IMG/VR virus record: IMGVR_UViG_3300022602_001838
Span: 17,548-81,547 of that record
Origin: a virus
Length of the DNA stretch: 64,000 nt
Direction: 5' to 3' (one strand)
Within the stretch, counting starts at the first letter, position 1; each line of letters opens with the position of its first letter. Made by a program: the position numbers and the translations under genes. The notes beneath the pieces were generated by a model. That model saw only the letters and a list, made by a program, of their open reading frames with translations. It had not been told where the DNA came from and did no database searches. Shown in pieces: positions 1 through 64,000 of this stretch.

Positions 1-473
1 TTTTCAGTAGCGTTTTGCATCAAGTGATCGTAGACTTCTTCCATACTCCAGCCCTTGTATTTTTGATCATACAAGCCCACTGGAATCTTTTCACCCAAAC
101 GCTGATCAACCAAGTCATTGTTCACGCAGTAGTCTGCGGCAATGTTACTGACTTTGGGATCACGATCAACACGGCGACCCATGTGATCATAGACAACGTG
201 CAACACTTCGTGACCAAACAAGAACTCAATCTGCTTGATCGGCATCTTGTTGATAAATTCTGAGTTGTAATAAAAATGGCGACCGTCAGTGGCAGCAGTA
301 CCACACCATTCGTCGGCGTTAACCAACTTCAAACGAGTAGCCAAGTTGCCGAAAAATGGCGCACGGAGTAACAGACCGATACGAGCAGTGACGAGTTTAT
401 CACGTGCGGCTGCATCGACTTGGGGGTTAGTTACTGTTGCGGCTTTTGTTTTTTCTGCGAGAGTGTTAGACAT
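1..473 (-). CDS. Putative metallopeptidase (DUF2201/VWA-type), 3' part outside window
   Basis: The gene starts at the ATG at 473-471 behind a CAGGAG ribosome site and runs off the left edge, so only the N-terminal 157 residues or so are visible. They contain FGHEVLHVVYDHMGRR, an HExxH-like metal-binding helix (HEVLH), followed by NIAADYCVNND. This combination is typical of the N-terminal domain of predicted metallopeptidases that carry a C-terminal VWA domain. Such proteins are usually encoded next to a MoxR-type AAA+ ATPase, as here with the ATPase at 896-1996. The family is thought to form chaperone-like or metal-insertion pairs. The VWA domain itself cannot be seen. A consensus-like sigma-70 promoter lies just upstream. 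Confidence 0.7.
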   Translation of the reverse strand, partial: MSNTLAEKTKAATVTNPQVDAAARDKLVTARIGLLLRAPFFGNLATRLKLVNADEWCGTAATDGRHFYYNSEFINKMPIKQIEFLFGHEVLHVVYDHMGRRVDRDPKVSNIAADYCVNNDLVDQRLGEKIPVGLYDQKYKGWSMEEVYDHLMQNATE

Positions 474-494
474 TTCTGCTCCTGTTGAGTCTCT

Positions 495-523
495 ATTATA
501 GCATAGAGTTGAAAATTTTGCAA
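495..523 (-). promoter_or_regulatory. Sigma-70-type early promoter
   Basis: On the minus strand, TTGCAA (518-523) is followed after exactly 17 bases by TATAAT (495-500). The -10 box ends 21 bases before the ATG of the metallopeptidase gene, which leaves room for its ribosome site. Confidence 0.7.
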
Positions 524-540
524 ATTCGAAAATGTAATAC

Positions 541-834
541 TCAAGTATTCATCCACTTGAGCGAAAAATATGTTAGTAGTTCATCTTTTAGATAGATGTA
601 GTATTTACGATCATCTTTGTGCCAAGCCCATTTTGGGTTAAAACCATCCAACTTGTCCATAACTTCGTGATACTGTATTGCCCAGAAGGTATCACGATCA
701 ATACCCGGACCATAGTTTTCCCAACACCAGTTGCGAATCTGTATATACACAGCAATGTCACTAGTCCCAAGTCTAACACGGTGACTGAAAAAAGTGCTTA
801 GTGCGTGTCTACCGTCAAGTTTTTCTAGTTGCAT
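541..834 (-). CDS. Hypothetical protein, 97 aa
   Basis: An unrecognised small protein rich in aromatic residues and basic/acidic pairs (WCWENYGPGI, WAWHKDDRKYY). It lies between the metallopeptidase and the MoxR ATPase on the same strand, without signal peptide or membrane segment. No function can be assigned. It is listed because it fills the space between co-directional genes and its composition is protein-like. Confidence 0.6.
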   Translation of the reverse strand: MQLEKLDGRHALSTFFSHRVRLGTSDIAVYIQIRNWCWENYGPGIDRDTFWAIQYHEVMDKLDGFNPKWAWHKDDRKYYIYLKDELLTYFSLKWMNT

Positions 835-895
835 AGTAAAAAAGGGGACTTACAGATTTCTCTAGCCCCAATGTTCAACCTAAGGAGATAACCGA

Positions 896-1996
896 TTACT
901 TACCGCTTGCGGCGATAATGTACTTGCCGAAGCGTTTGTGGAACTCGTCAAAGTGAGCCATCTTACCTGGCACCATTGGCAAGCTGTAAGTTGTCAGAGC
1001 AACACGAGCACCCATAACAGTCAACTCTGTGGAGAAGTTGTTCATCATGAATGATAAGAAGTTGTCTGCCTGTTTGTGGAAGTCAGCAATCTTGTCCTTG
1101 CCCAACTTTTTGTATTGCTCTTGCAATTCGTAGCACATACTGATAGTCAATGAGTACATAGCACTCACTTCTTTGACTTTCAACTCAGTGACTTTGCCTT
1201 GCAACACATCAGAGGGGTTAGGCATTTGACCTGCAACTTTGCGGTGAGCCATAAAGCTCAGAGCAAGACCTTCACCAATAGTACCTGACACCAAGTCACG
1301 CAACTCGTCATCACTCATACCGTCTTGTTTCAAGAACTGCGACACGAACGACCAGCTACGAGGAGTAGCAAACGCACGACTTGCACTTTTTGGATCAAAG
1401 TCAAACAAACTGTGTTTTGCGAAACCAATGTAACCAACAACGTCTTGGTGAACTTGATTGTTCACAGCCCATTGGAACCAGCTGTCAAAGTCAGGACGAA
1501 CTTCCAAGTGAACAAAACGATTAGCCAGTGGGCTAGCCATACGATATGTCACACCTTTGTCAGACTCACGGTTACCAGCAGCAACCACAACCACGTTGTC
1601 GGGCAACTGATATTTGCCAACACGGCGGTCCAAGACTAGTTGATAAGCAGCAGCCTGCACAGCGGGAGCCGCAGAGTTCATTTCGTCCAAGAACAATACA
1701 ACGATGGGATACTGAGCACAGGTTTCAGCATCTGGCAAATCGATTGGGGGAGCCCAGTCCATTTTGCCTGTGTCACGATTGAAGTATGGAATACCTTTAA
1801 TGTCAGTTGGCTCCATTTGTGACAAACGGACGTCATAGCAGACGCCATCAAGTTCTTGTGTCAGACCCTTGATAACGTCAGACTTGCCGACGCCTGGAGG
1901 ACCCCACAGAAAAACGGGGCGTTTCGTATTGAAACAGGCTTTGATACGATTACGGGCTTCACTCGGGGTGACGGTGCGAGACTCAGTTACTGCCAT
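896..1996 (-). CDS. MoxR-type AAA+ ATPase
   Basis: The 366-residue protein carries Walker A GPPGVGKS at residues 32-39 and Walker B VVLFLDEMN, with D104 and E105. Next comes an AAA+ sensor region (VVVVAAGNRES) and an arginine-rich segment resembling a MoxR-family second region. MoxR ATPases remodel partner proteins, usually together with a VWA-domain protein. The partner is probably the metallopeptidase at 1-473, one small gene downstream. The first residues contain the usual short helix before the P-loop. The ATG at 1996 follows an AAGGAGTATCTAA ribosome site. In marine T4-like phages this ATPase is a recurrent gene, but its role in infection is unknown. Confidence 0.85.
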   Translation of the reverse strand: MAVTESRTVTPSEARNRIKACFNTKRPVFLWGPPGVGKSDVIKGLTQELDGVCYDVRLSQMEPTDIKGIPYFNRDTGKMDWAPPIDLPDAETCAQYPIVVLFLDEMNSAAPAVQAAAYQLVLDRRVGKYQLPDNVVVVAAGNRESDKGVTYRMASPLANRFVHLEVRPDFDSWFQWAVNNQVHQDVVGYIGFAKHSLFDFDPKSASRAFATPRSWSFVSQFLKQDGMSDDELRDLVSGTIGEGLALSFMAHRKVAGQMPNPSDVLQGKVTELKVKEVSAMYSLTISMCYELQEQYKKLGKDKIADFHKQADNFLSFMMNNFSTELTVMGARVALTTYSLPMVPGKMAHFDEFHKRFGKYIIAASGK

Positions 1997-2039
1997 TTAG
2001 ATACTCCTTGTTGAATGACATTTTTAACATTGAAACTGT

Positions 2040-2045
2040 ATTATA
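2040..2045 (-). promoter_or_regulatory. Probable -10 box upstream of the MoxR ATPase
   Basis: TATAAT on the minus strand within TGTATAATACAG, 43 bases before the ATG at 1996. No good -35 match is seen at normal spacing. The gap 1997-2097 holds nothing else I can recognise. Confidence 0.45.
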
Positions 2046-2097
2046 CAGACTTTTTATGATCTGTCTGTAGTTTTTATGCAACAAACAGAAAATATTT

Positions 2098-2382
2098 TTA
2101 TGCCGCCTCCAGCATATTAGCTGGAACGCGCCAAGTAAGATGACTCTTGCCATTTTCTGACACGAGAATGAATTTGCGGTTGACTTTTTTCACAGTGCCC
2201 AAGACGATTTTGTTATCACGGGTACTAGTAAAACGAACTTGGCTACCGATGACCAAGCTGCCTGTATTTTTATGAACCAGTTGACTGCGGGCAAATTTCA
2301 GCGCATTGTAGATGGAATCCAGATCAGTATTAGAAAACTGACCAGAAATGATCGCTGAGTTAACTTCTTGAAGTGTAGTCAT
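2098..2382 (-). CDS. Hypothetical protein with SH3/KOW-like C-terminal half
   Basis: I chose the ATG at 2382 (94 residues) rather than the longer reading from 2466. It follows AGGAAGCAAA, and the upstream extension would cover a TATAAT box and encode an atypical hydrophobic stretch. The N-terminal half looks helical. The second half, with GSQVRFTSTRDNKIVLGTV and KVNRKFILV, resembles a small beta-barrel of the SH3/KOW kind that often binds nucleic acid. No specific function can be assigned. Confidence 0.65.
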   Translation of the reverse strand: MTTLQEVNSAIISGQFSNTDLDSIYNALKFARSQLVHKNTGSLVIGSQVRFTSTRDNKIVLGTVKKVNRKFILVSENGKSHLTWRVPANMLEAA

Positions 2383-2413
2383 TTTGCTTCCTGTTTCGTT
2401 TAACAATATATGT

Positions 2414-2442
2414 ATTATACAGCCGTTTTTCAAAATCACCAA
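2414..2442 (-). promoter_or_regulatory. Sigma-70-type promoter (weak -35)
   Basis: TTGGTG (2437-2442), 17 bases, TATAAT (2414-2419) on the minus strand, 31 bases upstream of the ATG at 2382. The TATAAT sits in the same TGTATAATACA context as the box at 2040. Confidence 0.5.
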
Positions 2443-2501
2443 ACGCAAAAAGAAAAACCGTTGCATTTCTACAACGGCTTAAAAATGAATACTTTTGTTT
2501 G

Positions 2502-3467
2502 TCAGTCTAGTAAATGGTCTATGTTGATGGGCTTCAACTTGTCAGTAGTTGATACAACTACTGGCTCAATGAATCGCTGATCCATCTTTTCAAACATTTT
2601 TGGATCTCGCTCAATCAGAATGGCCCTACGATTCAGTGCCTGACAGGCAAGCCCAGCTGACCCACTTCCAGCAAAAGTGTCCAGAATCAAATCACCATCA
2701 TTGGACAAGAGTTCGATAAAGTAACGCAAAACTTCTTGTGGCTTTTCAGTTGGGTGAATTTTGTTCTTGCCAAGACCGCCGCTGTACGTGATGGTATTTG
2801 GAACTACACACTCGATAAGCCCATTGGACTGTTTTCTTGAATTGAACACTGTTTCGTATTCTTTTCTGGCACGTTCAAATACCTCAGTCAAGTTATCAGT
2901 TGACTTGCTGTCCTTGATTGCTTTGTACAAGATACTGCTGGCTTTGTCGGCTGAGGCATATCGCTCAACCATACTGTCAATCTTTGCGTTGGCGTGAAAT
3001 GTACGCTTACCCCCGGGCTTGATACCAAACAACACATACTCACACCCGCTCACAGGATTTACTTGACGATTGAATGGCACGGCAGCTGGCTTCTTCCAAG
3101 TCCACACACGCTTGGGTTCAAACCCAACTCGCTCCATTGACTTCCACAGATAAGATACATACTGGTCAGAGATAAAGACTGCAAACGCTCCGCCCTTACG
3201 AACTTTTTTGAACCACAGAGCAGACCAGCTGTCAATCTGCTTTAAGAAGTCATTGTGTTCTACTGAATCCCAATCCTGCTCAAAACTTTCGCTGAATCTT
3301 TGATTGTGAATAGTAGTTTTATTCTCACCAGTTTCTTTGTCGATCCACACTGGCTTGGCGCCATCTTCACTGATATTATATGGTGGGTCAGTAAGCAACA
3401 GGTCAACGCTGTTGTCGGCAATCAACTGATCCTGTTCGAGCATATCGCCCTGTATTCTGGTAATCAT
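2502..3467 (-). CDS. DNA N4/N6 aminomethyltransferase, beta class
   Basis: The 321-residue protein has catalytic motif IV DPPY at residues 27-30 (LLLTDPPYNIS). The S-adenosylmethionine-binding motif FAGSGSAGLACQ lies near residue 263, just after a HPTEKP segment. This order (catalytic motif first, FxGxG last) defines the beta class of DNA adenine-N6 or cytosine-N4 methyltransferases. No restriction endonuclease is adjacent, so it is probably an orphan enzyme that protects or marks phage DNA. The insert between the motifs is the expected place for target recognition. The gene starts immediately after the small gene at 3468-3632 and probably shares its promoter. Confidence 0.9.
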   Translation of the reverse strand: MITRIQGDMLEQDQLIADNSVDLLLTDPPYNISEDGAKPVWIDKETGENKTTIHNQRFSESFEQDWDSVEHNDFLKQIDSWSALWFKKVRKGGAFAVFISDQYVSYLWKSMERVGFEPKRVWTWKKPAAVPFNRQVNPVSGCEYVLFGIKPGGKRTFHANAKIDSMVERYASADKASSILYKAIKDSKSTDNLTEVFERARKEYETVFNSRKQSNGLIECVVPNTITYSGGLGKNKIHPTEKPQEVLRYFIELLSNDGDLILDTFAGSGSAGLACQALNRRAILIERDPKMFEKMDQRFIEPVVVSTTDKLKPINIDHLLD

Positions 3468-3632
3468 TTATTCTCCGTAGTCTGCACTGTCTTCTTGTTC
3501 TTGCCTGAATGCCTCTGCTTGTTCAAGCGTATCAAATGGATCACTTTGGAAAGCACACTGACCCCAGGGTCCGTTGAAGTAAACATAATACTTGCGTTCT
3601 TGATCATCAAAACGAATTTTCAGTTCATCCAT
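3468..3632 (-). CDS. Hypothetical protein, 54 aa
   Basis: A short acidic protein starting MDELKIRFDDQERKYYVYF and ending in a glutamate-rich tail. It has a strong AAAGGAG ribosome site before the ATG, and its stop codon abuts the start of the methyltransferase. The promoter at 3655-3683 directly precedes it. Function unknown; a small beta-hairpin fold is likely from the YYVYF strand pattern. Confidence 0.65.
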   Translation of the reverse strand: MDELKIRFDDQERKYYVYFNGPWGQCAFQSDPFDTLEQAEAFRQEQEDSADYGE

Positions 3633-3654
3633 ACAATGCTCCTTTAAGTTCAGT

Positions 3655-3683
3655 ATTATACATTAGCACTGATTAAATGTAAA
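3655..3683 (-). promoter_or_regulatory. Sigma-70-type early promoter
   Basis: TTTACA (3678-3683), 17 bases, TATAAT (3655-3660) on the minus strand. It is 22 bases upstream of the 54-residue gene and therefore probably also drives the DNA methyltransferase. Confidence 0.7.
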
Positions 3684-3696
3684 GTAGAAAAAAGTA

Positions 3697-4068
3697 TTAA
3701 TTATTTTCTTGCAGATTGTCCAAATACGTACCCAAGTTGCCAGCGTGTAGAGCCAGCATTATGGCATCTTGCTCACTGTGTACCCATAATTCTTTTAGGT
3801 CTTTGATGTAGTATGGCTGTGTTAACAGTCGCTCTAACTGTAACAACATTTTGGGGGTGATGGGTCTATCAAGACCTACAAGGTGTAAATCGAAGTCTGT
3901 TTTCTTTGCTAACCACATAGCGCCAACTTTGCTTAGGCGCATACTTGTGGGCTTGGTGGGATTAAAGAACCACTGATATCTGTCCCAGGTACTGGTCGGC
4001 GCATTTGGGATAGTGGCCCATTCTATGACCCATTGGTCTTGTGTCTTATGCTCTGTAGATTGTGTCAC
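3697..4068 (-). CDS. Hypothetical protein, 123 aa, GTG start
   Basis: An unrecognised cytoplasmic-looking protein. Its start codon is GTG (4068-4066), preceded by a GAAGCAAG sequence, and it overlaps the end of the upstream gene. Tryptophan-rich N-terminal part (WVIEWATIPN, WDRYQWFF) and a helical C-terminal half. No known domain is visible. Confidence 0.6.
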   Translation of the reverse strand: MTQSTEHKTQDQWVIEWATIPNAPTSTWDRYQWFFNPTKPTSMRLSKVGAMWLAKKTDFDLHLVGLDRPITPKMLLQLERLLTQPYYIKDLKELWVHSEQDAIMLALHAGNLGTYLDNLQENN

Positions 4069-4336
4069 CTTGCTTCAACAAGACCACTGTAAATTTATCT
4101 GTCTTGAAAGTGTTGTTCATCTTTTTGCACAGATTGATAGCGTGTCCGCTATTGCTAAATGAAACCTTTTTGTATTTAGGTCCCGGATAGTGAACTAGGG
4201 TATGGAATGTTTTAAGATTAATAGGTTGGTTGTCGTAGAACACTGCCCATATGCCTTCGCTGGCTAGCACTTGATCGCTCTTATATGTAGTTTTGTTAAC
4301 GTGTTCTAATAGAACCGTTGGCTTTGGTCTTGACAT
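4046..4336 (-). CDS. Hypothetical protein, 96 aa
   Basis: I prefer the ATG at 4336, which follows CAAGGAAAGAGT, over the in-frame ATG at 4369. The protein has alternating strands (YKSDQVLASEGIWAVFYDNQ and KVSFSNSGHAINLCKKM) that suggest a small alpha/beta fold. Its end overlaps the GTG start of the next gene. Function unknown. Confidence 0.6.
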   Translation of the reverse strand: MSRPKPTVLLEHVNKTTYKSDQVLASEGIWAVFYDNQPINLKTFHTLVHYPGPKYKKVSFSNSGHAINLCKKMNNTFKTDKFTVVLLKQGDTIYRA

Positions 4337-4381
4337 ACTCTTTCCTTGACTATAGTTATTTATATTCAATAACTACGCACA

Positions 4382-4606
4382 TTATTTAAAACTGCCCCCA
4401 TCCATCCCCATTTGGGCAACCTGCGCAACAGGTTCTGGTTGATCGCTGAGTTCTGCTATATGTGTTAATAAGGCAAAGATATCGTTGTGAAGATTTCTTG
4501 CCTCTTGTGCAGACAGTACCAACTGCTTGCTTTGTGTTTGATTCATAACACGCACTTTGTCGTTAAACATACGCACGTGCAAACTTAGTTTATTGATTTC
4601 GATCAT
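4382..4606 (-). CDS. Hypothetical protein, 74 aa
   Basis: Begins with a beta-strand-like segment and continues with a long helix (AQEARNLHNDIFALLTHIAEL), ending MGMDGGSFK. It overlaps the end of the upstream 155-residue gene. No function assigned. Confidence 0.6.
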   Translation of the reverse strand: MIEINKLSLHVRMFNDKVRVMNQTQSKQLVLSAQEARNLHNDIFALLTHIAELSDQPEPVAQVAQMGMDGGSFK

Positions 4607-5057
4607 CTACTTCTCGTTCAGCGGCTTCTTGCGTTGCAAAAGGTCCACAGTATTCGTAACGATTCAACATAATGAGTTTTGGACAGTATTGCAAACTCCA
4701 ATCATCATCAAGTTTTACTGCGTAGTATCCAGCGCCGAAATAGCTCTTGCTCATACGAGTTTTGGTATAGATTGGCAAGTAACGTTGGACATCAAACAGT
4801 GCATTGAAGTGTTTACCGCCTGTGGGGAATCCATAGATGTTATCTTCAACTGTGACTTTCTTGCGTTCGGCTTTGGCAAATACAATGTTGTATTTGGAAC
4901 TCAGCATTTTGATACTGGGAAAGTATTCCCGCTGATAGTCATGCACATAAGCATATCCACCATCTTCATCAATTGCCTGAATTGTAGCGCATTGCTGTCC
5001 ATCACGCTCGACAATCCAGAACTTATCTTTAACTATGGGTTTTGCGATGGTGTTCAT
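4590..5057 (-). CDS. Hypothetical protein, 155 aa
   Basis: A soluble protein rich in tyrosine and aspartate, with segments such as QCATIQAIDEDGGYAYV and GYYAVKLDDDWSLQYC. It begins in an ATGA overlap with the gene upstream, in a chain of translationally coupled small genes from 7236 down to about 4382. I do not recognise a family. Confidence 0.6.
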   Translation of the reverse strand: MNTIAKPIVKDKFWIVERDGQQCATIQAIDEDGGYAYVHDYQREYFPSIKMLSSKYNIVFAKAERKKVTVEDNIYGFPTGGKHFNALFDVQRYLPIYTKTRMSKSYFGAGYYAVKLDDDWSLQYCPKLIMLNRYEYCGPFATQEAAEREVDDRNQ

Positions 5058-5392
5058 TTTTGTAGTTGGCTCATTGTAATAATTTTGCCCAACTCTTTAT
5101 CGAAGTCAGCATCCTCGTGAATCAGATACAGCTTGGGTATTGGGCCAGACTGGATGCTGATGATATAGCCACCGTTGGCATGTGTGATGCGTATTGTAAT
5201 ATCACTGTTGATATAAACGTTGGGTTCTTGTGCGCCTATGCTATATAAACTACTTGCGTTGCCTAGTGCTATGCCCGCACTTGCGTATTGTCCTGCTATT
5301 GCCGTCATTGCTTTGTTTTCCTCTTTGTCAAATAAGATGCGTCCACCAGATAACCAGTTGGCCAGACGCAGGCGTGATTTTTTGAACATCAT
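5054..5392 (-). CDS. Hypothetical protein, paralogue of the next gene upstream
   Basis: 112 residues. It shares an overall plan with the 98-residue protein at 5389-5685: a basic N-terminal helix (KSRLRLANWLSG against RRTLYRFMAWVQ), a central beta region, a GGYIISIQ/GGTIVQMR strand, and a final helix ending GKIITMSQLQK or GQIVAMELLKQ. The central AIAGQYASAGIALGNAS stretch is low in complexity. Function unknown; the small, repeated, adjacent arrangement would fit minor virion or baseplate-associated proteins. Confidence 0.6.
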   Translation of the reverse strand: MMFKKSRLRLANWLSGGRILFDKEENKAMTAIAGQYASAGIALGNASSLYSIGAQEPNVYINSDITIRITHANGGYIISIQSGPIPKLYLIHEDADFDKELGKIITMSQLQK

Positions 5393-5685
5393 TGTTTCAA
5401 TAACTCCATGGCAACAATTTGTCCAATGCGATGAGCAATGTCTTGTTCGGTGTCGGGGATCACATAAGTTTTGTTGTTGCTTTCGTCCCGGCGACGATCG
5501 TATGTACGCATCTGTACAATGGTTCCGCCCTCGGCCGGCATCACTATGAATCGCATACCGTCAATGTCTGCTTCTTCGCCGACTCGTACTTTACCTGATG
5601 CCACTGTTGTAGCGTAGATCTCGTTTTCACGTTTTGGATAGTCTTGGACCCATGCCATAAAGCGGTATAGAGTGCGTCTAATCAT
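5389..5685 (-). CDS. Hypothetical protein, paralogue of neighbour
   Basis: 98 residues. The start of the downstream paralogue overlaps its stop codon (ATGA). The predicted topology (helix, strands, helix) matches its neighbour. Charged loop YDRRRDESNNKTYV. No known domain recognised. Confidence 0.6.
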   Translation of the reverse strand: MIRRTLYRFMAWVQDYPKRENEIYATTVASGKVRVGEEADIDGMRFIVMPAEGGTIVQMRTYDRRRDESNNKTYVIPDTEQDIAHRIGQIVAMELLKQ

Positions 5686-6038
5686 TTTTGTTCCTTGGTT
5701 TCTTCTTCTAGGGTGAGCGCCTTCATAATCTCAAGACGCTCGTATGCGTCTCTAAGGCCAGGATGTTGGTCCATTCTAGCCTTGAGTTCTAGTTCTTCAG
5801 CACGCCGTTGTTTGGCCCAATCTAGCAGACTTTCGGCCTCCTGGCTAAGTCCAACACCAGCATAGCCCATATTCAATGTAACCCAACTAGCTCCATCGTA
5901 GACTTCCATATTTTGATTGCCGGTATTGTAGCGCACATTACCTACACCTTGAAGTCCACTGTAGCCATTTACGTAAGTGCTTGCCTGGCCACCTGTGATG
6001 TGTATATAACGCCCAATTGGGTTTATATCTCTAATCAT
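5682..6038 (-). CDS. Hypothetical, possibly virion-associated protein, 118 aa
   Basis: The N-terminal half (GRYIHITGGQASTYVNGYSG, YNTGNQNMEVYDGASWV) is rich in Gly, Asn, Tyr and Ser and resembles small structural or fibre-like phage domains. The C-terminal helix HPGLRDAYERLEIMKALT is similar to HPAVADVFERLQVVMALV at the end of the protein at 8755-9078, so both carry a common C-terminal helical module. Coupled by overlap to the genes on both sides. Confidence 0.6.
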   Translation of the reverse strand: MIRDINPIGRYIHITGGQASTYVNGYSGLQGVGNVRYNTGNQNMEVYDGASWVTLNMGYAGVGLSQEAESLLDWAKQRRAEELELKARMDQHPGLRDAYERLEIMKALTLEEETKEQK

Positions 6039-6241
6039 TCGCCATCGGACTCCGCAGCCGCCTGGCGCGCCACTTCCTCGTCAATCTTGGCCTGTAGCAC
6101 TTGTGTTATAAGCTGATTGAGAGTGATGTCTTTTTCATGTGCCATCAGCATGAGTTGATACAGTTCTTCCTTAGGAAGATTGAGTTCAATCTCGCTGTAG
6201 CCGTCTAGTGATTCTTCAAAGTCTTCATGTTGTGTAGTCAT
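6035..6241 (-). CDS. Small acidic protein, possible ribbon-helix-helix or helical regulator
   Basis: 68 residues, with EIELNLPKEELYQLMLMAHEKDITLNQLITQVLQ. The strand followed by two helices, with ITLNQLI at the turn, is similar to ribbon-helix-helix DNA-binding proteins. The strand is acidic rather than basic, so DNA binding is uncertain. It overlaps the exonuclease gene upstream by an ATGA junction. Confidence 0.55.
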   Translation of the reverse strand: MTTQHEDFEESLDGYSEIELNLPKEELYQLMLMAHEKDITLNQLITQVLQAKIDEEVARQAAAESDGE

Positions 6242-7236
6242 AGTTTAGTCTCCGGGTAAGGTGCTGCCAAGCAGTCAACATATTGTTGTGGGCTTTCGCT
6301 GATTTTCTTCAAGTCATACTTGCCGCAGAACTTCAAGAATTTAGAACCAATTTGTGGCACAGATTTGACCACGCTGCCTTCTGCAATGGTAGTGGCTATT
6401 TTGACTTTGACTTCATCTGGCTGAGCAGTGAGGTCAACGAGTGTGACATTGCGGTTGTAGTCATCCAATACTCGATGCTCAACCCCGTTGTGGTCAACCC
6501 ACTTCTGCAACATAAGATTGTTCCAAGAATATCCTTTGCTATCCCTATCGGCAAAGGCTTCTTCCAGACCCGTCTTATTCTTAGTGCCCTTGGTTCTAAC
6601 TCCAGGATATGCGGAGAAGACATTATCACTAGCATCTCCACGCATACATTTCTCAAAGAGTATCCACTTGGGCTCGGGAATTTTCTTGGGTTCTTTGGTT
6701 TTCTTATCAACGACTTGCTTGCCTTTTTTGTCAAAAATACCTTGCAGAGTGTGCAATTCTTCATTGACGCCATTGTACTGAACAACATTAGTGGCCAGTA
6801 ACTGATGGAAGTCTGAATCTGTGCTGATGATAACGTGCTCGTCTTGTGGATGTGCCTGAATCCAACCAGCAATCAAATCATCTGCTTCTAAGTTTTCGTG
6901 TCGGAGCACTGTACAGTTTGTGCTTTCTTTGAGGAAAGTTTTAAGTGCATCAAATGCTTCCCAAAACAAACGATCCTCTTCTTGTTCTTTTTCAGTCAAT
7001 GATGCAGTTTTAACTGCACGATTCTTTTTGTATGGCTCATAGAAGTCCTTGCGCCAGCTACGACCTTCTAGGCAGATCACAACGTGGTCTGCTTTGTGAT
7101 TACGAAACGCACTAGAAATGCTACTCAAGGTAACGTGGATAGCAAATCCAAGTTTGTCCCACATTTCTGCCTGACGATGTGCGCTGTGCCGAGCACGAAA
7201 GAATGTGTTTGCAGTATCAACAATTAGGTATTTCAT
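6238..7236 (-). CDS. rnh: RNase H / 5'-3' flap exonuclease, T4 Rnh-like
   Basis: 332 residues, close to the 305 of T4 RNase H. FEN/PIN-like fold: N-terminal metal aspartate in YLIVDTANTFF (D7), the R-x-D-F-Y region WRKDFYEPYKKNR, then acidic motifs LEADDLIAGW and IISTDSDFHQLL. The T4 enzyme removes RNA primers and flaps from lagging strands and works with the clamp and helicase. The C-terminal part contains the expected helix-hairpin-like region (GVRTKGTKNKTGLEEAF). It lies upstream of a string of small coupled genes. A sigma-70-like promoter abuts the start codon. Confidence 0.88.
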   Translation of the reverse strand: MKYLIVDTANTFFRARHSAHRQAEMWDKLGFAIHVTLSSISSAFRNHKADHVVICLEGRSWRKDFYEPYKKNRAVKTASLTEKEQEEDRLFWEAFDALKTFLKESTNCTVLRHENLEADDLIAGWIQAHPQDEHVIISTDSDFHQLLATNVVQYNGVNEELHTLQGIFDKKGKQVVDKKTKEPKKIPEPKWILFEKCMRGDASDNVFSAYPGVRTKGTKNKTGLEEAFADRDSKGYSWNNLMLQKWVDHNGVEHRVLDDYNRNVTLVDLTAQPDEVKVKIATTIAEGSVVKSVPQIGSKFLKFCGKYDLKKISESPQQYVDCLAAPYPETKL

Positions 7237-7243
7237 AGTTGAT

Positions 7244-7272
7244 ATTATACTAGCAGTTTATTTTTTAGTCAA
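7244..7272 (-). promoter_or_regulatory. Sigma-70-type promoter abutting the exonuclease start
   Basis: TTGACT (7267-7272), 17 bases, TATAAT (7244-7249) on the minus strand. Only 7 bases separate the -10 box from the ATG at 7236, so a transcript from here would be nearly leaderless. It overlaps the end of the SGNH-like gene. Confidence 0.55.
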
Positions 7273-7962
7273 GTAATATTGCACAATTTGGTCGTACAGA
7301 TAATCGGCCCAAGCTGCGTGTGCGTCTGCCCCAAAATGATAACTATTTTGTTTTACAGTTTTAAAACCCTGTGCCAAACACCAATTGTAATACGTTAGTT
7401 CTCTGTTGTATGGATCAAGATAGCAGTTGTTCCAATCCAAGTGTTCTACATTGGCAAACGGTTCATAGCAGGTAAAGAAGTAGTGATTGATGCCATGCTT
7501 TTCCAAGAACTGGTGAAAGTTGTGTATGGCTCTGTGCTCTTTGTTTATGTGTGTTTGATAGTCTAAGTTTACTATCCATTTTCGGTAACGATCTTTGATT
7601 TCATCAGGCCAATCTTCACCAACTCCACCTGCATTGACCTGATAGTAGCTGTCCTTGTGGAACCATTCTTCACGCTCCCAAGTTGACCATCCAATCACAA
7701 TCAAGTCTGGACGAACCTGATTTAATATAAAGTCTTCTGTGGTGCGAACTATGCGTGTGTTACTGGCGGCACTTTCGGCATCACAATGTAGCGTAGCACC
7801 TAGTCTGTCTGCTAGTCTTTGTCCCCAGCTTACAGCAAGATTGTCAGGATGTGGCGCACGACCATATGCCCACAACTTGGGATCATCTTGTGCAAAACAA
7901 TAATCGTTTACTGCTTCGCCTGCGGCAGTATGACTATCACCGTTGACGTATAAAATTGTCAT
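7258..7962 (-). CDS. SGNH-hydrolase-like protein (phage DUF6071-type)
   Basis: I use the ATG at 7962, giving 234 residues that begin [20 protein letters not shown] is a block I nucleophile motif of SGNH esterases (Ser). SNTR supplies the block III-like Asn, and [12 protein letters not shown] near the end supplies the Asp-x-His pair. SGNH enzymes hydrolyse esters, often acetyl groups on glycans, so a role in cell-surface glycan modification is possible. The gene ends 8 bases before the -10 box region of the exonuclease and is separated from the upstream gene by the inserted GIY-YIG gene. Confidence 0.65.
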
Positions 7963-7968
7963 AATTAG

Positions 7969-7976
7969 TATAAATA
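7969..7976 (+). promoter_or_regulatory. T4-type late promoter TATAAATA (plus strand)
   Basis: Exact TATAAATA on the plus strand, 62 bases upstream of the GIY-YIG start. It resembles the late promoters that serve the free-standing homing endonuclease genes of T4. Confidence 0.6.
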
Positions 7977-7981
7977 AAAGT

Positions 7982-8011
7982 GCCGATCGCGGATTCCCCA
8001 ACCCCATCGGC
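7982..8011 (+). other. Hairpin in the GIY-YIG leader
   Basis: GCCGAT (7982-7987) pairs perfectly with ATCGGC (8006-8011) across an 18-base loop, in the leader between the late promoter and the ribosome site AAAGGA. There is no T-run after it, so it is not an ordinary terminator. Structured leaders that limit expression are known for T4 intron and seg endonucleases; such a role here is inferred. Confidence 0.4.
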
Positions 8012-8038
8012 TCTAACAGTTGTAAAGGAACTATCAGC

Positions 8039-8575
8039 ATGAATATTTATTATGTATATGCCTACATCAGAGAAGATGGCACCCCATACTATATTGGAAA
8101 AGGTACTGGAAAACGAGCGTGGGTTCATTGCAATAACGATGTTATCCACCCGCCCAAGGACACAATGAGAATTGTAATTCTTGAAAATAATCTAACAAAT
8201 CTTGGGGCACTTGCCCTTGAGCGTAGAATGATTCGTTGGTATGGTAGAAAAGATTTGGGCACTGGGATTCTACATAACAGGACTGATGGTGGCGAAGGTG
8301 GGCAAGGATATAAACCAAAACCATTTACCGAAGAACACAAGAAAAATATGAGCAAGGCATGGGAAAAGAGAAGATTGACTCCTATATCTGAAAAAACTCG
8401 TGCCAAATTAAGTGCTAAACGCAAAGGTAGGACCTCTCCAAATAAAGGGTTATTAGTTGGCTACAATAAAGGTAAACGTTTAAAAACATTTAAATGTATA
8501 CATTGCGAAGTTGAAACTACCAATGGAAATTTGCAACGATGGCACAATGATAATTGCAAGAAGAAAAGTTCATAA
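8039..8575 (+). CDS. GIY-YIG homing endonuclease (Seg-like)
   Basis: 178 residues from the ATG at 8039, which follows AAAGGAACTATCAGC. The nuclease motif is [19 protein letters not shown] (residues 4-22; the GIY element appears as VYA) with the following GKRAW. The conserved Glu is in [11 protein letters not shown] and the Asn in NRTDGGEGG. The C-terminal half is basic, with NUMOD-type DNA-binding repeats ([32 protein letters not shown]) and a possible zinc knuckle [12 protein letters not shown]. It lies on the opposite strand to its neighbours and is more AT-rich, as expected for a mobile endonuclease inserted between genes. Confidence 0.92.
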
Positions 8576-8606
8576 TTTCAATTGTATAAACGTTGCCATC
8601 TTGGGG

Positions 8607-8768
8607 TCATCGAATCTTACAATGGCTTTGATATCCCTTATAAGCAGGTCTAACATCCCACCCTTCACCGCCTATGCGATTGTGTAGAACGAACTTTCGT
8701 GGGCCGACATACTTTTCTAATTGGTCAGCCATCCAGCGAAACCCACAATCAAATTCAACTTCGACCAT
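8607..8768 (-). CDS. Hypothetical protein, 53 aa
   Basis: Starts MVEVEFDCGFRWMADQLEKY and ends in YKGYQSHCKIR. It overlaps the end of the 107-residue gene by 14 bases, in the pattern of coupled genes seen throughout. It would have been the direct neighbour of the SGNH-like gene before the GIY-YIG insertion. Function unknown. Confidence 0.55.
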   Translation of the reverse strand: MVEVEFDCGFRWMADQLEKYVGPRKFVLHNRIGGEGWDVRPAYKGYQSHCKIR

Positions 8769-9078
8769 TTTCTTTTACTAATGCCATAACTACTTGAAGA
8801 CGCTCAAACACATCTGCTACCGCGGGATGATCGTGATATCTTGCTGCATCGTCCAAAAGAGCCTTTAATGCAGTATACCTAGCAAAGTCACTGATTAGAG
8901 GGAACAGATAAGTTTTACCATCGGTCTTGAGTATTGTAGTTTTCTCTGTCGGGGCAGCTACCTTAATGGTAACATGAGATCCTGCTGGCGGAGGAGTAGT
9001 AAACATAATAGTGCCCTCACCAGCGACATAGTTAATGCCAGGCACCTGTACTACACCATTTACAAAAACGCTTAACAT
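8755..9078 (-). CDS. Hypothetical, possibly structural protein, 107 aa
   Basis: The N-terminal half has the pattern of small phage fibre or baseplate beta-domains (SVFVNGVVQVPGINYVAGEG, MFTTPPPAGSHVTIK). The C-terminal helix (HPAVADVFERLQVVMALV) is shared with the protein at 5682-6038. It overlaps the next upstream gene. Confidence 0.6.
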   Translation of the reverse strand: MLSVFVNGVVQVPGINYVAGEGTIMFTTPPPAGSHVTIKVAAPTEKTTILKTDGKTYLFPLISDFARYTALKALLDDAARYHDHPAVADVFERLQVVMALVKENGRS

Positions 9079-9320
9079 TCTCTATATGCCGGGTTAGGAA
9101 ATTCAAGTTCAAACACGAAGAACTTATTTCCATCTGTGTCTCTGAGAGTTTCTAATGTGCGATTCTGTTCCGCTTCACTCTGTGTCAAATAAAATCCTGA
9201 CCCAATATACGCTGCACCAGCGGCAGCAGCGCCAGTGGTGCTAAAGTTCAGATTTGTCTTTGTTGACATTCTGACTAACTGAAAGACCCGCATGGTCTTG
9301 GGTATTGGTAGAGACTCCAT
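9072..9320 (-). CDS. Hypothetical protein, 82 aa
   Basis: A small protein with a Gly/Ala-rich centre (TTGAAAAGAAYIGSGFYL). It is preceded by the charged 122-residue gene, whose stop codon it overlaps. No family recognised. Confidence 0.55.
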   Translation of the reverse strand: MESLPIPKTMRVFQLVRMSTKTNLNFSTTGAAAAGAAYIGSGFYLTQSEAEQNRTLETLRDTDGNKFFVFELEFPNPAYREC

Positions 9321-9688
9321 TAACTGGCCTCGCTACGTCCGTCACCTAGGTTCTTGCGATCAATGACTCGTGGACGAGCATCATATGGTTGATTAGACTC
9401 CCATTGCTCATAGTTTTCCATAGCAATGTTCTTGCAGATAGTTTGGAACCAACGATCAATGATAACATCTTCTGCTTCGTTGGGCTTGCTTTGATAGCCA
9501 GCACGAACTAGATTAGTGATGAATTTCTCATTCCAATCTAATTCAAATGCGCCATTACCCACATTGTCTGGATCAAGTTCAATGCTTATGATAGCAACAT
9601 AGGGTTCACCCGCTTCTGTTGCGATTTCTTTTGCTGTCTTTACAGCTTCTGCTGGTTTCTTAGCAGGTGTTTTCTTTACTGTGGCCAT
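9320..9688 (-). CDS. Hypothetical protein with basic Lys/Ala N-terminal tail
   Basis: I start at the ATG at 9688, which overlaps the QueE stop as TAATG and follows a GGGGA site. The first 18 residues (MATVKKTPAKKPAEAVKT) form a basic Lys-Ala-Pro tail, followed by a compact domain (VAIISIELDPDNVGNGAFELDWN, YEQWESNQPYDARPRVIDRKNLGDGR). A tail of this kind often contacts nucleic acid. Function not known. Confidence 0.6.
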   Translation of the reverse strand: MATVKKTPAKKPAEAVKTAKEIATEAGEPYVAIISIELDPDNVGNGAFELDWNEKFITNLVRAGYQSKPNEAEDVIIDRWFQTICKNIAMENYEQWESNQPYDARPRVIDRKNLGDGRSEAS

Positions 9689-10536
9689 TAGGTTCCCCAT
9701 TCATTTTTAAATAGCGGCACTTGCAATCGGTCGCTGTAACGCCAACCCTTACGCATTGCCATTTCTGCTACAGCACGATTGTTTAGACCATAGACTGATT
9801 CAACGCCGCCGCAGGGCATTAGATAAACGTGCCCTTTAAAGCCCTCTGCACGATATTCAGCTACAGTATCTTCAATCTCTTGTAAGTCAGTGTCGTGTGC
9901 TATAACAAACTTTAGATACACTGTACCAACATCTTCGTATTCGCAAACGATTTTGGGTCGGATGGCTTCTTCGTGCTTCTCGCCACTAATACTTAGTTTT
10001 GGGCTGACACTGAAAGTAATTTCACGATCTGGTGATTGTGTAGCCCAGCCACGCAAAAAGTTGTAGAAACTTGCGCTGAGTTCCTGTGTGCCATTTGTTT
10101 CAAAGGTCAGTTCTTTTAGTTCTGCCATGAAAGGGTGTGTGAGTAAGTCTGGATAACTGCGTTGCCATCCTAGAAGCGGCTCACCGCCTGTGATAACCAA
10201 GTGCGCATCCTGCCAAGCCCCTCCAGGCAATATATTCCTACAACGATCGGCAATAGCATCAATTGTAAGCATAGGACTAAGGTCCTTAAAATCAGGGTGC
10301 CAACTAGCGTAACTGTCACATCCAGTTTCTGTGAGAGGAAGTTCTTCATATTTTGTGTATAAGTGTTTGACGGTTGCAATATCATCTGCTTCTGTACTTA
10401 GTTGACCCTTGGGCATACCAAAGCCGGCGCACTTGAAATTGCAGCCAAATGTTCTAAGAAACACGCTGGGTACGCCCATATAGCGCCCCTCGCCCTGAAT
10501 ACTATAAAACAATTCTGCGATTTTAATTTTGCTCAT
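9688..10536 (-). CDS. queE: QueE-like radical SAM enzyme (7-carboxy-7-deazaguanine synthase)
   Basis: The 282-residue protein opens with KIAELFYSIQGEGRYMGVPS, the hallmark start of QueE, then SVFLRTFGCNFKCAG. Two cysteines fit the CxxxC half of the iron-sulfur motif. The third position is Phe, and the next cysteine in a QueE-like context (GCDSYASW) comes 36 residues later, so the cluster loop appears to carry an insertion. The glycine-rich SAM-binding motif is ITGGEPLL, followed by FETNGTQ. QueE converts carboxytetrahydropterin to carboxydeazaguanine, the third step toward preQ0. It is encoded with FolE, QueD-type and DpdA proteins in this window. Confidence 0.85.
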   Translation of the reverse strand: MSKIKIAELFYSIQGEGRYMGVPSVFLRTFGCNFKCAGFGMPKGQLSTEADDIATVKHLYTKYEELPLTETGCDSYASWHPDFKDLSPMLTIDAIADRCRNILPGGAWQDAHLVITGGEPLLGWQRSYPDLLTHPFMAELKELTFETNGTQELSASFYNFLRGWATQSPDREITFSVSPKLSISGEKHEEAIRPKIVCEYEDVGTVYLKFVIAHDTDLQEIEDTVAEYRAEGFKGHVYLMPCGGVESVYGLNNRAVAEMAMRKGWRYSDRLQVPLFKNEWGT

Positions 10537-10816
10537 AAATGTTTGACCACTTTGTTAGTTTATCTTTTTTCTGTAGTTTGGCCATTTCTAGCCCTTCTTG
10601 TGTGACAACCCCTTGTTCGACTAGAATATCAATCATGGCTAGTACATCACCTAGTTCCATTTGTAGATGTGTTCTGTGTGTGAGACCACTTTTGTAGTGT
10701 TTGTCATCAAATCCAAATCTGCGAACTTTGCTGACTTCTACAATGGCTTCTGCACATTCTTCTTGTAGTATGTCTAGTGCTTCTTGAATTTGTTCTTGAG
10801 TTTTTCCGGGTGTCAT
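10523..10816 (-). CDS. MazG-like nucleotide pyrophosphohydrolase
   Basis: I start at the ATG at 10816 (GGA site 7 bases ahead) rather than the TTG at 10828. 97 residues. The helix LDILQEECAEAIVEVSKV and the second helix LQMELGDVLAMIDILVEQG give the ExxxE and ExxD metal-binding acidic residues of the MazG/all-alpha NTP pyrophosphatase fold. Such enzymes hydrolyse non-canonical or signalling nucleotides; phage MazG proteins are common in marine T4-like genomes. It overlaps the end of the small membrane protein gene and the start of QueE. Confidence 0.75.
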   Translation of the reverse strand: MTPGKTQEQIQEALDILQEECAEAIVEVSKVRRFGFDDKHYKSGLTHRTHLQMELGDVLAMIDILVEQGVVTQEGLEMAKLQKKDKLTKWSNIYEQN

Positions 10817-10992
10817 ATTTGATTCCAATGTCTTAAAATACCTGCTACGATAAACAAGTTTGTCACTACAGATATTAACACAATTGCGCTACGGATACAA
10901 GCAATTAGGTCTGCTTCTCGATCCGTACCGCCAGTTTTTTCACCAAGAGCTTTCGCCCAAAGTCTCCAGAGATTACGCAAACAAGTCCTCAT
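10813..10992 (-). CDS. Small membrane protein, 59 aa
   Basis: From the ATG at 10992: a basic amphipathic start (MRTCLRNLWRLWAKAL), a charged linker with GEKTGGTDREAD, and one hydrophobic segment (AIVLISVVTNLFIVAGIL) near the C-terminus. This gives one inner-membrane span. The ATG at 11040 is in frame, but the shorter start reduces overlap with the QueD-like gene. Function unknown. Confidence 0.6.
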   Translation of the reverse strand: MRTCLRNLWRLWAKALGEKTGGTDREADLIACIRSAIVLISVVTNLFIVAGILRHWNQI

Positions 10993-11518
10993 TCCATTCT
11001 CTGTGGCCTTCACGGAAAGCCATGTTGCTCTGTGTCTCACGCACTTCTACACGGTAGCACCAAAGTCTTTTTGCTTCTCCTGGGCCCCACATTTCAGGAA
11101 TGTAAACGCCATTCACATACTTGTAGAGTTGATCACTCAGTGCTTCGCAGCCCAATGCTGGCAGCACAATGATCTTGGCCATTTTCTTTTCTTGTAGCAG
11201 TTTGAAAGTTTCAAGTTCTGGATCATCTTGAGCCACGATTAAGGTATGGTCGAACTGATCTTCAAGAAACTTCTTCAAGTCTTTCAATCCGCCATAGTCT
11301 GCGGCCCAGTTGCGAACGTCTAGGTCATCTGTACCAAAGTAGAACTTCATACTGAATGAGTATCCATGGATTAGATTACAATGGCTATCTGCACGCCACT
11401 GTCTATATGCACAAGGAAATGCATCGTGATACTCTTTTGTGCTGGTGTATTTGTATTGAACTGGATGACGAAGATACTGTCTGTAATCTTTATCTACTGC
11501 GTTAAAATCGTCTGACAT
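10973..11518 (-). CDS. queD: QueD/PTPS-family T-fold protein with altered zinc site
   Basis: The 181-residue protein aligns by eye with 6-carboxytetrahydropterin synthase. Matching segments are HCNLIHGYSFSMKF for the CxxxHGH region, ADYGGLKDLKKFLEDQFDHTLI for the DF-LK...LDH segment, and VEVRETQSNMAF for the ET end motif. The cysteine and one zinc histidine are present. The third ligand is Tyr (HGY) and the first ligand position also appears to be Tyr (CAYRQW). The family makes carboxytetrahydropterin from dihydroneopterin triphosphate. Whether this copy is active on that substrate is uncertain. It has its own promoter-like sequence upstream. Confidence 0.75.
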   Translation of the reverse strand: MSDDFNAVDKDYRQYLRHPVQYKYTSTKEYHDAFPCAYRQWRADSHCNLIHGYSFSMKFYFGTDDLDVRNWAADYGGLKDLKKFLEDQFDHTLIVAQDDPELETFKLLQEKKMAKIIVLPALGCEALSDQLYKYVNGVYIPEMWGPGEAKRLWCYRVEVRETQSNMAFREGHREWNEDLFA

Positions 11519-11537
11519 GCTGTTTTCTCCTATGTTA

Positions 11538-11567
11538 ATTTTAGCATAGGCTGGCAGAGTTTGTAAA
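11538..11567 (-). promoter_or_regulatory. Sigma-70-type promoter upstream of the QueD-like gene
   Basis: TTTACA (11562-11567), 18 bases, TAAAAT (11538-11543) on the minus strand, 19 bases before the ATG at 11518. The leader has an ATAGGAGAAAAC ribosome site. Confidence 0.5.
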
Positions 11568-11587
11568 GCGGGATGAAGCCAAGGCCG

Positions 11588-12427
11588 CTAGATCAACTGA
11601 CCGATCAGTGATTCTTTATTACCATACCAATGTGGAATTGGTTCTGGTTTGTCTTTCTCACGCATCCGTTTGATGTTCATAAACTCAGTAGAAACATTTA
11701 AGAATGGTATGAAGTAACTATATTTAACCCTGACCCCTACATTGTAGAATTGTATTTTATTATATTGTTCATCTAGTGTGCAATCAAACTGGTTGACATA
11801 ACTCAGTGCAATCTCGGGAGTATATAGAAAGAATCCAGCTGGGTGTTTTCCATTACGATGTATGGTCAATGGGAAATCCACATAATCACAAAAGAACTGT
11901 TGTCGTTCGAGGTCCCAGTTTGGATCAGCAAGTCCGCTGATACACACCCCTCCCAATTGCTCTACATAGTCTGCCAAATACAAATAGATTGTGGTTGTAT
12001 AGTCACGAGTGTATTTAGGCAATATACGCAAGTATGGTTTAATAACTTTTCTGAGCAATTCTTCTGGAGTAAACGTGAGTACTATGGGCCGGATACCACG
12101 CTTATTGCACCAGTAGTCTGCGTACCATTTTTCTGGATAATTCACATCACCCAAATCAACAATGATGGGCGTGAATGGAATATTTTGCTCGTAGAATGAA
12201 TTGGCAACACGCTCACTGTCTATGCCGCCACTGAGCATAAGATACAGGGGTTTGTTCCCCCAGTCTGTGTAGATGCACTGTGCGTTGTAGGCTGCTGCCT
12301 CATCAAAGTTAGTGTACAACTTAGTTGCTTTTTGATGACTCTGAAACAACAACTGTTCTTGTGGCATAGCAACACTGAACCAGTTGTTTCGGCCAGCATA
12401 ACTCCAATCAACTGTGGTCTTGCTCAT
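11588..12427 (-). CDS. PP-loop ATPase, paralogue A
   Basis: 279 residues. The PP-loop nucleotide-binding motif is LYLMLSGGIDSERVANSFY near residue 65, followed by a Rossmann-like alternation (FTPIIVDLGDVNYPEKW, RPIVLTFTPEELL). It resembles the C-terminal synthetase domain of asparagine synthase or QueC-type adenylating enzymes. It lacks a glutaminase domain and the QueC zinc cysteines. The C-terminal segment FFLYTPEIALSYVNQFD matches FFYWSPEIMASVIGNWD in paralogue B, two genes upstream. Such enzymes adenylate a carboxylate or carbonyl oxygen before amination or thiolation. The substrate is unknown. Confidence 0.8.
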   Translation of the reverse strand: MSKTTVDWSYAGRNNWFSVAMPQEQLLFQSHQKATKLYTNFDEAAAYNAQCIYTDWGNKPLYLMLSGGIDSERVANSFYEQNIPFTPIIVDLGDVNYPEKWYADYWCNKRGIRPIVLTFTPEELLRKVIKPYLRILPKYTRDYTTTIYLYLADYVEQLGGVCISGLADPNWDLERQQFFCDYVDFPLTIHRNGKHPAGFFLYTPEIALSYVNQFDCTLDEQYNKIQFYNVGVRVKYSYFIPFLNVSTEFMNIKRMREKDKPEPIPHWYGNKESLIGQLI

Positions 12428-12746
12428 ACCTATCCATAGTCTCTTGCATATTGTGTGTTACGATTTCATCGTAATACTTCAACAGAAACAAACTTGCCGT
12501 CGACGCATCTGTGCCAGAAAATCTGACCAAGTAATTACCAGTGCCGTCTTGCATTTTGTGGCTGGGCTTGGCTTTACCAAAGCGAACGTGTTTGATCATA
12601 CGTTTGCGACCATGATAGTCATATTCTTCTGTGGCCCAGGCTTCGCCACCTTGTAATAGAAACCACTGACACATTTCATCGGTTAGATCGTTGACTGCAA
12701 ATTTGATTTCATAGCCAACTGTACATCCGGGAGGTAAACTAATCAT
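12408..12746 (-). CDS. Hypothetical protein, 112 aa
   Basis: Lies between the two PP-loop paralogues and overlaps both. Segments EIKFAVNDLTDEMCQWFLLQGG and GTGNYLVRFSGTDASTASLFLLKYY suggest an alpha/beta fold. The position points to a joint role with the PP-loop enzymes, but no family is recognised. Confidence 0.6.
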   Translation of the reverse strand: MISLPPGCTVGYEIKFAVNDLTDEMCQWFLLQGGEAWATEEYDYHGRKRMIKHVRFGKAKPSHKMQDGTGNYLVRFSGTDASTASLFLLKYYDEIVTHNMQETMDRYEQDHS

Positions 12747-13588
12747 AATAATTTTCCAAGCAATTCTTGCGTGTCGCCCAATAAGGCACTATCAATGCTA
12801 CCAAACAAGTCTCTGGGCTGTCTTAGTTTAGTCAATTGTCTAGCACTTTTTAAAAATGGTGCATTGATCATCTTGGGTCTGTACTCTGTATTATACAACT
12901 TTGCCTTGGCCTTTGTCATGTCCATACTAGTATCCCAGTTACCAATCACACTTGCCATAATTTCTGGACTCCAGTAAAAGAATGCCCAAGGATGTTGATT
13001 GGGACTCAGAATTTCGAAATAGGCGTCACACTCATTTAGTACAAAGCCACGATAGTCTTTGGGTATGCCCTCTAGCCCACTGAATTGCTCATCAGGATGA
13101 TATTCTACTTGCATACCCGCAATTATGTGACCATTTCTGCGCTCTACTTCATCAACTAAGAGTACAGGGGTAACCCCGATGTGCAATCTTGCTCTGGTAG
13201 TTTTAAGTGCATTGCGATACACTCCGTTGTCCATTATCTCATAGCCAAAATGCAAATGCAATGGCTCAATGTTTCTGTGCTTGCACCAACGAAACGCATA
13301 GTCAGTTTCTTCTGTAGCAATTTCACCCAGTGTCATTATAACTGGTACAAAATCAATTTTGTTTCTGTACAGCACATTGGCTACGTGTTCACTGTCTGCG
13401 CCGCCGCTGAATGATAGATGCAGATTGTCATACTGTGCAGCAATTTCTTGTGCTGTTTGATCACATACTGCGTCAAAGTCCACTAGACCAGATGCTCGTT
13501 GTTTAAACTCAATTGTGAAATTTTCTTTGATGTGTCTGGGTATCTTGCCTTCCCACGACATATCTATCCAATTATTTTTTGATAGCAT
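12743..13588 (-). CDS. PP-loop ATPase, paralogue B
   Basis: 281 residues. The PP-loop motif is LHLSFSGGADSEHVANVLY, followed by FVPVIMTLGEIATEETDYAF. The aligned region and C-terminal helix (LGDTQELLGKLL against NKESLIGQLI) show common ancestry with paralogue A. No glutaminase or zinc-finger domain. It overlaps the end of the Rieske gene by 17 bases, so the two are probably co-translated. Substrate unknown; the link to an oxygenase suggests a shared small-molecule or base modification pathway. Confidence 0.8.
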   Translation of the reverse strand: MLSKNNWIDMSWEGKIPRHIKENFTIEFKQRASGLVDFDAVCDQTAQEIAAQYDNLHLSFSGGADSEHVANVLYRNKIDFVPVIMTLGEIATEETDYAFRWCKHRNIEPLHLHFGYEIMDNGVYRNALKTTRARLHIGVTPVLLVDEVERRNGHIIAGMQVEYHPDEQFSGLEGIPKDYRGFVLNECDAYFEILSPNQHPWAFFYWSPEIMASVIGNWDTSMDMTKAKAKLYNTEYRPKMINAPFLKSARQLTKLRQPRDLFGSIDSALLGDTQELLGKLL

Positions 13589-14351
13589 TTAAGTGATGCA
13601 GTTTTAAGTCTGATAGATTATTGACGGGAACGGCAACAATGTTTTCACACAATTCTTTGTCCTGTGCCCAAGCCTCTTCCCAAACAGTTTCATTCAACAC
13701 CCATTCTGCGTCTGAGATTCTGCTGTCACGATATTTGTATATGACAACATCTGTGCCCGTTGCTGTAGCAACTGCAACATTTACAAATAGTGCGCCCTGT
13801 TGCCACTCAATGGTTGTGTTGGGATAAATTGTAGTCCATACTGCATCCTGATCCTGTACAAACTGATGCGATCCACAGTCAAAGAACTCTGTACGTATTG
13901 TGGATACATCTGTGATGCCTATTTTGTCATAAACGCCCCTGTGTACTACGGGGATATGTTCTATGTCCAAGAATACATCTATGAATATTTCTGGACTAGT
14001 CTTTAGGCTGTCAACACGACATTCTACTAATTGCATAAAAGACAAGTCTATGGGATAATCAAACTCAATCTGTTCGCTGAATAACATATTGCCCACTGTG
14101 TAGACGGGCTTTGTTTCTAACTGATAACTGTTGTCTAGTCCCGTGCCCATGGAGTCAAAGCGTAGACCGTGGTAAGGACATACCATTACATCACTGCACA
14201 CCTTTTTCGCTAATAAACTATTTTGATGGGGACAAACATTGGACAACAACGATATGTGATCATTGTTTTTTGTCAGTGCCCAATGTTTGTTGAGTTGTAG
14301 TAATGGTCTAATTTGATTGTCAGATAAATTTTGGACTAATCCTAAGAACAT
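13572..14351 (-). CDS. Rieske non-haem iron oxygenase
   Basis: 259 residues. The Rieske cluster motif is C40-P-H42 with C58-P-Y-H61 (CxH, 15 residues, CxxH). A mononuclear iron motif DIEHIPVVH follows about 100 residues later, as in ring-hydroxylating and related oxygenase alpha subunits. The catalytic domain is shorter than in typical alpha subunits. It would need an electron donor from the host, because no reductase or ferredoxin gene is present here. It sits between two PP-loop genes and a cupin gene. Substrate unknown. Confidence 0.85.
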   Translation of the reverse strand: MFLGLVQNLSDNQIRPLLQLNKHWALTKNNDHISLLSNVCPHQNSLLAKKVCSDVMVCPYHGLRFDSMGTGLDNSYQLETKPVYTVGNMLFSEQIEFDYPIDLSFMQLVECRVDSLKTSPEIFIDVFLDIEHIPVVHRGVYDKIGITDVSTIRTEFFDCGSHQFVQDQDAVWTTIYPNTTIEWQQGALFVNVAVATATGTDVVIYKYRDSRISDAEWVLNETVWEEAWAQDKELCENIVAVPVNNLSDLKLHHLNAIKK

Positions 14352-14358
14352 ACAGTAT

Positions 14359-14820
14359 TTATTTGCCAGCCATTCTACTGTTCAAGTATTCTTCGTGCTG
14401 TATCCATTTGCCACGAGTCAGAAATCCCCATTCACGTTTTTGTGGACCTGGCATAAAAACGGTCCAACATTCTACGCTAGGATCAAGCTCAATACGATGA
14501 AAGCTGCCAGCGCTACATATACGAAAATGGCCGGGTCCACACCACCGAGCCATCTCGCCAATTTTCTTTCCTGCTGCATCAAACTGCGGAGTCCATTCAT
14601 AATAACCACCCTTCAAAATAACAGTAGCATAGCTCCAAGGATGATCGTGAACATCATCTGGATCACTCTTTAGAAACTTGTGCAAGAACACATTGAAGGG
14701 AAACTTTTTGCGATCTTTCAGAAACAAGTAGTAGCGCTCGAGATAAGGTTCATTGTCAATCCTGTCCATTACAATACGTTTGCGGCCCAAGCTGTCGAGC
14801 CAATTGAGAAACCAAGTCAT
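14359..14820 (-). CDS. Cupin-fold protein
   Basis: 153 residues. Cupin motif 1 is in DPDDVHDHPWSYATVILKGGYYE, with HxH-type metal ligands and the downstream Glu. Motif 2 is in GHFRICSAGSFHRIELD. Cupins include dioxygenases, isomerases and binding proteins; the surrounding Rieske gene suggests a metal-dependent enzyme. The gene is adjacent to and upstream of the Rieske gene. No signal peptide. Confidence 0.7.
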   Translation of the reverse strand: MTWFLNWLDSLGRKRIVMDRIDNEPYLERYYLFLKDRKKFPFNVFLHKFLKSDPDDVHDHPWSYATVILKGGYYEWTPQFDAAGKKIGEMARWCGPGHFRICSAGSFHRIELDPSVECWTVFMPGPQKREWGFLTRGKWIQHEEYLNSRMAGK

Positions 14821-14837
14821 TGTATCTCCTATACATG

Positions 14838-15128
14838 TCAGTTGATTTGTGTTGCCACGTTCCGGTCTAGGCAGAGAATGATGTGCGGAGTCTTGACCGT
14901 GATTGGTTCATCTCCGGGCGGAAACATTATGTATCCATTGGGATCATTGGTCTTAGTTCCATCCAGACGTATGCCACCTTGAGCATGTAGTCGTCGTGCT
15001 TGACCGCGACTCTGCGCCAATCCTGTTTGTACCAGAATGCCAGGCAAATCAATAGCATCTACCCACTTATCCAGTGGCACATAACGCCACTGTGTCAATA
15101 CGTCCAATAACGAAACGTCACTTGTCAT
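14838..15128 (-). CDS. S4-like RNA-binding domain protein
   Basis: 96 residues. The central segment LPGILVQTGLAQSRGQARRLHAQGGIRLDG follows the S4 pattern found in tyrosyl-tRNA synthetase, ribosomal protein S4 and pseudouridine synthases (helix, SRxxARR, then GGIxxDG). The C-terminal strand region is unique. S4 domains bind structured RNA. A phage protein with little more than an S4 domain might target tRNA or the ribosome, but this is inference. Coupled to the lipoprotein gene upstream by overlap. Confidence 0.7.
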   Translation of the reverse strand: MTSDVSLLDVLTQWRYVPLDKWVDAIDLPGILVQTGLAQSRGQARRLHAQGGIRLDGTKTNDPNGYIMFPPGDEPITVKTPHIILCLDRNVATQIN

Positions 15129-16306
15129 TGTATCTCCTTGATGTAAAAACTTGTGTCCAATAATTGTAGCATATAGCTCTTGTTTGTTGATGTGTTTCGG
15201 TAAACTGCCGCTGCCTGTGCTGTTGTGTGCCCTGCTGCCATGTCTGAGAAAGCAGTGGGTTGATACACTGTGTGGTCGCTGACTCGATACAATCTAGTGC
15301 CCACACTATTGCCTGGCATCAGGATCATTGGTGTGTTGTCTACAGTGACCAAATAACTATAATAGTCGTTGCCCAATGTGTCCAGAGTAGCGTAGTACAA
15401 ATAAGTATTACCAGCAGTGTTGACCCAAATATCACGACCATTTCCCGAGTTGTGCATAGTGATTAAGTCTTTGATACCATCACCAGTTACGTCTACTGCG
15501 ATTGAGTCGATTGTGGCATCTTCACCGGGCTGTGCTGTGATTCCTACTGCGCTTTGAAATACCATTGCGCTGTCGTATACGTTGATATTGTCTGGGATAC
15601 CTGTTGCGTAGTTGTTGGACAAGAAGATATCCACGTCACCGTTTGTTTGATGCATTACTGCACAGGAACTGAAATAGTTGTTACCGTGCAACACTGTGTT
15701 GTCTAGTACAAAAGTTCTGTTGCCCTGATTATAGTAGATGCCACCACTAGCTCCACTATCAGCCACAATCATATCAAGTTTACCATCGCCATTCACATCG
15801 TCAATGCAAGCACCGTGTGATTCTGTTTGCTCTGTGAATGTTTGTCGTGTGAATTGTGCATTACTGCCTGTACCCCAGAACATCACACTGTTTGCTGGGA
15901 CTTCTGCGCTGCCGTCACGAAAGCCCGGCAACCAAATATCATTCTTACCATCGTTGTCAAAATCAGCAATGAATACGTGCTGACTGCCCAAGTAAGTGTT
16001 GCTGCCCAATAAGCTCAAGGTGCTGTCTGTGAGTGTGCCATCTGCGTTTTGAGTAAAGACCCAAAGATGTGCCACAGCACTGTCATATTTCCAACCACCG
16101 ACTACAACATCTTCTAGACCATCGCCATTCAGATCGCCCACTGCTGTGTTATACACTGTGTCTACGTTGGTGCTCTGTACTGCTAGAACTAAAGTATTAC
16201 TCAGTGTATGCGATGAGTTGCTTGTGGGTTCACTAGACCCACCGGGACCACCGCCACAAGCAGTTAGAACTAAAGACAACAGAATTGGGGCAATGAATTT
16301 GTTCAT
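15125..16306 (-). CDS. Lipoprotein with FG-GAP/VCBS beta-propeller repeats
   Basis: The ATG at 16306 gives MNKFIAPILLSLVLTACGGG, a clear lipoprotein signal peptide with lipobox LTAC. The mature protein of about 375 residues has at least four calcium-binding-type loops (DLNGDGLEDV, DFDNDGKNDI, DVNGDGKLDM, DVTGDGIKDL). These are spaced like FG-GAP/VCBS repeats of integrin-type propellers. It is expected at the outer membrane, facing the periplasm or the surface. A perfect sigma-70 promoter precedes it, so it may be made early. A superinfection or surface-masking role is plausible but unproven. Confidence 0.85.
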   Translation of the reverse strand: MNKFIAPILLSLVLTACGGGPGGSSEPTSNSSHTLSNTLVLAVQSTNVDTVYNTAVGDLNGDGLEDVVVGGWKYDSAVAHLWVFTQNADGTLTDSTLSLLGSNTYLGSQHVFIADFDNDGKNDIWLPGFRDGSAEVPANSVMFWGTGSNAQFTRQTFTEQTESHGACIDDVNGDGKLDMIVADSGASGGIYYNQGNRTFVLDNTVLHGNNYFSSCAVMHQTNGDVDIFLSNNYATGIPDNINVYDSAMVFQSAVGITAQPGEDATIDSIAVDVTGDGIKDLITMHNSGNGRDIWVNTAGNTYLYYATLDTLGNDYYSYLVTVDNTPMILMPGNSVGTRLYRVSDHTVYQPTAFSDMAAGHTTAQAAAVYRNTSTNKSYMLQLLDTSFYIKEIQ

Positions 16307-16312
16307 AGCCCT

Positions 16313-16341
16313 ATTATACAATCAATTTGATTTTATGTCAA
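16313..16341 (-). promoter_or_regulatory. Perfect-consensus sigma-70 promoter
   Basis: TTGACA (16336-16341), 17 bases, TATAAT (16313-16318) on the minus strand, matching the bacterial consensus at every position. Only 6 bases separate the -10 box from the ATG of the lipoprotein, so the transcript is predicted to be nearly leaderless. Confidence 0.8.
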
Positions 16342-16342
16342 A

Positions 16343-17044
16343 TCAGCGTGGGGCAAAGTCCTGTTGCAGTTTGATGTTGTCAAAGAATTCTTTCTTGGTG
16401 CCTAAGTCTTCTTTGAACGCACCACGAAGAACGGTTGTTTGTGTAAGGGACGAGTGCGCCATAATACCACGGTTTTCACAGCAACCGTGTGTGGCTTGGA
16501 TATAAACTCCAACATCAGTCGAACCCGTTGCCAACATAATCTCCCGAGCAATGTCCAAGCAGAGTTCTTCTTGTAGTGTACCTCTTCTGGCACACCATTG
16601 TGCGATGCGACTATATTTTGATAGGCCGATAAGTTTAGGCCCAGCAATGATTCCAATATAAGCCACGCCTGTAACAGGTTGATGATGATGGCTACACATA
16701 CTCTTGAGTTCGCTGCGAACGACAAGCATACCCTCATATCGTCCCTCAGTATCATTTGGGAAAGCTGTAGCGCTCGGACTTGGCTCATATCGCCCAGCCA
16801 TAATTTCATTGAAGTACATTTTGGCGAGTCGTCGGGCTGTGTCTTTTGAGTTTGGGTCATTTTGTCTGTCAATCAACAATGTGTCAAGCACTTGCTCGAA
16901 AGCCTGTGTGGCTTCGTCAATCAAGACCGCTTTTTGTTCCTCGTCTACATAATCGCTGATATTGTCTCCAGCCCAAAACCGTTTGCCGTTAGAACGCATT
17001 TGATTGCGAATTACTTGTGATAAGTTTTTACTTGTATCTGTCAT
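16343..17044 (-). CDS. folE: GTP cyclohydrolase I (FolE)
   Basis: 233 residues from the ATG at 17044. It has the zinc/substrate motif SMCSHHHQPVTGVAYIGI and the second zinc cysteine in HGCCENRGIMAHSS. The RRLAKMYFNEIMAG helix and GLSKYSRIAQWCARR are also characteristic. FolE converts GTP to dihydroneopterin triphosphate, the entry point of both folate and 7-deazaguanine synthesis. With QueD-, QueE- and DpdA-type proteins nearby, the second route is more likely. The gene overlaps nothing and follows the PLP-fold gene closely. Confidence 0.93.
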   Translation of the reverse strand: MTDTSKNLSQVIRNQMRSNGKRFWAGDNISDYVDEEQKAVLIDEATQAFEQVLDTLLIDRQNDPNSKDTARRLAKMYFNEIMAGRYEPSPSATAFPNDTEGRYEGMLVVRSELKSMCSHHHQPVTGVAYIGIIAGPKLIGLSKYSRIAQWCARRGTLQEELCLDIAREIMLATGSTDVGVYIQATHGCCENRGIMAHSSLTQTTVLRGAFKEDLGTKKEFFDNIKLQQDFAPR

Positions 17045-17052
17045 ATTGTTAC

Positions 17053-17985
17053 TTAGGATTGCTTTATGTCCTGCGGCAAAATTCCACTGTTGTAGTATTT
17101 GGCAAAGCATAAACGATTTGTGTCTACACTACCACGATTGTAATGATCATAGTTGTGATTATGGTCGATACCAAAAATCACAGTCTTGCTGGGCACAAGA
17201 TTCATTTGTTTGCACCAGTCAAGTTGTAACTCTCGGTAAGTGTTGTAAATGTCATCTGCGCCCCAAGTATTCATAAACTCTAGACCAATGGCAGCACCCA
17301 AACGATTTACATACTGTGTCTTATGATACACTAATAAGCTGTCATCGTCATCCTCTCTGGTAAAACGAATGCCAATACGAATCAAGTTGACGGGAAATGT
17401 CTTGCTCAGACTAAATGTAATGTCAGTGATTGCAGGATGATCAAAGTCAAACTCTAATCCACCCACGATGCCAAAAAATGCAGCATCGATCAGGATGGGC
17501 ACACCCTTAGCATAACAATCATCCAAGAATTCTTTAGTGAACATCTTGTGAATATCACCAGTGTCTGCAAACGGCAAACTTGTTACCACTGCATCACCTG
17601 CCTGAATGGGTTCATCGTCAATGAATGCCCAATTAGGGAAGTAGTTACGCCACGCTACTCTGTGGTACATATACTCGCCACGGAAACAACGGAATCGTTT
17701 TGTCGCATTCTTTAGATAGAACTTGTCAAAACTCTCTGTCGTACCGTTGCTATAGGCCATAATGGGAAATGCATCTAGACCCTTGATGGTATTGTTGATG
17801 CTGCCCCCAATCCAAGAACGATACTTGTCGTAATATCGTGGGATAACGCTTTCATCGTGCATACAATCATCAAACATCACACGAGTTGTAAAGAATTGCA
17901 GTGCTGCCTCACGTTTTGTATCAATAACGCATTGTGCAGCCGCAAACGGCCAACCTTTGAGATTAGCTTGTAGCGGCAGTGTCAT
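17053..17985 (-). CDS. PLP-dependent aminotransferase-fold protein (type I)
   Basis: The ATG at 17985 follows GAGGAATAAT and gives 310 residues. The strand-loop GVPILIDAAFFGIVGG holds the Asp that contacts the PLP nitrogen. ITFSLSKTFPVNLIRIGI has the Schiff-base lysine (SLSKT) and the arginine-glycine of fold type I enzymes. It is shorter than typical aminotransferases (about 390-420 residues), missing part of the small domain. It lies directly before folE, in the region with PP-loop and Rieske enzymes. Substrate unknown. Confidence 0.7.
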   Translation of the reverse strand: MTLPLQANLKGWPFAAAQCVIDTKREAALQFFTTRVMFDDCMHDESVIPRYYDKYRSWIGGSINNTIKGLDAFPIMAYSNGTTESFDKFYLKNATKRFRCFRGEYMYHRVAWRNYFPNWAFIDDEPIQAGDAVVTSLPFADTGDIHKMFTKEFLDDCYAKGVPILIDAAFFGIVGGLEFDFDHPAITDITFSLSKTFPVNLIRIGIRFTREDDDDSLLVYHKTQYVNRLGAAIGLEFMNTWGADDIYNTYRELQLDWCKQMNLVPSKTVIFGIDHNHNYDHYNRGSVDTNRLCFAKYYNSGILPQDIKQS

Positions 17986-17986
17986 A

Positions 17987-18370
17987 TTATTCCTCAATTT
18001 TTTTGATAATCGGATCACAGTCAATAATCATTTCTGTATCACCCTGTGTCCAGCCATGTTCTTCCAAGTCAAGCCAGCTATTGCCTTCGTCAAAGAATTC
18101 TTCTAGCCATTCCTGTGTTTCTTCATCACATTCATCTGTATCGTGCTCTTCCCAACACCCGTCAAATGTTTCAACTAGTTCAACTTCATAATCACAGTTG
18201 TATAGGTCAGTACCTTCTGTGATATCTGGCGGAGTGTCGTCTTCGGTCTCGCAAGTAAATTTTCCACCACGCCAACCAGTTTCAATGATGATTGTGTTGT
18301 CGTCTTTGTGATAATAAGAGCGTTCAATCAACGACTTTTTCATTGAAGGTGTAATTGTCCAAGTTGCCAT
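17987..18370 (-). CDS. Acidic hypothetical protein, 127 aa
   Basis: Starts at the ATG at 18370 (MATWTITPSMKKSLIERSYY). It is highly acidic in its second half (ECDEETQEWLEEFFDEG). Coupled to the PLP-fold gene. A DNA mimic is conceivable from the charge, but nothing specific supports it. Confidence 0.6.
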   Translation of the reverse strand: MATWTITPSMKKSLIERSYYHKDDNTIIIETGWRGGKFTCETEDDTPPDITEGTDLYNCDYEVELVETFDGCWEEHDTDECDEETQEWLEEFFDEGNSWLDLEEHGWTQGDTEMIIDCDPIIKKIEE

Positions 18371-18371
18371 A

Positions 18372-19310
18372 TTAATTCTCCTCGTATTTAAATTCAACAC
18401 TATCTGGGTCCACAGAAGCACCGCGCCAAGATTTGATTTTTAGAACTTCATCGCCCCAGTTAGACTTCCAGTATTCACCGGTCCACTCTGCGTTACGCAA
18501 ATAGCTACTACGACCAGCTGTCATAACTTCATACATACCTGTACGCACTGGGTTAATTTTCTTTGGGAACCAATCAGTTGTTGGATATGTAATACTATCT
18601 ACATTGGTATAGCTCTCAATGCTGTCTGGCTGATAGATATAGCCACCCGAGAAACCTGACTTCAACGCATAGAGAGTCATATCATAACCCTTACCATTGG
18701 TGTTCATATCCATATTGTCTAGTTCTTCACCGTCATATTGTGCGCCAGACATAATCTCATTTCCATCAACATCGCAGAAAGTGATATTAAGTTTTTCGAG
18801 TTCAAACGGGGCTTTGAGTTCAATCTCTGTTTCAAAAAACGTGCCCTTTTCACTGCTGACCCCATAGAACACTACTTTGTCTTTGGTGACGTGTTGATGA
18901 ATGAATGCTTCATCACCGCCGTCTGTGGTAATATCATCTTCGCTGATATCACTCATATCTTTACGATAGACTATGTTTCCCTCTTCGTCCTCGATTTCAA
19001 TGGTACCACCATTCATATCGACTCCGTTAACGTGTATTAGATTATCACACTCGTACCACTGATCTGGCGGAAAAGGCCACATTTCTTCGGGAATATTGTT
19101 TTCTTCTGCATACGAATCGTTATAACAAAACTCAGCAAAATCAAGACGGCGATTTTTAAAGTAGTCATAGATTTTGCGATCTACGGTACCCATAGCATAA
19201 TCACCACCATAGCCCCATACTCGCATGGTATATGTACGTGGAGTAAACTTCAAAAGTTCAATGAGTTTTTGATGTTCTGCGTTTTCTGTTTCGGGAGTTT
19301 GGTCAGACAT
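18372..19310 (-). CDS. Large acidic hypothetical protein, 312 aa
   Basis: The ATG at 19310 follows AAAGGATGATT. A soluble acidic protein with repeated beta-type segments (GTIEIEDEEGNIVYRKDM, KVVFYGVSSEKGTFFETEIE). No signal peptide or known catalytic motif. In the same transcription unit as the acidic 127-residue protein. Confidence 0.65.
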   Translation of the reverse strand: MSDQTPETENAEHQKLIELLKFTPRTYTMRVWGYGGDYAMGTVDRKIYDYFKNRRLDFAEFCYNDSYAEENNIPEEMWPFPPDQWYECDNLIHVNGVDMNGGTIEIEDEEGNIVYRKDMSDISEDDITTDGGDEAFIHQHVTKDKVVFYGVSSEKGTFFETEIELKAPFELEKLNITFCDVDGNEIMSGAQYDGEELDNMDMNTNGKGYDMTLYALKSGFSGGYIYQPDSIESYTNVDSITYPTTDWFPKKINPVRTGMYEVMTAGRSSYLRNAEWTGEYWKSNWGDEVLKIKSWRGASVDPDSVEFKYEEN

Positions 19311-19382
19311 AATCATCCTTTGTGAATAGTGTTGTAATTTTACTTTGAAGTGGCACTGCTGTCAAATAAGTCCTAACCGAAC

Positions 19383-19562
19383 TCATAGTCCTTTAAGGGT
19401 TTTTATCATAACATATTGGTCAAACAGGTTGGTCAACTCTGACTCTTCTCCCAAATACCAACGACTGGCTGCTTCTAAACTCAGTGCAGCCAGTTGATCC
19501 TCGGTGAGATTTGGGTATTGCTCACGGGCCAAAGTTAACCAAATTTGTTTCTTATCATCCAT
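19383..19562 (-). CDS. Hypothetical protein, 59 aa
   Basis: Begins MDDKKQIWLTLAREQYPNLT and appears all-helical, ending VMIKTLKGL. It overlaps the end of the glycosyltransferase gene by 8 bases. The 72-base gap below it (19311-19382) holds nothing I recognise. Confidence 0.6.
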   Translation of the reverse strand: MDDKKQIWLTLAREQYPNLTEDQLAALSLEAASRWYLGEESELTNLFDQYVMIKTLKGL

Positions 19563-20625
19563 GCAGATTGTCCAATAATGCCTGTGCTGAGAAAAAGTTA
19601 TTGGTCAATGTTTGTGCTTGCTGATATACGTGACCAACAATGTCTTCTTGATTACGCATCATATAGCGAATACGCTCAACCAACTCTGCTCGATGTGCAA
19701 TATAACTATCCCAATCCTGAGTCCATTCACTTGGATATTTGAATTCTGTATCGTACATTTCTGTATATGACAGACGATCTGGAACTAACGGGATACTACC
19801 CAACAACGCACCTTCGTAGCAGCCAATACCCAATGTTTCTTGTAAACTGCAACTAAACACAATCTTGCTTTCGGCAAGTAAACGATGATACGCATCTTTG
19901 GTAAGTTGGTGATCCTGACAAACAACAAACTCGTATTCGGGCATTTGCTGTGCCAAGTCACGGAAGATTTCCACTTGCTTCTCGGGAGCAATACGATGTG
20001 GGAATAAAATCAAATTGCGCTTGATAAAGTGCTTGTATGGGTACAGCGTCATTGGCATATACTCCATTGGCCACCCTGTACGCACGATCTTCCTAGTGGG
20101 CATGTAATCTTGCCGTGAGTCTCTGGTTTCACCAAACAGATTTGTTAAAAACATTTGGATGTGAAACTGTGTGGCAAAGTAGTTGTGGTCGATTGCGTGG
20201 AAGAATGACTTTTCAGCGTGTCTAACCCAAGGAGCATCGCCAATTAACCTACCAAGAAAGTCTGCTGGGTCATAACTACCAGCATGCCATAGTGCGTGAA
20301 TCTTAACTGGAATGTTAAGAAGCTCACTCATATATTTTAAGTTGATAATTCCAGGGTGCCAAGCATCAGTAAAGATAAAATGATCGCCGGCATTGATTGT
20401 GCCTGCGCAAAACAAACGACCAAGTTGCTCAACTTGGGCAGACTTATAAACATTAGTTCCGCCAAAGTTAAGGAATGCTCCTGGGGTTGTGGCTGCTGGG
20501 ATGTCTGTGGGGCCTTCAATAACTGTAACATCTTGTCCTCTACCTAAAAGTAATTTTGGGATGTGGGTCTTCCATTGACCTGTGTAGCGTGTTTCTACGG
20601 GTTCGATATCTACAATGTAAATCAT
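19555..20625 (-). CDS. GT-B fold glycosyltransferase-like protein
   Basis: 356 residues. The C-terminal half has the GT-B donor-site pattern: NLILFPHRIAPEKQVEIF, FVVCQDHQLTKDAYHRLL and IVFSCSLQETLGIGCYEGAL, the last matching the nucleotide-sugar E-x7-E region, then GSIPLVPDRLSY. The N-terminal half has a Rossmann-like start (MIYIVDIEPVETRYTGQW). It may glycosylate phage DNA, a protein or host glycan. A DNA-modifying role is conceivable given the base-modification genes, but the sequence does not resolve it. Confidence 0.8.
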   Translation of the reverse strand: MIYIVDIEPVETRYTGQWKTHIPKLLLGRGQDVTVIEGPTDIPAATTPGAFLNFGGTNVYKSAQVEQLGRLFCAGTINAGDHFIFTDAWHPGIINLKYMSELLNIPVKIHALWHAGSYDPADFLGRLIGDAPWVRHAEKSFFHAIDHNYFATQFHIQMFLTNLFGETRDSRQDYMPTRKIVRTGWPMEYMPMTLYPYKHFIKRNLILFPHRIAPEKQVEIFRDLAQQMPEYEFVVCQDHQLTKDAYHRLLAESKIVFSCSLQETLGIGCYEGALLGSIPLVPDRLSYTEMYDTEFKYPSEWTQDWDSYIAHRAELVERIRYMMRNQEDIVGHVYQQAQTLTNNFFSAQALLDNLHG

Positions 20626-20651
20626 TATTTTTTACCCTGAGTTGTGATTAG

Positions 20652-20657
20652 ATTATA
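20652..20657 (-). promoter_or_regulatory. Probable -10 box upstream of the glycosyltransferase
   Basis: TATAAT on the minus strand, 26 bases before the ATG at 20625. The -35 region is poor. The rest of the gap 20626-20708 has only a short open frame ending in YNLITTQGKK that starts after a stop, which may be a relic of a gene end. Confidence 0.4.
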
Positions 20658-20708
20658 CACTAAGTCTGCGAACATTGCATTACTCTTTTCACCCGTATAC
20701 TAACAGTT

Positions 20709-21077
20709 TCATTTTTTCAAGTATGGCTCAAGATCAGGTGGAGTCCAGCCTACTGGCTTGAGCACTTTGCCATCTTCACGCTTACGCACTTTGCCAGTTT
20801 CTTTGTCGATCTTGGCAAAGTTTGTACGCATTACTTCTTTCCACGCACCTTCAGCATCAAAGCCTGCGCTGTGAATAGCACCGACGGTAACAACTAGAAT
20901 ATCAATTAAGGCATCTAGTTGTTCTTTACGATTCTGAGCTTCTACGGCTTCGGTTAATTCTTTGTATTCTTCTTCGATGAGATTGAGATACAGCCCGTAT
21001 TGATCTACGTTCATATTGTCTGTGCTTTGGTCACAGGCCCGCATAAATTTTTCTTGGTCTCTAAATGGATTTGTCAT
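20709..21077 (-). CDS. All-alpha NTP pyrophosphohydrolase (MazG/HisE-like)
   Basis: 122 residues. Metal-binding helices are LNLIEEEYKELTEAVEAQNRKEQLDALIDILVV, followed by AWKEVMRTNFAKID and a basic KVRKREDGKVLKP loop. The pattern ExxxE plus D-x-x-x-D fits the dUTPase/MazG-like superfamily. It is a second such enzyme beside the one at 10523, with a different C-terminus, so the two may differ in nucleotide preference. It overlaps the sulfotransferase-like gene upstream by ATGA. Confidence 0.8.
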   Translation of the reverse strand: MTNPFRDQEKFMRACDQSTDNMNVDQYGLYLNLIEEEYKELTEAVEAQNRKEQLDALIDILVVTVGAIHSAGFDAEGAWKEVMRTNFAKIDKETGKVRKREDGKVLKPVGWTPPDLEPYLKK

Positions 21078-21652
21078 GAGTATAACTTCTGTAGGTCTAA
21101 AATGATTTCTTGTTCTGCACGTTTAACTAACTGCCACCAACGTTGATGTATTTGTGCAGCCTGTTCGTAGTAGTCTCTTAGTTCGAACCACTGAACAATC
21201 TTTCTGTACAATTCAACATCTAGTTGGGGTTTAAACAAATCTGCACTATCAACGATCAACATATTGCTGTTGTTCAGCGAATGAATGCGATTGTTGTATT
21301 CCACAGTTTTTTCTTTAAATGTATGCACCAACGTAGTATTTAGGTTTGTGTTAAACTTTACATAATGTTTAAAAGCTAAATCTGGATCAGTTACCAATGC
21401 ACAGTATTTTACATCAGACCGTAACTCACGTAAATGACTGAAAGCAATAAGCTGATCCAGTTCCATTCTCCACCGCCATTCGTAGTTGAGCCAGTTTTGC
21501 CAATTACGATCATCAGTGTAGACAAACTTGTTTATGAAAGCAAAGTTATCGGGTGCAAGGTCTCTGAAATATGAAAACTCAGGATCTAGCAACAGTAACC
21601 ATCTAAGATGATTACCGCCACTACCTATGCACCCAATGACTTCACGTTTCAT
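21074..21652 (-). CDS. P-loop sulfotransferase-like protein 1
   Basis: 192 residues from the ATG at 21652 (TAATG overlap with the upstream stop). The N-terminal VIGCIGSGGNHLRWLLLLD resembles the 5'-phosphosulfate-binding loop of sulfotransferases. The second half has few further landmarks. Three other proteins in the window (26180, 57419, 58728) have related N-termini. Substrate unknown. Confidence 0.5.
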   Translation of the reverse strand: MKREVIGCIGSGGNHLRWLLLLDPEFSYFRDLAPDNFAFINKFVYTDDRNWQNWLNYEWRWRMELDQLIAFSHLRELRSDVKYCALVTDPDLAFKHYVKFNTNLNTTLVHTFKEKTVEYNNRIHSLNNSNMLIVDSADLFKPQLDVELYRKIVQWFELRDYYEQAAQIHQRWWQLVKRAEQEIILDLQKLYS

Positions 21653-21921
21653 TAGTAAGAACGAACTTTCCAATTGGTGTTCGTGTCACGTGGGCGGAAC
21701 TCACGCTTCTCTTTGGGATATGGACTCCAGTTGTCCTTTGGATGCTTACCGTTTTTAACACGTTGCATCTCACCCCACGGGGTCTTCTCGTTGTACAAAT
21801 GACTTTCATCATATACATAGCCCTGCTTTTTGCAGAATACCAAGTATTCTTCGAGGTCATCGAAAATGTTGCGTACATCTTTAGACATACGGAAATATTT
21901 TTGTAAATGTTCATTAGCCAT
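21652..21921 (-). CDS. Hypothetical protein, 89 aa
   Basis: Begins MANEHLQKYFRMSKDVRNIF, with a helical N-terminal half and a basic, Pro/Asn-rich tail (KHPKDNWSPYPKEKREFRP). The layout resembles small conserved proteins of T4-like marine phages. No function assigned. Confidence 0.65.
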   Translation of the reverse strand: MANEHLQKYFRMSKDVRNIFDDLEEYLVFCKKQGYVYDESHLYNEKTPWGEMQRVKNGKHPKDNWSPYPKEKREFRPRDTNTNWKVRSY

Positions 21922-21932
21922 AGTTTTTCCTT

Positions 21933-22373
21933 TTAAACGCTAATAAGTTGTGGTTTTGAAACTTCGTACTTGATTAACGCACCGTTCTCTCCGTCTTCAC
22001 TGACTTCGATCCATACGGCACGATTGGGATATCGTTCTGCGATTTTTAAGTATAAGTCATCGCTCATCATTTCGCAAGACTTGTAGTCCAGTTTAAGAAC
22101 ACTGTCTCGGTAGAGATTTTCCAACCAGCGCTTAAACTGGATGAATTCAATATCTCGGTCATTGTGGAGTACATCGATCCAGACACGAAAATGAAAAATA
22201 TGACGATGAGGTGTACCGAGAAAACTAACATCGTACTCGTCACCAGTTGCCAAAGTAGGATCAGTCGCTGCTGCGGGGTAGCAGTGAATACCCTCTTTCT
22301 GAAATGTAATCCAAATTTTTCTGTCTGCACGTTGTTTGATTCTTTCAATTGTGTCTCGTTCATCTTGTGTCAT
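21933..22373 (-). CDS. Conserved phage protein with PTPS-like T-fold
   Basis: 146 residues. The pattern GIHCYPAAATD, then PHRHIFHFRVWIDVLHNDRDI and later RAVWIEVSEDGENGA, matches the T-fold of QueD/6-pyruvoyltetrahydropterin synthase. A first histidine, an HxH pair at the start of a strand and the C-terminal Glu are present. Unlike the QueD-like protein at 10973, it retains the HxH zinc-ligand pair. It could therefore be the active carboxytetrahydropterin synthase of the 7-deazaguanine route or another pterin-handling enzyme. The assignment rests on motif spacing only. Confidence 0.55.
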   Translation of the reverse strand: MTQDERDTIERIKQRADRKIWITFQKEGIHCYPAAATDPTLATGDEYDVSFLGTPHRHIFHFRVWIDVLHNDRDIEFIQFKRWLENLYRDSVLKLDYKSCEMMSDDLYLKIAERYPNRAVWIEVSEDGENGALIKYEVSKPQLISV

Positions 22374-22957
22374 AGTGGGGTATCTCCTGTATAGTCTTTC
22401 CAGTCTGTGTAAACATCACGAGTCATTAGCTCGTTCAGTGGATGGCACCAAACGCCGGGGTTGCTGTGACCCCAAGTAGTGTCGTCGATCTTTAGTGTAG
22501 CGTTGTAGTTGAACTGCTGAATATAGGGCAGTTTAACGCTGATCATGGGGATAAAGTTGAAATGCTCATTCCAACCAAATTCAAGTACTTCGGGAGCGTA
22601 CTCTACTCCAAAGTCTAATGTAACCCACAAGCCAGCTTTGAGCAAGTCTGTGATAAACTTATCCCACGCAGACCAATCTTCGTTTGTTTTGGGTGTGAAG
22701 CACTGACTTGTGCCAAGATATACGTGATTAACGTCTGCTGACATTGCAGAGTTAAATCTGTAGATACGTATTTGTTCTCGAACTTCTTCTAATGTTTTAA
22801 TACCCACAACAAACAAGGTTAGTTTACCCTTCATTGTGGTATTCTCTACTTCGGTGCCAACAAAGTAATCTACTTGTTGACGACCGTCTGTATCAATTGC
22901 CATCTTGTGACCAATAAATGTAACCTCGGCTATAGTTTTGAGGTCTGTTGTAGCCAT
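22370..22957 (-). CDS. Hypothetical protein, 195 aa
   Basis: I use the ATG at 22957, which overlaps the end of the dehydrogenase gene and lies 30 bases below a perfect promoter. Soluble protein with strands such as KGKLTLFVVGIKTLEEVREQ and LLKAGLWVTLDFGVEYAPEV. It overlaps the T-fold gene downstream by ATGA. Unrecognised. Confidence 0.65.
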   Translation of the reverse strand: MATTDLKTIAEVTFIGHKMAIDTDGRQQVDYFVGTEVENTTMKGKLTLFVVGIKTLEEVREQIRIYRFNSAMSADVNHVYLGTSQCFTPKTNEDWSAWDKFITDLLKAGLWVTLDFGVEYAPEVLEFGWNEHFNFIPMISVKLPYIQQFNYNATLKIDDTTWGHSNPGVWCHPLNELMTRDVYTDWKDYTGDTPL

Positions 22958-23801
22958 CGGCAAACGCCTGTTGCCATTCTGTGTCTCTATTATAGCCCTT
23001 AGTCCAAAACTTGTCAATGTTTAACTCGCCCTTTTGGATAAGTCTGACTGCGTGATACATACTTTCTTGGAACCATTTTGTTCTGGGACTTGGAAATACC
23101 ACTGTACAGGCCTTCCAAAGCAAGTTTGCAAAGTCTGTAGTTACTGATTTTTGTACGCCAAAGATAACAAGTGCTTCGTTGCGTAGAATGGGCTGTGTGA
23201 ATACTTCATCTCCGTCGCCCAAATCAATCACAACATCATAATCGCCCACGGGCTTGTCTTGTAGTCTATTGCCCCATAGGTCACGATTGCTGCGTCCCAC
23301 AACTTCGATTTCAAAGTTTAAATTGCGATGTACTAAATCTGTATATGCAACCCAAGCCAAGAAGCCACTGCCAATAATCAGCAATCTAGCTCCTACACGA
23401 TCCCGACTAAGCAATGCTGCAATGTCTTGTCTGACAATGTTAAGTCCACAGGCCACTGGTTCAATGATGTATTTAGGATCAGCTTCGGGTACTGTGACAT
23501 ATTCATTGGCTCTGACATTGTAGTAATCTGCATAAGCAGGCTCGCCTCGTGTAGCGACAATGTTACCCACTTGTGTGCGCCCAATATTCTTGCCTACTTT
23601 GGTAACGATGCCCAGACCCTCGTGTCCCTGCATTTCTAAGGGCAACGGACCAAACTCGCCCATCATCATGGCAATGTCACTGCGACATACACCAGTCATC
23701 ACAGCACGAACTTCAATCTCGTCGTCTGTGGGTTCTGGCTTATCCCATTGAGTTTCGACAAAGTTACCTTTGCCATCAGTTGATAATAATCTTACTTGCA
23801 T
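22893..23801 (-). CDS. Medium-chain (MDR) alcohol dehydrogenase-like oxidoreductase
   Basis: 302 residues. The N-terminal GroES-like domain has VRAVMTGVCRSDIAMMMGEFG and MQGHEGLGIVTKVG, the catalytic-site pattern of zinc alcohol dehydrogenases. The cofactor domain begins at ARLLIIGSGFLAWVAYTDL, with the GxGxxA-type loop altered to GSGFLA. The four structural zinc cysteines are missing. It overlaps the Gfo/Idh gene upstream; the pair suggests sugar or nucleotide-sugar oxidation. Substrate unknown. Confidence 0.8.
   Translation of the reverse strand: MQVRLLSTDGKGNFVETQWDKPEPTDDEIEVRAVMTGVCRSDIAMMMGEFGPLPLEMQGHEGLGIVTKVGKNIGRTQVGNIVATRGEPAYADYYNVRANEYVTVPEADPKYIIEPVACGLNIVRQDIAALLSRDRVGARLLIIGSGFLAWVAYTDLVHRNLNFEIEVVGRSNRDLWGNRLQDKPVGDYDVVIDLGDGDEVFTQPILRNEALVIFGVQKSVTTDFANLLWKACTVVFPSPRTKWFQESMYHAVRLIQKGELNIDKFWTKGYNRDTEWQQAFADGYNRPQNYSRGYIYWSQDGN
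22988..23016 (-). promoter_or_regulatory. Perfect-consensus sigma-70 promoter inside the dehydrogenase gene
   Basis: TTGACA (23011-23016), 17 bases, TATAAT (22988-22993) on the minus strand, inside the 3' part of the dehydrogenase gene and 30 bases before the ATG at 22957. It would allow the genes below it to be expressed separately from the oxidoreductases. Confidence 0.7.
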
Positions 23802-24655
23802 AGTTCGTCTATTTTAGCATGAATCCATAAGTCTTGTTGCAATTGTGTTTGCCAAAACTCTGCGTTGTCTCTGTTGTTGATTGCATCTATGACCATAGCC
23901 TTGTATGCACTCTCGGGGCACAAGCCAAGTTCAAATTCTTGTTTGTCAAATCTTATACTGCGGTCATCAGCAGTATCATCTTTCCAATCCGCATATAAGA
24001 TCCAACGATCATCGAAATACACCGTTGCATGGTCATCAACATCATATGTGCCATCGGGATCAACGTTGCCATATTCAGAACCAGTTAGTTTGTCCAATGT
24101 CCAAAACTGTCCCATGCTACTGTCTGTGACAGGTGTAGTCATCCAATTTGGATTCAATGCAATGTACAAACTCAGTAGGTGTGGCATTAAGTCTCTGCTG
24201 ACTCCGCCATAGGCCAATGATTTAGTAGTGAACCAACTACCTGGATTTGGCACACGGTCTTTATTGACCCAAGTGATTTCTATCTGGGCAGCATTAGCAG
24301 CGGCCTTTTGCAAGTCTGCAATGTTGTCACGCCACATATTGTTCTTGCTCATCATAAAGCGTGTGCTGGGATAATCCTGAACAAGTTGTTGCCACGCTTC
24401 TGCTGTAGCAACTCCGGGCTTCTCAATGATAATGATATCACAGGCTGGAGCAATCTTACGAGCAATCTTGATATGCGTAAAGTTGGGAGTGCAGATATGT
24501 GCAACATCAAACGCACTATTCTCTCGAATAGCGTCATCTACTGTAGCGTAATCTGCTGTGCCATTTGTATCTACGGTGACAATATCATTGACTAAATCAG
24601 TATGCACACTCTTATAGAGGTTGCCAAACCCCATGCCTACAATCAATACTTTCAT
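23792..24655 (-). CDS. Gfo/Idh/MocA-family oxidoreductase
   Basis: 287 residues. The N-terminal Rossmann fold is MKVLIVGMGFGNLYKS, with VAHICTPNFTHIKIARK and the family motif IIIEKPGVATAEAW. The C-terminal domain carries GGVSRDLMPHLLSLY, resembling the catalytic H region. The family acts on sugars, cyclitols or biliverdin-type substrates with NAD(P). Together with the MDR enzyme and the glycosyltransferase it could form part of a sugar-modifying pathway. It overlaps the dpdA start by ATGA. Confidence 0.85.
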   Translation of the reverse strand: MKVLIVGMGFGNLYKSVHTDLVNDIVTVDTNGTADYATVDDAIRENSAFDVAHICTPNFTHIKIARKIAPACDIIIIEKPGVATAEAWQQLVQDYPSTRFMMSKNNMWRDNIADLQKAAANAAQIEITWVNKDRVPNPGSWFTTKSLAYGGVSRDLMPHLLSLYIALNPNWMTTPVTDSSMGQFWTLDKLTGSEYGNVDPDGTYDVDDHATVYFDDRWILYADWKDDTADDRSIRFDKQEFELGLCPESAYKAMVIDAINNRDNAEFWQTQLQQDLWIHAKIDELCK

Positions 24656-26190
24656 ACTTCCTCTGGATTATCGTTAATGTCTTCTGGATTGAATTCGTTT
24701 TCGTCTAGTTCGACTTCTTCTGAGTCGAACAGAGCATTAAACATAGTTGTAGCATTACGAGCCTTCTTGCCAGTGTATCCACGAGTGCCAGCAATCTCAA
24801 GCCAATAGTTTGCATATTGTTCAATAAGATCCAAGCTGGCCTCTTTAGTGGGGGCAGCAAAGATTCGTTCAACAACTTCATCAAACTTGTCCTGAGTCGG
24901 CGCACTGTAGCGCATCATCTTTGGATATTCGCCTGCATCGTATCTGCGATTGGCTTCTTGCACTGCTGTGATGTGCATCCAGCAGTTATGTGCCTTCAAC
25001 AAGATATAACTGAATCCATCCCAGCTACTCTTACCCTCCTTGCCAATCTTGTTCAGATCGCCTGGCTTGTAATAGCAAACATCTCGAATCTGCATCAGGT
25101 CACTGACTGGGCTGTCTTCAAATACTTTGTAGAATCCATCTTGCACAACTGCATCACTGAGTTTGCGTGTGTCTGTTGAATACTTCTTATCGTCAGCAAA
25201 CTTGTACATACGATAGCTCCAACGTCCATTATTTGGAAAACTACGTTCGTGATAGACTTGTCCATTTGCTGCTGCCAAGAACGGACTTGCACAGTCAAAA
25301 CTGATTTGAAAGTTTGGATTTGCATACTTACGAACTGCACGTTGAACTGCTGTGAGCAACACAGCCCATTCTAGTTTGCTTGTGCCCAAGAAGTGCATCC
25401 AATCGTGTACACCTTCTTGTAACAGGCCATCATACTTCAATGTAATCAGTCTGCGCAAAATCAAATGAATGTCACACATATTTTGTCCACCCATTGCCCA
25501 ACCATTAAAGTGATTGTCTGGATACTTCGTTGGATCACAGTAGTGCTTCATGGTCTCGTACCATTCATCTGCGTCTGTGTGATTTGCACCCTGTAATACA
25601 TTCAAGAACTTAGTACCACCATTCTTAACGCCCTTGCGATTGTTAATAAAGTACTCATTGTTGAACTTAGTTGCATCAACTGCTTCTTGGTGGCTAGTAA
25701 TTTGTGTGGCCTTCATACCAGCTGGCTCTCTGACGATCCAAGTTGGGATATCCAGAATCATTGCATAGTCTGTCAACGTGTCTAGCCAATTCAACACATC
25801 ACGGCGTTTCTTGTCTGCTTTGGGACAGCCACTACCAGCACGCCAGTCGCCTTCCCATTTACCTTTACCGATCTGAAATCCGCCTGAGTCACCCAACATA
25901 AAAGTGCCCTTTTCACGATTTCTGACCATGTCTTCGCTCTTAACAACTTTATTAAGATCCAGGCTGGCGTGACCAGCACTGTACAGACTCCATTTATATG
26001 GAAAGAATCCATCCTGACTATTCCACCAGTTAAGATTCTCTACAGTGGTCATACCCTTGGGCAATCTGCCACGGCTTTCTTCGTACTTGTCGAATCGCTC
26101 TTGTCCAATAGCTGTGCTAAAGTGTCCGCCAATGGCTGGCAAGAACAGTGCATAATCGCTTTGCTTACTGGTTAAATCATCACGTGCCAT
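24652..26190 (-). CDS. dpdA: DpdA-like DNA-guanine transglycosylase
   Basis: 512 residues. TGT-superfamily active-site segment GTFMLGDSGGFQIGKGKWEG with D101 as the likely general acid/base and the SGGFQ motif. A second catalytic region is LDIPTWIVREP, and FLNVLQGANHTD together with NGWAMGGQNM matches the substrate-specificity loop of tRNA-guanine transglycosylases. DpdA proteins exchange guanine in DNA for preQ0 or a derivative. Phage versions protect the genome from restriction. The gene lies among oxidoreductase and sulfotransferase-like genes, which may alter the inserted base. Confidence 0.85.
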   Translation of the reverse strand: MARDDLTSKQSDYALFLPAIGGHFSTAIGQERFDKYEESRGRLPKGMTTVENLNWWNSQDGFFPYKWSLYSAGHASLDLNKVVKSEDMVRNREKGTFMLGDSGGFQIGKGKWEGDWRAGSGCPKADKKRRDVLNWLDTLTDYAMILDIPTWIVREPAGMKATQITSHQEAVDATKFNNEYFINNRKGVKNGGTKFLNVLQGANHTDADEWYETMKHYCDPTKYPDNHFNGWAMGGQNMCDIHLILRRLITLKYDGLLQEGVHDWMHFLGTSKLEWAVLLTAVQRAVRKYANPNFQISFDCASPFLAAANGQVYHERSFPNNGRWSYRMYKFADDKKYSTDTRKLSDAVVQDGFYKVFEDSPVSDLMQIRDVCYYKPGDLNKIGKEGKSSWDGFSYILLKAHNCWMHITAVQEANRRYDAGEYPKMMRYSAPTQDKFDEVVERIFAAPTKEASLDLIEQYANYWLEIAGTRGYTGKKARNATTMFNALFDSEEVELDENEFNPEDINDNPEEV

Positions 26191-26803
26191 AAAATTTTAC
26201 TTGTTCTATTAATTTGTAATCGTCAGCAAAATGCTGTTTTAATCTGTCAACGTATTTAGGATTGTTATCCAGAATTGTTTGAAAAATCTGTTTGAATCGT
26301 TTGCGATCTGGACTATTTTCGCTTACGTGCTGATAATCATAGTTTTCATATTTGTTATGTCCAAGATGCTCAAATACAAACTTGCTAAAATTACTACGAT
26401 ACTCTGTGTTGCACATCATAAATGTGCAGTTGTCTGTGTCTAGACCTTCAATGAATTTAATCTGATGTTCGGTGTGATCGTCAAATGTTATTCTATCAAA
26501 TATCAATTGCTCTGTCTCATAAAATGGGACTTGCATTGTTGGATGATATAGTGTCAAGTACTCAGCAATGCCACTAAGCCAACGGTCAATGGGGTCACGC
26601 AGAACAACCAATGCTGGTTTGTCTAGTTTGTCTGTGTGATAATTATAAAACTCCCAACCCCAGTCTAGTAAATTGGGTTTAGTCCAAGAACTGGCATTTT
26701 TGGGAATGTGAACGTACATTAGGGCATACTCTGGGTGAGTCATACACTCCCCAAAGATATGACCTTTATGCTGCCATTCAGCAATACTACGTTCTATGAT
26801 CAC
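26180..26803 (-). CDS. Sulfotransferase-like protein 2
   Basis: 207 residues. YVHIPKNASSWTKPN is the 5'-phosphosulfate loop and VVLRDPIDRWLSGIAEY the 3'-phosphate-binding RDP(I/V)DR motif, both typical of the sulfotransferase 2 family. It may transfer sulfate from PAPS to a glycan or other acceptor. It overlaps both its neighbours (dpdA and the clamp-like gene). No membrane anchor, unlike cellular carbohydrate sulfotransferases. Confidence 0.75.
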   Translation of the reverse strand: MIIERSIAEWQHKGHIFGECMTHPEYALMYVHIPKNASSWTKPNLLDWGWEFYNYHTDKLDKPALVVLRDPIDRWLSGIAEYLTLYHPTMQVPFYETEQLIFDRITFDDHTEHQIKFIEGLDTDNCTFMMCNTEYRSNFSKFVFEHLGHNKYENYDYQHVSENSPDRKRFKQIFQTILDNNPKYVDRLKQHFADDYKLIEQVKFYGT

Positions 26804-27537
26804 TTGGTCAGTGCTGGCAAGATGTAGTTGTATTCAATTAGACCACTGTCAACAGTAATCATACTAGCACCATCATCGCTCATACGATAAGTCTTATCTC
26901 CCGGCAATGCTAGAATTGAGAGTACTGTTGCTACTGGCCAGTGCCATTGTGTCTTGGTGAAGTTGCCGCTTACGCCACTGGCAAAAACAAAGTTACCAGC
27001 GTGTGAGTTTGGATCACCGAAGAAGAATTTCAGATCGCCATTTTCTGTCTTTGCAGTAAACGATGTTTCTTCACTGTTTGCTGCTGCCTGAAAACGCAGA
27101 CGCTGAATGTTTTGCACTGTTGGTGCAAACTCAACATTCCATTTAGCGCCACGGAACTTGACAGATTTCAATTTGTCATTGATAATGCCTTCTGCCATAT
27201 AACGATAATCGTTTTTGAAGTCGCCTGCTGCGTTTTCGAAATGAAGTCCGCTGGGCACAGTATCGCCATTTGTGTCAGTTTGTGTGTTGACTGTGATTTT
27301 TGCGTTCTCACGATACTCGTCAATGCCCAGAATTGTTTTCAGTTTGCTGAGATTGGGCATACCGAAAGTACCAATAAAGTCTGGGTGTGCTGATTTGAAT
27401 TTGGCTTCAAGAATAACACTGCGGTCTTCGCTGATGCTGTTGATAAGTGTTTCGTTTTGTGTGCCAGTGATTTTGATAAGATCAATGTTGTTCAAGCCAT
27501 GTGTATGTTGAACAATGTCTTTTAGATAGTCTTGCAT
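26800..27537 (-). CDS. 45: Probable sliding clamp (gp45-like)
   Basis: 245 residues, near the 228 of T4 gp45. Strand-rich with a two-domain clamp-like outline: FIGTFGMPNLSKLKTILGI corresponds to the gp45 helix region ending in GFLGIL-type residues, and LKFFFGDPNSHAGNFVFASG with a final IEYNYILPALTK corresponds to the last subdomain. The ATG follows a CTAGGAGTATATT site. It lies immediately below the polymerase and a methyltransferase, consistent with a replication block. Similarity is by pattern, not by a strong signature. Confidence 0.6.
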   Translation of the reverse strand: MQDYLKDIVQHTHGLNNIDLIKITGTQNETLINSISEDRSVILEAKFKSAHPDFIGTFGMPNLSKLKTILGIDEYRENAKITVNTQTDTNGDTVPSGLHFENAAGDFKNDYRYMAEGIINDKLKSVKFRGAKWNVEFAPTVQNIQRLRFQAAANSEETSFTAKTENGDLKFFFGDPNSHAGNFVFASGVSGNFTKTQWHWPVATVLSILALPGDKTYRMSDDGASMITVDSGLIEYNYILPALTK

Positions 27538-27582
27538 AATATACTCCTAGTGTGTTGATTGTAACTTTTTTATTTAGGTTTT

Positions 27583-28518
27583 TCAAGGCATTCTGCGCTT
27601 TATTTCACCCATTACCTGATGTGCTTTGACCGTAGTCAGTGTACCTGGTCGTTTGACTTCTATCCAGCTGATGTTTGGTTCTTCTGTAATAGTCTGAACA
27701 ACTTCAAATCCAATACCCTCGCAAGTCGGCACCAAGATACTCTTGGGGATAAAGGTCTGTGCAAAGTTTTCTGCCATACCAGCACCTGCAGGAGTATCAC
27801 CATCGTTGTAACTGAACAAGAATACTCCGCCTGTACGTAGTAAGTTCTTAACGCTTTTCAGAACCTGTGTGATTGTATCCAAACTCACATAGTTGAAGTG
27901 TCCCCAACTGAATATAAATCCAAACTGTTCCTGGGGCAAGGGTGCAAAGTCGTATTCTTTATTTAGGTATTTGCGCAGGCGTTGTTGATATTCTGGAGGG
28001 AACTTGCTGTTAGCACTATCCAGAAAACCCTGATACTTGTCCATAATGTACAAGGGATCGGCAGCAACTAAGTACTGCGTCCACTCACCGTCACGACAAC
28101 CAATCTCTAGTGCAGGGTATTGCCAACTTGTATAGAGTTGAATACGCTGACGAACCATATCTTCTACTTCGGGTCTTAGATGAATACGACGGTGATTTCT
28201 AACGTGGTCAATTCCTCCGTCGTGTTCTTCTAGTTCGTAGTTGTCTACAAACAATTTGTGACTTACTTGATCGATTCTGCCCTGTATGTCAGCAATCTTG
28301 TATTTAAAGTCATCATAGGGCGCAACTACTTGATCCAACAAGGTTGAATAATATTGAACCAAGCCCTCGATATAATCCAAGTTGTCTTGCTCAATCACTG
28401 GCACTTGCAGTTTTACATTCTCAATATGATTGCGTAATCTTGCTATGGATTCTTCAATCTCTTGTGTGTTAAAACTATCTAGCAGTGATTTCTTTAGTGT
28501 GACTAGATCGTAGAGCAT
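27583..28518 (-). CDS. SAM-dependent methyltransferase with coiled-coil N-terminus
   Basis: 311 residues from the ATG at 28518. The first 110 or so residues are heptad-rich (LVTLKKSLLDSFNTQEIEES). The class I methyltransferase domain begins at YPALEIGCRDGEWTQYLV (motif I), with FGFIFSWGHFNYVSLDTI and TGGVFLFSYNDGD downstream. It has no DPPY motif, so the substrate is not obviously a DNA base. Located between the polymerase and the clamp-like gene. Confidence 0.8.
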   Translation of the reverse strand: MLYDLVTLKKSLLDSFNTQEIEESIARLRNHIENVKLQVPVIEQDNLDYIEGLVQYYSTLLDQVVAPYDDFKYKIADIQGRIDQVSHKLFVDNYELEEHDGGIDHVRNHRRIHLRPEVEDMVRQRIQLYTSWQYPALEIGCRDGEWTQYLVAADPLYIMDKYQGFLDSANSKFPPEYQQRLRKYLNKEYDFAPLPQEQFGFIFSWGHFNYVSLDTITQVLKSVKNLLRTGGVFLFSYNDGDTPAGAGMAENFAQTFIPKSILVPTCEGIGFEVVQTITEEPNISWIEVKRPGTLTTVKAHQVMGEIKRRMP

Positions 28519-28519
28519 A

Positions 28520-31180
28520 TCAGTCCCAGCTGAATAGATTGTCGAATGTTGATTTAGTATCAGTGTGAGCAAGAATATCCCACTCTAGTACGCCCAACAA
28601 GTTTTCTACTTTCTGGTCAACAATGGTTGATTGCATAGTCTCTTGGTCGAATGGCAACTGTTTGAACCAATCGGGAATATTTGCCTGATCGATTGGATAG
28701 CCCACTGATGTATAGTCCAAAGGATTATCTTTGAGTTTACATACAATTGTTTTCATACCGTCAACAATCTTCATTGAATAATTGTCAGCATACATTCTGC
28801 GTAGAGTATTCCAATTCATAGCAGCACGAACGTGTCCAGGCATATTTGCTTTGCCCAGTCGTTGTTCATCTGCTGTGTATTTTGTCAGATTGTTCACACG
28901 CTTGGGTGTGCCCTTCTCCCACGCTGGCAGATCGTTGAAGTCTAGTTTGAATTTACGAATCTTTTCATAGATGTGTTCTTTATCGCTGCCAGTCAATACA
29001 TCCAACAAGATTGCGCTCAAGAAATCCTGAACTAGTTTTGGCGTATCTGATCGTTTCAAGTCCAAGCCCATAGCCTTGACTTTGCCTGGCTTGCCATCAA
29101 CATCTAGTCGTTTGCCCTCAAGATCAAAAATCAGTACAGCATACCGCTTCTTCTTGATGAACAAGCCCTTTTCAGCAATCAGTTCACGACCACCCTTGAT
29201 GATAGCACCCATTTCACGTGGACAATGACAAGCACGTTCCATGAACGGTGGAAAACTTTCATTCACGCTGTCTGCGATTGTGTCATAGAGTGCGATACAA
29301 ACGTCCTTGTTCCATTCCATCTTGCCAGCACGAATATCTTTTTCAAAGATTGGGTATGCACTGAAATAAACTGAGTCAGTATCACCATAGATGATTGATT
29401 TGCCCACGTGATCGTATTCACCAGTCAGACATTCATTAACGTGTGCATCCATATGACGAGCAATGCTACGACCAGTAAGAGTAGTTGATTGACCAATGCG
29501 TTTGTCAAAGAATCTACAGCCAGCGTTCAAAATCGCACCGTACAAACTGTTCAAGTTAATCTTCTTAACAAGCTGACGTTTGTCCCAGTACGCCTTGTCC
29601 GCATCTGTCTCGGCTTCTTTCTTCTTGGCCTGCATTTCTTTACGTTCTGCATACCAACGTTTCAACAAGCCGGGAATGATACCTTCAACGTCATATCTAA
29701 AGATAGTACCGTTTGCACTCAGAGTCCAGGGCTGATTGCTGTCAAAGATTAGATGCCAGACTTCTGCTGCTGTGTGCGTAGTACTGCCACCCTCTTCCCA
29801 ATCAATTGTGATTTCTGTGCCCTGTTCCATATTCATCACAGCGTTATACTCAAGACAGGCAAACAAACCTTCCCACGAGTCAGCGAAACTACTGCCAGCA
29901 GCCTGTTTCTGCGACAAGTGATGATCGGTCATTGTTTGTCTGAATTGCCCAACGATGGTTTCGGGTCCCATGTTGAGTGCTCGAATAGTCGAGGGATAGA
30001 GTGAGTTAATGTCGATTGCCCCGATGTAGTCGTGCATACCTCTTTTGGGCGTAGCAACATAGGCACCTGCGGCTTGCGTTGATTCAGAGTCGTCATACTT
30101 CTTTCTATTTGGAACGATCATACCACGTCCGTGAGCCTCGTTGATGATGGCCTGCTCTGTAACTGCGACTGCACCCATAGTAGTCGCCAACAACACGGTA
30201 TTATCGTGAGCAATTTCGTTGGCCAGGTCGATGAAACGTAGTTTCTTGTCTAGCTTTGCCAACAACATGGTATCTTGTCTGTTATAGTCGATGAACTTGT
30301 AGAAGTCAGTGTTGTACAACTGATCCAATGTGCCTTCGTAGGCAACTTTACGTTCATCAAGTTCGTATTCGCCAATGGCGTCCAAACTATAACTGTGTCG
30401 TTCTTCGTAGGTATACTTGCGATAGAGTTGCATATAGTCCATATGCACACGACCAATTAAATCGTATGTAATGTTCTTTGCACCAAATCGCTCAAACTCA
30501 CGCTGTTTGGGAAACTGATTCCACAAACACATTCTGCGTGTATCATCTTTGCTAAGAATGCGAATGATACGCCCAACAGTATAGGGTACGTCGAAGCCTT
30601 CGCTGTTCCAGCCACTCATAATATCTGCGTCTTCGATCAGGTCAAGGAATGTATTGAGCATATCCTCTTCTCTGTCAAACAGATAGCAGTTTTCAAATCT
30701 GTTGCAGATTTCTTCTGCCGATTCCCAGCTATAACTCTTTGGAGGCAAGGCCAATGTTACCATCTTGTCGCACCAATCAAGGTACACTGAGATAGCAGTT
30801 ATAGCGTTAAATGGGTCTTCTGGGGGAGCATAGCCTTTCTCAGGGTGGAAATCCACCTCAATGTCGAAAAATGCTGTTTGTAGTTTAGGTGAATCGATTC
30901 CAAGATAGTTATTTGAGAGGCATCTAAACACGGGGTTAAAGTCACTCTCCCACAATCTCTTGTTATCTTGAATCTTGAGTTCTTTGTGAAACTCTTTGCT
31001 ATTGCGAGTGCTGAATCTACTGACAGGAGTCCCATAAATTGTGGTAAATTTACCTTTGGGATCGTCATAATAGAATGTATATTCAGCTGGGTATTCTCGG
31101 TATTCTCTGACGCCGTTCACTCGTTCTACGATGTGAATACGGTCTTTTTGCCTGTCGTACAGGGCATCAACGTAACTCAT
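28520..31180 (-). CDS. 43: Family B DNA polymerase (T4 gp43-like)
   Basis: 886 residues, against 898 for T4 gp43. The exonuclease domain has AFFDIEVDFHPEKG (D106, E108), WNSEGFDVPYTVGRI and YNRQDTMLLAKL. The polymerase domain has motif A DINSLYPSTIRALN, motif B KKINLNSLYGAILNAG and motif C IYGDTDSVYF. All catalytic acids are intact. It is the replicative polymerase, expected to work with the clamp-like protein two genes below. No intein or intron splits the usual insertion sites (around YGDTDS). Confidence 0.96.
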   Translation of the reverse strand: MSYVDALYDRQKDRIHIVERVNGVREYREYPAEYTFYYDDPKGKFTTIYGTPVSRFSTRNSKEFHKELKIQDNKRLWESDFNPVFRCLSNNYLGIDSPKLQTAFFDIEVDFHPEKGYAPPEDPFNAITAISVYLDWCDKMVTLALPPKSYSWESAEEICNRFENCYLFDREEDMLNTFLDLIEDADIMSGWNSEGFDVPYTVGRIIRILSKDDTRRMCLWNQFPKQREFERFGAKNITYDLIGRVHMDYMQLYRKYTYEERHSYSLDAIGEYELDERKVAYEGTLDQLYNTDFYKFIDYNRQDTMLLAKLDKKLRFIDLANEIAHDNTVLLATTMGAVAVTEQAIINEAHGRGMIVPNRKKYDDSESTQAAGAYVATPKRGMHDYIGAIDINSLYPSTIRALNMGPETIVGQFRQTMTDHHLSQKQAAGSSFADSWEGLFACLEYNAVMNMEQGTEITIDWEEGGSTTHTAAEVWHLIFDSNQPWTLSANGTIFRYDVEGIIPGLLKRWYAERKEMQAKKKEAETDADKAYWDKRQLVKKINLNSLYGAILNAGCRFFDKRIGQSTTLTGRSIARHMDAHVNECLTGEYDHVGKSIIYGDTDSVYFSAYPIFEKDIRAGKMEWNKDVCIALYDTIADSVNESFPPFMERACHCPREMGAIIKGGRELIAEKGLFIKKKRYAVLIFDLEGKRLDVDGKPGKVKAMGLDLKRSDTPKLVQDFLSAILLDVLTGSDKEHIYEKIRKFKLDFNDLPAWEKGTPKRVNNLTKYTADEQRLGKANMPGHVRAAMNWNTLRRMYADNYSMKIVDGMKTIVCKLKDNPLDYTSVGYPIDQANIPDWFKQLPFDQETMQSTIVDQKVENLLGVLEWDILAHTDTKSTFDNLFSWD

Positions 31181-31255
31181 AATCTCTCCGTATGTGATTT
31201 AAAGCTCACACTCACTCTACATGCCAGTTTATAGTCAGGCGACGACTTAAAATAT

Positions 31256-31546
31256 TTATGCAACAATCATTCGCACCAGGCCAATAGTGTCGATTGAAGT
31301 CAAGAGGATATAGTTGGCCAACATCCCAAAACTCTTGCGAGTCCACGCAGCCCAAGCATACATAGCACAGCCACTGATCCATATAGGATATAGGGCAAAA
31401 AGAGGAGGGTTAGGTACTGTGCAAGCCATAGTGAGGCTGCAACCAATACTAGTAGCCCAAGCAAGTAGCTCAATGCAAAACCTAAATGGATGTGTTTTGT
31501 AGTCATCTTTGATCCACAGGAAAATGTTGGCCAATATATCGTTCAT
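31256..31546 (-). CDS. Small membrane protein, 96 aa
   Basis: Two to three hydrophobic segments: FCIELLAWATSIGCSLTMAC, ALYPIWISGCAMYAWAAW and MLANYILLTSIDTIGLVRMI. The N-terminus is short and polar. Expected in the inner membrane. Such PnuC-like or holin-unrelated small membrane proteins are common near phage polymerase genes. Function unknown. The gap 31181-31255 holds only a late-type octamer (31253-31260). Confidence 0.65.
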   Translation of the reverse strand: MNDILANIFLWIKDDYKTHPFRFCIELLAWATSIGCSLTMACTVPNPPLFALYPIWISGCAMYAWAAWTRKSFGMLANYILLTSIDTIGLVRMIVA

Positions 31547-31611
31547 AATAAATTTACAATCAGTGGTTTATAAAGTAATATATTGTTTCGTCTGATTGTA
31601 AAGTGCGTGAG

Positions 31612-31878
31612 TCACAGTGTTTTCCCAACAGTTTCTAGAATAGTGTTGAGTTCATCGTGATCACGATTGGTCTCACCCAACTTGGCTTTATGTGCAATTT
31701 TCAGTGCCTTTTTCAGCGTTGCTGGTTTGATTTCCAATTCTTCTGCTACTGCTTTGACAGTATCATTCAGACCTGCGTTGAGGTCTTCGATTTCTTGCAA
31801 CACACTCATACCTTCATTGATGAGTTGTGTCAATTTGATTTTGGCTTCGCCATTGAATGTGCGGTCGTAATCGCTCAT
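31612..31878 (-). CDS. dsbA: DsbA-like double-stranded DNA-binding protein
   Basis: 88 residues, the same length class as T4 DsbA (89). Organised as helices with a final HTH-like region ELEIKPATLKKALKIAHKA, like the GVDGKMFNRLLALYHKD segment of T4 DsbA. The T4 protein binds dsDNA and enhances late transcription. The gene has an AGGAG ribosome site and a good upstream promoter. Confidence 0.65.
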   Translation of the reverse strand: MSDYDRTFNGEAKIKLTQLINEGMSVLQEIEDLNAGLNDTVKAVAEELEIKPATLKKALKIAHKAKLGETNRDHDELNTILETVGKTL

Positions 31879-31900
31879 AAGTTCTCCTAAGTGATAATCT

Positions 31901-31929
31901 ATTGTATAAGTTTATGCGTTGATTTTCAA
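31901..31929 (-). promoter_or_regulatory. Sigma-70-type promoter of the dsbA-like gene
   Basis: TTGAAA (31924-31929), 17 bases, TACAAT (31901-31906) on the minus strand, 22 bases before the ATG at 31878. Confidence 0.6.
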
Positions 31930-31940
31930 GTTAAACGGTG

Positions 31941-33071
31941 TTATCCCTTGAATTGTTCCAGCAGAATAGTGATGGCTTCTCTGACACCGGGGTCGTGCAT
32001 ATAGTACTGCTTTAGGTCTTTGTCCAAATAAGCTGGTCGCTTCATTGGATCTCCTGCGATACTTTCTGACTTGCGTTTGTTTTCAAAGTAGTCCATATTC
32101 TTATCCAAATCATAGATATATGATTTTGGTTCTTGTTTGTGTCGCTTGGGGTCAGCACACAATCTATCTAAATTACTATAACTCCAAGATTGGAAGTAGT
32201 CTGTGTTATAGAATGTGTCTGCGTTGTATTGTACCAGTGTACTCTGTGCAATGGATTTTCTGCCCTTGCTGTCTCTGGTATCAAAGAATGGTCTCAGCAT
32301 ACTGAATTCCCATTTCAAATTGTAGTAATGCCACCACCACCAATCTGATATGGTGTTGATACCTTCAATACCGACTTCTTCAATGTTTGCGCTGACTTTA
32401 TCTGTGTACCAATCGGCAAAACTCTGACTGGCGCCTTTGTTAACTATGCCCTGTGCAATCAATCTTCGATTGTTGCGCCAAGGCAGTAAGTGCTGTTTAT
32501 CTGCTAACAGATACTCATACATGGGCATACTGGGTCCAAACAAACAATCTCCTGGGTCACCGTGCGCAACAATGTGCGATTTGACGAACTCATCAGTGAC
32601 ATTTAGTGTAGCAGTTTCACGGCATTCTATTTTGCCTTCTATGAATTCTTGATAGAAATGTGGGTTTTCTTCTACACTTTTTGCCGAATGATAGATAACA
32701 ATCTGTTCTAGGTCGTTAGTGTTCTTTATCAAGGCACTGAGCACACAAGTGCTATCAATGCCCCCACTCCACATCACAGCTATTCTACGATCTTGTGCAA
32801 GCAACTCTGTTGCTCTGCGATCCAACAAGTCGCTTAACTTGTCCTGAACATAATACAATTCGGGAGCAGCAAATACGGGATTGCTAGTTGCTGACCAAGG
32901 ATTAGTAAATGTGCCCTGTCTGGCTCTAAGATCGTGTAGCCCCAATACATAGAAAGCAATCTCTGCCCAATGTTGACCTTTTCCAGCAACACGCATCTGA
33001 CGTATTGGCAAACATACCATAGCACTTGACTTTAATCCGGCTAAATGGTAATCTACGTAACGTGGGTTCAT
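31941..33071 (-). CDS. Asparagine synthase-like PP-loop enzyme
   Basis: 376 residues. IAVMWSGGIDSTCVLSALI near residue 103 is the PP-loop of the asparagine synthase C-terminal domain, and VAHGDPGDCLFGPSMPMYEYLL is like its GD-x-DE segment. No N-terminal glutaminase domain, so ammonia or another nucleophile must come from elsewhere. It is the third PP-loop enzyme in the window and is longer than and distinct from paralogues A and B. A role in adenylation-dependent amide formation is likely; the substrate is unknown. Confidence 0.75.
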   Translation of the reverse strand: MNPRYVDYHLAGLKSSAMVCLPIRQMRVAGKGQHWAEIAFYVLGLHDLRARQGTFTNPWSATSNPVFAAPELYYVQDKLSDLLDRRATELLAQDRRIAVMWSGGIDSTCVLSALIKNTNDLEQIVIYHSAKSVEENPHFYQEFIEGKIECRETATLNVTDEFVKSHIVAHGDPGDCLFGPSMPMYEYLLADKQHLLPWRNNRRLIAQGIVNKGASQSFADWYTDKVSANIEEVGIEGINTISDWWWWHYYNLKWEFSMLRPFFDTRDSKGRKSIAQSTLVQYNADTFYNTDYFQSWSYSNLDRLCADPKRHKQEPKSYIYDLDKNMDYFENKRKSESIAGDPMKRPAYLDKDLKQYYMHDPGVREAITILLEQFKG

Positions 33072-33125
33072 TGTTGAATTCTACAGGAATTTTAGAGGAA
33101 AATAAATGCTCACTTTACCCAGAGA

Positions 33126-33209
33126 ATGGCGTTTATCTGGGATTCGGCAGCAGCCGCCGACACCTTCGTAACTAAGTACGGTCCTAAGGTAGGTGTTAAG
33201 AATATTTAG
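33126..33209 (+). CDS. Possible 27-aa plus-strand micropeptide
   Basis: ATG at 33126 to TAG at 33209 reads MAFIWDSAAAADTFVTKYG and ends in PKVGVKNI, a protein-like sequence with a weak AGAG ahead. It fills most of the 124-base gap between the PP-loop and oxygenase genes and overlaps the 3' end of the latter. Opposite strand to its neighbours. It may be a real small gene or a fragment of a longer one. Confidence 0.35.
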   Translation: MAFIWDSAAAADTFVTKYGPKVGVKNI

Positions 33210-33735
33210 CGCGGAATGTAGCGTATAGGCTATATCTACTGGAATCTTTGACTGGATTAAGCATACCGTGTGGTAATCGTCTGTTGCAAATAGTTATGTA
33301 ACCTGAATTTGGTACGAAAGCACAAGTATGTCTGCCTTTAGTAGTATACCAAGTAGTGCCAATATATGGGTCTAGACTTTGAATATAGACCTGAAAATGT
33401 GCATATACAACATTATCATCTTCGTGGAATGGAATCATATAACCAGGATCGTCACGCCAGACTCTGACCTGATTGCATTGTATGTTTTGATTGTCTAGTA
33501 GTTCAATGATACCAGACATATCAACTGAGGTCAATTCTTCTAAGATGCCATCATTGACCCAAGTCAATTCTTGTCTTAAATTACTTGCTGTACTTTGTAC
33601 AAATGCTTCTTGGTCTAGCCCAAGCACAGTTTGTTTGATGTATTCAAAATCAGCAGAGTCAAAAAATTGACCAACACTCCATAGCCCATCGTCCAAAGGT
33701 ACTACGTCTGATAGATTTAACTTGAGTTTTTTCAT
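33196..33735 (-). CDS. 2OG-Fe(II) oxygenase-like protein
   Basis: 179 residues. A double-stranded beta-helix iron triad is visible: H104-x-D106 in MIPFHEDDNV, H156 in RRLPHGMLNP, and R167 as the likely 2-oxoglutarate ligand in SSRYSL. Marine T4-like phages carry several such oxygenases with unknown substrates. It overlaps the fused deaminase gene. Confidence 0.7.
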   Translation of the reverse strand: MKKLKLNLSDVVPLDDGLWSVGQFFDSADFEYIKQTVLGLDQEAFVQSTASNLRQELTWVNDGILEELTSVDMSGIIELLDNQNIQCNQVRVWRDDPGYMIPFHEDDNVVYAHFQVYIQSLDPYIGTTWYTTKGRHTCAFVPNSGYITICNRRLPHGMLNPVKDSSRYSLYATFRAKYS

Positions 33736-34694
33736 TAGAATAAGTCTGGGTTTTGGTCAGCAAAGTCACGCATCAACACACCCGCTTGTGCGTTGGCTTC
33801 GTTCTCGATCTCACTGCCAGTATCACCGTCGCCTGGTTGAATTCTGTCTTCTTCACGTTGTTTGTGATGTGTGAGTTCGTGACCCAATGTTCGCAGCATA
33901 TCCATGATATGACGATCTCGGTATGCTACTTGTACGGTATTTGTATTTGGATCAAATAGACCAAATGTTGGATGTTCTGTAGAACCAATCTCTGCTACAA
34001 GTTTAATCTTTGGTAGTCGTTTAATACCCAAAGATTTAACGCAGTGTTTGACAAAGTTGTTGCCAACTCGATGTAGGTCTGGCTCGGCAGATTCTTTTAA
34101 GTGTTCTTTTTGGAATGTGTCAGCAAAGGCCTTACACATTTTTTCAATATCTGGATTGTTTGTGAAGCGAATATCAAAGTCGTTGTGCTCAACTTCTTGA
34201 TGTTCTGGATCACGGTATCCGCAATAGACCACTTTAACAGGAGTAGTTTCAATCAGTTCGTTGCAGCTAATGCCCTGTCTGTCTGGCATATCATCTACAC
34301 AAGGACTCAGTGTAGTAACAATCACAGCATCTTCGGGTATCTCGCCATACATACTCTTGAACTTGTCTAGTGCTCTGCGTTCAGCATGTGCCCACTTACC
34401 TTCAAAATGGCTAGTGGCGCAGACCTTTTTACCGTCGCCGATTACCGCAGCAGCAACAAGTCCACTACCACTGTCTTTGCGTTTGTTTTTGATGATCAGA
34501 TCGCAGAGTTCTACTAGAACATCATCATAATCAGTTTCTTGTGATTCTGCTAGATCAAATGCTTTGAGATTCTTTTGTATCTGTCCTGGACGAACATCCT
34601 TGGTCAGACTCATACTATAACGAGGGTCTTTAGCTTGTGATTTCGTAGCAATCACGCCAGTACCACCAGCCTCAAACAACTCGTAGATATTCAT
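33735..34694 (-). CDS. Deaminase-like plus metallopeptidase fusion with capsid-targeting-type leader
   Basis: 319 residues. The leader MNIYELFE, then A/G, resembles the T4 internal-protein capsid-targeting sequence, which is cut after Glu by the prohead protease. Domain 1 (about 55-165) has a zinc cytidine deaminase-type signature: H103-A-E105 in KWAHAERRALD and P131-C132 with C144. Domain 2 (about 205-319) carries HELTHHK (H272, E273, H276) with the likely third ligand E299 in EIENEANAQA, a gluzincin-like pattern. Coupled to the Dps gene upstream by ATGA. It may act on host nucleic acid and protein after injection; this is inference. Confidence 0.75.
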   Translation of the reverse strand: MNIYELFEAGGTGVIATKSQAKDPRYSMSLTKDVRPGQIQKNLKAFDLAESQETDYDDVLVELCDLIIKNKRKDSGSGLVAAAVIGDGKKVCATSHFEGKWAHAERRALDKFKSMYGEIPEDAVIVTTLSPCVDDMPDRQGISCNELIETTPVKVVYCGYRDPEHQEVEHNDFDIRFTNNPDIEKMCKAFADTFQKEHLKESAEPDLHRVGNNFVKHCVKSLGIKRLPKIKLVAEIGSTEHPTFGLFDPNTNTVQVAYRDRHIMDMLRTLGHELTHHKQREEDRIQPGDGDTGSEIENEANAQAGVLMRDFADQNPDLF

Positions 34695-35134
34695 TTCAAG
34701 ACGCTTCTTAACATCCAGCTGTGTTTGCGATGTGCGTCCATACGCTCTGCTAAGAAGTTGCTGAATCCGTGTTCACCTTCTGCCTCAGCAACATCATAGA
34801 CCATCTTTAACAAGATGCACATTTTGTCGCTGTCTTCTAGCAACATAGTGACCATAGCACCATCTGGGATGACTTCGGTTTGGTCTTCAATACGAGTAAG
34901 AACACTCAACTTGCTCAAACTACCTGGAGCGTAGCAGTCTAAGGCGCGCAACTTTTCAGCAAAGTCATCTATGATGCCATAGACTTCTTCGTAGATGTTT
35001 TTAAATAGTTCGTGGAACTGTTGAAAGTGAACACCTTCGACATTCCAGTGAAACTCGTGTGCCTTAAGATAGAAAGCAAACTCGCTGGCGAATGCGATTC
35101 TGGCTGCTTGCTGTAGTTGTGATAGTTCTTCCAT
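34691..35134 (-). CDS. Dps/ferritin-like protein
   Basis: 147 residues. FYLKAHEFHWNVEGVHFQQFHELF and YGIIDDFAEKLRALD are the Dps helix A/B pattern with ferroxidase residues (H, D, E). The C-terminal half is a matching helix pair. Dps proteins oxidise iron and compact or protect DNA; a phage copy may guard DNA from oxidative damage. It lies among the putative internal head genes. A TATAAATA octamer directly precedes the start. Confidence 0.85.
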   Translation of the reverse strand: MEELSQLQQAARIAFASEFAFYLKAHEFHWNVEGVHFQQFHELFKNIYEEVYGIIDDFAEKLRALDCYAPGSLSKLSVLTRIEDQTEVIPDGAMVTMLLEDSDKMCILLKMVYDVAEAEGEHGFSNFLAERMDAHRKHSWMLRSVLK

Positions 35135-35138
35135 ACTG

Positions 35139-35146
35139 TATTTATA
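35139..35146 (-). promoter_or_regulatory. TATAAATA octamer at the Dps start
   Basis: Exact late octamer on the minus strand, but it ends only 4 bases before the ATG at 35134, so a transcript from it would be leaderless or start inside the gene. It overlaps the stop of the amidoligase gene. Confidence 0.35.
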
Positions 35147-38100
35147 TAATGTCGTATCCAGCTCGTTTCATAGCATAAAGACGACTTTCCATGATTTCAT
35201 CTTCGTCAAATGGTAACTCTGTTTGCAACTCTTCTGGATCGTGCAACAACTCTTGTGTATGTCCCGGAGTTACCTTCATTGGGGCATTAGCTGGATTTTT
35301 CAATCCTCTGAGCTGACTTATCAAAGCATCTTTTTGGATTGTTAGTCTGGCTTTTTGACTTGAATCATCCCCGTAACTTCCAGGTATTTTATCCAACTGT
35401 TTTTGAATCAATTTGATCTGTTGCTGTAACTGTGTGATTGAGTCGTGATCATTGCTCTTAGCTGGAGCTGCTACTGGTGCTGGGGTAGGATGAACTTGTT
35501 GTTTTAGTTCATCTTTAGCAACTGGTTTGTCCAACTCTTTTCTAATCACTTCACGCTCTTTGCTGTCTTGGTCTTTTTTCTGTTGAACTGGCACATCTGC
35601 GGCACGGACTTTGCTTGGCAAAGTTTGTGTTTTGACTTGATCAACTCGTTGACTCAATCTGCGTAACAAATCTTGTTGCTGTTTGTTAACAGTTTCAACA
35701 CCCTGTAACTCTCGTTCAGTACTGTCTAGTTCTGAGCTTAATGGATCTAGTTGACGCAAAATTTTGTTGACCTGTGCGTAGTTGTCTCTGGTCTGTTTAG
35801 CAACCCCGCTCAAATATCCAAACACTGCGTCTGTATCGCTTTGTGCTTCTGGGTTAGTACGGCGAGCAACTCTGATTAGTTCTTTACCAGCTGGGCTAGA
35901 GATAGCTTCGTTGGTCTTTTGCTTTTGTGGTTGTTGACGTTGTTGTTTGCGTTTTTCTTGTTGAGCAACACGTTTGACCATGTCTTGATACTCATCACCA
36001 TAATCAGCTTCTTGGTCTTTTTTCTTGCTTTCACCCAAGCTGCCCATACCACTACCACCCACTGGGCTAGTTGTGTCTGTGACTGGAGCAATGCCGCCTC
36101 CGCCAAAGCCGCCACCGTATTGATCCTCACGAGTGTAGTTTCCAATTGGCTGCAGGATAAAATCCTCTGCACTTAACTTTTGTCTTGTTGGATCAGCTTC
36201 TGCTTTATGAACATATGTGTCGATGACTCGTTTAGCCATGATGTGATTAACTGCCTTAGCAACTATGATTTTTTTATTACTACGGTGTGGATTATAAATC
36301 ACATTGACTTTTTGATCTGAGTGGAATATTCTAGACTCATCCACTTCGCCTCCTGGACTTGCACTACCCACTTGTTGTCCATCAGAGTTCATAATAAATA
36401 TGGCCTCATTGCGAGCATTGGCAAGTTCTTGAGCCGCTTGAATAGCATCGCCTCCTCCCCAAAATTGACCAAGCATTGTGCCTTGCGCATCTGTTAGATT
36501 GAATGAATCGTCGTCGGTGTCATCGTTGTATTCATTTTCCTGTGGTCTTGCACCGCCTACACGACCTGCATCGTCATTTACAAACACATGGATGTTGCGT
36601 TGATTTGCATATTGCTGTGCGGCATCTAGTGCATCTTCTTCTGAACCATTTATGATATCAATAAGACCACCTTCGCTGTTTGTTAAACTATATTGACCCT
36701 GCGCAAGTCTTTGTTCTTGGTCTGCTGTGCGCTGACTTGTAAACTTGGCTGCATCGGCTTTTGGAGCTGCCTTAGTGCCTGGTAATGGAAGTGGTTTACT
36801 TGTATCACCACGCAGTGCTTTAACAGCATCAACAAATCCTGGATCTGTTTGTTTAATGGTCTGCATATAGCCAATACCAACAGCATTCTTATCACGGTTC
36901 TCGTTATACATACCAAATGCACTACCACGTTCAGTACCATGAGCGCTGAATTTATCAGCAAACTGTTCCAAGGTACTTCGTTTTGTTGGGAACATTTCGA
37001 GGCGTAAGAAGTTTTCTGGTGCTGCCGAAGCAATATTTTCTTTTGTTGCTGTAGCAAATCCACTATCTGCTAACAATCGTTCGCGGGCACTTGGATCTGG
37101 TACAACTTTGACAGTTATTCTACCAGTCCCGTAGTTAGATTTTGCCCAATATTTGGCAGCTTCTATTGCTTGTTCTGGTGTGCTACCACGAGTCGTAACA
37201 ACATCAACAAAACGAACTGGAATACCACGAGCCGCAATAGAACGAATATCAGTTAATGCCAATTTATCAGAGTTTGAAACTTCAGGAGCTTTCATCATCT
37301 TGACCAACTTACCAACATATTCATCACGATAGGCAGTTGGATCACTTGCGATAATCATGGCACGAACAAAACGGCCCACTGTGTTGGCAATATCTGCTGC
37401 CTTGCTCAAATAGTCACCACCTGCGTGTCTGAATGAAACATACTTGCCGTTAAAGTTGACTGTGGCAAAGTGATCGTCGCTGATGCGTTTGACCATCTCT
37501 TTCATTTCTTTTTCTGCGTCTTTGAATGTGGTAGAACCAACAGTTGGCAAACTACCGTTGCCCTTTAGATTATTGATAACACTGCGAGCATAGCTGTTGT
37601 TTTCACGACCAAACTGTTTCAACACATAGTTGTCACCAATGAATGTTGCCAACTTTAGCACATCAAGTTTGTCCGGAATACTGACATTGATGTGTAGGCC
37701 AGTAGAGTTGTTGGTATAGAAGTTTAACTGTTGTGCTTTCTGATACCATGTGCGTAGTGCTGTCATTGCAGCATCTGCCTTCAGTGGGGGACTAACAACC
37801 TCTGCTGCATAATCGCCCTGATTTGGGCGCAAGCTACCGTCTGGTTCAATATACCAACGGTCAAGTTTCTTTGTTGCTTGGTGATACCCTCGGAAGATTT
37901 CCATGTTGTCACCAAACACATCTTTAAGATTTGCCTTCAAAAACTCAGCGCCGTCCATGTAATCGCCACTGTGGCTACTGCGTCTGCGTGGTGCTAAACT
38001 TGCTGGTTCAGCGGCCCCGGGAGTAACATAGTACCAAAGTTTTTCTTTTAGAGTGTCTGTGTTGTTATTAACGCGACCTTTGAATGCCCACTTGGTCTTT

Positions 38101-39146
38101 AACAAGTCTTTGAGATTGTCTGTGCCCATTGTTTCTGTGCAAAAATCAGCAAAGTGTTGTTTAAATTTATTAAGAAGTTCTGGAGTTTGCTCTTGTCTAT
38201 AACTCCAGCCTGGAATATATTCACTGTAAAATTCATCTCTGCGACCATCTTCGGCGTTAGCAACTTGACTGCAACGACCGTCCACTGGACCAGTAGTAAC
38301 ACGATAGCAATGAAGCATTGCATCTTTGATTTGTGTGATTACTTCGGGGGTCAACGCACTTTTTGCAACACGGCCACTGAAATCAATATCAGTATAATCT
38401 TTGAGAACTCTGATGACAAAATCACGAGCGTTGACATCCACGGGATTACCCTCTGCGTCTCTGCCATATCTGCGTTCAGCGTCACCGTTCATAAAATAAG
38501 CCGTCATATTTTTGAACTCACGGTCTTTTAACAGTTTTTTTAATTTTTCTAAGATTGGGCTGCCTCTTTCGTCATTTGCTATAAGGTCCCTGACTTTTGT
38601 TTCTGCCCAATTTCTATAGTGCGCCCAAACGCTTTTGTACCCACCAGATGCAACCTGAACGCTGCTTTTATACTTGAACAAGTCATCAAAGACTTTTTGA
38701 AATTTATCGCTACCATGTGCGGTACGCAGAATACCATCTATCAAATCGTTTGTGGTCTTGCCCTCAATCCATGTAATACTGTTTGGATCATAGCCCGCTG
38801 GCACTTCTTGTGGGCCCTCTTTCCATGCTTTTACAGTTCGTACTGGAATCAGTGTTTCAAACTCAAAACCAACCAACACACCTTTTTCAGCACCCTGACT
38901 AATAGCCTGAGCAAACGCTGAGGGGTTCATGGCTACTTCGTCAATATTGTCTTCTGTGACAGCCTCTTCTTCCATACTGCCGATTGGACTAACATCATTG
39001 TCTGTGCCCCAAGTAGCACTGACGCCATTGCCATCAGCCAATGCACCATCGATGCCGTTATTCTCTTGAACACCCATCATTAGACCATTAAAGTCTTCGG
39101 CTAGTGTGTTCTTCTTGGTGCCTTCAAATAATGTGTATAAGTTCAT
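35142..39146 (-). CDS. Giant amidoligase-domain protein with capsid-targeting-type leader
   Basis: 1334 residues. Leader MNLYTLFE followed by G. An amidoligase (GCS-like) domain starts near residue 88 (GVLVGFEFETLIPVRTV, first metal EFE). It includes WYIEPDGSLRPNQGDYAAEVVSPP and NNSTGLHINVSIP, both typical of the Amidoligase_2 family. Two 50-residue repeats follow (SLTNSEGGLIDIINGSEEDA; NLTDAQGTMLGQFWGGGDAI). Then comes a Gly-rich segment, a Gln-rich coiled coil (KQQRQQPQKQKTNEAIS) and the end IMESRLYAMKRAGYDII. ATP-dependent amide ligases in such loci may modify peptides or peptidoglycan. Confidence 0.75.
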   Translation of the reverse strand: MNLYTLFEGTKKNTLAEDFNGLMMGVQENNGIDGALADGNGVSATWGTDNDVSPIGSMEEEAVTEDNIDEVAMNPSAFAQAISQGAEKGVLVGFEFETLIPVRTVKAWKEGPQEVPAGYDPNSITWIEGKTTNDLIDGILRTAHGSDKFQKVFDDLFKYKSSVQVASGGYKSVWAHYRNWAETKVRDLIANDERGSPILEKLKKLLKDREFKNMTAYFMNGDAERRYGRDAEGNPVDVNARDFVIRVLKDYTDIDFSGRVAKSALTPEVITQIKDAMLHCYRVTTGPVDGRCSQVANAEDGRRDEFYSEYIPGWSYRQEQTPELLNKFKQHFADFCTETMGTDNLKDLLKTKWAFKGRVNNNTDTLKEKLWYYVTPGAAEPASLAPRRRSSHSGDYMDGAEFLKANLKDVFGDNMEIFRGYHQATKKLDRWYIEPDGSLRPNQGDYAAEVVSPPLKADAAMTALRTWYQKAQQLNFYTNNSTGLHINVSIPDKLDVLKLATFIGDNYVLKQFGRENNSYARSVINNLKGNGSLPTVGSTTFKDAEKEMKEMVKRISDDHFATVNFNGKYVSFRHAGGDYLSKAADIANTVGRFVRAMIIASDPTAYRDEYVGKLVKMMKAPEVSNSDKLALTDIRSIAARGIPVRFVDVVTTRGSTPEQAIEAAKYWAKSNYGTGRITVKVVPDPSARERLLADSGFATATKENIASAAPENFLRLEMFPTKRSTLEQFADKFSAHGTERGSAFGMYNENRDKNAVGIGYMQTIKQTDPGFVDAVKALRGDTSKPLPLPGTKAAPKADAAKFTSQRTADQEQRLAQGQYSLTNSEGGLIDIINGSEEDALDAAQQYANQRNIHVFVNDDAGRVGGARPQENEYNDDTDDDSFNLTDAQGTMLGQFWGGGDAIQAAQELANARNEAIFIMNSDGQQVGSASPGGEVDESRIFHSDQKVNVIYNPHRSNKKIIVAKAVNHIMAKRVIDTYVHKAEADPTRQKLSAEDFILQPIGNYTREDQYGGGFGGGGIAPVTDTTSPVGGSGMGSLGESKKKDQEADYGDEYQDMVKRVAQQEKRKQQRQQPQKQKTNEAISSPAGKELIRVARRTNPEAQSDTDAVFGYLSGVAKQTRDNYAQVNKILRQLDPLSSELDSTERELQGVETVNKQQQDLLRRLSQRVDQVKTQTLPSKVRAADVPVQQKKDQDSKEREVIRKELDKPVAKDELKQQVHPTPAPVAAPAKSNDHDSITQLQQQIKLIQKQLDKIPGSYGDDSSQKARLTIQKDALISQLRGLKNPANAPMKVTPGHTQELLHDPEELQTELPFDEDEIMESRLYAMKRAGYDII
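36350..36695 (-). repeat. Two tandem-like 50-residue repeats within the amidoligase protein
   Basis: The segments YSLTNSEGGLIDIINGSEEDA (with ..VFVNDDAGRVGGARP) and FNLTDAQGTMLGQFWGGGDAI (with ..IFIMNSDGQQVGSASP) align across about 50 residues each. Both have the pattern strand, AAQ-type helix, strand. Coordinates are approximate. Confidence 0.6.
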
Positions 39147-40231
39147 TTCGTTTGTCCTGGAACAGGGTTCTGCTGTGCAGTATTTGTGCTTTGTTGTGGT
39201 TGTTGACCCGCTGGCTGATTGGTACCAGTTTGTTGCTGTGCCTGTTGAACTTTAAGTTCTTTTTGCTTGTCTACTGTATCTGCTTTGGTAATCAACTGTT
39301 TCATTTGTGCAGCAGTCTGTGGGTTTTGCAAGGCCTTGCTTGTAGCAACTGCCAATGGTTCCATTTGCTTTAACTCTTGTGCATTTAAATCAGTGTTTGG
39401 CTTGTCATCAAGTTTAGTCATAGTATCACTGAACTTGACTTTATTTAATGGCTGCGCTGCACCCTGTTGATTTAATGCTGTAGATAACTGATTGGTATTC
39501 TTTTGAATCTGTTGCTGATCCATTTTCTGTTGTTGAGCTTTTGGATCGGGATTTTGATTTGTACTACCTTGTGGGGCTTGACTAGCAGCACCATAGCCAC
39601 CAGTGCCACCATACTCGTTCAAGTCTTCTTTATCTTGCCACCAGTATTTTTGACCTGCCTGCGTAGCTTTGGTTGGACGAGCTTTTGCTTTTGGACCACG
39701 ATAGCCACGTTCCCATGCTGCTGCACCTGCTGCTGCTGATTTGCCCTGTTTAACAAAGTGAGCAATCACTGCCTGCTTGCTGTCTAGTTCTTCTGCTATG
39801 AGTTGATTTATAAATGACTCGTTGATTTCGACTGGCATCATCTTACAAACTTCTTTTTTGGTCTCTATCTTAGCACTGGGCACACGTTGTTTCAACATCA
39901 TCAAGTCTTGTTCTGCTTGTCCAAGATTGTTATATTTTGACGCTGGCTTATCATTTACATAAAGAACAAACTCGTCTGCACTTTCTTTAAACTCTTGGAA
40001 CTCACGCATTAATTGATGTGCGTTGGTACGAGGATTCTCTACTAGTGCTTTTTCTAGGTCTTTGATAATGCTTTCTTCTGCACTGCCACCAACCATTTTG
40101 TTCTTGGCCTGGCTTGCTTTGTCAGTGCCTTTCCAGTATCCAGGAAACTTTGGACCCGTTGGCTTCTTAGTATCGCTTTTCATACTTTCGTCAATGCGGG
40201 CTAACTTGCCCAACAGGTCTCGCATACTCAT
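39143..40231 (-). CDS. Gln/Ala-rich internal-type protein
   Basis: 362 residues. Leader MSMRDLLGKLARIDE followed by S. The middle has EFVLYVNDKPASKYNNLGQAEQD and NQLIAEELDSKQAVIAHF, then AAAGAAAWERGYRGPKAKA. The C-terminal 150 residues are of low complexity, rich in Gln, Asn, Thr and Pro (QQQKMDQQQIQKNTNQLS). It overlaps both neighbours by ATGA. The composition and leader suggest a DNA-associated internal head protein or scaffold-like role. Confidence 0.65.
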   Translation of the reverse strand: MSMRDLLGKLARIDESMKSDTKKPTGPKFPGYWKGTDKASQAKNKMVGGSAEESIIKDLEKALVENPRTNAHQLMREFQEFKESADEFVLYVNDKPASKYNNLGQAEQDLMMLKQRVPSAKIETKKEVCKMMPVEINESFINQLIAEELDSKQAVIAHFVKQGKSAAAGAAAWERGYRGPKAKARPTKATQAGQKYWWQDKEDLNEYGGTGGYGAASQAPQGSTNQNPDPKAQQQKMDQQQIQKNTNQLSTALNQQGAAQPLNKVKFSDTMTKLDDKPNTDLNAQELKQMEPLAVATSKALQNPQTAAQMKQLITKADTVDKQKELKVQQAQQQTGTNQPAGQQPQQSTNTAQQNPVPGQTK

Positions 40232-41418
40232 CTTTTAATCATCCCTGATTTCTTTGGCTTTTTGGCTTTGAATGGACTGTTCTTTTGGCTATAGTTACCA
40301 CCAAACAATGTACCAACATTGCTGCCTTTACCAACGCTCATAGATGTAGCAATACCACCAGCACCGCCACCTGCACTGGCAAACTCCATCAATTTGCTTT
40401 CAAACATCTCAGCATAGTCTGGGCTTTCCTTCATACCAGGATAGCGCTGTTTGCCGGGCTGTCCTTCGTTGCCATCATCACGAATTGGATGTGCTTCGTC
40501 ACTGTAGTTGCCTCTTGGCATTTTTTGCGCCACACTTTGCTTTTGTAGATAAGCATAGTTGGTTACCAGGTCGCCTGGAAAGTCTTCGTTATACGTAAAT
40601 AACATACGAGCACGACGGTCACCTAGTTCATCACGAGCAATAGTATATGCCGCTCCTAATACTTCTTCAGCAGAACCTGACGAAACTAAATTGGGATTTT
40701 CATTAAAGACTTGTTGTGCCAACTGTTCTGCATAATTAGAGCCTTCCGCCACACCTTGATCGCCTTTGATAGAAAAAGGTTTCATTCCCATTTTCTGTCT
40801 AAGCACATTGATTTCTTGTATGGTTCTGAACTCACCATCTTGACATTTCAAACGCATAGGTTCATTCTCGTCCCACGATGTGAATTTTCCGCGTTTGTTT
40901 ATTGCCGGGGTAGCACTAGCACGGCCATCCAATCCTTCCGTCATGCCTTGTTCAAACATACCAGATTGGCCACGATGCATTTCTTTTTCGCTGATCAAAT
41001 ACTGCATAACGCTGGTCAACATACCTTTGGCAGCGCCCATCTTTTCTGCTACCCATTCAGGAATATCATCATCGGCACTGATATTTTTGTTTAAGTACAC
41101 TGCCACGCGGTGTATGGTGTGTAGGCTGTTTTTAAATGTAGAACCATCATGCTCGGGTTCGCCGATGAATTCTTCGCCCACGCCTTGCTCACCAAGCCCA
41201 TGTACTCTCAACGACTTCTCGTAATGAGATTCTTCATCGTTTGCTGGCTCATCGTCAAAATCATCAAAATCCCCATCAAATTCTTCTTCATCGTGATTGC
41301 CGTGCAAATCGTTGTAATAATCTTCATCACTGTCATAGTTATGAGGATTGATTTCATTGACGGTCTTGATAGATTCTGTCATCAATTTATTAATGTTAAA
41401 AAGATCGTTGGTTTTCAT
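40228..41418 (-). CDS. Modular internal-type protein with EQGVAEG repeats
   Basis: 396 residues. Start MKTNDLFNINKLMTE followed by S. Residues 29-65 are extremely acidic (DYYNDLHGNHDEEEFDGD). Boundary peptides are EQGVGEE (77-83), EQGMTEG (156-162) and DQGVAEG (220-226). Between them are compact domains, for example DDDIPEWVAEKMGAAKGMLT. The end is a Gly/Ser then Lys-rich tail. A late-promoter-type octamer CATAAATA precedes the gene. No catalytic motif is seen. I suggest a packaged polyprotein; see findings. Confidence 0.65.
   Translation of the reverse strand: MKTNDLFNINKLMTESIKTVNEINPHNYDSDEDYYNDLHGNHDEEEFDGDFDDFDDEPANDEESHYEKSLRVHGLGEQGVGEEFIGEPEHDGSTFKNSLHTIHRVAVYLNKNISADDDIPEWVAEKMGAAKGMLTSVMQYLISEKEMHRGQSGMFEQGMTEGLDGRASATPAINKRGKFTSWDENEPMRLKCQDGEFRTIQEINVLRQKMGMKPFSIKGDQGVAEGSNYAEQLAQQVFNENPNLVSSGSAEEVLGAAYTIARDELGDRRARMLFTYNEDFPGDLVTNYAYLQKQSVAQKMPRGNYSDEAHPIRDDGNEGQPGKQRYPGMKESPDYAEMFESKLMEFASAGGGAGGIATSMSVGKGSNVGTLFGGNYSQKNSPFKAKKPKKSGMIKR
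40741..40758 (-). repeat. 18-base QGVAEG-encoding repeat, copy 1
   Basis: GCCTTCCGCCACACCTTG on the plus strand encodes QGVAEG on the minus strand. It is identical to 42228-42245 in the next-but-one upstream gene. Confidence 0.75.
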
Positions 41419-41439
41419 ATTATTTTATCCGTGTTAGCG

Positions 41440-41447
41440 TATTTATG
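41440..41447 (-). promoter_or_regulatory. T4-type late promoter (CATAAATA)
   Basis: CATAAATACG on the minus strand, 21 bases upstream of the ATG at 41418. It lies within the 24-base stretch between genes and overlaps the end of the 91-residue gene. Confidence 0.6.
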
Positions 41448-41718
41448 CGAAAAACAATCCGCCGCCTCTGACATTGACTTCCCCGTTTATAGTCATATTT
41501 TGTGTGTAAAATACTGGGTCAGAGTTACATTCACGCACATACAATCTGTGCGCCCCTGGTTCAATATTAATTTCGATGTGTTCTCTAATGAATACATCGT
41601 ATGCAGCCCAAGTCCAACTGCGTTCTGTGAGCATTTCATCATCAACATAGATGCGGTAGCTGGGCTGGCCTTCGCTACGACTGCAATAAACATCCACAGT
41701 TAAACTTACTGCTGCCAT
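41443..41718 (-). CDS. Putative carbohydrate-binding beta-sandwich protein
   Basis: 91 residues. YCSRSEGQPSYRIYVDDEMLTERSW and INIEPGAHRLYVRECNSDPV fit a small jelly-roll-like domain of the calcium-dependent xylan-binding type. The 158-residue protein at 43196 has a related start (PQYRISFNEAVLSEGSV). Both may be exposed glycan-binding virion proteins; the sugar is unknown. Confidence 0.55.
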   Translation of the reverse strand: MAAVSLTVDVYCSRSEGQPSYRIYVDDEMLTERSWTWAAYDVFIREHIEINIEPGAHRLYVRECNSDPVFYTQNMTINGEVNVRGGGLFFA

Positions 41719-43169
41719 TATTTTGCCTTCTTCATACCAGCAATCAAGGCAAGCTCTTGATCAATACTTTGGACCACGCTTTCTGTCAGACCTTGCTTAT
41801 GAATGAATCCACGACTATTTTGTGGAACATTTGTGGTGCAAAACTTGCCGCATACTTTGCCAGTTTTGTCAGTAGCGTGATGAGTCCACTCTAGATCATT
41901 TTTTGGTTTAATAACATTCAACCCTTGCGATTTTGCGTCATCTGTCCAAGATTTCAAATCTCGGTGCAACACTCTGCCTTCTGCCACACCTTGCTTGATG
42001 CTTTTAAGAATAGATTTAGCCTGGGTGCTAGAATCATATGAGCCAATTTGAGTGTTGACTCTTCCCATTGCTTGGAGAATTTTTCCATCGGCAGCATAAT
42101 GAGTGACCTTGCCACCTTTTACTCTGAACAATATGCCGCGAAAACTATAAATGCCATCCGGTTTGCTTACTGACTTATCAATAATTAAATTTACATTATC
42201 GTTATCTAACACCCCGTACTGGATTTTGCCTTCCGCCACACCTTGCTCCCAAACTTTAGAACCAGCACCTTTATTCTTGTCCCAGAAATGTGAGCCGGCA
42301 TCTGTTTGGTGTTGACTACGATTGATTCTAAAGCCTTTTGCTTTGAGCATATCATACACTGTTTGAGCGATGCCTTGCCCTCTGTATTCAGGTGTTACAG
42401 ACATATCCTGTGCTTCAAGATCATGGCCAAGCATATCAAATGTAAAGCCTGCCACTTGTTTTCCGCCCAATGTAACATCAACATAAAGTTCTTCACCTGC
42501 TGTTTCTATGTTGAATTTCATCTTGGGTTTGACGAATTTGTCCAATAAGCCTTCCGCCAAGCCGCCGCCCAAATACTTGTCTAGTATTTGTCTTGCCACT
42601 GCTGGATTGCGAGGATACAGGTCTGCGATAATGGCATTCTTTTGTGCATCATCTGCTTGTGGCCACATTGTGCGTATTTGTGTAGCACTGGTTACTCCAC
42701 TGGGGCCTGCATCAAACTGTACAGTTGGCAAGTAGACCATGTAACCATGTTGACTCATTGGAGCAAGATTGCCCTTGTGATATGGTTGTAGATAACTGGG
42801 AGTACCGTCTTTTTTGACACCACCTGCCCCTGGTGGTTCATTGCGATCTTTTTCGCTACGTGCAAAGATCAACACAGTATTATCAGGATCGTATTGACCA
42901 GTAACTTCTTTTGCTACAAAAGGGCTTTTTACCAGTTGGAAGTTCTTGGGGTTCACACCAGCGATCTGAGCAAGTTTTTGCTTTTCGGCAAATGGAAAAG
43001 GACGATCTTTACGGTCGTCCGTTGCTACATAAACGATGTGTGCTCCTGGGAATGCTTGCTCTGCTGCTCGGTACAAGCTCAAGTGTCCGGGGTGAAATGG
43101 GTGAAAACCCCCTGGGATTAAGACCAGGGTTTGTTTTTGCTGTGCTTCAAAAAGATCAAGAATGAACAT
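41718..43169 (-). CDS. Multi-module internal-type enzyme: nucleotidyltransferase, GNAT acetyltransferase and two more modules
   Basis: 483 residues. Leader MFILDLFE followed by A. Residues 13-200 form a cytidylyl/adenylyltransferase-like domain with GGFHPFHPGHLSLY (HxGH-like) and a late VTSATQIRT motif (ISST-like). Residues 215-305 are a GNAT-type domain (VTPEYRGQGIAQTVYDMLK). A beta domain spans about 315-391, and residues 399-458 hold a Cys/His module (KVCGKFCTTNVPQ). Boundaries carry GLAEG (203-207), EQGVAEG (308-314), KQGVAEG (392-398) and KQGLTES (458-464). A late promoter lies just upstream. Confidence 0.75.
   Translation of the reverse strand: MFILDLFEAQQKQTLVLIPGGFHPFHPGHLSLYRAAEQAFPGAHIVYVATDDRKDRPFPFAEKQKLAQIAGVNPKNFQLVKSPFVAKEVTGQYDPDNTVLIFARSEKDRNEPPGAGGVKKDGTPSYLQPYHKGNLAPMSQHGYMVYLPTVQFDAGPSGVTSATQIRTMWPQADDAQKNAIIADLYPRNPAVARQILDKYLGGGLAEGLLDKFVKPKMKFNIETAGEELYVDVTLGGKQVAGFTFDMLGHDLEAQDMSVTPEYRGQGIAQTVYDMLKAKGFRINRSQHQTDAGSHFWDKNKGAGSKVWEQGVAEGKIQYGVLDNDNVNLIIDKSVSKPDGIYSFRGILFRVKGGKVTHYAADGKILQAMGRVNTQIGSYDSSTQAKSILKSIKQGVAEGRVLHRDLKSWTDDAKSQGLNVIKPKNDLEWTHHATDKTGKVCGKFCTTNVPQNSRGFIHKQGLTESVVQSIDQELALIAGMKKAK
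41976..41993 (-). repeat. QGVAEG-encoding repeat, copy 2
   Basis: GCCTTCTGCCACACCTTG on the plus strand differs by one base from the copies at 40741 and 42228. Confidence 0.75.
42228..42245 (-). repeat. QGVAEG-encoding repeat, copy 3
   Basis: 18 bases identical to 40741-40758, at the GNAT/third-module boundary of the nucleotidyltransferase protein. Confidence 0.75.
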
Positions 43170-43186
43170 ATTATACGCCTATAGCG

Positions 43187-43194
43187 TATTTATG
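43187..43194 (-). promoter_or_regulatory. T4-type late promoter (CATAAATA)
   Basis: CATAAATACGC on the minus strand, 17 bases before the ATG at 43169. It has the same 10-base core as the promoter at 41440. Confidence 0.65.
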
Positions 43195-43195
43195 C

Positions 43196-43672
43196 TCACA
43201 TTGTTTCTAGAAGCCAGATGTAGAAGGGGTTGGTCCAAGTCAAAGACCAAGCACCGTTCCAGCCCATATTCACACATTTGTTGATGGTCTGAGTAGTTTC
43301 GCCTTTGTAAACCACTGGCATCTTGGTTGTATAAACCCCGTGATCGTAAGGAATCATACCTAGATCAATCTCATCAATCTCAACGCTGACAACATTCAAC
43401 AGCATATCTGCTACGATTGTATAGTTGTCGGGATCAGTGTCATTGTCTTTTTTAGTGTCTGAGGGTTCTTTGTTCAACAACTCAACTTTGAGTGTGGCAT
43501 TGTCAGTGGTGTACTCTACATCAAACTCGTGATATTCGACTACCCCTGTTTCTGCCTGTACGCTACCCTCAGACAACACAGCTTCATTGAAGCTGATACG
43601 ATACTGGGGACGTTTGTCCCAGTACGTACCACTCAGACCCAGTTTGATGTGAATCTTTTCTAGGTCTGCCAT
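43196..43672 (-). CDS. Putative carbohydrate-binding beta-sandwich protein, longer
   Basis: 158 residues. IHIKLGLSGTYWDKRPQYRIS and FNEAVLSEGSV begin a domain similar to the 91-residue protein at 41443. The rest is strand-rich with an insert (TKKDNDTDPDNY) and ends VNMGWNGAWSLTWTNPFYIW. No signal peptide. A virion decoration protein that binds glycans is a reasonable guess. Confidence 0.55.
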   Translation of the reverse strand: MADLEKIHIKLGLSGTYWDKRPQYRISFNEAVLSEGSVQAETGVVEYHEFDVEYTTDNATLKVELLNKEPSDTKKDNDTDPDNYTIVADMLLNVVSVEIDEIDLGMIPYDHGVYTTKMPVVYKGETTQTINKCVNMGWNGAWSLTWTNPFYIWLLETM

Positions 43673-43674
43673 GT

Positions 43675-44580
43675 TTATGCCTTTTGTGGACCTGCAACTG
43701 GTTGACCAGCTTTGGCCATACCGATAGCGTCAAGCAGAGCCTGAGGAGCCCCTTGTGGCACACCGTGATCTTCGCCGTGATACTGATTCTTGGCCTGACC
43801 AACAATGTCCAACTTGCTAAGATCGCCTTGGAACTCATAGTGTCCAATGTGATTCAACAAGACCTTGCTGTGTGCCCAAATCTCGCCACCCAGCTTTTGC
43901 CAACGACGGCAGAACAACCAGTCTTCTGACAAGTAGTGACCACGCTCATCGATCTCACAATCAAAGATCGAGTACATCATTGGCTCGTATTGTTTGCCTA
44001 GGCCTACATCGTCAACATATTTTGTATCTGGATGTGCAGCAATCAACTTCTCATAGACCTGACGCTTGAACAACAAGAAGCCTGTACCAGCTGTGTCAAC
44101 TGTAAAGATATCGCCCTGAATCTTAGTTTCTGGTTTCAAGTTAATAACATAGTTGACTGGCAACGCTTTCTTGGGATACAGACCAGCAATGACTTCTTTG
44201 TCGCAGGCCAACATTTTCAAGATAGCATCTGGTTCAAAGCGAATGTCAGCATCAATAAACATAAAGTGAGTTGCTGTTTGATTGGTCATCATTTTGGCCA
44301 TCAAGTTGTTACGACCACGAGTGATCAACGACTCGTTAACCATTGTATCTAGTGACCAGTTTAACCCAGCTTGTTGTGCCAACAAGATGAAACGCAACAG
44401 ACTTGTGACTGTTGGTTCGCTCATCATACCACCATAACATGGGATACCGATGTGCAAATGAACTTGTCTAAAGTCGAAGGGAACGCCCTGCGGTTGTGCC
44501 TGAGCTTGCTGTGCTTGTTTAGCTGCCGCTGCCTTGATTAGGTTAACGGCGTCACTTTGAGATTTTTTCTTGTCTGTCAT
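43675..44580 (-). CDS. GT-A glycosyltransferase-like protein
   Basis: 301 residues. The N-terminal 30 or so residues are Ala/Gln-rich. VHLHIGIPCYGGMMSEPTV begins a GT-A-type domain with the DxD-like HFMFIDADIRFEP, followed by GLYPKKALPVNYV and DTAGTGFLLFKRQVYEKL. The acceptor region has YLSEDWLFCRRWQKLGG. Likely a glycosyltransferase using a nucleotide sugar. The virion or an internal protein may be the acceptor. Confidence 0.7.
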   Translation of the reverse strand: MTDKKKSQSDAVNLIKAAAAKQAQQAQAQPQGVPFDFRQVHLHIGIPCYGGMMSEPTVTSLLRFILLAQQAGLNWSLDTMVNESLITRGRNNLMAKMMTNQTATHFMFIDADIRFEPDAILKMLACDKEVIAGLYPKKALPVNYVINLKPETKIQGDIFTVDTAGTGFLLFKRQVYEKLIAAHPDTKYVDDVGLGKQYEPMMYSIFDCEIDERGHYLSEDWLFCRRWQKLGGEIWAHSKVLLNHIGHYEFQGDLSKLDIVGQAKNQYHGEDHGVPQGAPQALLDAIGMAKAGQPVAGPQKA

Positions 44581-44596
44581 TTTTTACTTTCTTGAG

Positions 44597-44764
44597 TTAT
44601 GCTTTTTGAACTTCTACGATTACGTTGGCACCGGCCAATTCCTGTGCTACCACTTCTAAATTAGTCAGTGTGTCGTCATTGATGATTTGTGTAACGTCTT
44701 CTTCACTGTCTTTAATCAAAGTACTGAATGTAAGAACTACTGTTTCTTGGTTAATTTTGGCCAT
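44597..44764 (-). CDS. Hypothetical protein, 55 aa
   Basis: Starts MAKINQETVVLTFSTLIKDS. It has a strong AAGGAG ribosome site and a late-type promoter just above. Small acidic alpha/beta protein of unknown function, probably a virion component given the promoter. Confidence 0.65.
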   Translation of the reverse strand: MAKINQETVVLTFSTLIKDSEEDVTQIINDDTLTNLEVVAQELAGANVIVEVQKA

Positions 44765-44790
44765 ATGCCACTCCTTGAATAATATGCTAG

Positions 44791-44798
44791 TATTTATT
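44791..44798 (-). promoter_or_regulatory. T4-type late promoter (AATAAATA)
   Basis: AATAAATAC on the minus strand, 26 bases before the ATG at 44764, followed by a leader with AAGGAGTGGCAT. Confidence 0.6.
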
Positions 44799-45534
44799 GG
44801 AGGTGATCTATGGGGTGAATTTTTCCTACGATGCCAGGACTAATCAATGATAAAATAGTTGCAATACTGTCATCGTTTGCGTAGATGTATGCTCCCCAAA
44901 GGGCTGGATACTTTTTCTTTAGATGTGTCAGTACACCTCCTGGGATTTTAACATCATCTCGGGCGGTTAACTGTGCCAGAATACTTCGTTTGGTTTCTAA
45001 TGGGTAATTTCCGTCTCGCAACACAATCTTGTATTTGTATTCCGTTTTGTTCAGAAACACCACATTGTTGCGCAACGCATCTTCTGTGCCAGGTTTGGGT
45101 ATGTTGATACTATACAAGTTGTCGTAAGAACTGATAGCTTCACTTATGATCTTTAGATCATATTCTGTTTCAGCATATACTTGTAGCATATTGCCCTCAG
45201 TTCTAAACTTGACTATGTGTTTGTGTGTTTTAATCACAGTGCGAACACGGTCAATCAAAAACTCATCAACATCATCCCAGTTAATATAAGGGTTGTAGGT
45301 ATAATTATTACTAGATTGATAGAAACCGCGATAGCCCATGCCTGCGTTGCCACTATTAGCAGCAAGTCTATGCTTTATAACATAGGCAACGATATCCTCA
45401 CAAAACTTGTCAGTGGCTAGATTTACCTTTTTTATATCATACACCAACCGCCACAAGTAGCGGTTGAAGTATTGTTTTTTGGTAGTCTCTAGCTTGATAT
45501 TGTGATTTAGATTAACCCAATACGATGAATCCAT
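44794..45534 (-). CDS. Hypothetical protein, 246 aa
   Basis: I choose the ATG at 45534 (MDSSYWVNLNHNIKLE); ATGs at 45540 and 45600 are also in frame. The protein overlaps the end of the ClpA-like gene by 23 bases. It has an N-terminal helical part (YFNRYLWRLVYDIKKVNL) and a C-terminal alpha/beta part (VLRDGNYPLETKRSILAQL). A possible substrate adaptor for the neighbouring unfoldase; this is inferred from position only. Confidence 0.6.
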   Translation of the reverse strand: MDSSYWVNLNHNIKLETTKKQYFNRYLWRLVYDIKKVNLATDKFCEDIVAYVIKHRLAANSGNAGMGYRGFYQSSNNYTYNPYINWDDVDEFLIDRVRTVIKTHKHIVKFRTEGNMLQVYAETEYDLKIISEAISSYDNLYSINIPKPGTEDALRNNVVFLNKTEYKYKIVLRDGNYPLETKRSILAQLTARDDVKIPGGVLTHLKKKYPALWGAYIYANDDSIATILSLISPGIVGKIHPIDHLQ

Positions 45535-47803
45535 TTTCATCCACTTGAGGTTGATGGGTAGTAATCGTACTGAATTCAAACTTGTCATCGTTGAAATCAA
45601 TTTCGACTGTGTTGTTTGGAGCGATGCCTTCGAACAAGATTTTCTTGCTCAATGGAACTTTGATTAGTTCGTTGATCTTACGACCCAACGGACGAGCACC
45701 CATCTTGCTGTCATAACCAACTGTGGCCAGATGATCAACTGCTGCTTCGCTCAAACGAACTCTTATACCCTTTTCAGATAACAAGTCGTTGAGTTCGTTG
45801 ATAAACTTGGCAACGATTTTCTTGACACTGAATGTATCCAACTTGTTGAACTTGCAGATAGCATCAATACGATTGCGGAACTCTGGCTTAAAGTAGTCTT
45901 TGACTGCTTTGTCATCTTCGCCACTGCGCTCAAGATCACGACCAAAGCCGATTGCATTACGCTCATTAGCGGCAGCACCCAAGTTACTAGTCATAATAAT
46001 GATAGCATTACGAGCATCTGCTTTTTTACCACTGCTGCTTGTGACTGTACCTTCATCCATCAGACTCAGCAACACATTGCTAACGTCTGGGTGAGCTTTT
46101 TCGATCTCGTCAAACAAGATGATACTATTTGGATTCTTTTCCAAATCACTGATCAACAGGCCACCACCCAAGTTGCCGTCATCATAGCCAACATAGCCAG
46201 GGGGCGCACCAATCAGTTTGGCTGCTGTGTGTTTCTCTTGATATTCGCTCATATCATAGCGAACAAGTTTCATACCCAAGTTGTCAGCAAGCAATTTAGC
46301 CAGTTCTGTTTTACCAGTACCTGTTGGACCCAAGAACAAGAAACTTCCAATGGGCTTGTTCACAGATTTCAACCCAGCACGACTGACATAAATCTTTTCA
46401 AGCACATTCTCAACGACCTGATCTTGACCATAGAGCTTAGTGCGAATGTTTGATTCGAGGCTTTCTAGACTCTTGACTGCTTCGCTGCCAATCTGCTCTG
46501 CTGGAATCTTGACTGCTTTGGCAATAGCTTCAACGATGTTGCTTTTCTCACAGACTCGTTGACCTTGCACAGAGATTTTGAGTTTGGCACAGGCAGTGTC
46601 GATCAGGTCAATTGCCTTGTCTGGCAAACGTTTGTCTGACTGATAACGTACACTCAGATCCACTGCTGCATCAATGGCTTCGTCTTCAATCTGAACTTCG
46701 TGGAATTTTTCAAAGTGCTCACGCAGACCACGCAAGATTTCTTTTGACACTGTGGGAGTGGGCTCATCTACGCCCAAACGATAGAAACGGCGCATTAACG
46801 CACGATCTTTTTCAAAACTTTGGTTATATTCTTCCCACGTTGTACTTGCGATGACCTTGATAGTGCCCTTAGTCAATGCTGGCTTAATCATATTGGCAAA
46901 GTCAACTGAACTTTGTGCACCACTGCCAGCACCCTGCATTTGATGTGCTTCATCAATGAACAAGATACACTTGCCTTTTACAGTCAGTGCCTTGATAACA
47001 TCTTTGAACTTTTCTTCAAACTCACCACGATACTTCGAACCAGCCAACAATGAACCAATGTCCAAGTTGTAAACGTGATAGTCACGCAGATAATCTGGTA
47101 CGTTGAGTTGAACAATGTTCAAGGCTAAGCCTTCTGCAATAGCAGTTTTACCCACACCAGGATCGCCCACCATCAAGACATTTGACTTGTTGCGTTTGGC
47201 CAGAACGTGTGTGATTTCTTCAAGTTCGTATTCACGACCGATCACTGGATCAATCTTGCCTTCAAGTGCCAACGCATTCAAATCAGTACAATACTCATTT
47301 AGAATGTCTGTGGCCTTTTTGTCATTGGCTGTTTTACGACCAGTTTTTGCGTTGTAGAAGTGATTGTAGTATTCAATGAGTTCATCACGGTCTTCGATAC
47401 CATATTTCAACAAGAAGTAAGCAGCCTGACTGTTTGTTTCTTGACTGATACTGATGACCAAATCGATCACAGTCAGACTACGGCGAGACGAGAACAAGAC
47501 CTGTGTCAGCGCACGATTTAGCACACGCTCAACGCTGTGAGTTCTGCGCGGAGTTGTATTTTCTTCGCTGATTAAGAATGTTTGCTGGGCCAGATAAATT
47601 TCGACGTCCTGAGACATTCCCTGAATATCGACTCCATAGTTGTCCAGAAGTTTACCGAATGGTTCATAAGTGATGATACCATACAGAATGTGTTCCAGAG
47701 TTACATATTCGTGATTATAGTATTTGGCCTTTGCGGTGGCCGAATCGATGATTACTTCGATTTCGGGATTGGGTTGGATCATCTTATCGTTTTCCGTTGA
47801 CAT
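45512..47803 (-). CDS. ClpA-like AAA+ unfoldase
   Basis: 763 residues, near the 758 of E. coli ClpA. The N-domain is about 1-150 (two Clp_N repeats). AAA1 has Walker A GDPGVGKT at 213-220 and Walker B CILFIDEAHQM. AAA2 has GPTGTGKTELAK and IILFDEIEKAH. The loop near residue 615 reads NAIGFGRD, matching the IG(F/L) tripeptide that docks to ClpP. A phage-encoded ClpA would therefore be able to recruit host ClpP. The 763-residue length leaves no room for a middle coiled coil, which separates it from ClpB. Late promoter upstream, ribosome site GAGGA. Confidence 0.92.
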   Translation of the reverse strand: MSTENDKMIQPNPEIEVIIDSATAKAKYYNHEYVTLEHILYGIITYEPFGKLLDNYGVDIQGMSQDVEIYLAQQTFLISEENTTPRRTHSVERVLNRALTQVLFSSRRSLTVIDLVISISQETNSQAAYFLLKYGIEDRDELIEYYNHFYNAKTGRKTANDKKATDILNEYCTDLNALALEGKIDPVIGREYELEEITHVLAKRNKSNVLMVGDPGVGKTAIAEGLALNIVQLNVPDYLRDYHVYNLDIGSLLAGSKYRGEFEEKFKDVIKALTVKGKCILFIDEAHQMQGAGSGAQSSVDFANMIKPALTKGTIKVIASTTWEEYNQSFEKDRALMRRFYRLGVDEPTPTVSKEILRGLREHFEKFHEVQIEDEAIDAAVDLSVRYQSDKRLPDKAIDLIDTACAKLKISVQGQRVCEKSNIVEAIAKAVKIPAEQIGSEAVKSLESLESNIRTKLYGQDQVVENVLEKIYVSRAGLKSVNKPIGSFLFLGPTGTGKTELAKLLADNLGMKLVRYDMSEYQEKHTAAKLIGAPPGYVGYDDGNLGGGLLISDLEKNPNSIILFDEIEKAHPDVSNVLLSLMDEGTVTSSSGKKADARNAIIIMTSNLGAAANERNAIGFGRDLERSGEDDKAVKDYFKPEFRNRIDAICKFNKLDTFSVKKIVAKFINELNDLLSEKGIRVRLSEAAVDHLATVGYDSKMGARPLGRKINELIKVPLSKKILFEGIAPNNTVEIDFNDDKFEFSTITTHQPQVDENGFIVLG

Positions 47804-47816
47804 GGGTCCTCACAAA

Positions 47817-47824
47817 TATTTATA
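47817..47824 (-). promoter_or_regulatory. T4-type late promoter (TATAAATA)
   Basis: Exact TATAAATA on the minus strand, 13 bases before the ATG of the ClpA-like gene, overlapping the dnaJ stop codon. Confidence 0.65.
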
Positions 47825-48668
47825 GAGTTGATTTGATTTTGTTTACCAGTTCCAGCTGCTCTTGTGAGAGATTTCTTGGAACAGTAACGTTGATTTTAAC
47901 AATTAAATTGCCTCTTGTCGAGCCGTGAAGTGCCCAAATACCCTGATTTTTCACTCTGAGCATTTGTCCGGGCTGTGTGCCTGGGGGAACTGTAATAATA
48001 AGTTTACTGCCCTCAAAATTGGTCACTTCAATATCTCCGCCAGTGATTGCTGTCAAACAGTCAATGTCGTGGAACGTGCCCACATCCTGCTCCATAACTT
48101 CAAAGTTTGGGTGTGGCTGCATAATAATCTGCACGTACAGATCACCACGAGTAAGAGTGTCAAAGAAGTTATCACCCAATCCTGGATACTTGATTTGGGT
48201 ACCCTGGACTGCGCCTCTGGGCACAGTGATTTCTACGTTCTCTCTGGTACCTTTTGTGGTCTGTATGCTGACTGTGACATTTTGGTCTTCCATAATACTG
48301 GCCAGTGTCACTGCTACTCTGACCTGTAAATCTTTGTTGCGTCTGGGTTGGTGTTGTCTGAATGGATTTTGCCCACCAAAGTTGAAACCAAAGTTGCGCA
48401 ACATTTCTTCCATATGCGGTGGCATACCATCGTGTATGTCGTGACCATTTACATTGAATCTGAATCCACCGGGATTGCGGCGTTCGTGGTCATACTGCTC
48501 ACGCTGTGCTGGATCACTCAGAACCCTGTAGGCACCTTCAATCTCTTGGAACTTGGCAGTGTCCCCGCCCTTGTCTGGATGATGCTGACTGGCTAACTTG
48601 CGATAAGCTCGTTTGATTTCTTCTGGTGTGGCATTCTCACCAACGCCCAGTGTATTATAGTGTGTCAT
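47820..48668 (-). CDS. DnaJ/CbpA-like co-chaperone
   Basis: 282 residues. The J-domain (residues 1-60) has [17 protein letters not shown] with the HPD tripeptide, and [14 protein letters not shown] Gly/Phe-poor linker follows, then a CbpA-type C-terminal substrate-binding domain ([37 protein letters not shown]). The cysteine-rich zinc region of DnaJ is missing. It would act with host DnaK. It lies next to the ClpA-like gene, and the pair suggests phage-directed protein remodelling. Confidence 0.88.
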
Positions 48669-48933
48669 CGCCTAGTATGTTCCACATATTCAATTTTTCT
48701 CTCAGTACATTGTTTTCTCGTACTACAAATCGTAGCTCGGATTGGGCATCTTTGTAGAGGTCTTCATAGTATTCAGCGTTCTCTTCGGCTTCGATTACTT
48801 GTTCGCGGAGCTCATCGCATTCTAAATTAAAGCCAGAGATTATGGCGTCGCATAGTCGCCGCACTATGGGGTCTGTACTGGTTAGGTCAAGATAGTGTAC
48901 AAGTTCTTGGTCAGTGAGATGGTCAGTTTGCAT
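48655..48933 (-). CDS. Hypothetical coiled-coil protein, 92 aa
   Basis: A heptad-rich central segment ([28 protein letters not shown]) and LREKLNMW at the end. It overlaps the dnaJ start by 14 bases. The 65-base gap above it (48934-48998) carries the plus-strand late promoter for the metabolic cassette. Confidence 0.6.
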
Positions 48934-48971
48934 ACGCTGATTGTAAAATAAAAAATATCGAATGTCAAGGC

Positions 48972-48979
48972 TATAAATA
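48972..48979 (+). promoter_or_regulatory. T4-type late promoter (TATAAATA) of the metabolic cassette
   Basis: Exact TATAAATATTT on the plus strand, 19 bases before the ATG at 48999. The only promoter-like element for the three plus-strand metabolic genes. Confidence 0.65.
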
Positions 48980-48998
48980 TTTACATCTTCCCACGATT

Positions 48999-50354
48999 AT
49001 GCTTCCAGAATTAAATGGTCTGCCCTTGAATGTAGACCCAAATCAAACTGCCATTATTTTTAAAAACGAGTCAATGACATATGGTCAGCTTGACCAGTAT
49101 GTTCAGGGTATTGCCAATACCTTAGTCTATGATGGCTACACTGGCGGATACAAAATAGCCATCATAGCCAAAAATTCACTAAACTCGTTTGCACTGTATC
49201 TTGCTTGCAGACGCACCAACAATGTTGCAGTAATGATAAATTGGAAACTACCCAAAACAATGCAAGAGAAAATGTTATTGGACTGTGATGTATCCATAGT
49301 ATTCAGAGATGAGCACTTAGATGCCCTGATAGTCACAGACGGCGCACTAGAACACAAATGTGATGCCAATGCTGCTGCGCTGTTTTTGTTTACCAGTGGC
49401 AGTTCGGGAGACCCAAAGGCAGCAATCATTACAAATGGCAACAGACAAGCAACTGTAAAACGACTGCACAAACCTTCACAGCACAATATTAAAATTGTAC
49501 CGACTCCTCTCTATCACATCAACGCACTGAACATAGCCGAACACACGCTGTCTATAAATGGTACTATCATATTGGTCTCTGAATTTAATACCACTGAGTA
49601 TATAAATTTGTTAGTGCAGTACAAACTCACACAAATTGCTCTAGTACCCAGTATGATGGCTATGTTACTCAAAGACCCATCTATTACAGAACACGACTTT
49701 TCTTTTGTTCGTGGTATAATAATGGCAACAAGCCCAGTCAGCGAGAAACTATACCAAGAAGTCAAACGTGTATTTTATAAATCTGATATTAGCATAGGTT
49801 ACGGACTTACAGAATTTGGTCCAGTATTTGGTCCACCGCCCAAGGGTCTAGCACAGCCTGCAATGAGCTGTGGGTACCCACAGGCAGAGATAGAGTGCAA
49901 ATTAGTAGATGGAGTTTTGCATCTCAGAGGTGCAAGTATGAGTCAGGGCTATTATAATAGCAACAGTTCTCGTATTGTAGATGGATGGTTGAATACTGGC
50001 GATGTGTTCAGAGTTGACGAAAACGGATTCTATTTCTTTGTGGGCAGAGCCGACGATATGTATAAAGTGGGGGGTGAGCAAGTATACCCTACAGAAATAG
50101 AACAGGTGCTGGAGCGTGTTGAGGGTGTTGCAGAAGCCTGTGTGGTTATGCTAGAAGATGATGTAAAGGGCTATAAGCCATATGCATTCTGTACTGGTAC
50201 ATTTGAACAAGATGCTGTAAATGCTGAATTACTAAAACAGTTACCCAGATTTAAAATACCCAGAAAGATATGGAAGTTGCCAGAAATGCCCTTGATGGGC
50301 GTTGGCAAAGTGGATCGTAAATTATTAACAAACAAAGCAAGGGAAATGATATGA
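48999..50354 (+). CDS. Acyl-CoA synthetase / AMP-dependent ligase
   Basis: 451 residues, somewhat short for the family (about 500-550). The phosphate loop is ALFLFTSGSSGDPKAAI, with GYGLTEFGPVFGP, then WLNTGDVFRVDENGFYFFVG and GRADDMYKVGGEQVYPTEIEQ (hinge and A8). The catalytic lysine is in MGVGKVDRKLL. Members activate carboxylates as acyl-adenylates and usually load them onto CoA. It overlaps the dehydrogenase by ATGA, so the three genes are one unit. The substrate is unknown. This is a metabolic, not structural, gene behind a late promoter. Confidence 0.92.
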   Translation: MLPELNGLPLNVDPNQTAIIFKNESMTYGQLDQYVQGIANTLVYDGYTGGYKIAIIAKNSLNSFALYLACRRTNNVAVMINWKLPKTMQEKMLLDCDVSIVFRDEHLDALIVTDGALEHKCDANAAALFLFTSGSSGDPKAAIITNGNRQATVKRLHKPSQHNIKIVPTPLYHINALNIAEHTLSINGTIILVSEFNTTEYINLLVQYKLTQIALVPSMMAMLLKDPSITEHDFSFVRGIIMATSPVSEKLYQEVKRVFYKSDISIGYGLTEFGPVFGPPPKGLAQPAMSCGYPQAEIECKLVDGVLHLRGASMSQGYYNSNSSRIVDGWLNTGDVFRVDENGFYFFVGRADDMYKVGGEQVYPTEIEQVLERVEGVAEACVVMLEDDVKGYKPYAFCTGTFEQDAVNAELLKQLPRFKIPRKIWKLPEMPLMGVGKVDRKLLTNKAREMI

Positions 50355-51067
50355 ATAAACTAGCAGTTGTCACTGGTGGGTTTGGTGGAATAGGTTATGC
50401 AGTAGTTAAAGAACTAGATGCACTGGGCTATGGTATAGTCATACTGAGCAGAACCGCAGAATCAGAAGAAAATCAGGCAAAACTTGCAGCATTGACCACA
50501 GATCGAAAAATGGCAATAAACTGTGATGTAACTGTGGCAGAGCAAGTAGAGTCTGCGATCTTTACAGTAGTTAAAGATTATGGAAATATTGACATACTGG
50601 TAAATTGTGCGGGTTGGACACAGCCGGTTGTTCACACAAACTTAGATGACTTATCAGATATGTTATTTGACAAGATTGTGGTATCTAATCTACGCAGTGT
50701 GTTTACTGTTGTTAGGGCTGTGAATCCGTTTTTGAATAACGATTCAGTCATAGTCAACATTGGGTCTGCTTCTGCTGCTAGACGTGGTGGTAGTAGTCTA
50801 GCCTATACAGCCAGTAAAGCCGGAGTAGAAAGTTTGACCAGAAATCTCGCAGTAGCACTGGCACCCAAGACTCGTGTAGTCGTAGTGTCTCCTGGATTTG
50901 TAGACACTGGGTTCAACTCTAATGCCAACAAGTATCTTGCAATCTCATCGACTCCAATGGGCAGAGTTGCCACACCAGAAGATGTAGCAGACGCAGTGGT
51001 CTGCGCTATCAATAATAAATTTATGACTGGCAATATGATTGTGGTCGATGGTGGCAGAAGTATATGA
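50351..51067 (+). CDS. Short-chain dehydrogenase/reductase (FabG-like)
   Basis: 238 residues. The cofactor motif is TGGFGGIGYAVVKEL (TGxxxGxG). NCAG at the NNAG position, catalytic Ser in IVNIGSASAARRG, and Tyr-x-x-x-Lys in YTASKAGVESLTRNLA. The end is GNMIVVDGGRSI. FabG-like enzymes reduce or oxidise beta-keto or beta-hydroxy acyl intermediates, which fits the neighbouring ligase and beta-keto acid cleavage enzyme. Confidence 0.93.
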   Translation: MNKLAVVTGGFGGIGYAVVKELDALGYGIVILSRTAESEENQAKLAALTTDRKMAINCDVTVAEQVESAIFTVVKDYGNIDILVNCAGWTQPVVHTNLDDLSDMLFDKIVVSNLRSVFTVVRAVNPFLNNDSVIVNIGSASAARRGGSSLAYTASKAGVESLTRNLAVALAPKTRVVVVSPGFVDTGFNSNANKYLAISSTPMGRVATPEDVADAVVCAINNKFMTGNMIVVDGGRSI

Positions 51068-51924
51068 AAACTATTCTGACCTGTGCTGTGACTGGTGCTG
51101 GTACTACCATTGAGCAGACTCCTCATTTACCTGTAACCCCCGAGCAAATTGCCAACTCAGCTTTAGAGGCAGCTAGTGCTGGTGCTGCTGTAGTACACAT
51201 TCACGTTCGTAATCCTGAAACAGCCAAACCCAGTATGGATATAAATCTCTACAGAGAAGTTGTTGACAGAATCAAAGACAAGAACACTGATGTTCTTATA
51301 AATCTGACAACAGGACCCGGAGCAACTGGTCCGGCAACTGCTGTGTATGGCATTAAACATCCTGGATTTCAATTACCCAACAAACGTGTTGAACATATCA
51401 TTGAACTCAAGCCAGATATTTGCAGTCTTGATTTGAACACTATGAATAGAGGGCCGCAAAATATCACTGTGAACACAATCGAAAATGCCAGAATTATGGC
51501 TCGTGCAGTTCAGTCTGCGGGTGTTAAGCCCGAACTAGAAATCTTTGACAGCGGTGATTTAGAAATTGCCAAGATGTTGATAGCAGAGGGCACTATTCAA
51601 GGACAGTCAATGTGGCAAATCGCAACTGGTATCAAGTGGGGTTGGCCTGGCAATATATCTACACTAGAGTATGCTAAACAATTACTGCCCAGAGACGCTA
51701 CTTGGTATGCGTTTGGTATAGGTGCAATGCAGATGCCATTTGTTGCGCTGAGTACAATCAGTGGGGGACACGCCAGAGTCGGACTTGAAGACAATATCTA
51801 TCTGACTAAGGGTGAGTTGGCAAAAACAAACGCACAGCTTGTTGAAAAGGCTGTGCGTATTATACGAGATATGGGCAACGAGCCAGCAACACCTGCTGAG
51901 GCTCGTGCCATTCTTGCAATTTAA
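51064..51924 (+). CDS. Beta-keto acid cleavage enzyme (BKACE family)
   Basis: 286 residues. The N-terminus MKTILTCAVTGAGTT and the zinc motif VVHIHVRNP (H45, H47) are family hallmarks. The third ligand region is SGGHARVGLEDN. BKACE enzymes convert a beta-keto acid plus acetyl-CoA into acetoacetate and an acyl-CoA; substrates include 3-keto-5-aminohexanoate and dehydrocarnitine. With the SDR and ligase this forms a beta-keto acid route. It ends convergently with the next minus-strand gene, sharing a few bases. Confidence 0.9.
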   Translation: MKTILTCAVTGAGTTIEQTPHLPVTPEQIANSALEAASAGAAVVHIHVRNPETAKPSMDINLYREVVDRIKDKNTDVLINLTTGPGATGPATAVYGIKHPGFQLPNKRVEHIIELKPDICSLDLNTMNRGPQNITVNTIENARIMARAVQSAGVKPELEIFDSGDLEIAKMLIAEGTIQGQSMWQIATGIKWGWPGNISTLEYAKQLLPRDATWYAFGIGAMQMPFVALSTISGGHARVGLEDNIYLTKGELAKTNAQLVEKAVRIIRDMGNEPATPAEARAILAI

Positions 51925-52196
51925 ATCACACTACAAGTAGCAGCTTCTTGCATCATAACAGTGCTGTCGCTGCCGACTCTGATATCACCGTAGCCACTGA
52001 TAAGCACAGTAAAATCACCGTCAGTAAGTGGCAACACTTTCATAGTACCACTTTGATCTCCGCTGCCCAAATCGATGGGTTGTGCGATGTTTGGAATAGT
52101 GAGTTGTGTGTCACTGAATCCTGTAGAACTATATGTAATAGTAACTGGATTACCCAATGTCACTGATGTTTCACGTATGCTAATTTGTACTTCCAT
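51921..52196 (-). CDS. Hypothetical protein, 91 aa, Ig-like fold
   Basis: Strand-rich (VQISIRETSVTLGNPVTITYSS, TDGDFTVLISGYGDIRVGSD), consistent with a small Ig-like or beta-sandwich domain. It lies directly below the FG-repeat holin gene. Possibly a structural protein. Unrecognised. Confidence 0.6.
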   Translation of the reverse strand: MEVQISIRETSVTLGNPVTITYSSTGFSDTQLTIPNIAQPIDLGSGDQSGTMKVLPLTDGDFTVLISGYGDIRVGSDSTVMMQEAATCSVI

Positions 52197-52949
52197 TTAA
52201 ACTCCTGCTGTTTTCTCTTTGGTTCTGCCGTATGCACTGACACCAAGAATCGCACCGAAGGCCAAGTGAATCAACCCACCGTTGCTTAATGTAAGACTTT
52301 GCCAAGCTACATAACCCATTTGTAGACCAAACATACGTTCAATCACTGGCAAGAACATTGACAATAGTGGGAACACACAGAAGTCCATAAAACAGATTAG
52401 CATATATAACCAACCCATTGCTGGACGCCAGTATCTGCTCATCCAATGTTCTGGCTCGCCACCTGCTTGTGCTGCCATGATGCTGCCAAATGCGTTTGCG
52501 GCTTCTGCGGTACTTTGCTGATTCTGCATACCGCCCATACCACTACTCATTCCTCCGCCGAAGCCCCCTGTGCTGCCACCGAAGCCACCGCCGCCTGACC
52601 CGAAGCCACCAGATGAGCCTCCAAATCCGCCGCTGCTAGACCCAAACGAACTCGCTCCAGTTGATGGTGTTGAACCAAAACCTGAGCTGGAGCTGCCGAA
52701 GCCTCCTGTTGCTGGCGCAGAGCCAAATGCTGAACTCCCGCCTGATGAGCCGAACCCTGTTGATGTTGAGGCACTTCCAAACCCTCCTGTAGTTGCTGTA
52801 CTAGCTGCTGGTGAACCAAATCCACTAGTTGAAGTTTGACCAGCTGGCAACGGAGCAGGGGCTGTGGTTGTCGCTGTTGTTGATTGATCATCTGGATCTA
52901 ATTTTGGCATTGCTTTTTCCTTTTTTGTTCTTGTTTTCTTAGTTGCCAT
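52197..52949 (-). CDS. Holin-like 3TM protein with FG-repeat N-terminus
   Basis: 250 residues. Residues 43-132 contain about 11 FG dipeptides spaced by Gly and Ser (GFGSSGG, AFGSAP, SFGSSSGGFGG), like FG nucleoporins. The C-terminal 85 residues have WRPAMGWLYMLICFMDFCVF, an amphipathic loop and LIHLAFGAILGVSAYGRTKEK, matching the three-helix holin family seen in gene transfer agents. It is in the lysis cluster, so membrane disruption is likely. The Phe/Gly-rich extension is unusual for a holin; its purpose is unknown. Confidence 0.75.
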   Translation of the reverse strand: MATKKTRTKKEKAMPKLDPDDQSTTATTTAPAPLPAGQTSTSGFGSPAASTATTGGFGSASTSTGFGSSGGSSAFGSAPATGGFGSSSSGFGSTPSTGASSFGSSSGGFGGSSGGFGSGGGGFGGSTGGFGGGMSSGMGGMQNQQSTAEAANAFGSIMAAQAGGEPEHWMSRYWRPAMGWLYMLICFMDFCVFPLLSMFLPVIERMFGLQMGYVAWQSLTLSNGGLIHLAFGAILGVSAYGRTKEKTAGV

Positions 52950-53210
52950 TTAGACTGCTCCCGCTAGGGTAATCAGTCCATTGATAATTGTATTTAATCG
53001 TTCTTTGTTAGCAAGATGTTCTACGTTCTGTATCACAACAATTTGACGTTGCATATCTCGCATTGTCTCTGCTGCTTCGCTGACACTCATTTGACCTTGC
53101 TCTACTGCTGCTACAACTTGTAACAAGTACTGTGCTGCATTTGCAAAGTCCGCATTGTCGCCATTGGCCATTGCACCTAACTCTTGTTTGATTGCATTAA
53201 TATCGCTCAT
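52950..53210 (-). CDS. Small helical protein, 86 aa
   Basis: Entirely helical, acidic (ADFANAAQYLLQVVAAVEQGQMS), ending NGLITLAGAV. In the lysis cluster and overlapping the lipoprotein gene. Possibly a regulator or partner of the holin; unrecognised. Confidence 0.6.
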   Translation of the reverse strand: MSDINAIKQELGAMANGDNADFANAAQYLLQVVAAVEQGQMSVSEAAETMRDMQRQIVVIQNVEHLANKERLNTIINGLITLAGAV

Positions 53211-53608
53211 CGTGGTCTAGCTCCTATTGTTTTTTGTGCTATCTCTGCGCTACGTTCAATACCCTCAAACTTGAATTTACAAAATACTGCGCTGACTTTT
53301 GGGTTAGTGTCGTATTGTTTCTTTAGGCCCTGGGCCATTTCATTTATGTTCTTGGCAATAGCATAACCATCATCGTTGCGTGGAATATGCTGTGCATAGA
53401 ATTCAAATGCCTGTGTGTCTCTTACTATTACTGTGGCGTTGTTGGCACTACGTGCTGCATCATCGCACTGTGTCTTGTATTCGGCTGCTTGTACTCGTAT
53501 GTTGTTTATGTGGTCGTATTCATTTGGATCGTATTTGGTCATCAAGAACGCATCCACGACGCCACAGCCACTTAGTGCAAACACTGACAGTAATAGTAAT
53601 CGTTTCAT
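53207..53608 (-). CDS. Lipoprotein, 133 aa, possible outer-membrane spanin
   Basis: A signal sequence with lipobox: MKRLLLLSVFALSGCGVVDA. The mature part is mixed helical (YKTQCDDAARSANNATVIV). In the lysis cluster. It might be an o-spanin or another lysis lipoprotein; a second lipoprotein lies just upstream, so which is the spanin is unclear. Confidence 0.7.
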   Translation of the reverse strand: MKRLLLLSVFALSGCGVVDAFLMTKYDPNEYDHINNIRVQAAEYKTQCDDAARSANNATVIVRDTQAFEFYAQHIPRNDDGYAIAKNINEMAQGLKKQYDTNPKVSAVFCKFKFEGIERSAEIAQKTIGARPR

Positions 53609-53880
53609 TTTACACTCTCATAGATTTTCTTTTGTGTGTTGTACCACTCGATCCAGTTGTCTACTTTGAGTTTGCACTCTTTGTATTCCGAGTAATTGTC
53701 TGATACAACTGTGATAACATCACTTAACTTGGTAGTGCTTTCATCAACTGTTTTTAAATCAGGACAAGCTGCTTTGATTTCTTCTGGCACCGCTGGCCAT
53801 TGTTGATGCACACTAACTTGGCCAGTAGTTGCCAAGCAACCGCATAGTAATAGGGGAAGTAAGGCTGCTAGATATTTCAT
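53605..53880 (-). CDS. Lipoprotein, 91 aa (Rz1-like)
   Basis: Starts MKYLAALLPLLLCGCLATTG with lipobox LLCGC. The mature 75 residues contain QQWPAVPEEIKAACPD and a helical end. It overlaps the spanin-like gene upstream by ATGA, the usual layout of Rz/Rz1 pairs. It is likely the outer membrane part of the spanin complex. Confidence 0.7.
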   Translation of the reverse strand: MKYLAALLPLLLCGCLATTGQVSVHQQWPAVPEEIKAACPDLKTVDESTTKLSDVITVVSDNYSEYKECKLKVDNWIEWYNTQKKIYESVK

Positions 53881-54314
53881 CGAGTCGCCTCGTTTAAGTC
53901 TTTGATTGCTACAGGATCAACTCGACATTCAGCATCAATACGTGCTGCGTCACGTGCTATGTCGTGTTGCACTACTACTCGACGGTCGTGTATGACCTGC
54001 ACTTTTGTTTTGTAAACTACACGCTGTTGTTTAACTGCGTCTTTTGACTTTTGCTGTGCAAGTTCAATCTCTTGTTGTTTGAGTTTGATACGCTCTTGCC
54101 AGGCTGCTGTTACGCCAGCACCGCCAGCCATAAACGCACCACCTACTAATAGTATAAGTGATGCACCACGAACAAGAACTGCATAAGGTTTAATGGCACT
54201 AAATCGACCAGCAAGACCTGATATGACATAGAGTCCAAGTCCTGCTCCGGCAACAAAGGCCCATACATAAACTGGTATGCTTTGTATAAAGTTTTGGACT
54301 ATCCAGTCAATCAT
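53877..54314 (-). CDS. Inner-membrane spanin-like protein (Rz-like)
   Basis: 145 residues. Two hydrophobic segments (VYVWAFVAGAGLGLYVISG, LVRGASLILLVGGAFMAGG) precede a long coiled-coil tail (WQERIKLKQQEIELAQQKSKD). The Rz-type design is one span plus periplasmic coiled coil; the additional span makes topology uncertain. With the lipoprotein downstream it probably bridges the envelope at lysis. Confidence 0.65.
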   Translation of the reverse strand: MIDWIVQNFIQSIPVYVWAFVAGAGLGLYVISGLAGRFSAIKPYAVLVRGASLILLVGGAFMAGGAGVTAAWQERIKLKQQEIELAQQKSKDAVKQQRVVYKTKVQVIHDRRVVVQHDIARDAARIDAECRVDPVAIKDLNEATR

Positions 54315-54938
54315 TTAGACTCCAAAGATTTGTAGTGCGTGTTGATAACGAGCTGTTCGGTCATCTATGCCCAATGTACCACCGTTGATAACTTTGGTAG
54401 CGTGTACAATGTCACCTGCGTCACTGATTGCGTTTAAGCCGTGATGCTCCCAGAAGAAGCAGGCTGACTCAATAGCACCATCAAATGTTTCGCAGTAGGC
54501 TACTACTTCGTCTAGGTCACGACCAATTTCTTTTGCAAATGCTTCATACAGCGCACGACCAGTCAATTGAATTAAGCCACGACCGTGAAACTTCCAACCG
54601 TCGCCACTATCTTCTGGGCCATTGCCCATACGATCACAATAAGCACGATTGGCAATTGCTTCTTGGTTGTGTGCGTACTGAGCAGCTACATCTGGCGGAA
54701 AGCGTTTGGGCCAAATCGCTGTTAGTGCGTGTGGTTGATAGTTTAAGTTTTCTTTTAGTGCCGTGAAGTTAGCACTTTCGTGACCACACTGTGCCATGAA
54801 CATAGCAACACGTTGTGGAGTTGTAATTTTGTATTTTGGTAGTTCGTCGCAGAGTGCGTTATACCAATCCTGGCTGTGAGGATTGCCCTGCAATAGTGAA
54901 TGTACGTGTTCTACTCTAAAGTCAAAATCGAATGCCAT
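54315..54938 (-). CDS. GH19 endolysin
   Basis: 207 residues. GH19 fold, with the catalytic Glu in QCGHESANFTALKEN (E54, E63), the FHGRGLIQLTGRALYEAF loop and the C-terminal TKVINGGTLGIDDR. No signal peptide, so export depends on the holin. Phage GH19 enzymes cut the glycan backbone of peptidoglycan. A hairpin just upstream can cover its ribosome site. Confidence 0.92.
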   Translation of the reverse strand: MAFDFDFRVEHVHSLLQGNPHSQDWYNALCDELPKYKITTPQRVAMFMAQCGHESANFTALKENLNYQPHALTAIWPKRFPPDVAAQYAHNQEAIANRAYCDRMGNGPEDSGDGWKFHGRGLIQLTGRALYEAFAKEIGRDLDEVVAYCETFDGAIESACFFWEHHGLNAISDAGDIVHATKVINGGTLGIDDRTARYQHALQIFGV

Positions 54939-54949
54939 CTTATAAATCT

Positions 54950-54978
54950 CCCTTGATAAAGTATTTAGCTATCAAGGG
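54950..54978 (-). promoter_or_regulatory. Hairpin over the endolysin ribosome site
   Basis: On the minus strand CCCTTGATA (54970-54978) pairs with TATCAAGGG (54950-54958), 9 base pairs with an 11-base loop. The 3' arm includes the AAGGG part of the AAGGGAGA ribosome site ahead of the ATG at 54938. No U-run follows, so it is not a standard terminator. It may delay lysin translation. Confidence 0.55.
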
Positions 54979-54995
54979 GATTTTGGATGTTGCAG

Positions 54996-55535
54996 TTAGA
55001 TTAAACCTGCTGCTGCTCTTAGACTTTCTGTGAAGTCATTTTTTGGAGCTTTTGTAGTGACTTTTACTCCAGCTGCTGCCTTCATATTGTCTAGCTCTTC
55101 GGAACCAAAGCGTTTTTGATACTCGCTGGGGTTGGTTGGAACCAGCTTTTTCAATGTAGATAGACTTAATGGATGTTCTTCTTTAAGATTGTAGTAACGA
55201 ACACGCCACTGCGACATTTCTTGTCCAGTAACATTCATCAACTCATCCATCATTTTGATGATGTTTGCGGGGATATTTTCGTCACGTTCACATTCAATAA
55301 ACACGATATAGTCGCCGTCGTCCATTTCGCCCGAGCTAACGTCAGCGTCAATGACCCAGTTGTAGCCCTTCTCAATGAAGTTGACTAGATCGTTTGCTGG
55401 TTCTTTGCCCTTGCACTTGAAACTAACAACACAAACGTCTTCGTCACGACCCAACTTACTCTTGAACTCGTCAATGTGTAGTTCATCGTGTACCAAACGT
55501 TTCAAATCATCTTGTTCTAGACCTTCACGTAACAT
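54996..55535 (-). CDS. Hypothetical protein, 179 aa
   Basis: Acidic N-terminal helical part (LREGLEQDDLKRLVHDELHID), a central alpha/beta region (VVSFKCKGKEPANDLVNFIEKGY, DYIVFIECERDENI) and a linker with a final ESLRAAAGLI. Coupled to the proline-rich protein upstream by overlap. Unrecognised; may be conserved in marine T4-like phages. Confidence 0.65.
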   Translation of the reverse strand: MLREGLEQDDLKRLVHDELHIDEFKSKLGRDEDVCVVSFKCKGKEPANDLVNFIEKGYNWVIDADVSSGEMDDGDYIVFIECERDENIPANIIKMMDELMNVTGQEMSQWRVRYYNLKEEHPLSLSTLKKLVPTNPSEYQKRFGSEELDNMKAAAGVKVTTKAPKNDFTESLRAAAGLI

Positions 55536-56110
55536 TATATTGCTCCTGGTGCTGCTGGTGCTGCTGGTGCTGGAGCTGCTGCGCCAGGTGCTGCACCGCC
55601 CTGATCTTGTGGAGTTTGATACATTTTATCGTCAAGACCTGTTTCATAGCTTTGATCGATATCTTCTGCGTCAACTGTTTCACTTTCAAGTTCCAGAGAA
55701 CCCTGTGTGATTTCCTGCATCAATTTCTTAGGGATAGTAATAGTAAGAAGCCAAACTGGAGCCTTGGCCAATTTTGGCATTTTAGTTCCAGCAACAAAGT
55801 CTGTGGGTTTTTTGACTTTGACTGGATATTCTAGCACATCGTGTTTGTATTTGATTACACAATCGTAATCTGCTAATCTTTTAGCACCACGTGTATCGGG
55901 TTTATTCTTATAGGGCCACATAAATGTGCAGGTTACAAAGTATTTTTCATACTCAGGTCCTGCTACAAGTTCGCCCTGTTTCCAGTGGTCGAATGTGTAG
56001 ATATCTAACTCATCAAGTACACGTTCAAAGTCCAACAGCGTATTGATAGCGCTGTCAGTCATATAAATGTCCTTGGTATTTTCTATAATGTCTTTAAGGC
56101 TTGTTGGCAT
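55535..56110 (-). CDS. Hypothetical protein, 191 aa, Ala/Pro tail
   Basis: The ATG at 56110 (MPTSLKDIIENTKD) is 7 bases below a late octamer; the longer reading from 56248 overlaps the DUF2061 gene. The core has EKYFVTCTFMWPYKNKPDTRG and KVKKPTDFVAGTKM. The C-terminal 30 residues are a Gly/Ala/Pro repeat (GGAAPGAAAPAPAAP). The tail resembles flexible linkers of virion proteins. Confidence 0.65.
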   Translation of the reverse strand: MPTSLKDIIENTKDIYMTDSAINTLLDFERVLDELDIYTFDHWKQGELVAGPEYEKYFVTCTFMWPYKNKPDTRGAKRLADYDCVIKYKHDVLEYPVKVKKPTDFVAGTKMPKLAKAPVWLLTITIPKKLMQEITQGSLELESETVDAEDIDQSYETGLDDKMYQTPQDQGGAAPGAAAPAPAAPAAPGAI

Positions 56111-56117
56111 AATGAAG

Positions 56118-56125
56118 TATTTATG
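56118..56125 (-). promoter_or_regulatory. T4-type late octamer (CATAAATA)
   Basis: CATAAATACTTCATT on the minus strand, 7 bases before the ATG at 56110. Very close to the start, so the leader would be short. Confidence 0.5.
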
Positions 56126-56366
56126 CCGCTTGTGAGTCCTCAGCTTGCTTGCTGGTACGATCCCAATCTGTTTTGTTCCAAGCACGTTCGTGTAAATAGT
56201 AAAGTGTACTGTTAACGATTGTTGTAAAGCCAGCCAGACTTGCTCCAAATGCTACGCTGCCTGTAGTGAAGTAACCAATGGCAAAGTACTGTCCCATAAT
56301 AATAAGACGCCAGCTTAAAACTTTGGCAAGGCTGCGGGGGATTCTCTCTGTAATAGAGGTTTTCAT
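56121..56366 (-). CDS. DUF2061-like membrane protein
   Basis: 81 residues. RIPRSLAKVLSWRLIIMGQYF and STLYYLHERAWNKTDW match the DUF2061 pattern (RSxxKxxSWR at the start, YYxHERxW near the end). Two hydrophobic segments. The family is found in bacteria and marine phages; its function is unknown. AT-rich leader with an AAAGGAAC ribosome site. Confidence 0.7.
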   Translation of the reverse strand: MKTSITERIPRSLAKVLSWRLIIMGQYFAIGYFTTGSVAFGASLAGFTTIVNSTLYYLHERAWNKTDWDRTSKQAEDSQAA

Positions 56367-56426
56367 AATAGTTCCTTTTGATTTATAAGAGAAAGCTGGG
56401 CGTAGATGCCCAGCTGATGTTATAGT

Positions 56427-57368
56427 TTAGCAGTTTTTGATGTTGTCTACAAGACCGCTGGTAAAGTAATCGTCATACATTGCGTATACGTCTGCGGTGA
56501 TTGCTTTGAATTTAGCCATTTCGGCATCACTCATACGAACAACTTCAACATTGTTTTGTTCGCATTCAGCAAGAATGTTTGGAATATCAGCAACGCTTTC
56601 ACGGCGTTCTGCACGGGCTGCATTAAATGCTGCTGTGCTTAGAATTTGCTGGACTTCTGGACTGAACTCTGCGAAGAAATCTTGGTTAACAATGATGCTA
56701 GTCAAGAATAAACTGTGTGCTGTGTCGTTAACAACTTTGAATGATTTGTATTGACCCAATGGGAAAACACGAACATAAGTTGATTCCCCAGCTTCAATAA
56801 CGCCTTTGTCAGCGTATTCGTTCATGGCTTCGAGACTGATGTGTTCCATTGGTTCAGCACCAAGCAATTTGAATGTATCAACTGCTACAGGGCTACGACT
56901 TGTACGAACTTTGCGACCTTTCCAGCTGTCTACTGTGTCTGCTTTGAAGTTTGCAGGCACAATGCGATAACCGCCGCTGTAAGTGAAGGCAAGACCTTTG
57001 ATGTTGCTAGTTGCGCTAACACCGTCTAACAATCCACGACCAATAGTACCTTCTAGTACACGGTCAGCATGATCGTGATCTTTGAAGATGAATGGTAAGT
57101 CAAGTGCGTGTAAGTCTTTGTTATAGTCACCCAACCAAGTAGTGTAGATGTGTGACATTTCGATAGCTCCGCTGTTGATAAGATCCATCAGATCATATTT
57201 GGTAACGGCTTTGCCATCATTATATTTTGTTGCATAATCGCTGAGACTAAGAACTTCAATGTTAAACAGACCATTGGTTTTTTCATTGACTTCTTTGGCA
57301 AAGCGTTCAGCTACTTTTAAGAACAATCCGATAGGTTCGTGAGCGATAACCCATTTAATATGTTTCAT
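56427..57368 (-). CDS. TRAP-transporter solute-binding protein, DctP type, without signal peptide
   Basis: 313 residues. DctP-fold features: KTNGLFNIEVLSLSDYATKY, GAIEMSHIYTTWLGDYNKDLHALDLPFIFKDHDHA, RIVPANFKADTVDSWKGRKVRTSRSPVAVDTFKLLGAEP and the ligand arginine region. The family binds C4-dicarboxylates or related acids in the periplasm for a membrane permease. This protein starts at the mature sequence (MKHIKWVIAHEPIG) and the in-frame upstream sequence does not encode a signal peptide. No permease gene is present. A late promoter-like octamer lies 51 bases above the start. Confidence 0.85.
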   Translation of the reverse strand: MKHIKWVIAHEPIGLFLKVAERFAKEVNEKTNGLFNIEVLSLSDYATKYNDGKAVTKYDLMDLINSGAIEMSHIYTTWLGDYNKDLHALDLPFIFKDHDHADRVLEGTIGRGLLDGVSATSNIKGLAFTYSGGYRIVPANFKADTVDSWKGRKVRTSRSPVAVDTFKLLGAEPMEHISLEAMNEYADKGVIEAGESTYVRVFPLGQYKSFKVVNDTAHSLFLTSIIVNQDFFAEFSPEVQQILSTAAFNAARAERRESVADIPNILAECEQNNVEVVRMSDAEMAKFKAITADVYAMYDDYFTSGLVDNIKNC

Positions 57369-57418
57369 TGTATTTTCCTTTGTGGGTATTAGAAGTGCTG
57401 TGTCGAATGACGCTAATA

Positions 57419-58084
57419 TTATTTATTCTTTTGAATGAATAATCTATTTTCTCTATCGGGCTGACAGCCAGCAAGTATGACTCTATCGAGCCAATGTTCG
57501 GCAATTGCCTGTACATATTTGTGATTGGCATCCACGGTGATAAACTTGTTTAATTTTACAGGATCTGTCTCTACAGGAAAATCCAGTATCTTACCAACCC
57601 ACTTGATATAATGCTCTTTGTGCAAGAAGAATGCTTCGTGGTCAAGAAAATGCACAGGAAACTCGCTGGGTAATAGCGTATTATAATAATAGTCCTGTGC
57701 GATGGGAGTTGTGTGCTGTTTGCGTACTCGCTCTTGTTGTACTTGATTGATATTTTGGTCTCTGACAATAATAGCAATCTCTACTTCTACTCCCAGACTT
57801 TTTGCTCGTTTAGCAACTTCTACAATCTTGGGAACATAACGAACCCCGTCAAAGAAGAAGGGGCAACTCACATTGGCTAGATGATATCTGGCACCATCAA
57901 ACTGTGCTGCTGTGAGCTTGTCGGGATCAACCCAGTATTCAGCAAAGGGTTCTTGGTCGCTGGGCACCCAATAGTTCTCTAACATAGCGTCCCATCCGCT
58001 CACATCTGGATGCATACTCAATATACGACTGAATAAATGGTTGCCTGATCCTTGTGGACCAGTTATGATTAGTAATTTCTTCAT
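57419..58084 (-). CDS. Sulfotransferase-like protein 3
   Basis: 221 residues. KKLLIITGPQGSGNHLFSRIL is the P-loop/PAPS-binding start. The body has EVEIAIIVRDQNINQVQQERV, which resembles the 3'-phosphate-binding strand-helix. It is coupled by overlap to the 2OG-Fe oxygenase and to a second sulfotransferase-like gene beyond it. Acceptor unknown. Confidence 0.65.
   Translation of the reverse strand: MKKLLIITGPQGSGNHLFSRILSMHPDVSGWDAMLENYWVPSDQEPFAEYWVDPDKLTAAQFDGARYHLANVSCPFFFDGVRYVPKIVEVAKRAKSLGVEVEIAIIVRDQNINQVQQERVRKQHTTPIAQDYYYNTLLPSEFPVHFLDHEAFFLHKEHYIKWVGKILDFPVETDPVKLNKFITVDANHKYVQAIAEHWLDRVILAGCQPDRENRLFIQKNK
57420..57427 (-). promoter_or_regulatory. T4-type late promoter (AATAAATA)
   Basis: AATAAATAATATTAGC on the minus strand, 51 bases before the ATG at 57368, with an AAAGGAAAATACA ribosome site in the leader. 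Confidence 0.5.
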
Positions 58085-58731
58085 TGAGGCAAGTTTGCTA
58101 GATAGTCGTAGGTCTTGCCAGTGGCAATGCCTGTTAATTGAAATGTGACTCTGGGGTGCATACCAGCGTTGGCAGTTGAGTGTGGAATATTAGCCCAGTC
58201 AAATGTAGTAACATCACCAGCACGCCATTGATTCCAATGATAGTTGCCATACTCCCAAAACTGTCCAGGTTGCCAATCAGTTAATGAAATAAAGATACGC
58301 ATTATTCTACTGGGGTCTTCTGGGCACCACTTGTACAATTTGTCAATGTGTAAGTTCCATACTTCTCCTGGCATCTGTACGTGAATGCGTTCCATACAAT
58401 CTTCTAGTGCAAATGCTTCTGTGATTTTCTTTAGCTCTGCGGGTATAGTCCAGTTCAGATGTGTGATAGTATAGTCTTTACCATAACCAGCTCGCTCAAG
58501 ATCATATTCTTCTTTGACTTGATCTTCACGTGGTGCCATAACACCTTCGCCTTTGTAACCACGAGTGGCCCAAGTTGCTGGCTTTGCATTTGCAACAACG
58601 TCTGCAACGCTGTCAGTCCAAGTCGGAGTTATATGTCCTAAGTAACGAAGTACATCTTGCTTGCTGTCTACACGTGCAGAATCAAAGTGATAGTTACTTT
58701 TGGCTTTTGTTTCTTCCCAGTTGCTGATCAT
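58081..58731 (-). CDS. 2OG-Fe(II) oxygenase / aspartyl-hydroxylase-like protein
   Basis: 216 residues. H128-x-D130 in WNLHIDKLYKW, H184 in NIPHSTANAG and R194 in HPRVTFQLTG form an iron and 2-oxoglutarate site like the aspartyl/asparaginyl beta-hydroxylase family. It lies between two sulfotransferase-like genes and overlaps both. The trio may hydroxylate and sulfate one target. Confidence 0.8.
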   Translation of the reverse strand: MISNWEETKAKSNYHFDSARVDSKQDVLRYLGHITPTWTDSVADVVANAKPATWATRGYKGEGVMAPREDQVKEEYDLERAGYGKDYTITHLNWTIPAELKKITEAFALEDCMERIHVQMPGEVWNLHIDKLYKWCPEDPSRIMRIFISLTDWQPGQFWEYGNYHWNQWRAGDVTTFDWANIPHSTANAGMHPRVTFQLTGIATGKTYDYLANLPQ

Positions 58732-59357
58732 ATTAATACGCTCACTTGTATGTCTTGTTCTGTGTAACTTTGCTTGTACTCTTCCGGCGGTTGTTCCAAG
58801 CCCAGTATCAATGCTAGTCTAGTGTTGTTGTAAACACGATGTGGTTTTAGTCTGTCGTTGGCCCATTGAATGCCTGTGTTTTGTGCTTCAATAATCTTAG
58901 CCATACTGCGTAAATTTTCATAATTCTGATAGTTAGGGTAGGTGATATCAAAGTGACCGCACCGGACCCACCAACCCAAACAACTATCATCTGTACGATG
59001 CACTAACACTAGGGGACACTCAGGCCAAGTCTCGCGCAAGTATTCGATGTTCTGTTGGTAACTGAACCAATGACTTTTAACAATACGAACACCTGTGCCA
59101 CTGAACGGGCGATCAAATTCAGCTTCGTGTTCTTCTTTGGTACGTTCGCCAAACTCGTGTAAGAACCAGTCACCGAACTCCATACCAGGATCAAAGTAAG
59201 CACCAAGGTGCATTAACTGTTTAGTACCCGACGCATCGTGATAGTATGTGCGTTCTGCTCTGTAGTCTGTTTGATCTATGCTAGGGCTATAGTAGATGTT
59301 CTTTACTACGCTGCTCCACTTTGAGCCAGGAGCACCTGCTACGAAAATGTATTTCAT
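58728..59357 (-). CDS. Sulfotransferase-like protein 4
   Basis: 209 residues. Starts MKYIFVAGAPGSKWSSVVKN (PAPS loop) and has RIVKSHWFSYQQNIEYLRE and CPLVLVHRTDDSCLGWWVR, which resembles the 3'-phosphate strand with HRTDDS in place of R(D/N)P. The stop and start overlap with neighbouring genes. Adjacent to the 2OG-Fe oxygenase. Confidence 0.65.
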   Translation of the reverse strand: MKYIFVAGAPGSKWSSVVKNIYYSPSIDQTDYRAERTYYHDASGTKQLMHLGAYFDPGMEFGDWFLHEFGERTKEEHEAEFDRPFSGTGVRIVKSHWFSYQQNIEYLRETWPECPLVLVHRTDDSCLGWWVRCGHFDITYPNYQNYENLRSMAKIIEAQNTGIQWANDRLKPHRVYNNTRLALILGLEQPPEEYKQSYTEQDIQVSVLI

Positions 59358-60338
59358 TTATTCCTTGGATAAGTCTAGTTTACTTAGCACTGGCAAGAAC
59401 GTTGCTCGTAGTTCTTCCATATGCTTGCGTAAGCCTGCAGGAGTTAGTTCGCTTTCTTCGTAAAAGATAACCTGACCTTCCATATACTCACGATACTCAG
59501 GGCTATGGATGGCTGCACTAAAAGTACGTTGATACCAGTCTACAATTTCCTTGGGTGTGTTGGGTGGCAGTTCAATACTCCAAGCTGCATAGACATTGAT
59601 ACCTGGCGCTACGTCTTTGAGTAGTGGCACATTGGGATACTGTGGCATTTTGTGTGCGCCAGTAAATCCAATTGCTTTTACTCGGCCCGCGTCAACTAGT
59701 GCTTTGGCTACAGCAATGGGCATAATACCAAACTCTGTTCCAACTTTGCCATCATAACTGGCCACGCTTTGTACTGCTGGAACTGGACCATTGAACTTGA
59801 TTGCCTTGACAATATCGGGATTTCCGTGTGCCTTGTTTAGCAAATATTCAAAAGCTGTACGATGTGCCCCGCCTCCAGTTGCAACGTTGATAGGGCTAGT
59901 TGCAGTGCGTATTAGACGCATAAACTGCTCGGGAGTATTAACATCACTCTTGGGACTAGCAACCAAAACTAGCGGACTTTTGCCAATGGTCATAACATCA
60001 ATGAACGTATCGTAGTTGTACTTTTTGATATTCTTTTCCCAAATGTCATTGGTAACATAACTGCTCATATGACTGGGCAAGTTGATAGTATACCCGTCTG
60101 GTGCAGCATCCAAAAACTTGTTATTGGCAACAACACTGTCTGCTCCTGGCATACACTGTACAACATAGACAAATTTTGAGTCTGAGTTCTTTTGTACAAT
60201 TTCTGCCAATTTACGAAACGCAATTTCGTTGCCCGCGCCGGGGGCATTACCTACCAATACTGTAACGGGTTTAGTGGGCTCCCACGCAAAAGCCAAAATG
60301 GGTACGAGTAGCAATAATGCTAGAAATTTTTTCATCAT
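59358..60338 (-). CDS. TctC/Bug-type tricarboxylate-binding protein
   Basis: 326 residues. A signal peptide is clear: MMKKFLALLLLVPILAFAW, cut likely after FAW or AFA. The mature protein begins EPTKPVTVLVGNAPGAGNEI, followed by VVANNKFLDAAPDGYTI. Conserved tail pattern NVYAAWSIELPPNTPKEIVD. The family binds carboxylates in the periplasm for the TctAB permease. No permease gene is present, so it would feed a host system. The AAAGGAACT ribosome site follows a TATAAGTA element and an exact octamer further up. Confidence 0.9.
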   Translation of the reverse strand: MMKKFLALLLLVPILAFAWEPTKPVTVLVGNAPGAGNEIAFRKLAEIVQKNSDSKFVYVVQCMPGADSVVANNKFLDAAPDGYTINLPSHMSSYVTNDIWEKNIKKYNYDTFIDVMTIGKSPLVLVASPKSDVNTPEQFMRLIRTATSPINVATGGGAHRTAFEYLLNKAHGNPDIVKAIKFNGPVPAVQSVASYDGKVGTEFGIMPIAVAKALVDAGRVKAIGFTGAHKMPQYPNVPLLKDVAPGINVYAAWSIELPPNTPKEIVDWYQRTFSAAIHSPEYREYMEGQVIFYEESELTPAGLRKHMEELRATFLPVLSKLDLSKE

Positions 60339-60406
60339 AGTTCCTTTGTTTAAATACTTATAGAAAAATCAAGTTCAGTAAAGAAATTTTTACTGTTCGA
60401 CAAAAT

Positions 60407-60414
60407 TATTTATA
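60407..60414 (-). promoter_or_regulatory. T4-type late promoter (TATAAATA)
   Basis: Exact TATAAATA on the minus strand, 68 bases before the ATG of the TctC gene. Its first base overlaps the ATG of the divergent methyltransferase gene. Confidence 0.55.
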
Positions 60415-61133
60415 TGAATACTAAAATTTTTACTCTTTTACAAAAAAATTTGCAAACTGCATTTAATTTACCCAAGTACGCCAACATAGTCATAGACGAA
60501 GCAACTGTAGTGGATCAACTACCCTGGACGCCTGCACGCTACCGCAAATTCAAAGATGCTGTAGAATCAGAACTAAGTCTACCCTGTGACTATATTGGCA
60601 CACTTTATAGAATTACAGAGGATCTGAGCGAACGTTACATTCATCGCTTCTTTGCTGAAATTTGGAAACCCAGAACAAATGACTATGATTACACTGGCTG
60701 GCAACTTGCTGATGAAGTCAACGCCCTTAATCCTCGCAGCGTACTGGACGTGGGCTGTGGATATCATCCTTTTAAAGGTCGCATTCATAATCTTGTGGGC
60801 ATTGATCCTTATAACAACTGTGCTGACTATATGGTTGATATACTTGACTATGTGGGTCGTCATGATGTGGTTATTGCGCTAGGTTCAATCAACTTCAACA
60901 GCCGCGATGAGATTGAAGCACGTTTTGCAAAATGTGTTGATATCTTGGATCAGGGTGGTAGATTCATCCTACGTGCCAATCCTGGCATCACACACAAGAC
61001 CGGGCCTTATGTGGATATTTTCCCTTGGAGCTTTGAGATAGTTAAAGAGTTTGCAGATAAGTATAATTTAAAGTTGCTGGAATTTAAAAAGGATGGCAAC
61101 CAAAGATTATATTTTAGCTACCAAAAACTATGA
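60414..61133 (+). CDS. SAM-dependent methyltransferase
   Basis: 239 residues. Class I motif I is PRSVLDVGCGYHPFKGR, followed by LVGIDPYNNCADYMVDILDY and VVIALGSINFNSRDEIEAR; motif III region is GGRFILRANPG. Substrate unknown. It overlaps a second, degenerate copy by ATGA. No late octamer faces it; its promoter is unclear. Confidence 0.85.
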   Translation: MNTKIFTLLQKNLQTAFNLPKYANIVIDEATVVDQLPWTPARYRKFKDAVESELSLPCDYIGTLYRITEDLSERYIHRFFAEIWKPRTNDYDYTGWQLADEVNALNPRSVLDVGCGYHPFKGRIHNLVGIDPYNNCADYMVDILDYVGRHDVVIALGSINFNSRDEIEARFAKCVDILDQGGRFILRANPGITHKTGPYVDIFPWSFEIVKEFADKYNLKLLEFKKDGNQRLYFSYQKL

Positions 61134-61675
61134 GTGAACTGACTTACGCACAAGAACAACTGAATATCTTCTATGGTCCCAGTTATCAATACCGTGATAC
61201 CTCAATGGATCAGTATGAAATGTCCGGATACAATCTGGCGCAGTTGTTCAATCCTGGCGATCATACCATACACATAAACTGTGGCAATAATCCCTTCAAG
61301 GGTATGGTGCCAAACTTTCGTGCGCAAGACCCCACTAACCCACGTGCTGACTATCTAATGACCATAGATCAGTATGCCAACGTACACAAGACCAGTAAGT
61401 TCAACAATGCTGTGATACTGAATGGCTTTGATACATACGCAGCGGTCAGTTTGGATTATTGGGTAAAAGTCATTGCCAGTATTATGATGAAACGTGATGC
61501 CAGAATCTTTTGGCGTACTGCAATCAACAACACTTATCCATGGACATTTGATGAGCACATCAGACTTGCTGCTCTAATCAATTACAGTGTTATTGGTATG
61601 GTGATGGAAACTGACACTGATATCTATGCTGAATGGAACAGCAATATCAAAAGTGCAAATTATTCTAACGGATAG
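61130..61675 (+). CDS. Methyltransferase-like paralogue with degenerate motif I
   Basis: 181 residues. HTIHINCGNNPFKGMVPNFR and DPTNPRADYLMTIDQY match DVGCGYHPFKGRIHNL and DPYNNCADYMVDILDY of its neighbour. The Asp/Gly pattern of motif I is eroded (DVGCG to INCG). It probably arose by tandem duplication, and has lost about 60 residues at the N-terminus. It may be a regulatory partner or a decaying copy. Confidence 0.7.
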   Translation: MSELTYAQEQLNIFYGPSYQYRDTSMDQYEMSGYNLAQLFNPGDHTIHINCGNNPFKGMVPNFRAQDPTNPRADYLMTIDQYANVHKTSKFNNAVILNGFDTYAAVSLDYWVKVIASIMMKRDARIFWRTAINNTYPWTFDEHIRLAALINYSVIGMVMETDTDIYAEWNSNIKSANYSNG

Positions 61676-61725
61676 CTTAATACTTATACCATATTTTTAG
61701 TATTTTATACGCACTTAAAATCACT

Positions 61726-61808
61726 GACTCCTCTGCTTTAAATACTTGCGTGAACATACTGTTGTTCACTTACTACAGTATGAATCACATTGACAACCCA
61801 GAGGAGTC
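61726..61808 (+). promoter_or_regulatory. Structured leader with ribosome-site sequestering stem
   Basis: GACTCCTCTG (61726-61735) is perfectly complementary to CAGAGGAGTC (61799-61808), which contains the AGGAG ribosome site of phoH. Within the loop GTGAAC (61750-61755) pairs with GTTCAC (61764-61769). Together this can form a long-range closed structure that hides the start. Confidence 0.6.
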
Positions 61809-61812
61809 CCAT

Positions 61813-62595
61813 TTGTCAAGACGTAGAAACAATCGAGCAATCGAAACAACGCAGTTTTATCCCCAATCTCAACCAAAACATATCAAAAGAGGCAGACAAC
61901 AACCTGAACTACAGGTAGTCACAGAAGATTACGTTCAACATCGAACGAAACGTGTAGAGTTAATTCCAAAAAGTTTAAATCAAGAAACCTACATTGAACT
62001 TTTAAATAGCCATCAGAAACTAATCATATTCGCAACAGGCCCAGCAGGGACTGGTAAAACAATGCTGGCTGTTATGGCTGCTATCAAAGCATACCAAGAA
62101 GGTCAATGTAAAAAAATCGTTATCACTCGCCCAGCAGTGGGTGTGGATGATGAGGAGCATGGGTTCTTACCCGGCGATCTTAATGCCAAGATGGCCCCTT
62201 GGACAAGACCCATTATGGATGTATTCGCTGAATACTATCGTCAGAGTGAAATTGCTAAAATGCTAGATGAACAAATCATAGAGGTATCTCCCCTAGCATT
62301 TATGCGTGGACGGACATTTAAAAACTCGTGGATCATCGCAGATGAAATGCAGAATGCCACACCATCACAAATGAAGATGCTGTTAACACGCTTAGGTGAA
62401 AACTCTAAAATGATAGTCACTGGTGATACAAAGCAAGCGGACCGTAAAGAGCAAGAAAACGGACTAATAGACTTCAAACGACTTGTTGCAGAGTACGAAA
62501 ATAGTCGCTATGTCGCTGGCGTCGAGTTTGCCGGTTCCGATATCCATCGCCACAAAGCAGTTGTGGAAGTCCTTAAAATCTACAAGGAGTTATGA
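61813..62595 (+). CDS. phoH: PhoH-like ATPase
   Basis: The best ribosome site (AGGAG, 6 bases, TTG) gives a TTG start at 61813 and 260 residues; GTG 61750 and ATG 61780 lie upstream in frame, without a good site. PhoH fold: Walker A FATGPAGTGKTMLAVMA, ITRPAVGVDDEEHGFLPGD, Walker B WIIADEMQNATPSQMKM, and MIVTGDTKQADRKEQENG. PhoH is a common marine phage gene, an ATPase possibly linked to RNA processing. The N-terminal basic segment (SRRRNNR) may contact RNA. Confidence 0.9.
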   Translation: MSRRRNNRAIETTQFYPQSQPKHIKRGRQQPELQVVTEDYVQHRTKRVELIPKSLNQETYIELLNSHQKLIIFATGPAGTGKTMLAVMAAIKAYQEGQCKKIVITRPAVGVDDEEHGFLPGDLNAKMAPWTRPIMDVFAEYYRQSEIAKMLDEQIIEVSPLAFMRGRTFKNSWIIADEMQNATPSQMKMLLTRLGENSKMIVTGDTKQADRKEQENGLIDFKRLVAEYENSRYVAGVEFAGSDIHRHKAVVEVLKIYKEL

Positions 62596-62844
62596 TTATC
62601 GGCGACGAGTTATACCACTAACAGTATTGTGTAGGGCAGAGAGATAGTCACTGTGACTTTGAATTTTTCTCTCTAGCTCTACAATACGGTTGTTCAAGGC
62701 CACGATTTGTTGACCTTGTTGTTCAATCACTTGTTTAGCGTCCTTGATAGTTTTTTCGTGAGAAAGAAGATTGGGACGAGGTGGAGCATTTGGGTCTACT
62801 GCCCGTTTTTTCTTTGCCCCATACATGTCAAATGCGTTAGCCAT
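62596..62844 (-). CDS. Coiled-coil protein, 82 aa
   Basis: Starts MANAFDMYGAKKKRAVDPNA with a basic Pro-rich part, then a heptad coiled coil (IVALNNRIVELERKIQSHSD) and ends TRRR. It abuts the end of phoH convergently. Possibly a neck or scaffold-associated small protein; unrecognised. An AATAAATA octamer stands 7 bases above its ATG. Confidence 0.65.
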   Translation of the reverse strand: MANAFDMYGAKKKRAVDPNAPPRPNLLSHEKTIKDAKQVIEQQGQQIVALNNRIVELERKIQSHSDYLSALHNTVSGITRRR

Positions 62845-62852
62845 AAAGATAT

Positions 62853-63233
62853 TTATTCAGTCACAGTTTCTGTGGTTTCGTCTTTATTAGCATCCAATTC
62901 TGCTTGCATTTCGTCAAGCATTGAGTTCATATACTCGGCATCCAACTGTGTCATCACTGTGGTGACATATTTGTGGTAGCCCATGAAGTAGTGCTTGAAG
63001 TATTCGTCAAAACTACGAGCCGTCCCCCAACTGTTACGATCCACAGATTTCTTGGAGAGATTAAGAATGACCTTAGACATCGAACTGTTTTTCTTAAGTC
63101 CGCGGGTGATTTCAATCGATTCATCGTAAGTGATGTTGGCAAAATCCGCCATCCAACCCTTCTGGGAAGTATTAACTCCGGGTCTAGGTTTAAGATGGTA
63201 GAATGCCACAAGATAAATGTCCTTATTTTTCAT
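62853..63233 (-). CDS. Hypothetical protein, 126 aa
   Basis: Begins MKNKDIYLVAFYHLKPRPG and contains ANITYDESIEITRGLKKN and RSFDEYFKHYFMGYHKYV; ends in an acidic tail. Conserved-looking soluble protein without known domain. Overlaps the HNH gene by 11 bases. Confidence 0.65.
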   Translation of the reverse strand: MKNKDIYLVAFYHLKPRPGVNTSQKGWMADFANITYDESIEITRGLKKNSSMSKVILNLSKKSVDRNSWGTARSFDEYFKHYFMGYHKYVTTVMTQLDAEYMNSMLDEMQAELDANKDETTETVTE

Positions 63234-63846
63234 TGATTTTATGTTCTTTCAAATATTGTTTTATTGATTCTGGAATTTCAGTTACTGAGTTACTTTTTCT
63301 AACATTATCAGCGTAAGGTAATAGTTGTAAGTTTTCAATGGATGACACGAGTTCAATTGGGACATTGTACTTAAATGCTTCTGCTACTGGGTATTTGTGA
63401 TCCAGATGATAAACATTTTCGCCAAATAACCCAATGATATGATTGTCTGGGTTCAAAGTTTCCTTGTTTTTTCTATATGTATAGTTTGATCTGGTAACAA
63501 TGCGGCTTCTGTATTTTCTAAAATCTGAATAGATAGGATCATCAGACGGGATGATTTTTCGCATCTGCTCCTCTGCAATCTTTTTCTGTGCTTCTGATAC
63601 TGCTTTCATGCCCGGGTGAGTATCTTTTGTCAACCCTTTGTTCCAAGCAACAATATCTTGCTGTGATTTTGTCTTCTTATTAGATTCGCTTATTTTTTCA
63701 GACCAAGTACAAGTTCTTCCTCTATTACCATCCCCATTGATTTTCTTCATAGCTGGACATTTTGATACCCAGCTGCTGCAAATCTTTTTTCCATTTTTTT
63801 GAGTATGTGTTGCAGGGTTACCACAACCAAAAGCACAAAGTTCCAT
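63223..63846 (-). CDS. HNH endonuclease
   Basis: 207 residues. Zinc-ribbon-like N-terminus (CAFGCGNPATHTQKNGKKIC) followed by a basic NUMOD-like segment (SEKISESNKKTKSQQD). The HNH motif is YHLDHKYPVAEAFK with the central Asn in SIENLQLLPY, and NVRKSNS at the end. AT-rich. It sits between two phage genes as a free-standing mobile endonuclease. A late octamer lies upstream. Confidence 0.88.
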   Translation of the reverse strand: MELCAFGCGNPATHTQKNGKKICSSWVSKCPAMKKINGDGNRGRTCTWSEKISESNKKTKSQQDIVAWNKGLTKDTHPGMKAVSEAQKKIAEEQMRKIIPSDDPIYSDFRKYRSRIVTRSNYTYRKNKETLNPDNHIIGLFGENVYHLDHKYPVAEAFKYNVPIELVSSIENLQLLPYADNVRKSNSVTEIPESIKQYLKEHKINEK

Positions 63847-63863
63847 AAAATATCCTTTTATTT

Positions 63864-63871
63864 TATTTATT
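63864..63871 (-). promoter_or_regulatory. T4-type late promoter (AATAAATA)
   Basis: AATAAATAAAATAAAAGGA on the minus strand, 17 bases before the ATG at 63846, with the AAGGA ribosome site downstream. Confidence 0.5.
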
Positions 63872-63889
63872 CAGGATATGTCGCTTTGG

Positions 63890-64000
63890 TTATTTTCCTA
63901 TTTGACTTAGTTCGGTAATCATTGCGCTGACATTGATTTCCGGATCTGCTACCATACTATGATTTACCAGTCCTTTTCGAATTATCAAGATGGCTTCATC
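63890..64000 (-). CDS. C-terminal end of an unknown gene, cut by the window edge
   Basis: The minus-strand frame from 64000 to the stop at 63890-63892 reads 36 residues, starting DEAILIIRKGLVNHSMVADP and ending ITELSQIGK. A complete reading frame with protein-like composition. Identity cannot be judged from this fragment. Confidence 0.5.
   Translation of the reverse strand, partial: DEAILIIRKGLVNHSMVADPEINVSAMITELSQIGK

Follow-up and report, generated by a model that had tools for sequence, protein, structure and literature searches.

The window analyzed here, a stretch of 64,000 nucleotides, corresponds to positions 17548-81547 within the 81,547-base record IMGVR_UViG_3300022602_001838 of the IMG/VR database. 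Between positions 40000 and 60414 of this window, a cassette of three genes forms the sole block on the plus strand, all of its neighbours being encoded on the minus strand. The first gene (48999-50354, +) encodes an AMP-forming acyl/aryl acid ligase of the ANL superfamily (451 aa), the second (50351-51067, +) a classical SDR oxidoreductase (238 aa), and the third (51064-51924, +) a beta-keto acid cleavage enzyme (BKACE, PF05853; 286 aa). Stop and start codons overlap as ATGA both between ligase and SDR (50351-50354, +) and between SDR and BKACE (51064-51067, +), and the stop of the BKACE gene shares 4 bases with the stop of a convergent gene (51921-52196, −). An earlier note, made from the sequence alone, had described three overlapping genes on the strand opposite to their neighbours, with clean edges and the structure of an operon, and all of these features are borne out. 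A gene for a ClpA/ClpB-like ATPase and an adjoining DnaJ gene (45512-48668, −) lie immediately upstream of the cassette; by reading, DnaK-, ClpX- and ClpS-like genes are found close to the cassette copy in phage contig L004.

The octamer TATAAATA is located at 48972-48979 (+), and reading of the sequence places the first ATG of the cassette (48999) 19 bases further on. No Shine-Dalgarno-like sequence was seen ahead of this ATG in the window. The octamer is mildly over-represented (6 sites versus 2.2 expected), which by itself is weak evidence. Across the whole 81.5-kb record, where 8% of occurrences would be expected close to gene starts, ATAAATA has 14 of 22 there (P = 8.5e-11) and TAAATA 22 of 49 (P = 5e-12). 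This genome-wide enrichment of ATAAATA before genes makes a T4-type late promoter credible. Moreover, a TAAATA stands no more than 60 bases ahead of the cassette both in the window and in contigs L002, L004, L010, L140, L145, L146, L149 and L152, so that a chance origin of the motif is unlikely. The cassette of L145 is preceded by the exact octamer; in L002, where the octamer was likewise expected, the sequence upstream of the cassette reads just CTTAAATA. We predict that the motif preceding the cassette is a T4-type late promoter, a credible assignment that agrees with the late-promoter-like octamer of the earlier note.

Enzyme families and active sites

Pfam places the three proteins in the families previously proposed for them (acyl ligase, SDR and beta-keto acid cleavage enzyme), the last assignment being supported by a structure model, and the family-level chemistry predicted for the cassette enzymes is well supported. 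The ligase contains AMP-binding (PF00501, 1.9e-48) and AMP-binding_C (PF13193, 2.9e-9) domains. In an alignment, the P-loop TSGSSGDPK, the GRADD region and the C-terminal lysine region are all kept, and both domains with their conserved motifs identify the protein as a member of the ANL superfamily. Its relatives in the PDB are MenE, a fatty-acyl-CoA ligase and NRPS A domains. None of the curated NCBIfam substrate subfamilies was reached, the best score being 253.9 bits against a cut-off of 476. An identity as acetoacetyl-CoA synthetase was considered and finds no support in NCBIfam.

The SDR (Pfam adh_short_C2, 1.3e-49) retains the Gly-rich motif and the catalytic Ser-Tyr-Lys triad (Ser139/Tyr152/Lys156) in alignments. 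Every viral copy aligned carries an Arg after strand 2, which suggests use of NADP(H). With an SDR apparently of the NADP(H) type, reduction fits at least as well as oxidation, which counts against a catabolic reading of the cassette.

The BKACE matches PF05853 over residues 2-285 (profile positions 1-273 of 274; 6.9e-95, 317.9 bits). Its AlphaFold model (pLDDT 87) adopts the TIM-barrel fold of the Cupriavidus crystal structure 3C6C (TM 0.92) and of Kce (2Y7F; TM 0.86). The predicted Zn ligands, His45, His47 and Glu242, follow the His-x-His plus Glu arrangement of both reference enzymes, and Arg238 and Asp243 are conserved as well; all five residues align with 2Y7D and are invariant across the BKACE alignment. 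Unlike classic Kce, however, the phage enzyme has Phe161 in place of Tyr145, and therefore lacks the classic catalytic Tyr, and its Gly13 aligns with the Glu of the Kce motif 'TGAETT', which we take to be the residue binding the substrate amine. Since Phe occupies site 161 in 80 of the 82 aligned BKACE sequences, including 3C6C, it marks a subgroup and does not exclude BKACE membership. A BKACE of the lysine-fermentation or 3-dehydrocarnitine type was considered and is disfavoured, with Gly13 standing where the amine-binding Glu would be. Compared with near bacterial relatives, viral BKACEs have A12 instead of N, M224 instead of F and usually A221 instead of R. These are likely pocket positions, so the viral substrate may differ from the bacterial one.

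Distribution and history of the cassette

BKACE genes were found in 39 IMG/VR contigs, that is, the window and 38 others, collected from scans with BKACE, ligase and alignments plus one DctP contig. They include T4-like contigs of 345 kb and 207 kb with a T4-like polymerase. The polymerase of the window itself belongs to the T4-like family phrog_262, with the jumbo phages Phosso (52%) and Atu_ph07 (48%) as its nearest matches. Contig L002 carries the cassette at the same locus, with identical gene order, ATGA overlaps and flanking genes. The order ligase-SDR-BKACE occurs in 19 contigs including the window, a count that takes in two partly covered loci (L156, L221) and one with a broken BKACE (L158). 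In L146-L148, a 721-aa ligase::SDR fusion (in L146, ligase residues 14-467 and SDR residues 471-721) is followed by BKACE, while the gene order in L012 is ligase-BKACE-SDR; the remaining contigs have SDR-BKACE or BKACE alone. A nearby ligase is missing in L006, L132 and L155, and both ligase and SDR are missing from the vicinity of BKACE in L009 and L140, indicating that the trio is not obligate. Proteins of ~360 aa with an AMP-binding domain replace the full ligase near SDR-BKACE in L007 (5021-6100), L008 (4959-6056) and L011 (4380-5462). The BKACE of L158 (6980-7676) is split in two ORFs and is whole in the close relatives L149, L150, L151 and L153.

A single clade unites the 27 distinct viral BKACEs and sets them apart from 55 others (support 1.0 in FastTree and UFBoot 100 in IQ-TREE). 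This clade is nested among proteobacterial SDR-BKACE pairs, and its descent from them is shown at the sequence level. Identities to the window are discordant between polymerase and BKACE, amounting to 79% and 51%, respectively, for L152, 65% and 59% for L133, 64% and 57% for L122, 63% and 57% for L159, and about 30% and 62% for L010, which indicates that the cassette has been exchanged between phage lineages and retained. Its codon use lies inside the phage's own range and its GC content is phage-like. For BKACE, dN/dS against L002 is 0.08, indicative of purifying selection; for ligase and SDR the ratio is not usable owing to saturated dS. Host-type enzymes are thus kept under selection in genuine phage genomes, as befits an auxiliary metabolic module, and the single origin of the viral BKACEs, the exchange between lineages and the gene fusion together argue for a shared pathway. 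Judged by these comparisons, the cassette is old, maintained and traded among large aquatic T4-like bacterial viruses. A recent pick-up of the cassette is contradicted by the phage-like codon use and GC content and by the depth of the viral BKACE clade.

AMP ligases and SDRs are common in bacteria and some relatives miss part of the trio, as might be expected if the cassette were passenger host DNA useless to the phage, or mis-binned bacterial sequence. Against this stand the 38 further contigs, two of them >200 kb with a T4-like polymerase, the single viral clade, the phage-like codon use and the dN/dS of BKACE, and we consider this explanation extremely improbable, indeed already refuted. 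The same evidence, together with the L002 locus, rules out host contamination and an assembly join; the earlier note had named absence from related phages, or presence only as such a join, as grounds for abandoning the cassette, and the opposite was found.

Nearly all of the best 80 cellular BKACE matches are from Burkholderiales (54-59% identity). In the bacterial loci read, an SDR gene is located directly upstream of the BKACE gene, in the company of an intradiol dioxygenase (PF00775), a Zn-ADH-type enzyme and TctC. These proteobacterial clusters (Limnohabitans, Paraburkholderia and an Agrobacterium plasmid; L013, L021, L071, L212, L233, L242) share the position of the SDR with the phage cassette, and in L021 also the overlap of SDR stop and BKACE start; TctC lies near several of them. 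Unlike the phage cassette, most add the dioxygenase and the Zn-ADH-type enzyme and no adjoining ligase was seen, while on the Agrobacterium plasmid the pair lies near an intradiol dioxygenase and, as the added enzyme, a maleylacetate reductase. The top match of a viral SDR profile was the BKACE-adjoining SDR in three of five bacterial genomes (275-284 bits versus at most 156 for the next match). In G270 the top match lies ~7 kb from BKACE, and in G390 no SDR was found beside BKACE. Orthologs of the ligase were present in seven of 399 sampled genomes (408-471 bits), none of them beside BKACE in six neighbourhoods and G294, ORF calling being crude in these GC-rich loci. As the bacterial ligase relatives examined do not lie beside SDR-BKACE, the three genes probably came together in phages. 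Wholesale capture as a unit, as suggested previously, is at odds with this pattern, in which the SDR-BKACE pair is bacterial but the ligase relatives lie elsewhere.

Candidate pathway and partner genes

SDRs interconvert hydroxy and keto groups, BKACEs convert a beta-keto acid and acetyl-CoA to acetoacetate and a shortened acyl-CoA, and ANL ligases make CoA esters at the expense of ATP. In the cassette, the SDR would interconvert a 3-hydroxy and a 3-keto acid, and the 3-keto acid would lose its acetyl end to acetyl-CoA through the Zn enzyme BKACE, with acetoacetate and a shortened acyl-CoA as products; if the acid is beta-ketoadipate-like, this acyl-CoA would be succinyl-CoA. The ligase would use ATP to convert a carboxylate to its CoA ester, the candidates being the feed acid and acetoacetate. 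The net effect would be conversion of a host acid pool to CoA-thioesters late in infection. Both the order of steps and the substrate are what we infer from the enzyme families. We assign a probability of about 55% to the reading that large T4-like aquatic phages retain and exchange the cassette as an auxiliary metabolic operon with SDR, BKACE and ligase chemistry of this kind, its transcription probably starting late from a promoter of its own.

By homology, the closest mechanistic comparison for the phage cassette is the bacterial ring-cleavage SDR-BKACE pair. The occurrence of the bacterial homologs in ring-cleavage clusters makes beta-ketoadipate-like acids more plausible as substrates than carnitine or amino acids. 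The carnitine-like or amino-acid-derived acids proposed in the earlier note are accordingly disfavoured, by this aromatic ring-cleavage context as well as by Gly13, and its description of a self-contained carbon-breakdown unit is unsupported, breakdown being one possible direction.

Like known auxiliary metabolic genes of T4-like and jumbo phages, the cassette combines host-type enzymes in lytic-type genomes with a late-type promoter motif. It differs from them in the enzyme family itself: INPHARED contained neither a protein-level match to BKACE nor a DNA-level match to the cassette, PHROGs contained no BKACE match, and no fold close to BKACE was present in the viral structure library. A phage BKACE was not found in the literature either, in a search of open-licence papers in which absence is no proof. 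The statement in the earlier note that no such phage gene was known to be reported is therefore upheld for the literature and phage databases searched. The cassette appears to be a real phage metabolic operon, apparently unreported, that is older and wider in distribution than first noted. With it, the repertoire of large lytic-type phages gains a recurring operon of three enzymes and an enzyme family apparently not reported there before, and two questions become testable, namely which host acid is processed late in infection and whether BKACE serves breakdown or synthesis.

A DctP-type (TRAP) solute-binding protein (56427-57368, −; Pfam DctP 3.6e-43) is encoded downstream of the cassette in the window. 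The protein has no signal peptide and should therefore stay cytoplasmic, which hints at chemistry outside standard auxiliary-gene lists. Of the 23 loci examined, 12 combine the cassette with such a signal-less DctP protein, and DctP was present in all nine BKACE contigs >75 kb checked (the window, L007, L008, L009, L012, L122, L133, L152, L159). The converse association is weak, with BKACE in one of 11 DctP contigs tested (the 170-kb G405 was found via DctP, not BKACE).

A synthetic role comes into consideration through BsfD (9ZSC), the nearest PDB sequence to the phage BKACE (E = 3e-80, 272 bits), which belongs to the cluster for the antimicrobial flavophos (PMC12871164). The Tyr is thought to be catalytic in classic BKACEs, whereas BsfD has Phe there, like the phage enzyme, and makes a different product (PMC12871164). 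By analogy, BKACE would acetylate a beta-keto acid but omit the second cleavage step, and ligase and SDR would act before or after it in making a small molecule, which might be an antimetabolite, a signal or a decoration; the DctP-like protein would bind this product in the cytosol. The similar long loop after strand 3, the NADP-type SDR, the ligase::SDR fusion and the recurring signal-less DctP all agree with such a module. However, the Phe is subfamily-wide and also present in bacterial enzymes of ring-cleavage clusters, so that Phe161 was rejected as proof of BsfD-like chemistry; Arg91 of BsfD, which contacts the phosphonate of its substrate, corresponds to Thr88 in the phage enzyme; and no transport, resistance or phosphonate genes were noticed beside the cassette. 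We therefore regard a synthetic module as unlikely. Also rather unlikely is a small-molecule pathway particular to phages, built from the ligase, the NADP-type SDR and a non-classical BKACE, whose product would be bound inside the cell by the DctP-like protein lacking a signal peptide and would serve host control or chemical conflict between phages or with the host instead of carbon supply.

The gene content also resembles the deoxyribonate oxidation pathway, in which SDR and BKACE are clustered and acetoacetate requires activation (PMC6365646). Here, the SDR would oxidize 2-deoxyribonate, derived from the sugar of DNA that a DNA-degrading phage could provide, to the 3-keto form, BKACE would generate glyceryl-CoA and acetoacetate, and the ligase would activate the latter. 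In contrast to that pathway, no lactonase, MFS or glycerate kinase gene was noticed beside the phage cassette. Furthermore, NAD+ was used to assay deoxyribonate dehydrogenase, whereas the phage SDR appears to be of the NADP type; the ligase did not rank as an acetoacetyl-CoA synthetase, and the nearest bacterial clusters are those of ring cleavage. Salvage of deoxyribonate is thus very unlikely, and the auxiliary operon described above remains our preferred reading.

Several further genes recur around the cassette. The phage DctP proteins, seen in the window, L006, L007, L008, L010, L095, L101, L103, L112, L122, L132, L133, L145 and L155, are consistently devoid of a signal peptide. Between the window and L002, DctP is 94% identical, higher than the other genes compared; next to BKACE in the near-identical L136, L137, L140 and L141 (and at the start of L143) it is apparently split in ORFs of 156 and 162 aa. 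The window also encodes a TctC-type solute-binding protein (59358-60338, −; Pfam TctC 4.5e-20) whose N terminus contains a hydrophobic, signal-like segment. Phage TctC-type genes near the cassette were found in L007, L012, L122, L133, L145 and L155 as well; the N termini of most of the encoded proteins are signal-like, and the genes sometimes lie in pairs. They are frequent among the cassette loci examined, as are PP-loop/asparagine-synthase-like genes, which occur in the window (31941-33071), L006, L007, L008, L010, L011, L122, L132, L133, L136, L145 and L155, with several in a row in L136. A Rieske [2Fe-2S] protein (13572-14351, −; Pfam 3.7e-9) has relatives near BKACE in L009 and L145. Finally, reading of the window points to 7-deazaguanine genes of the QueE/QueD type (9688-10536 and 10973-11518, −), which may indicate modified DNA.
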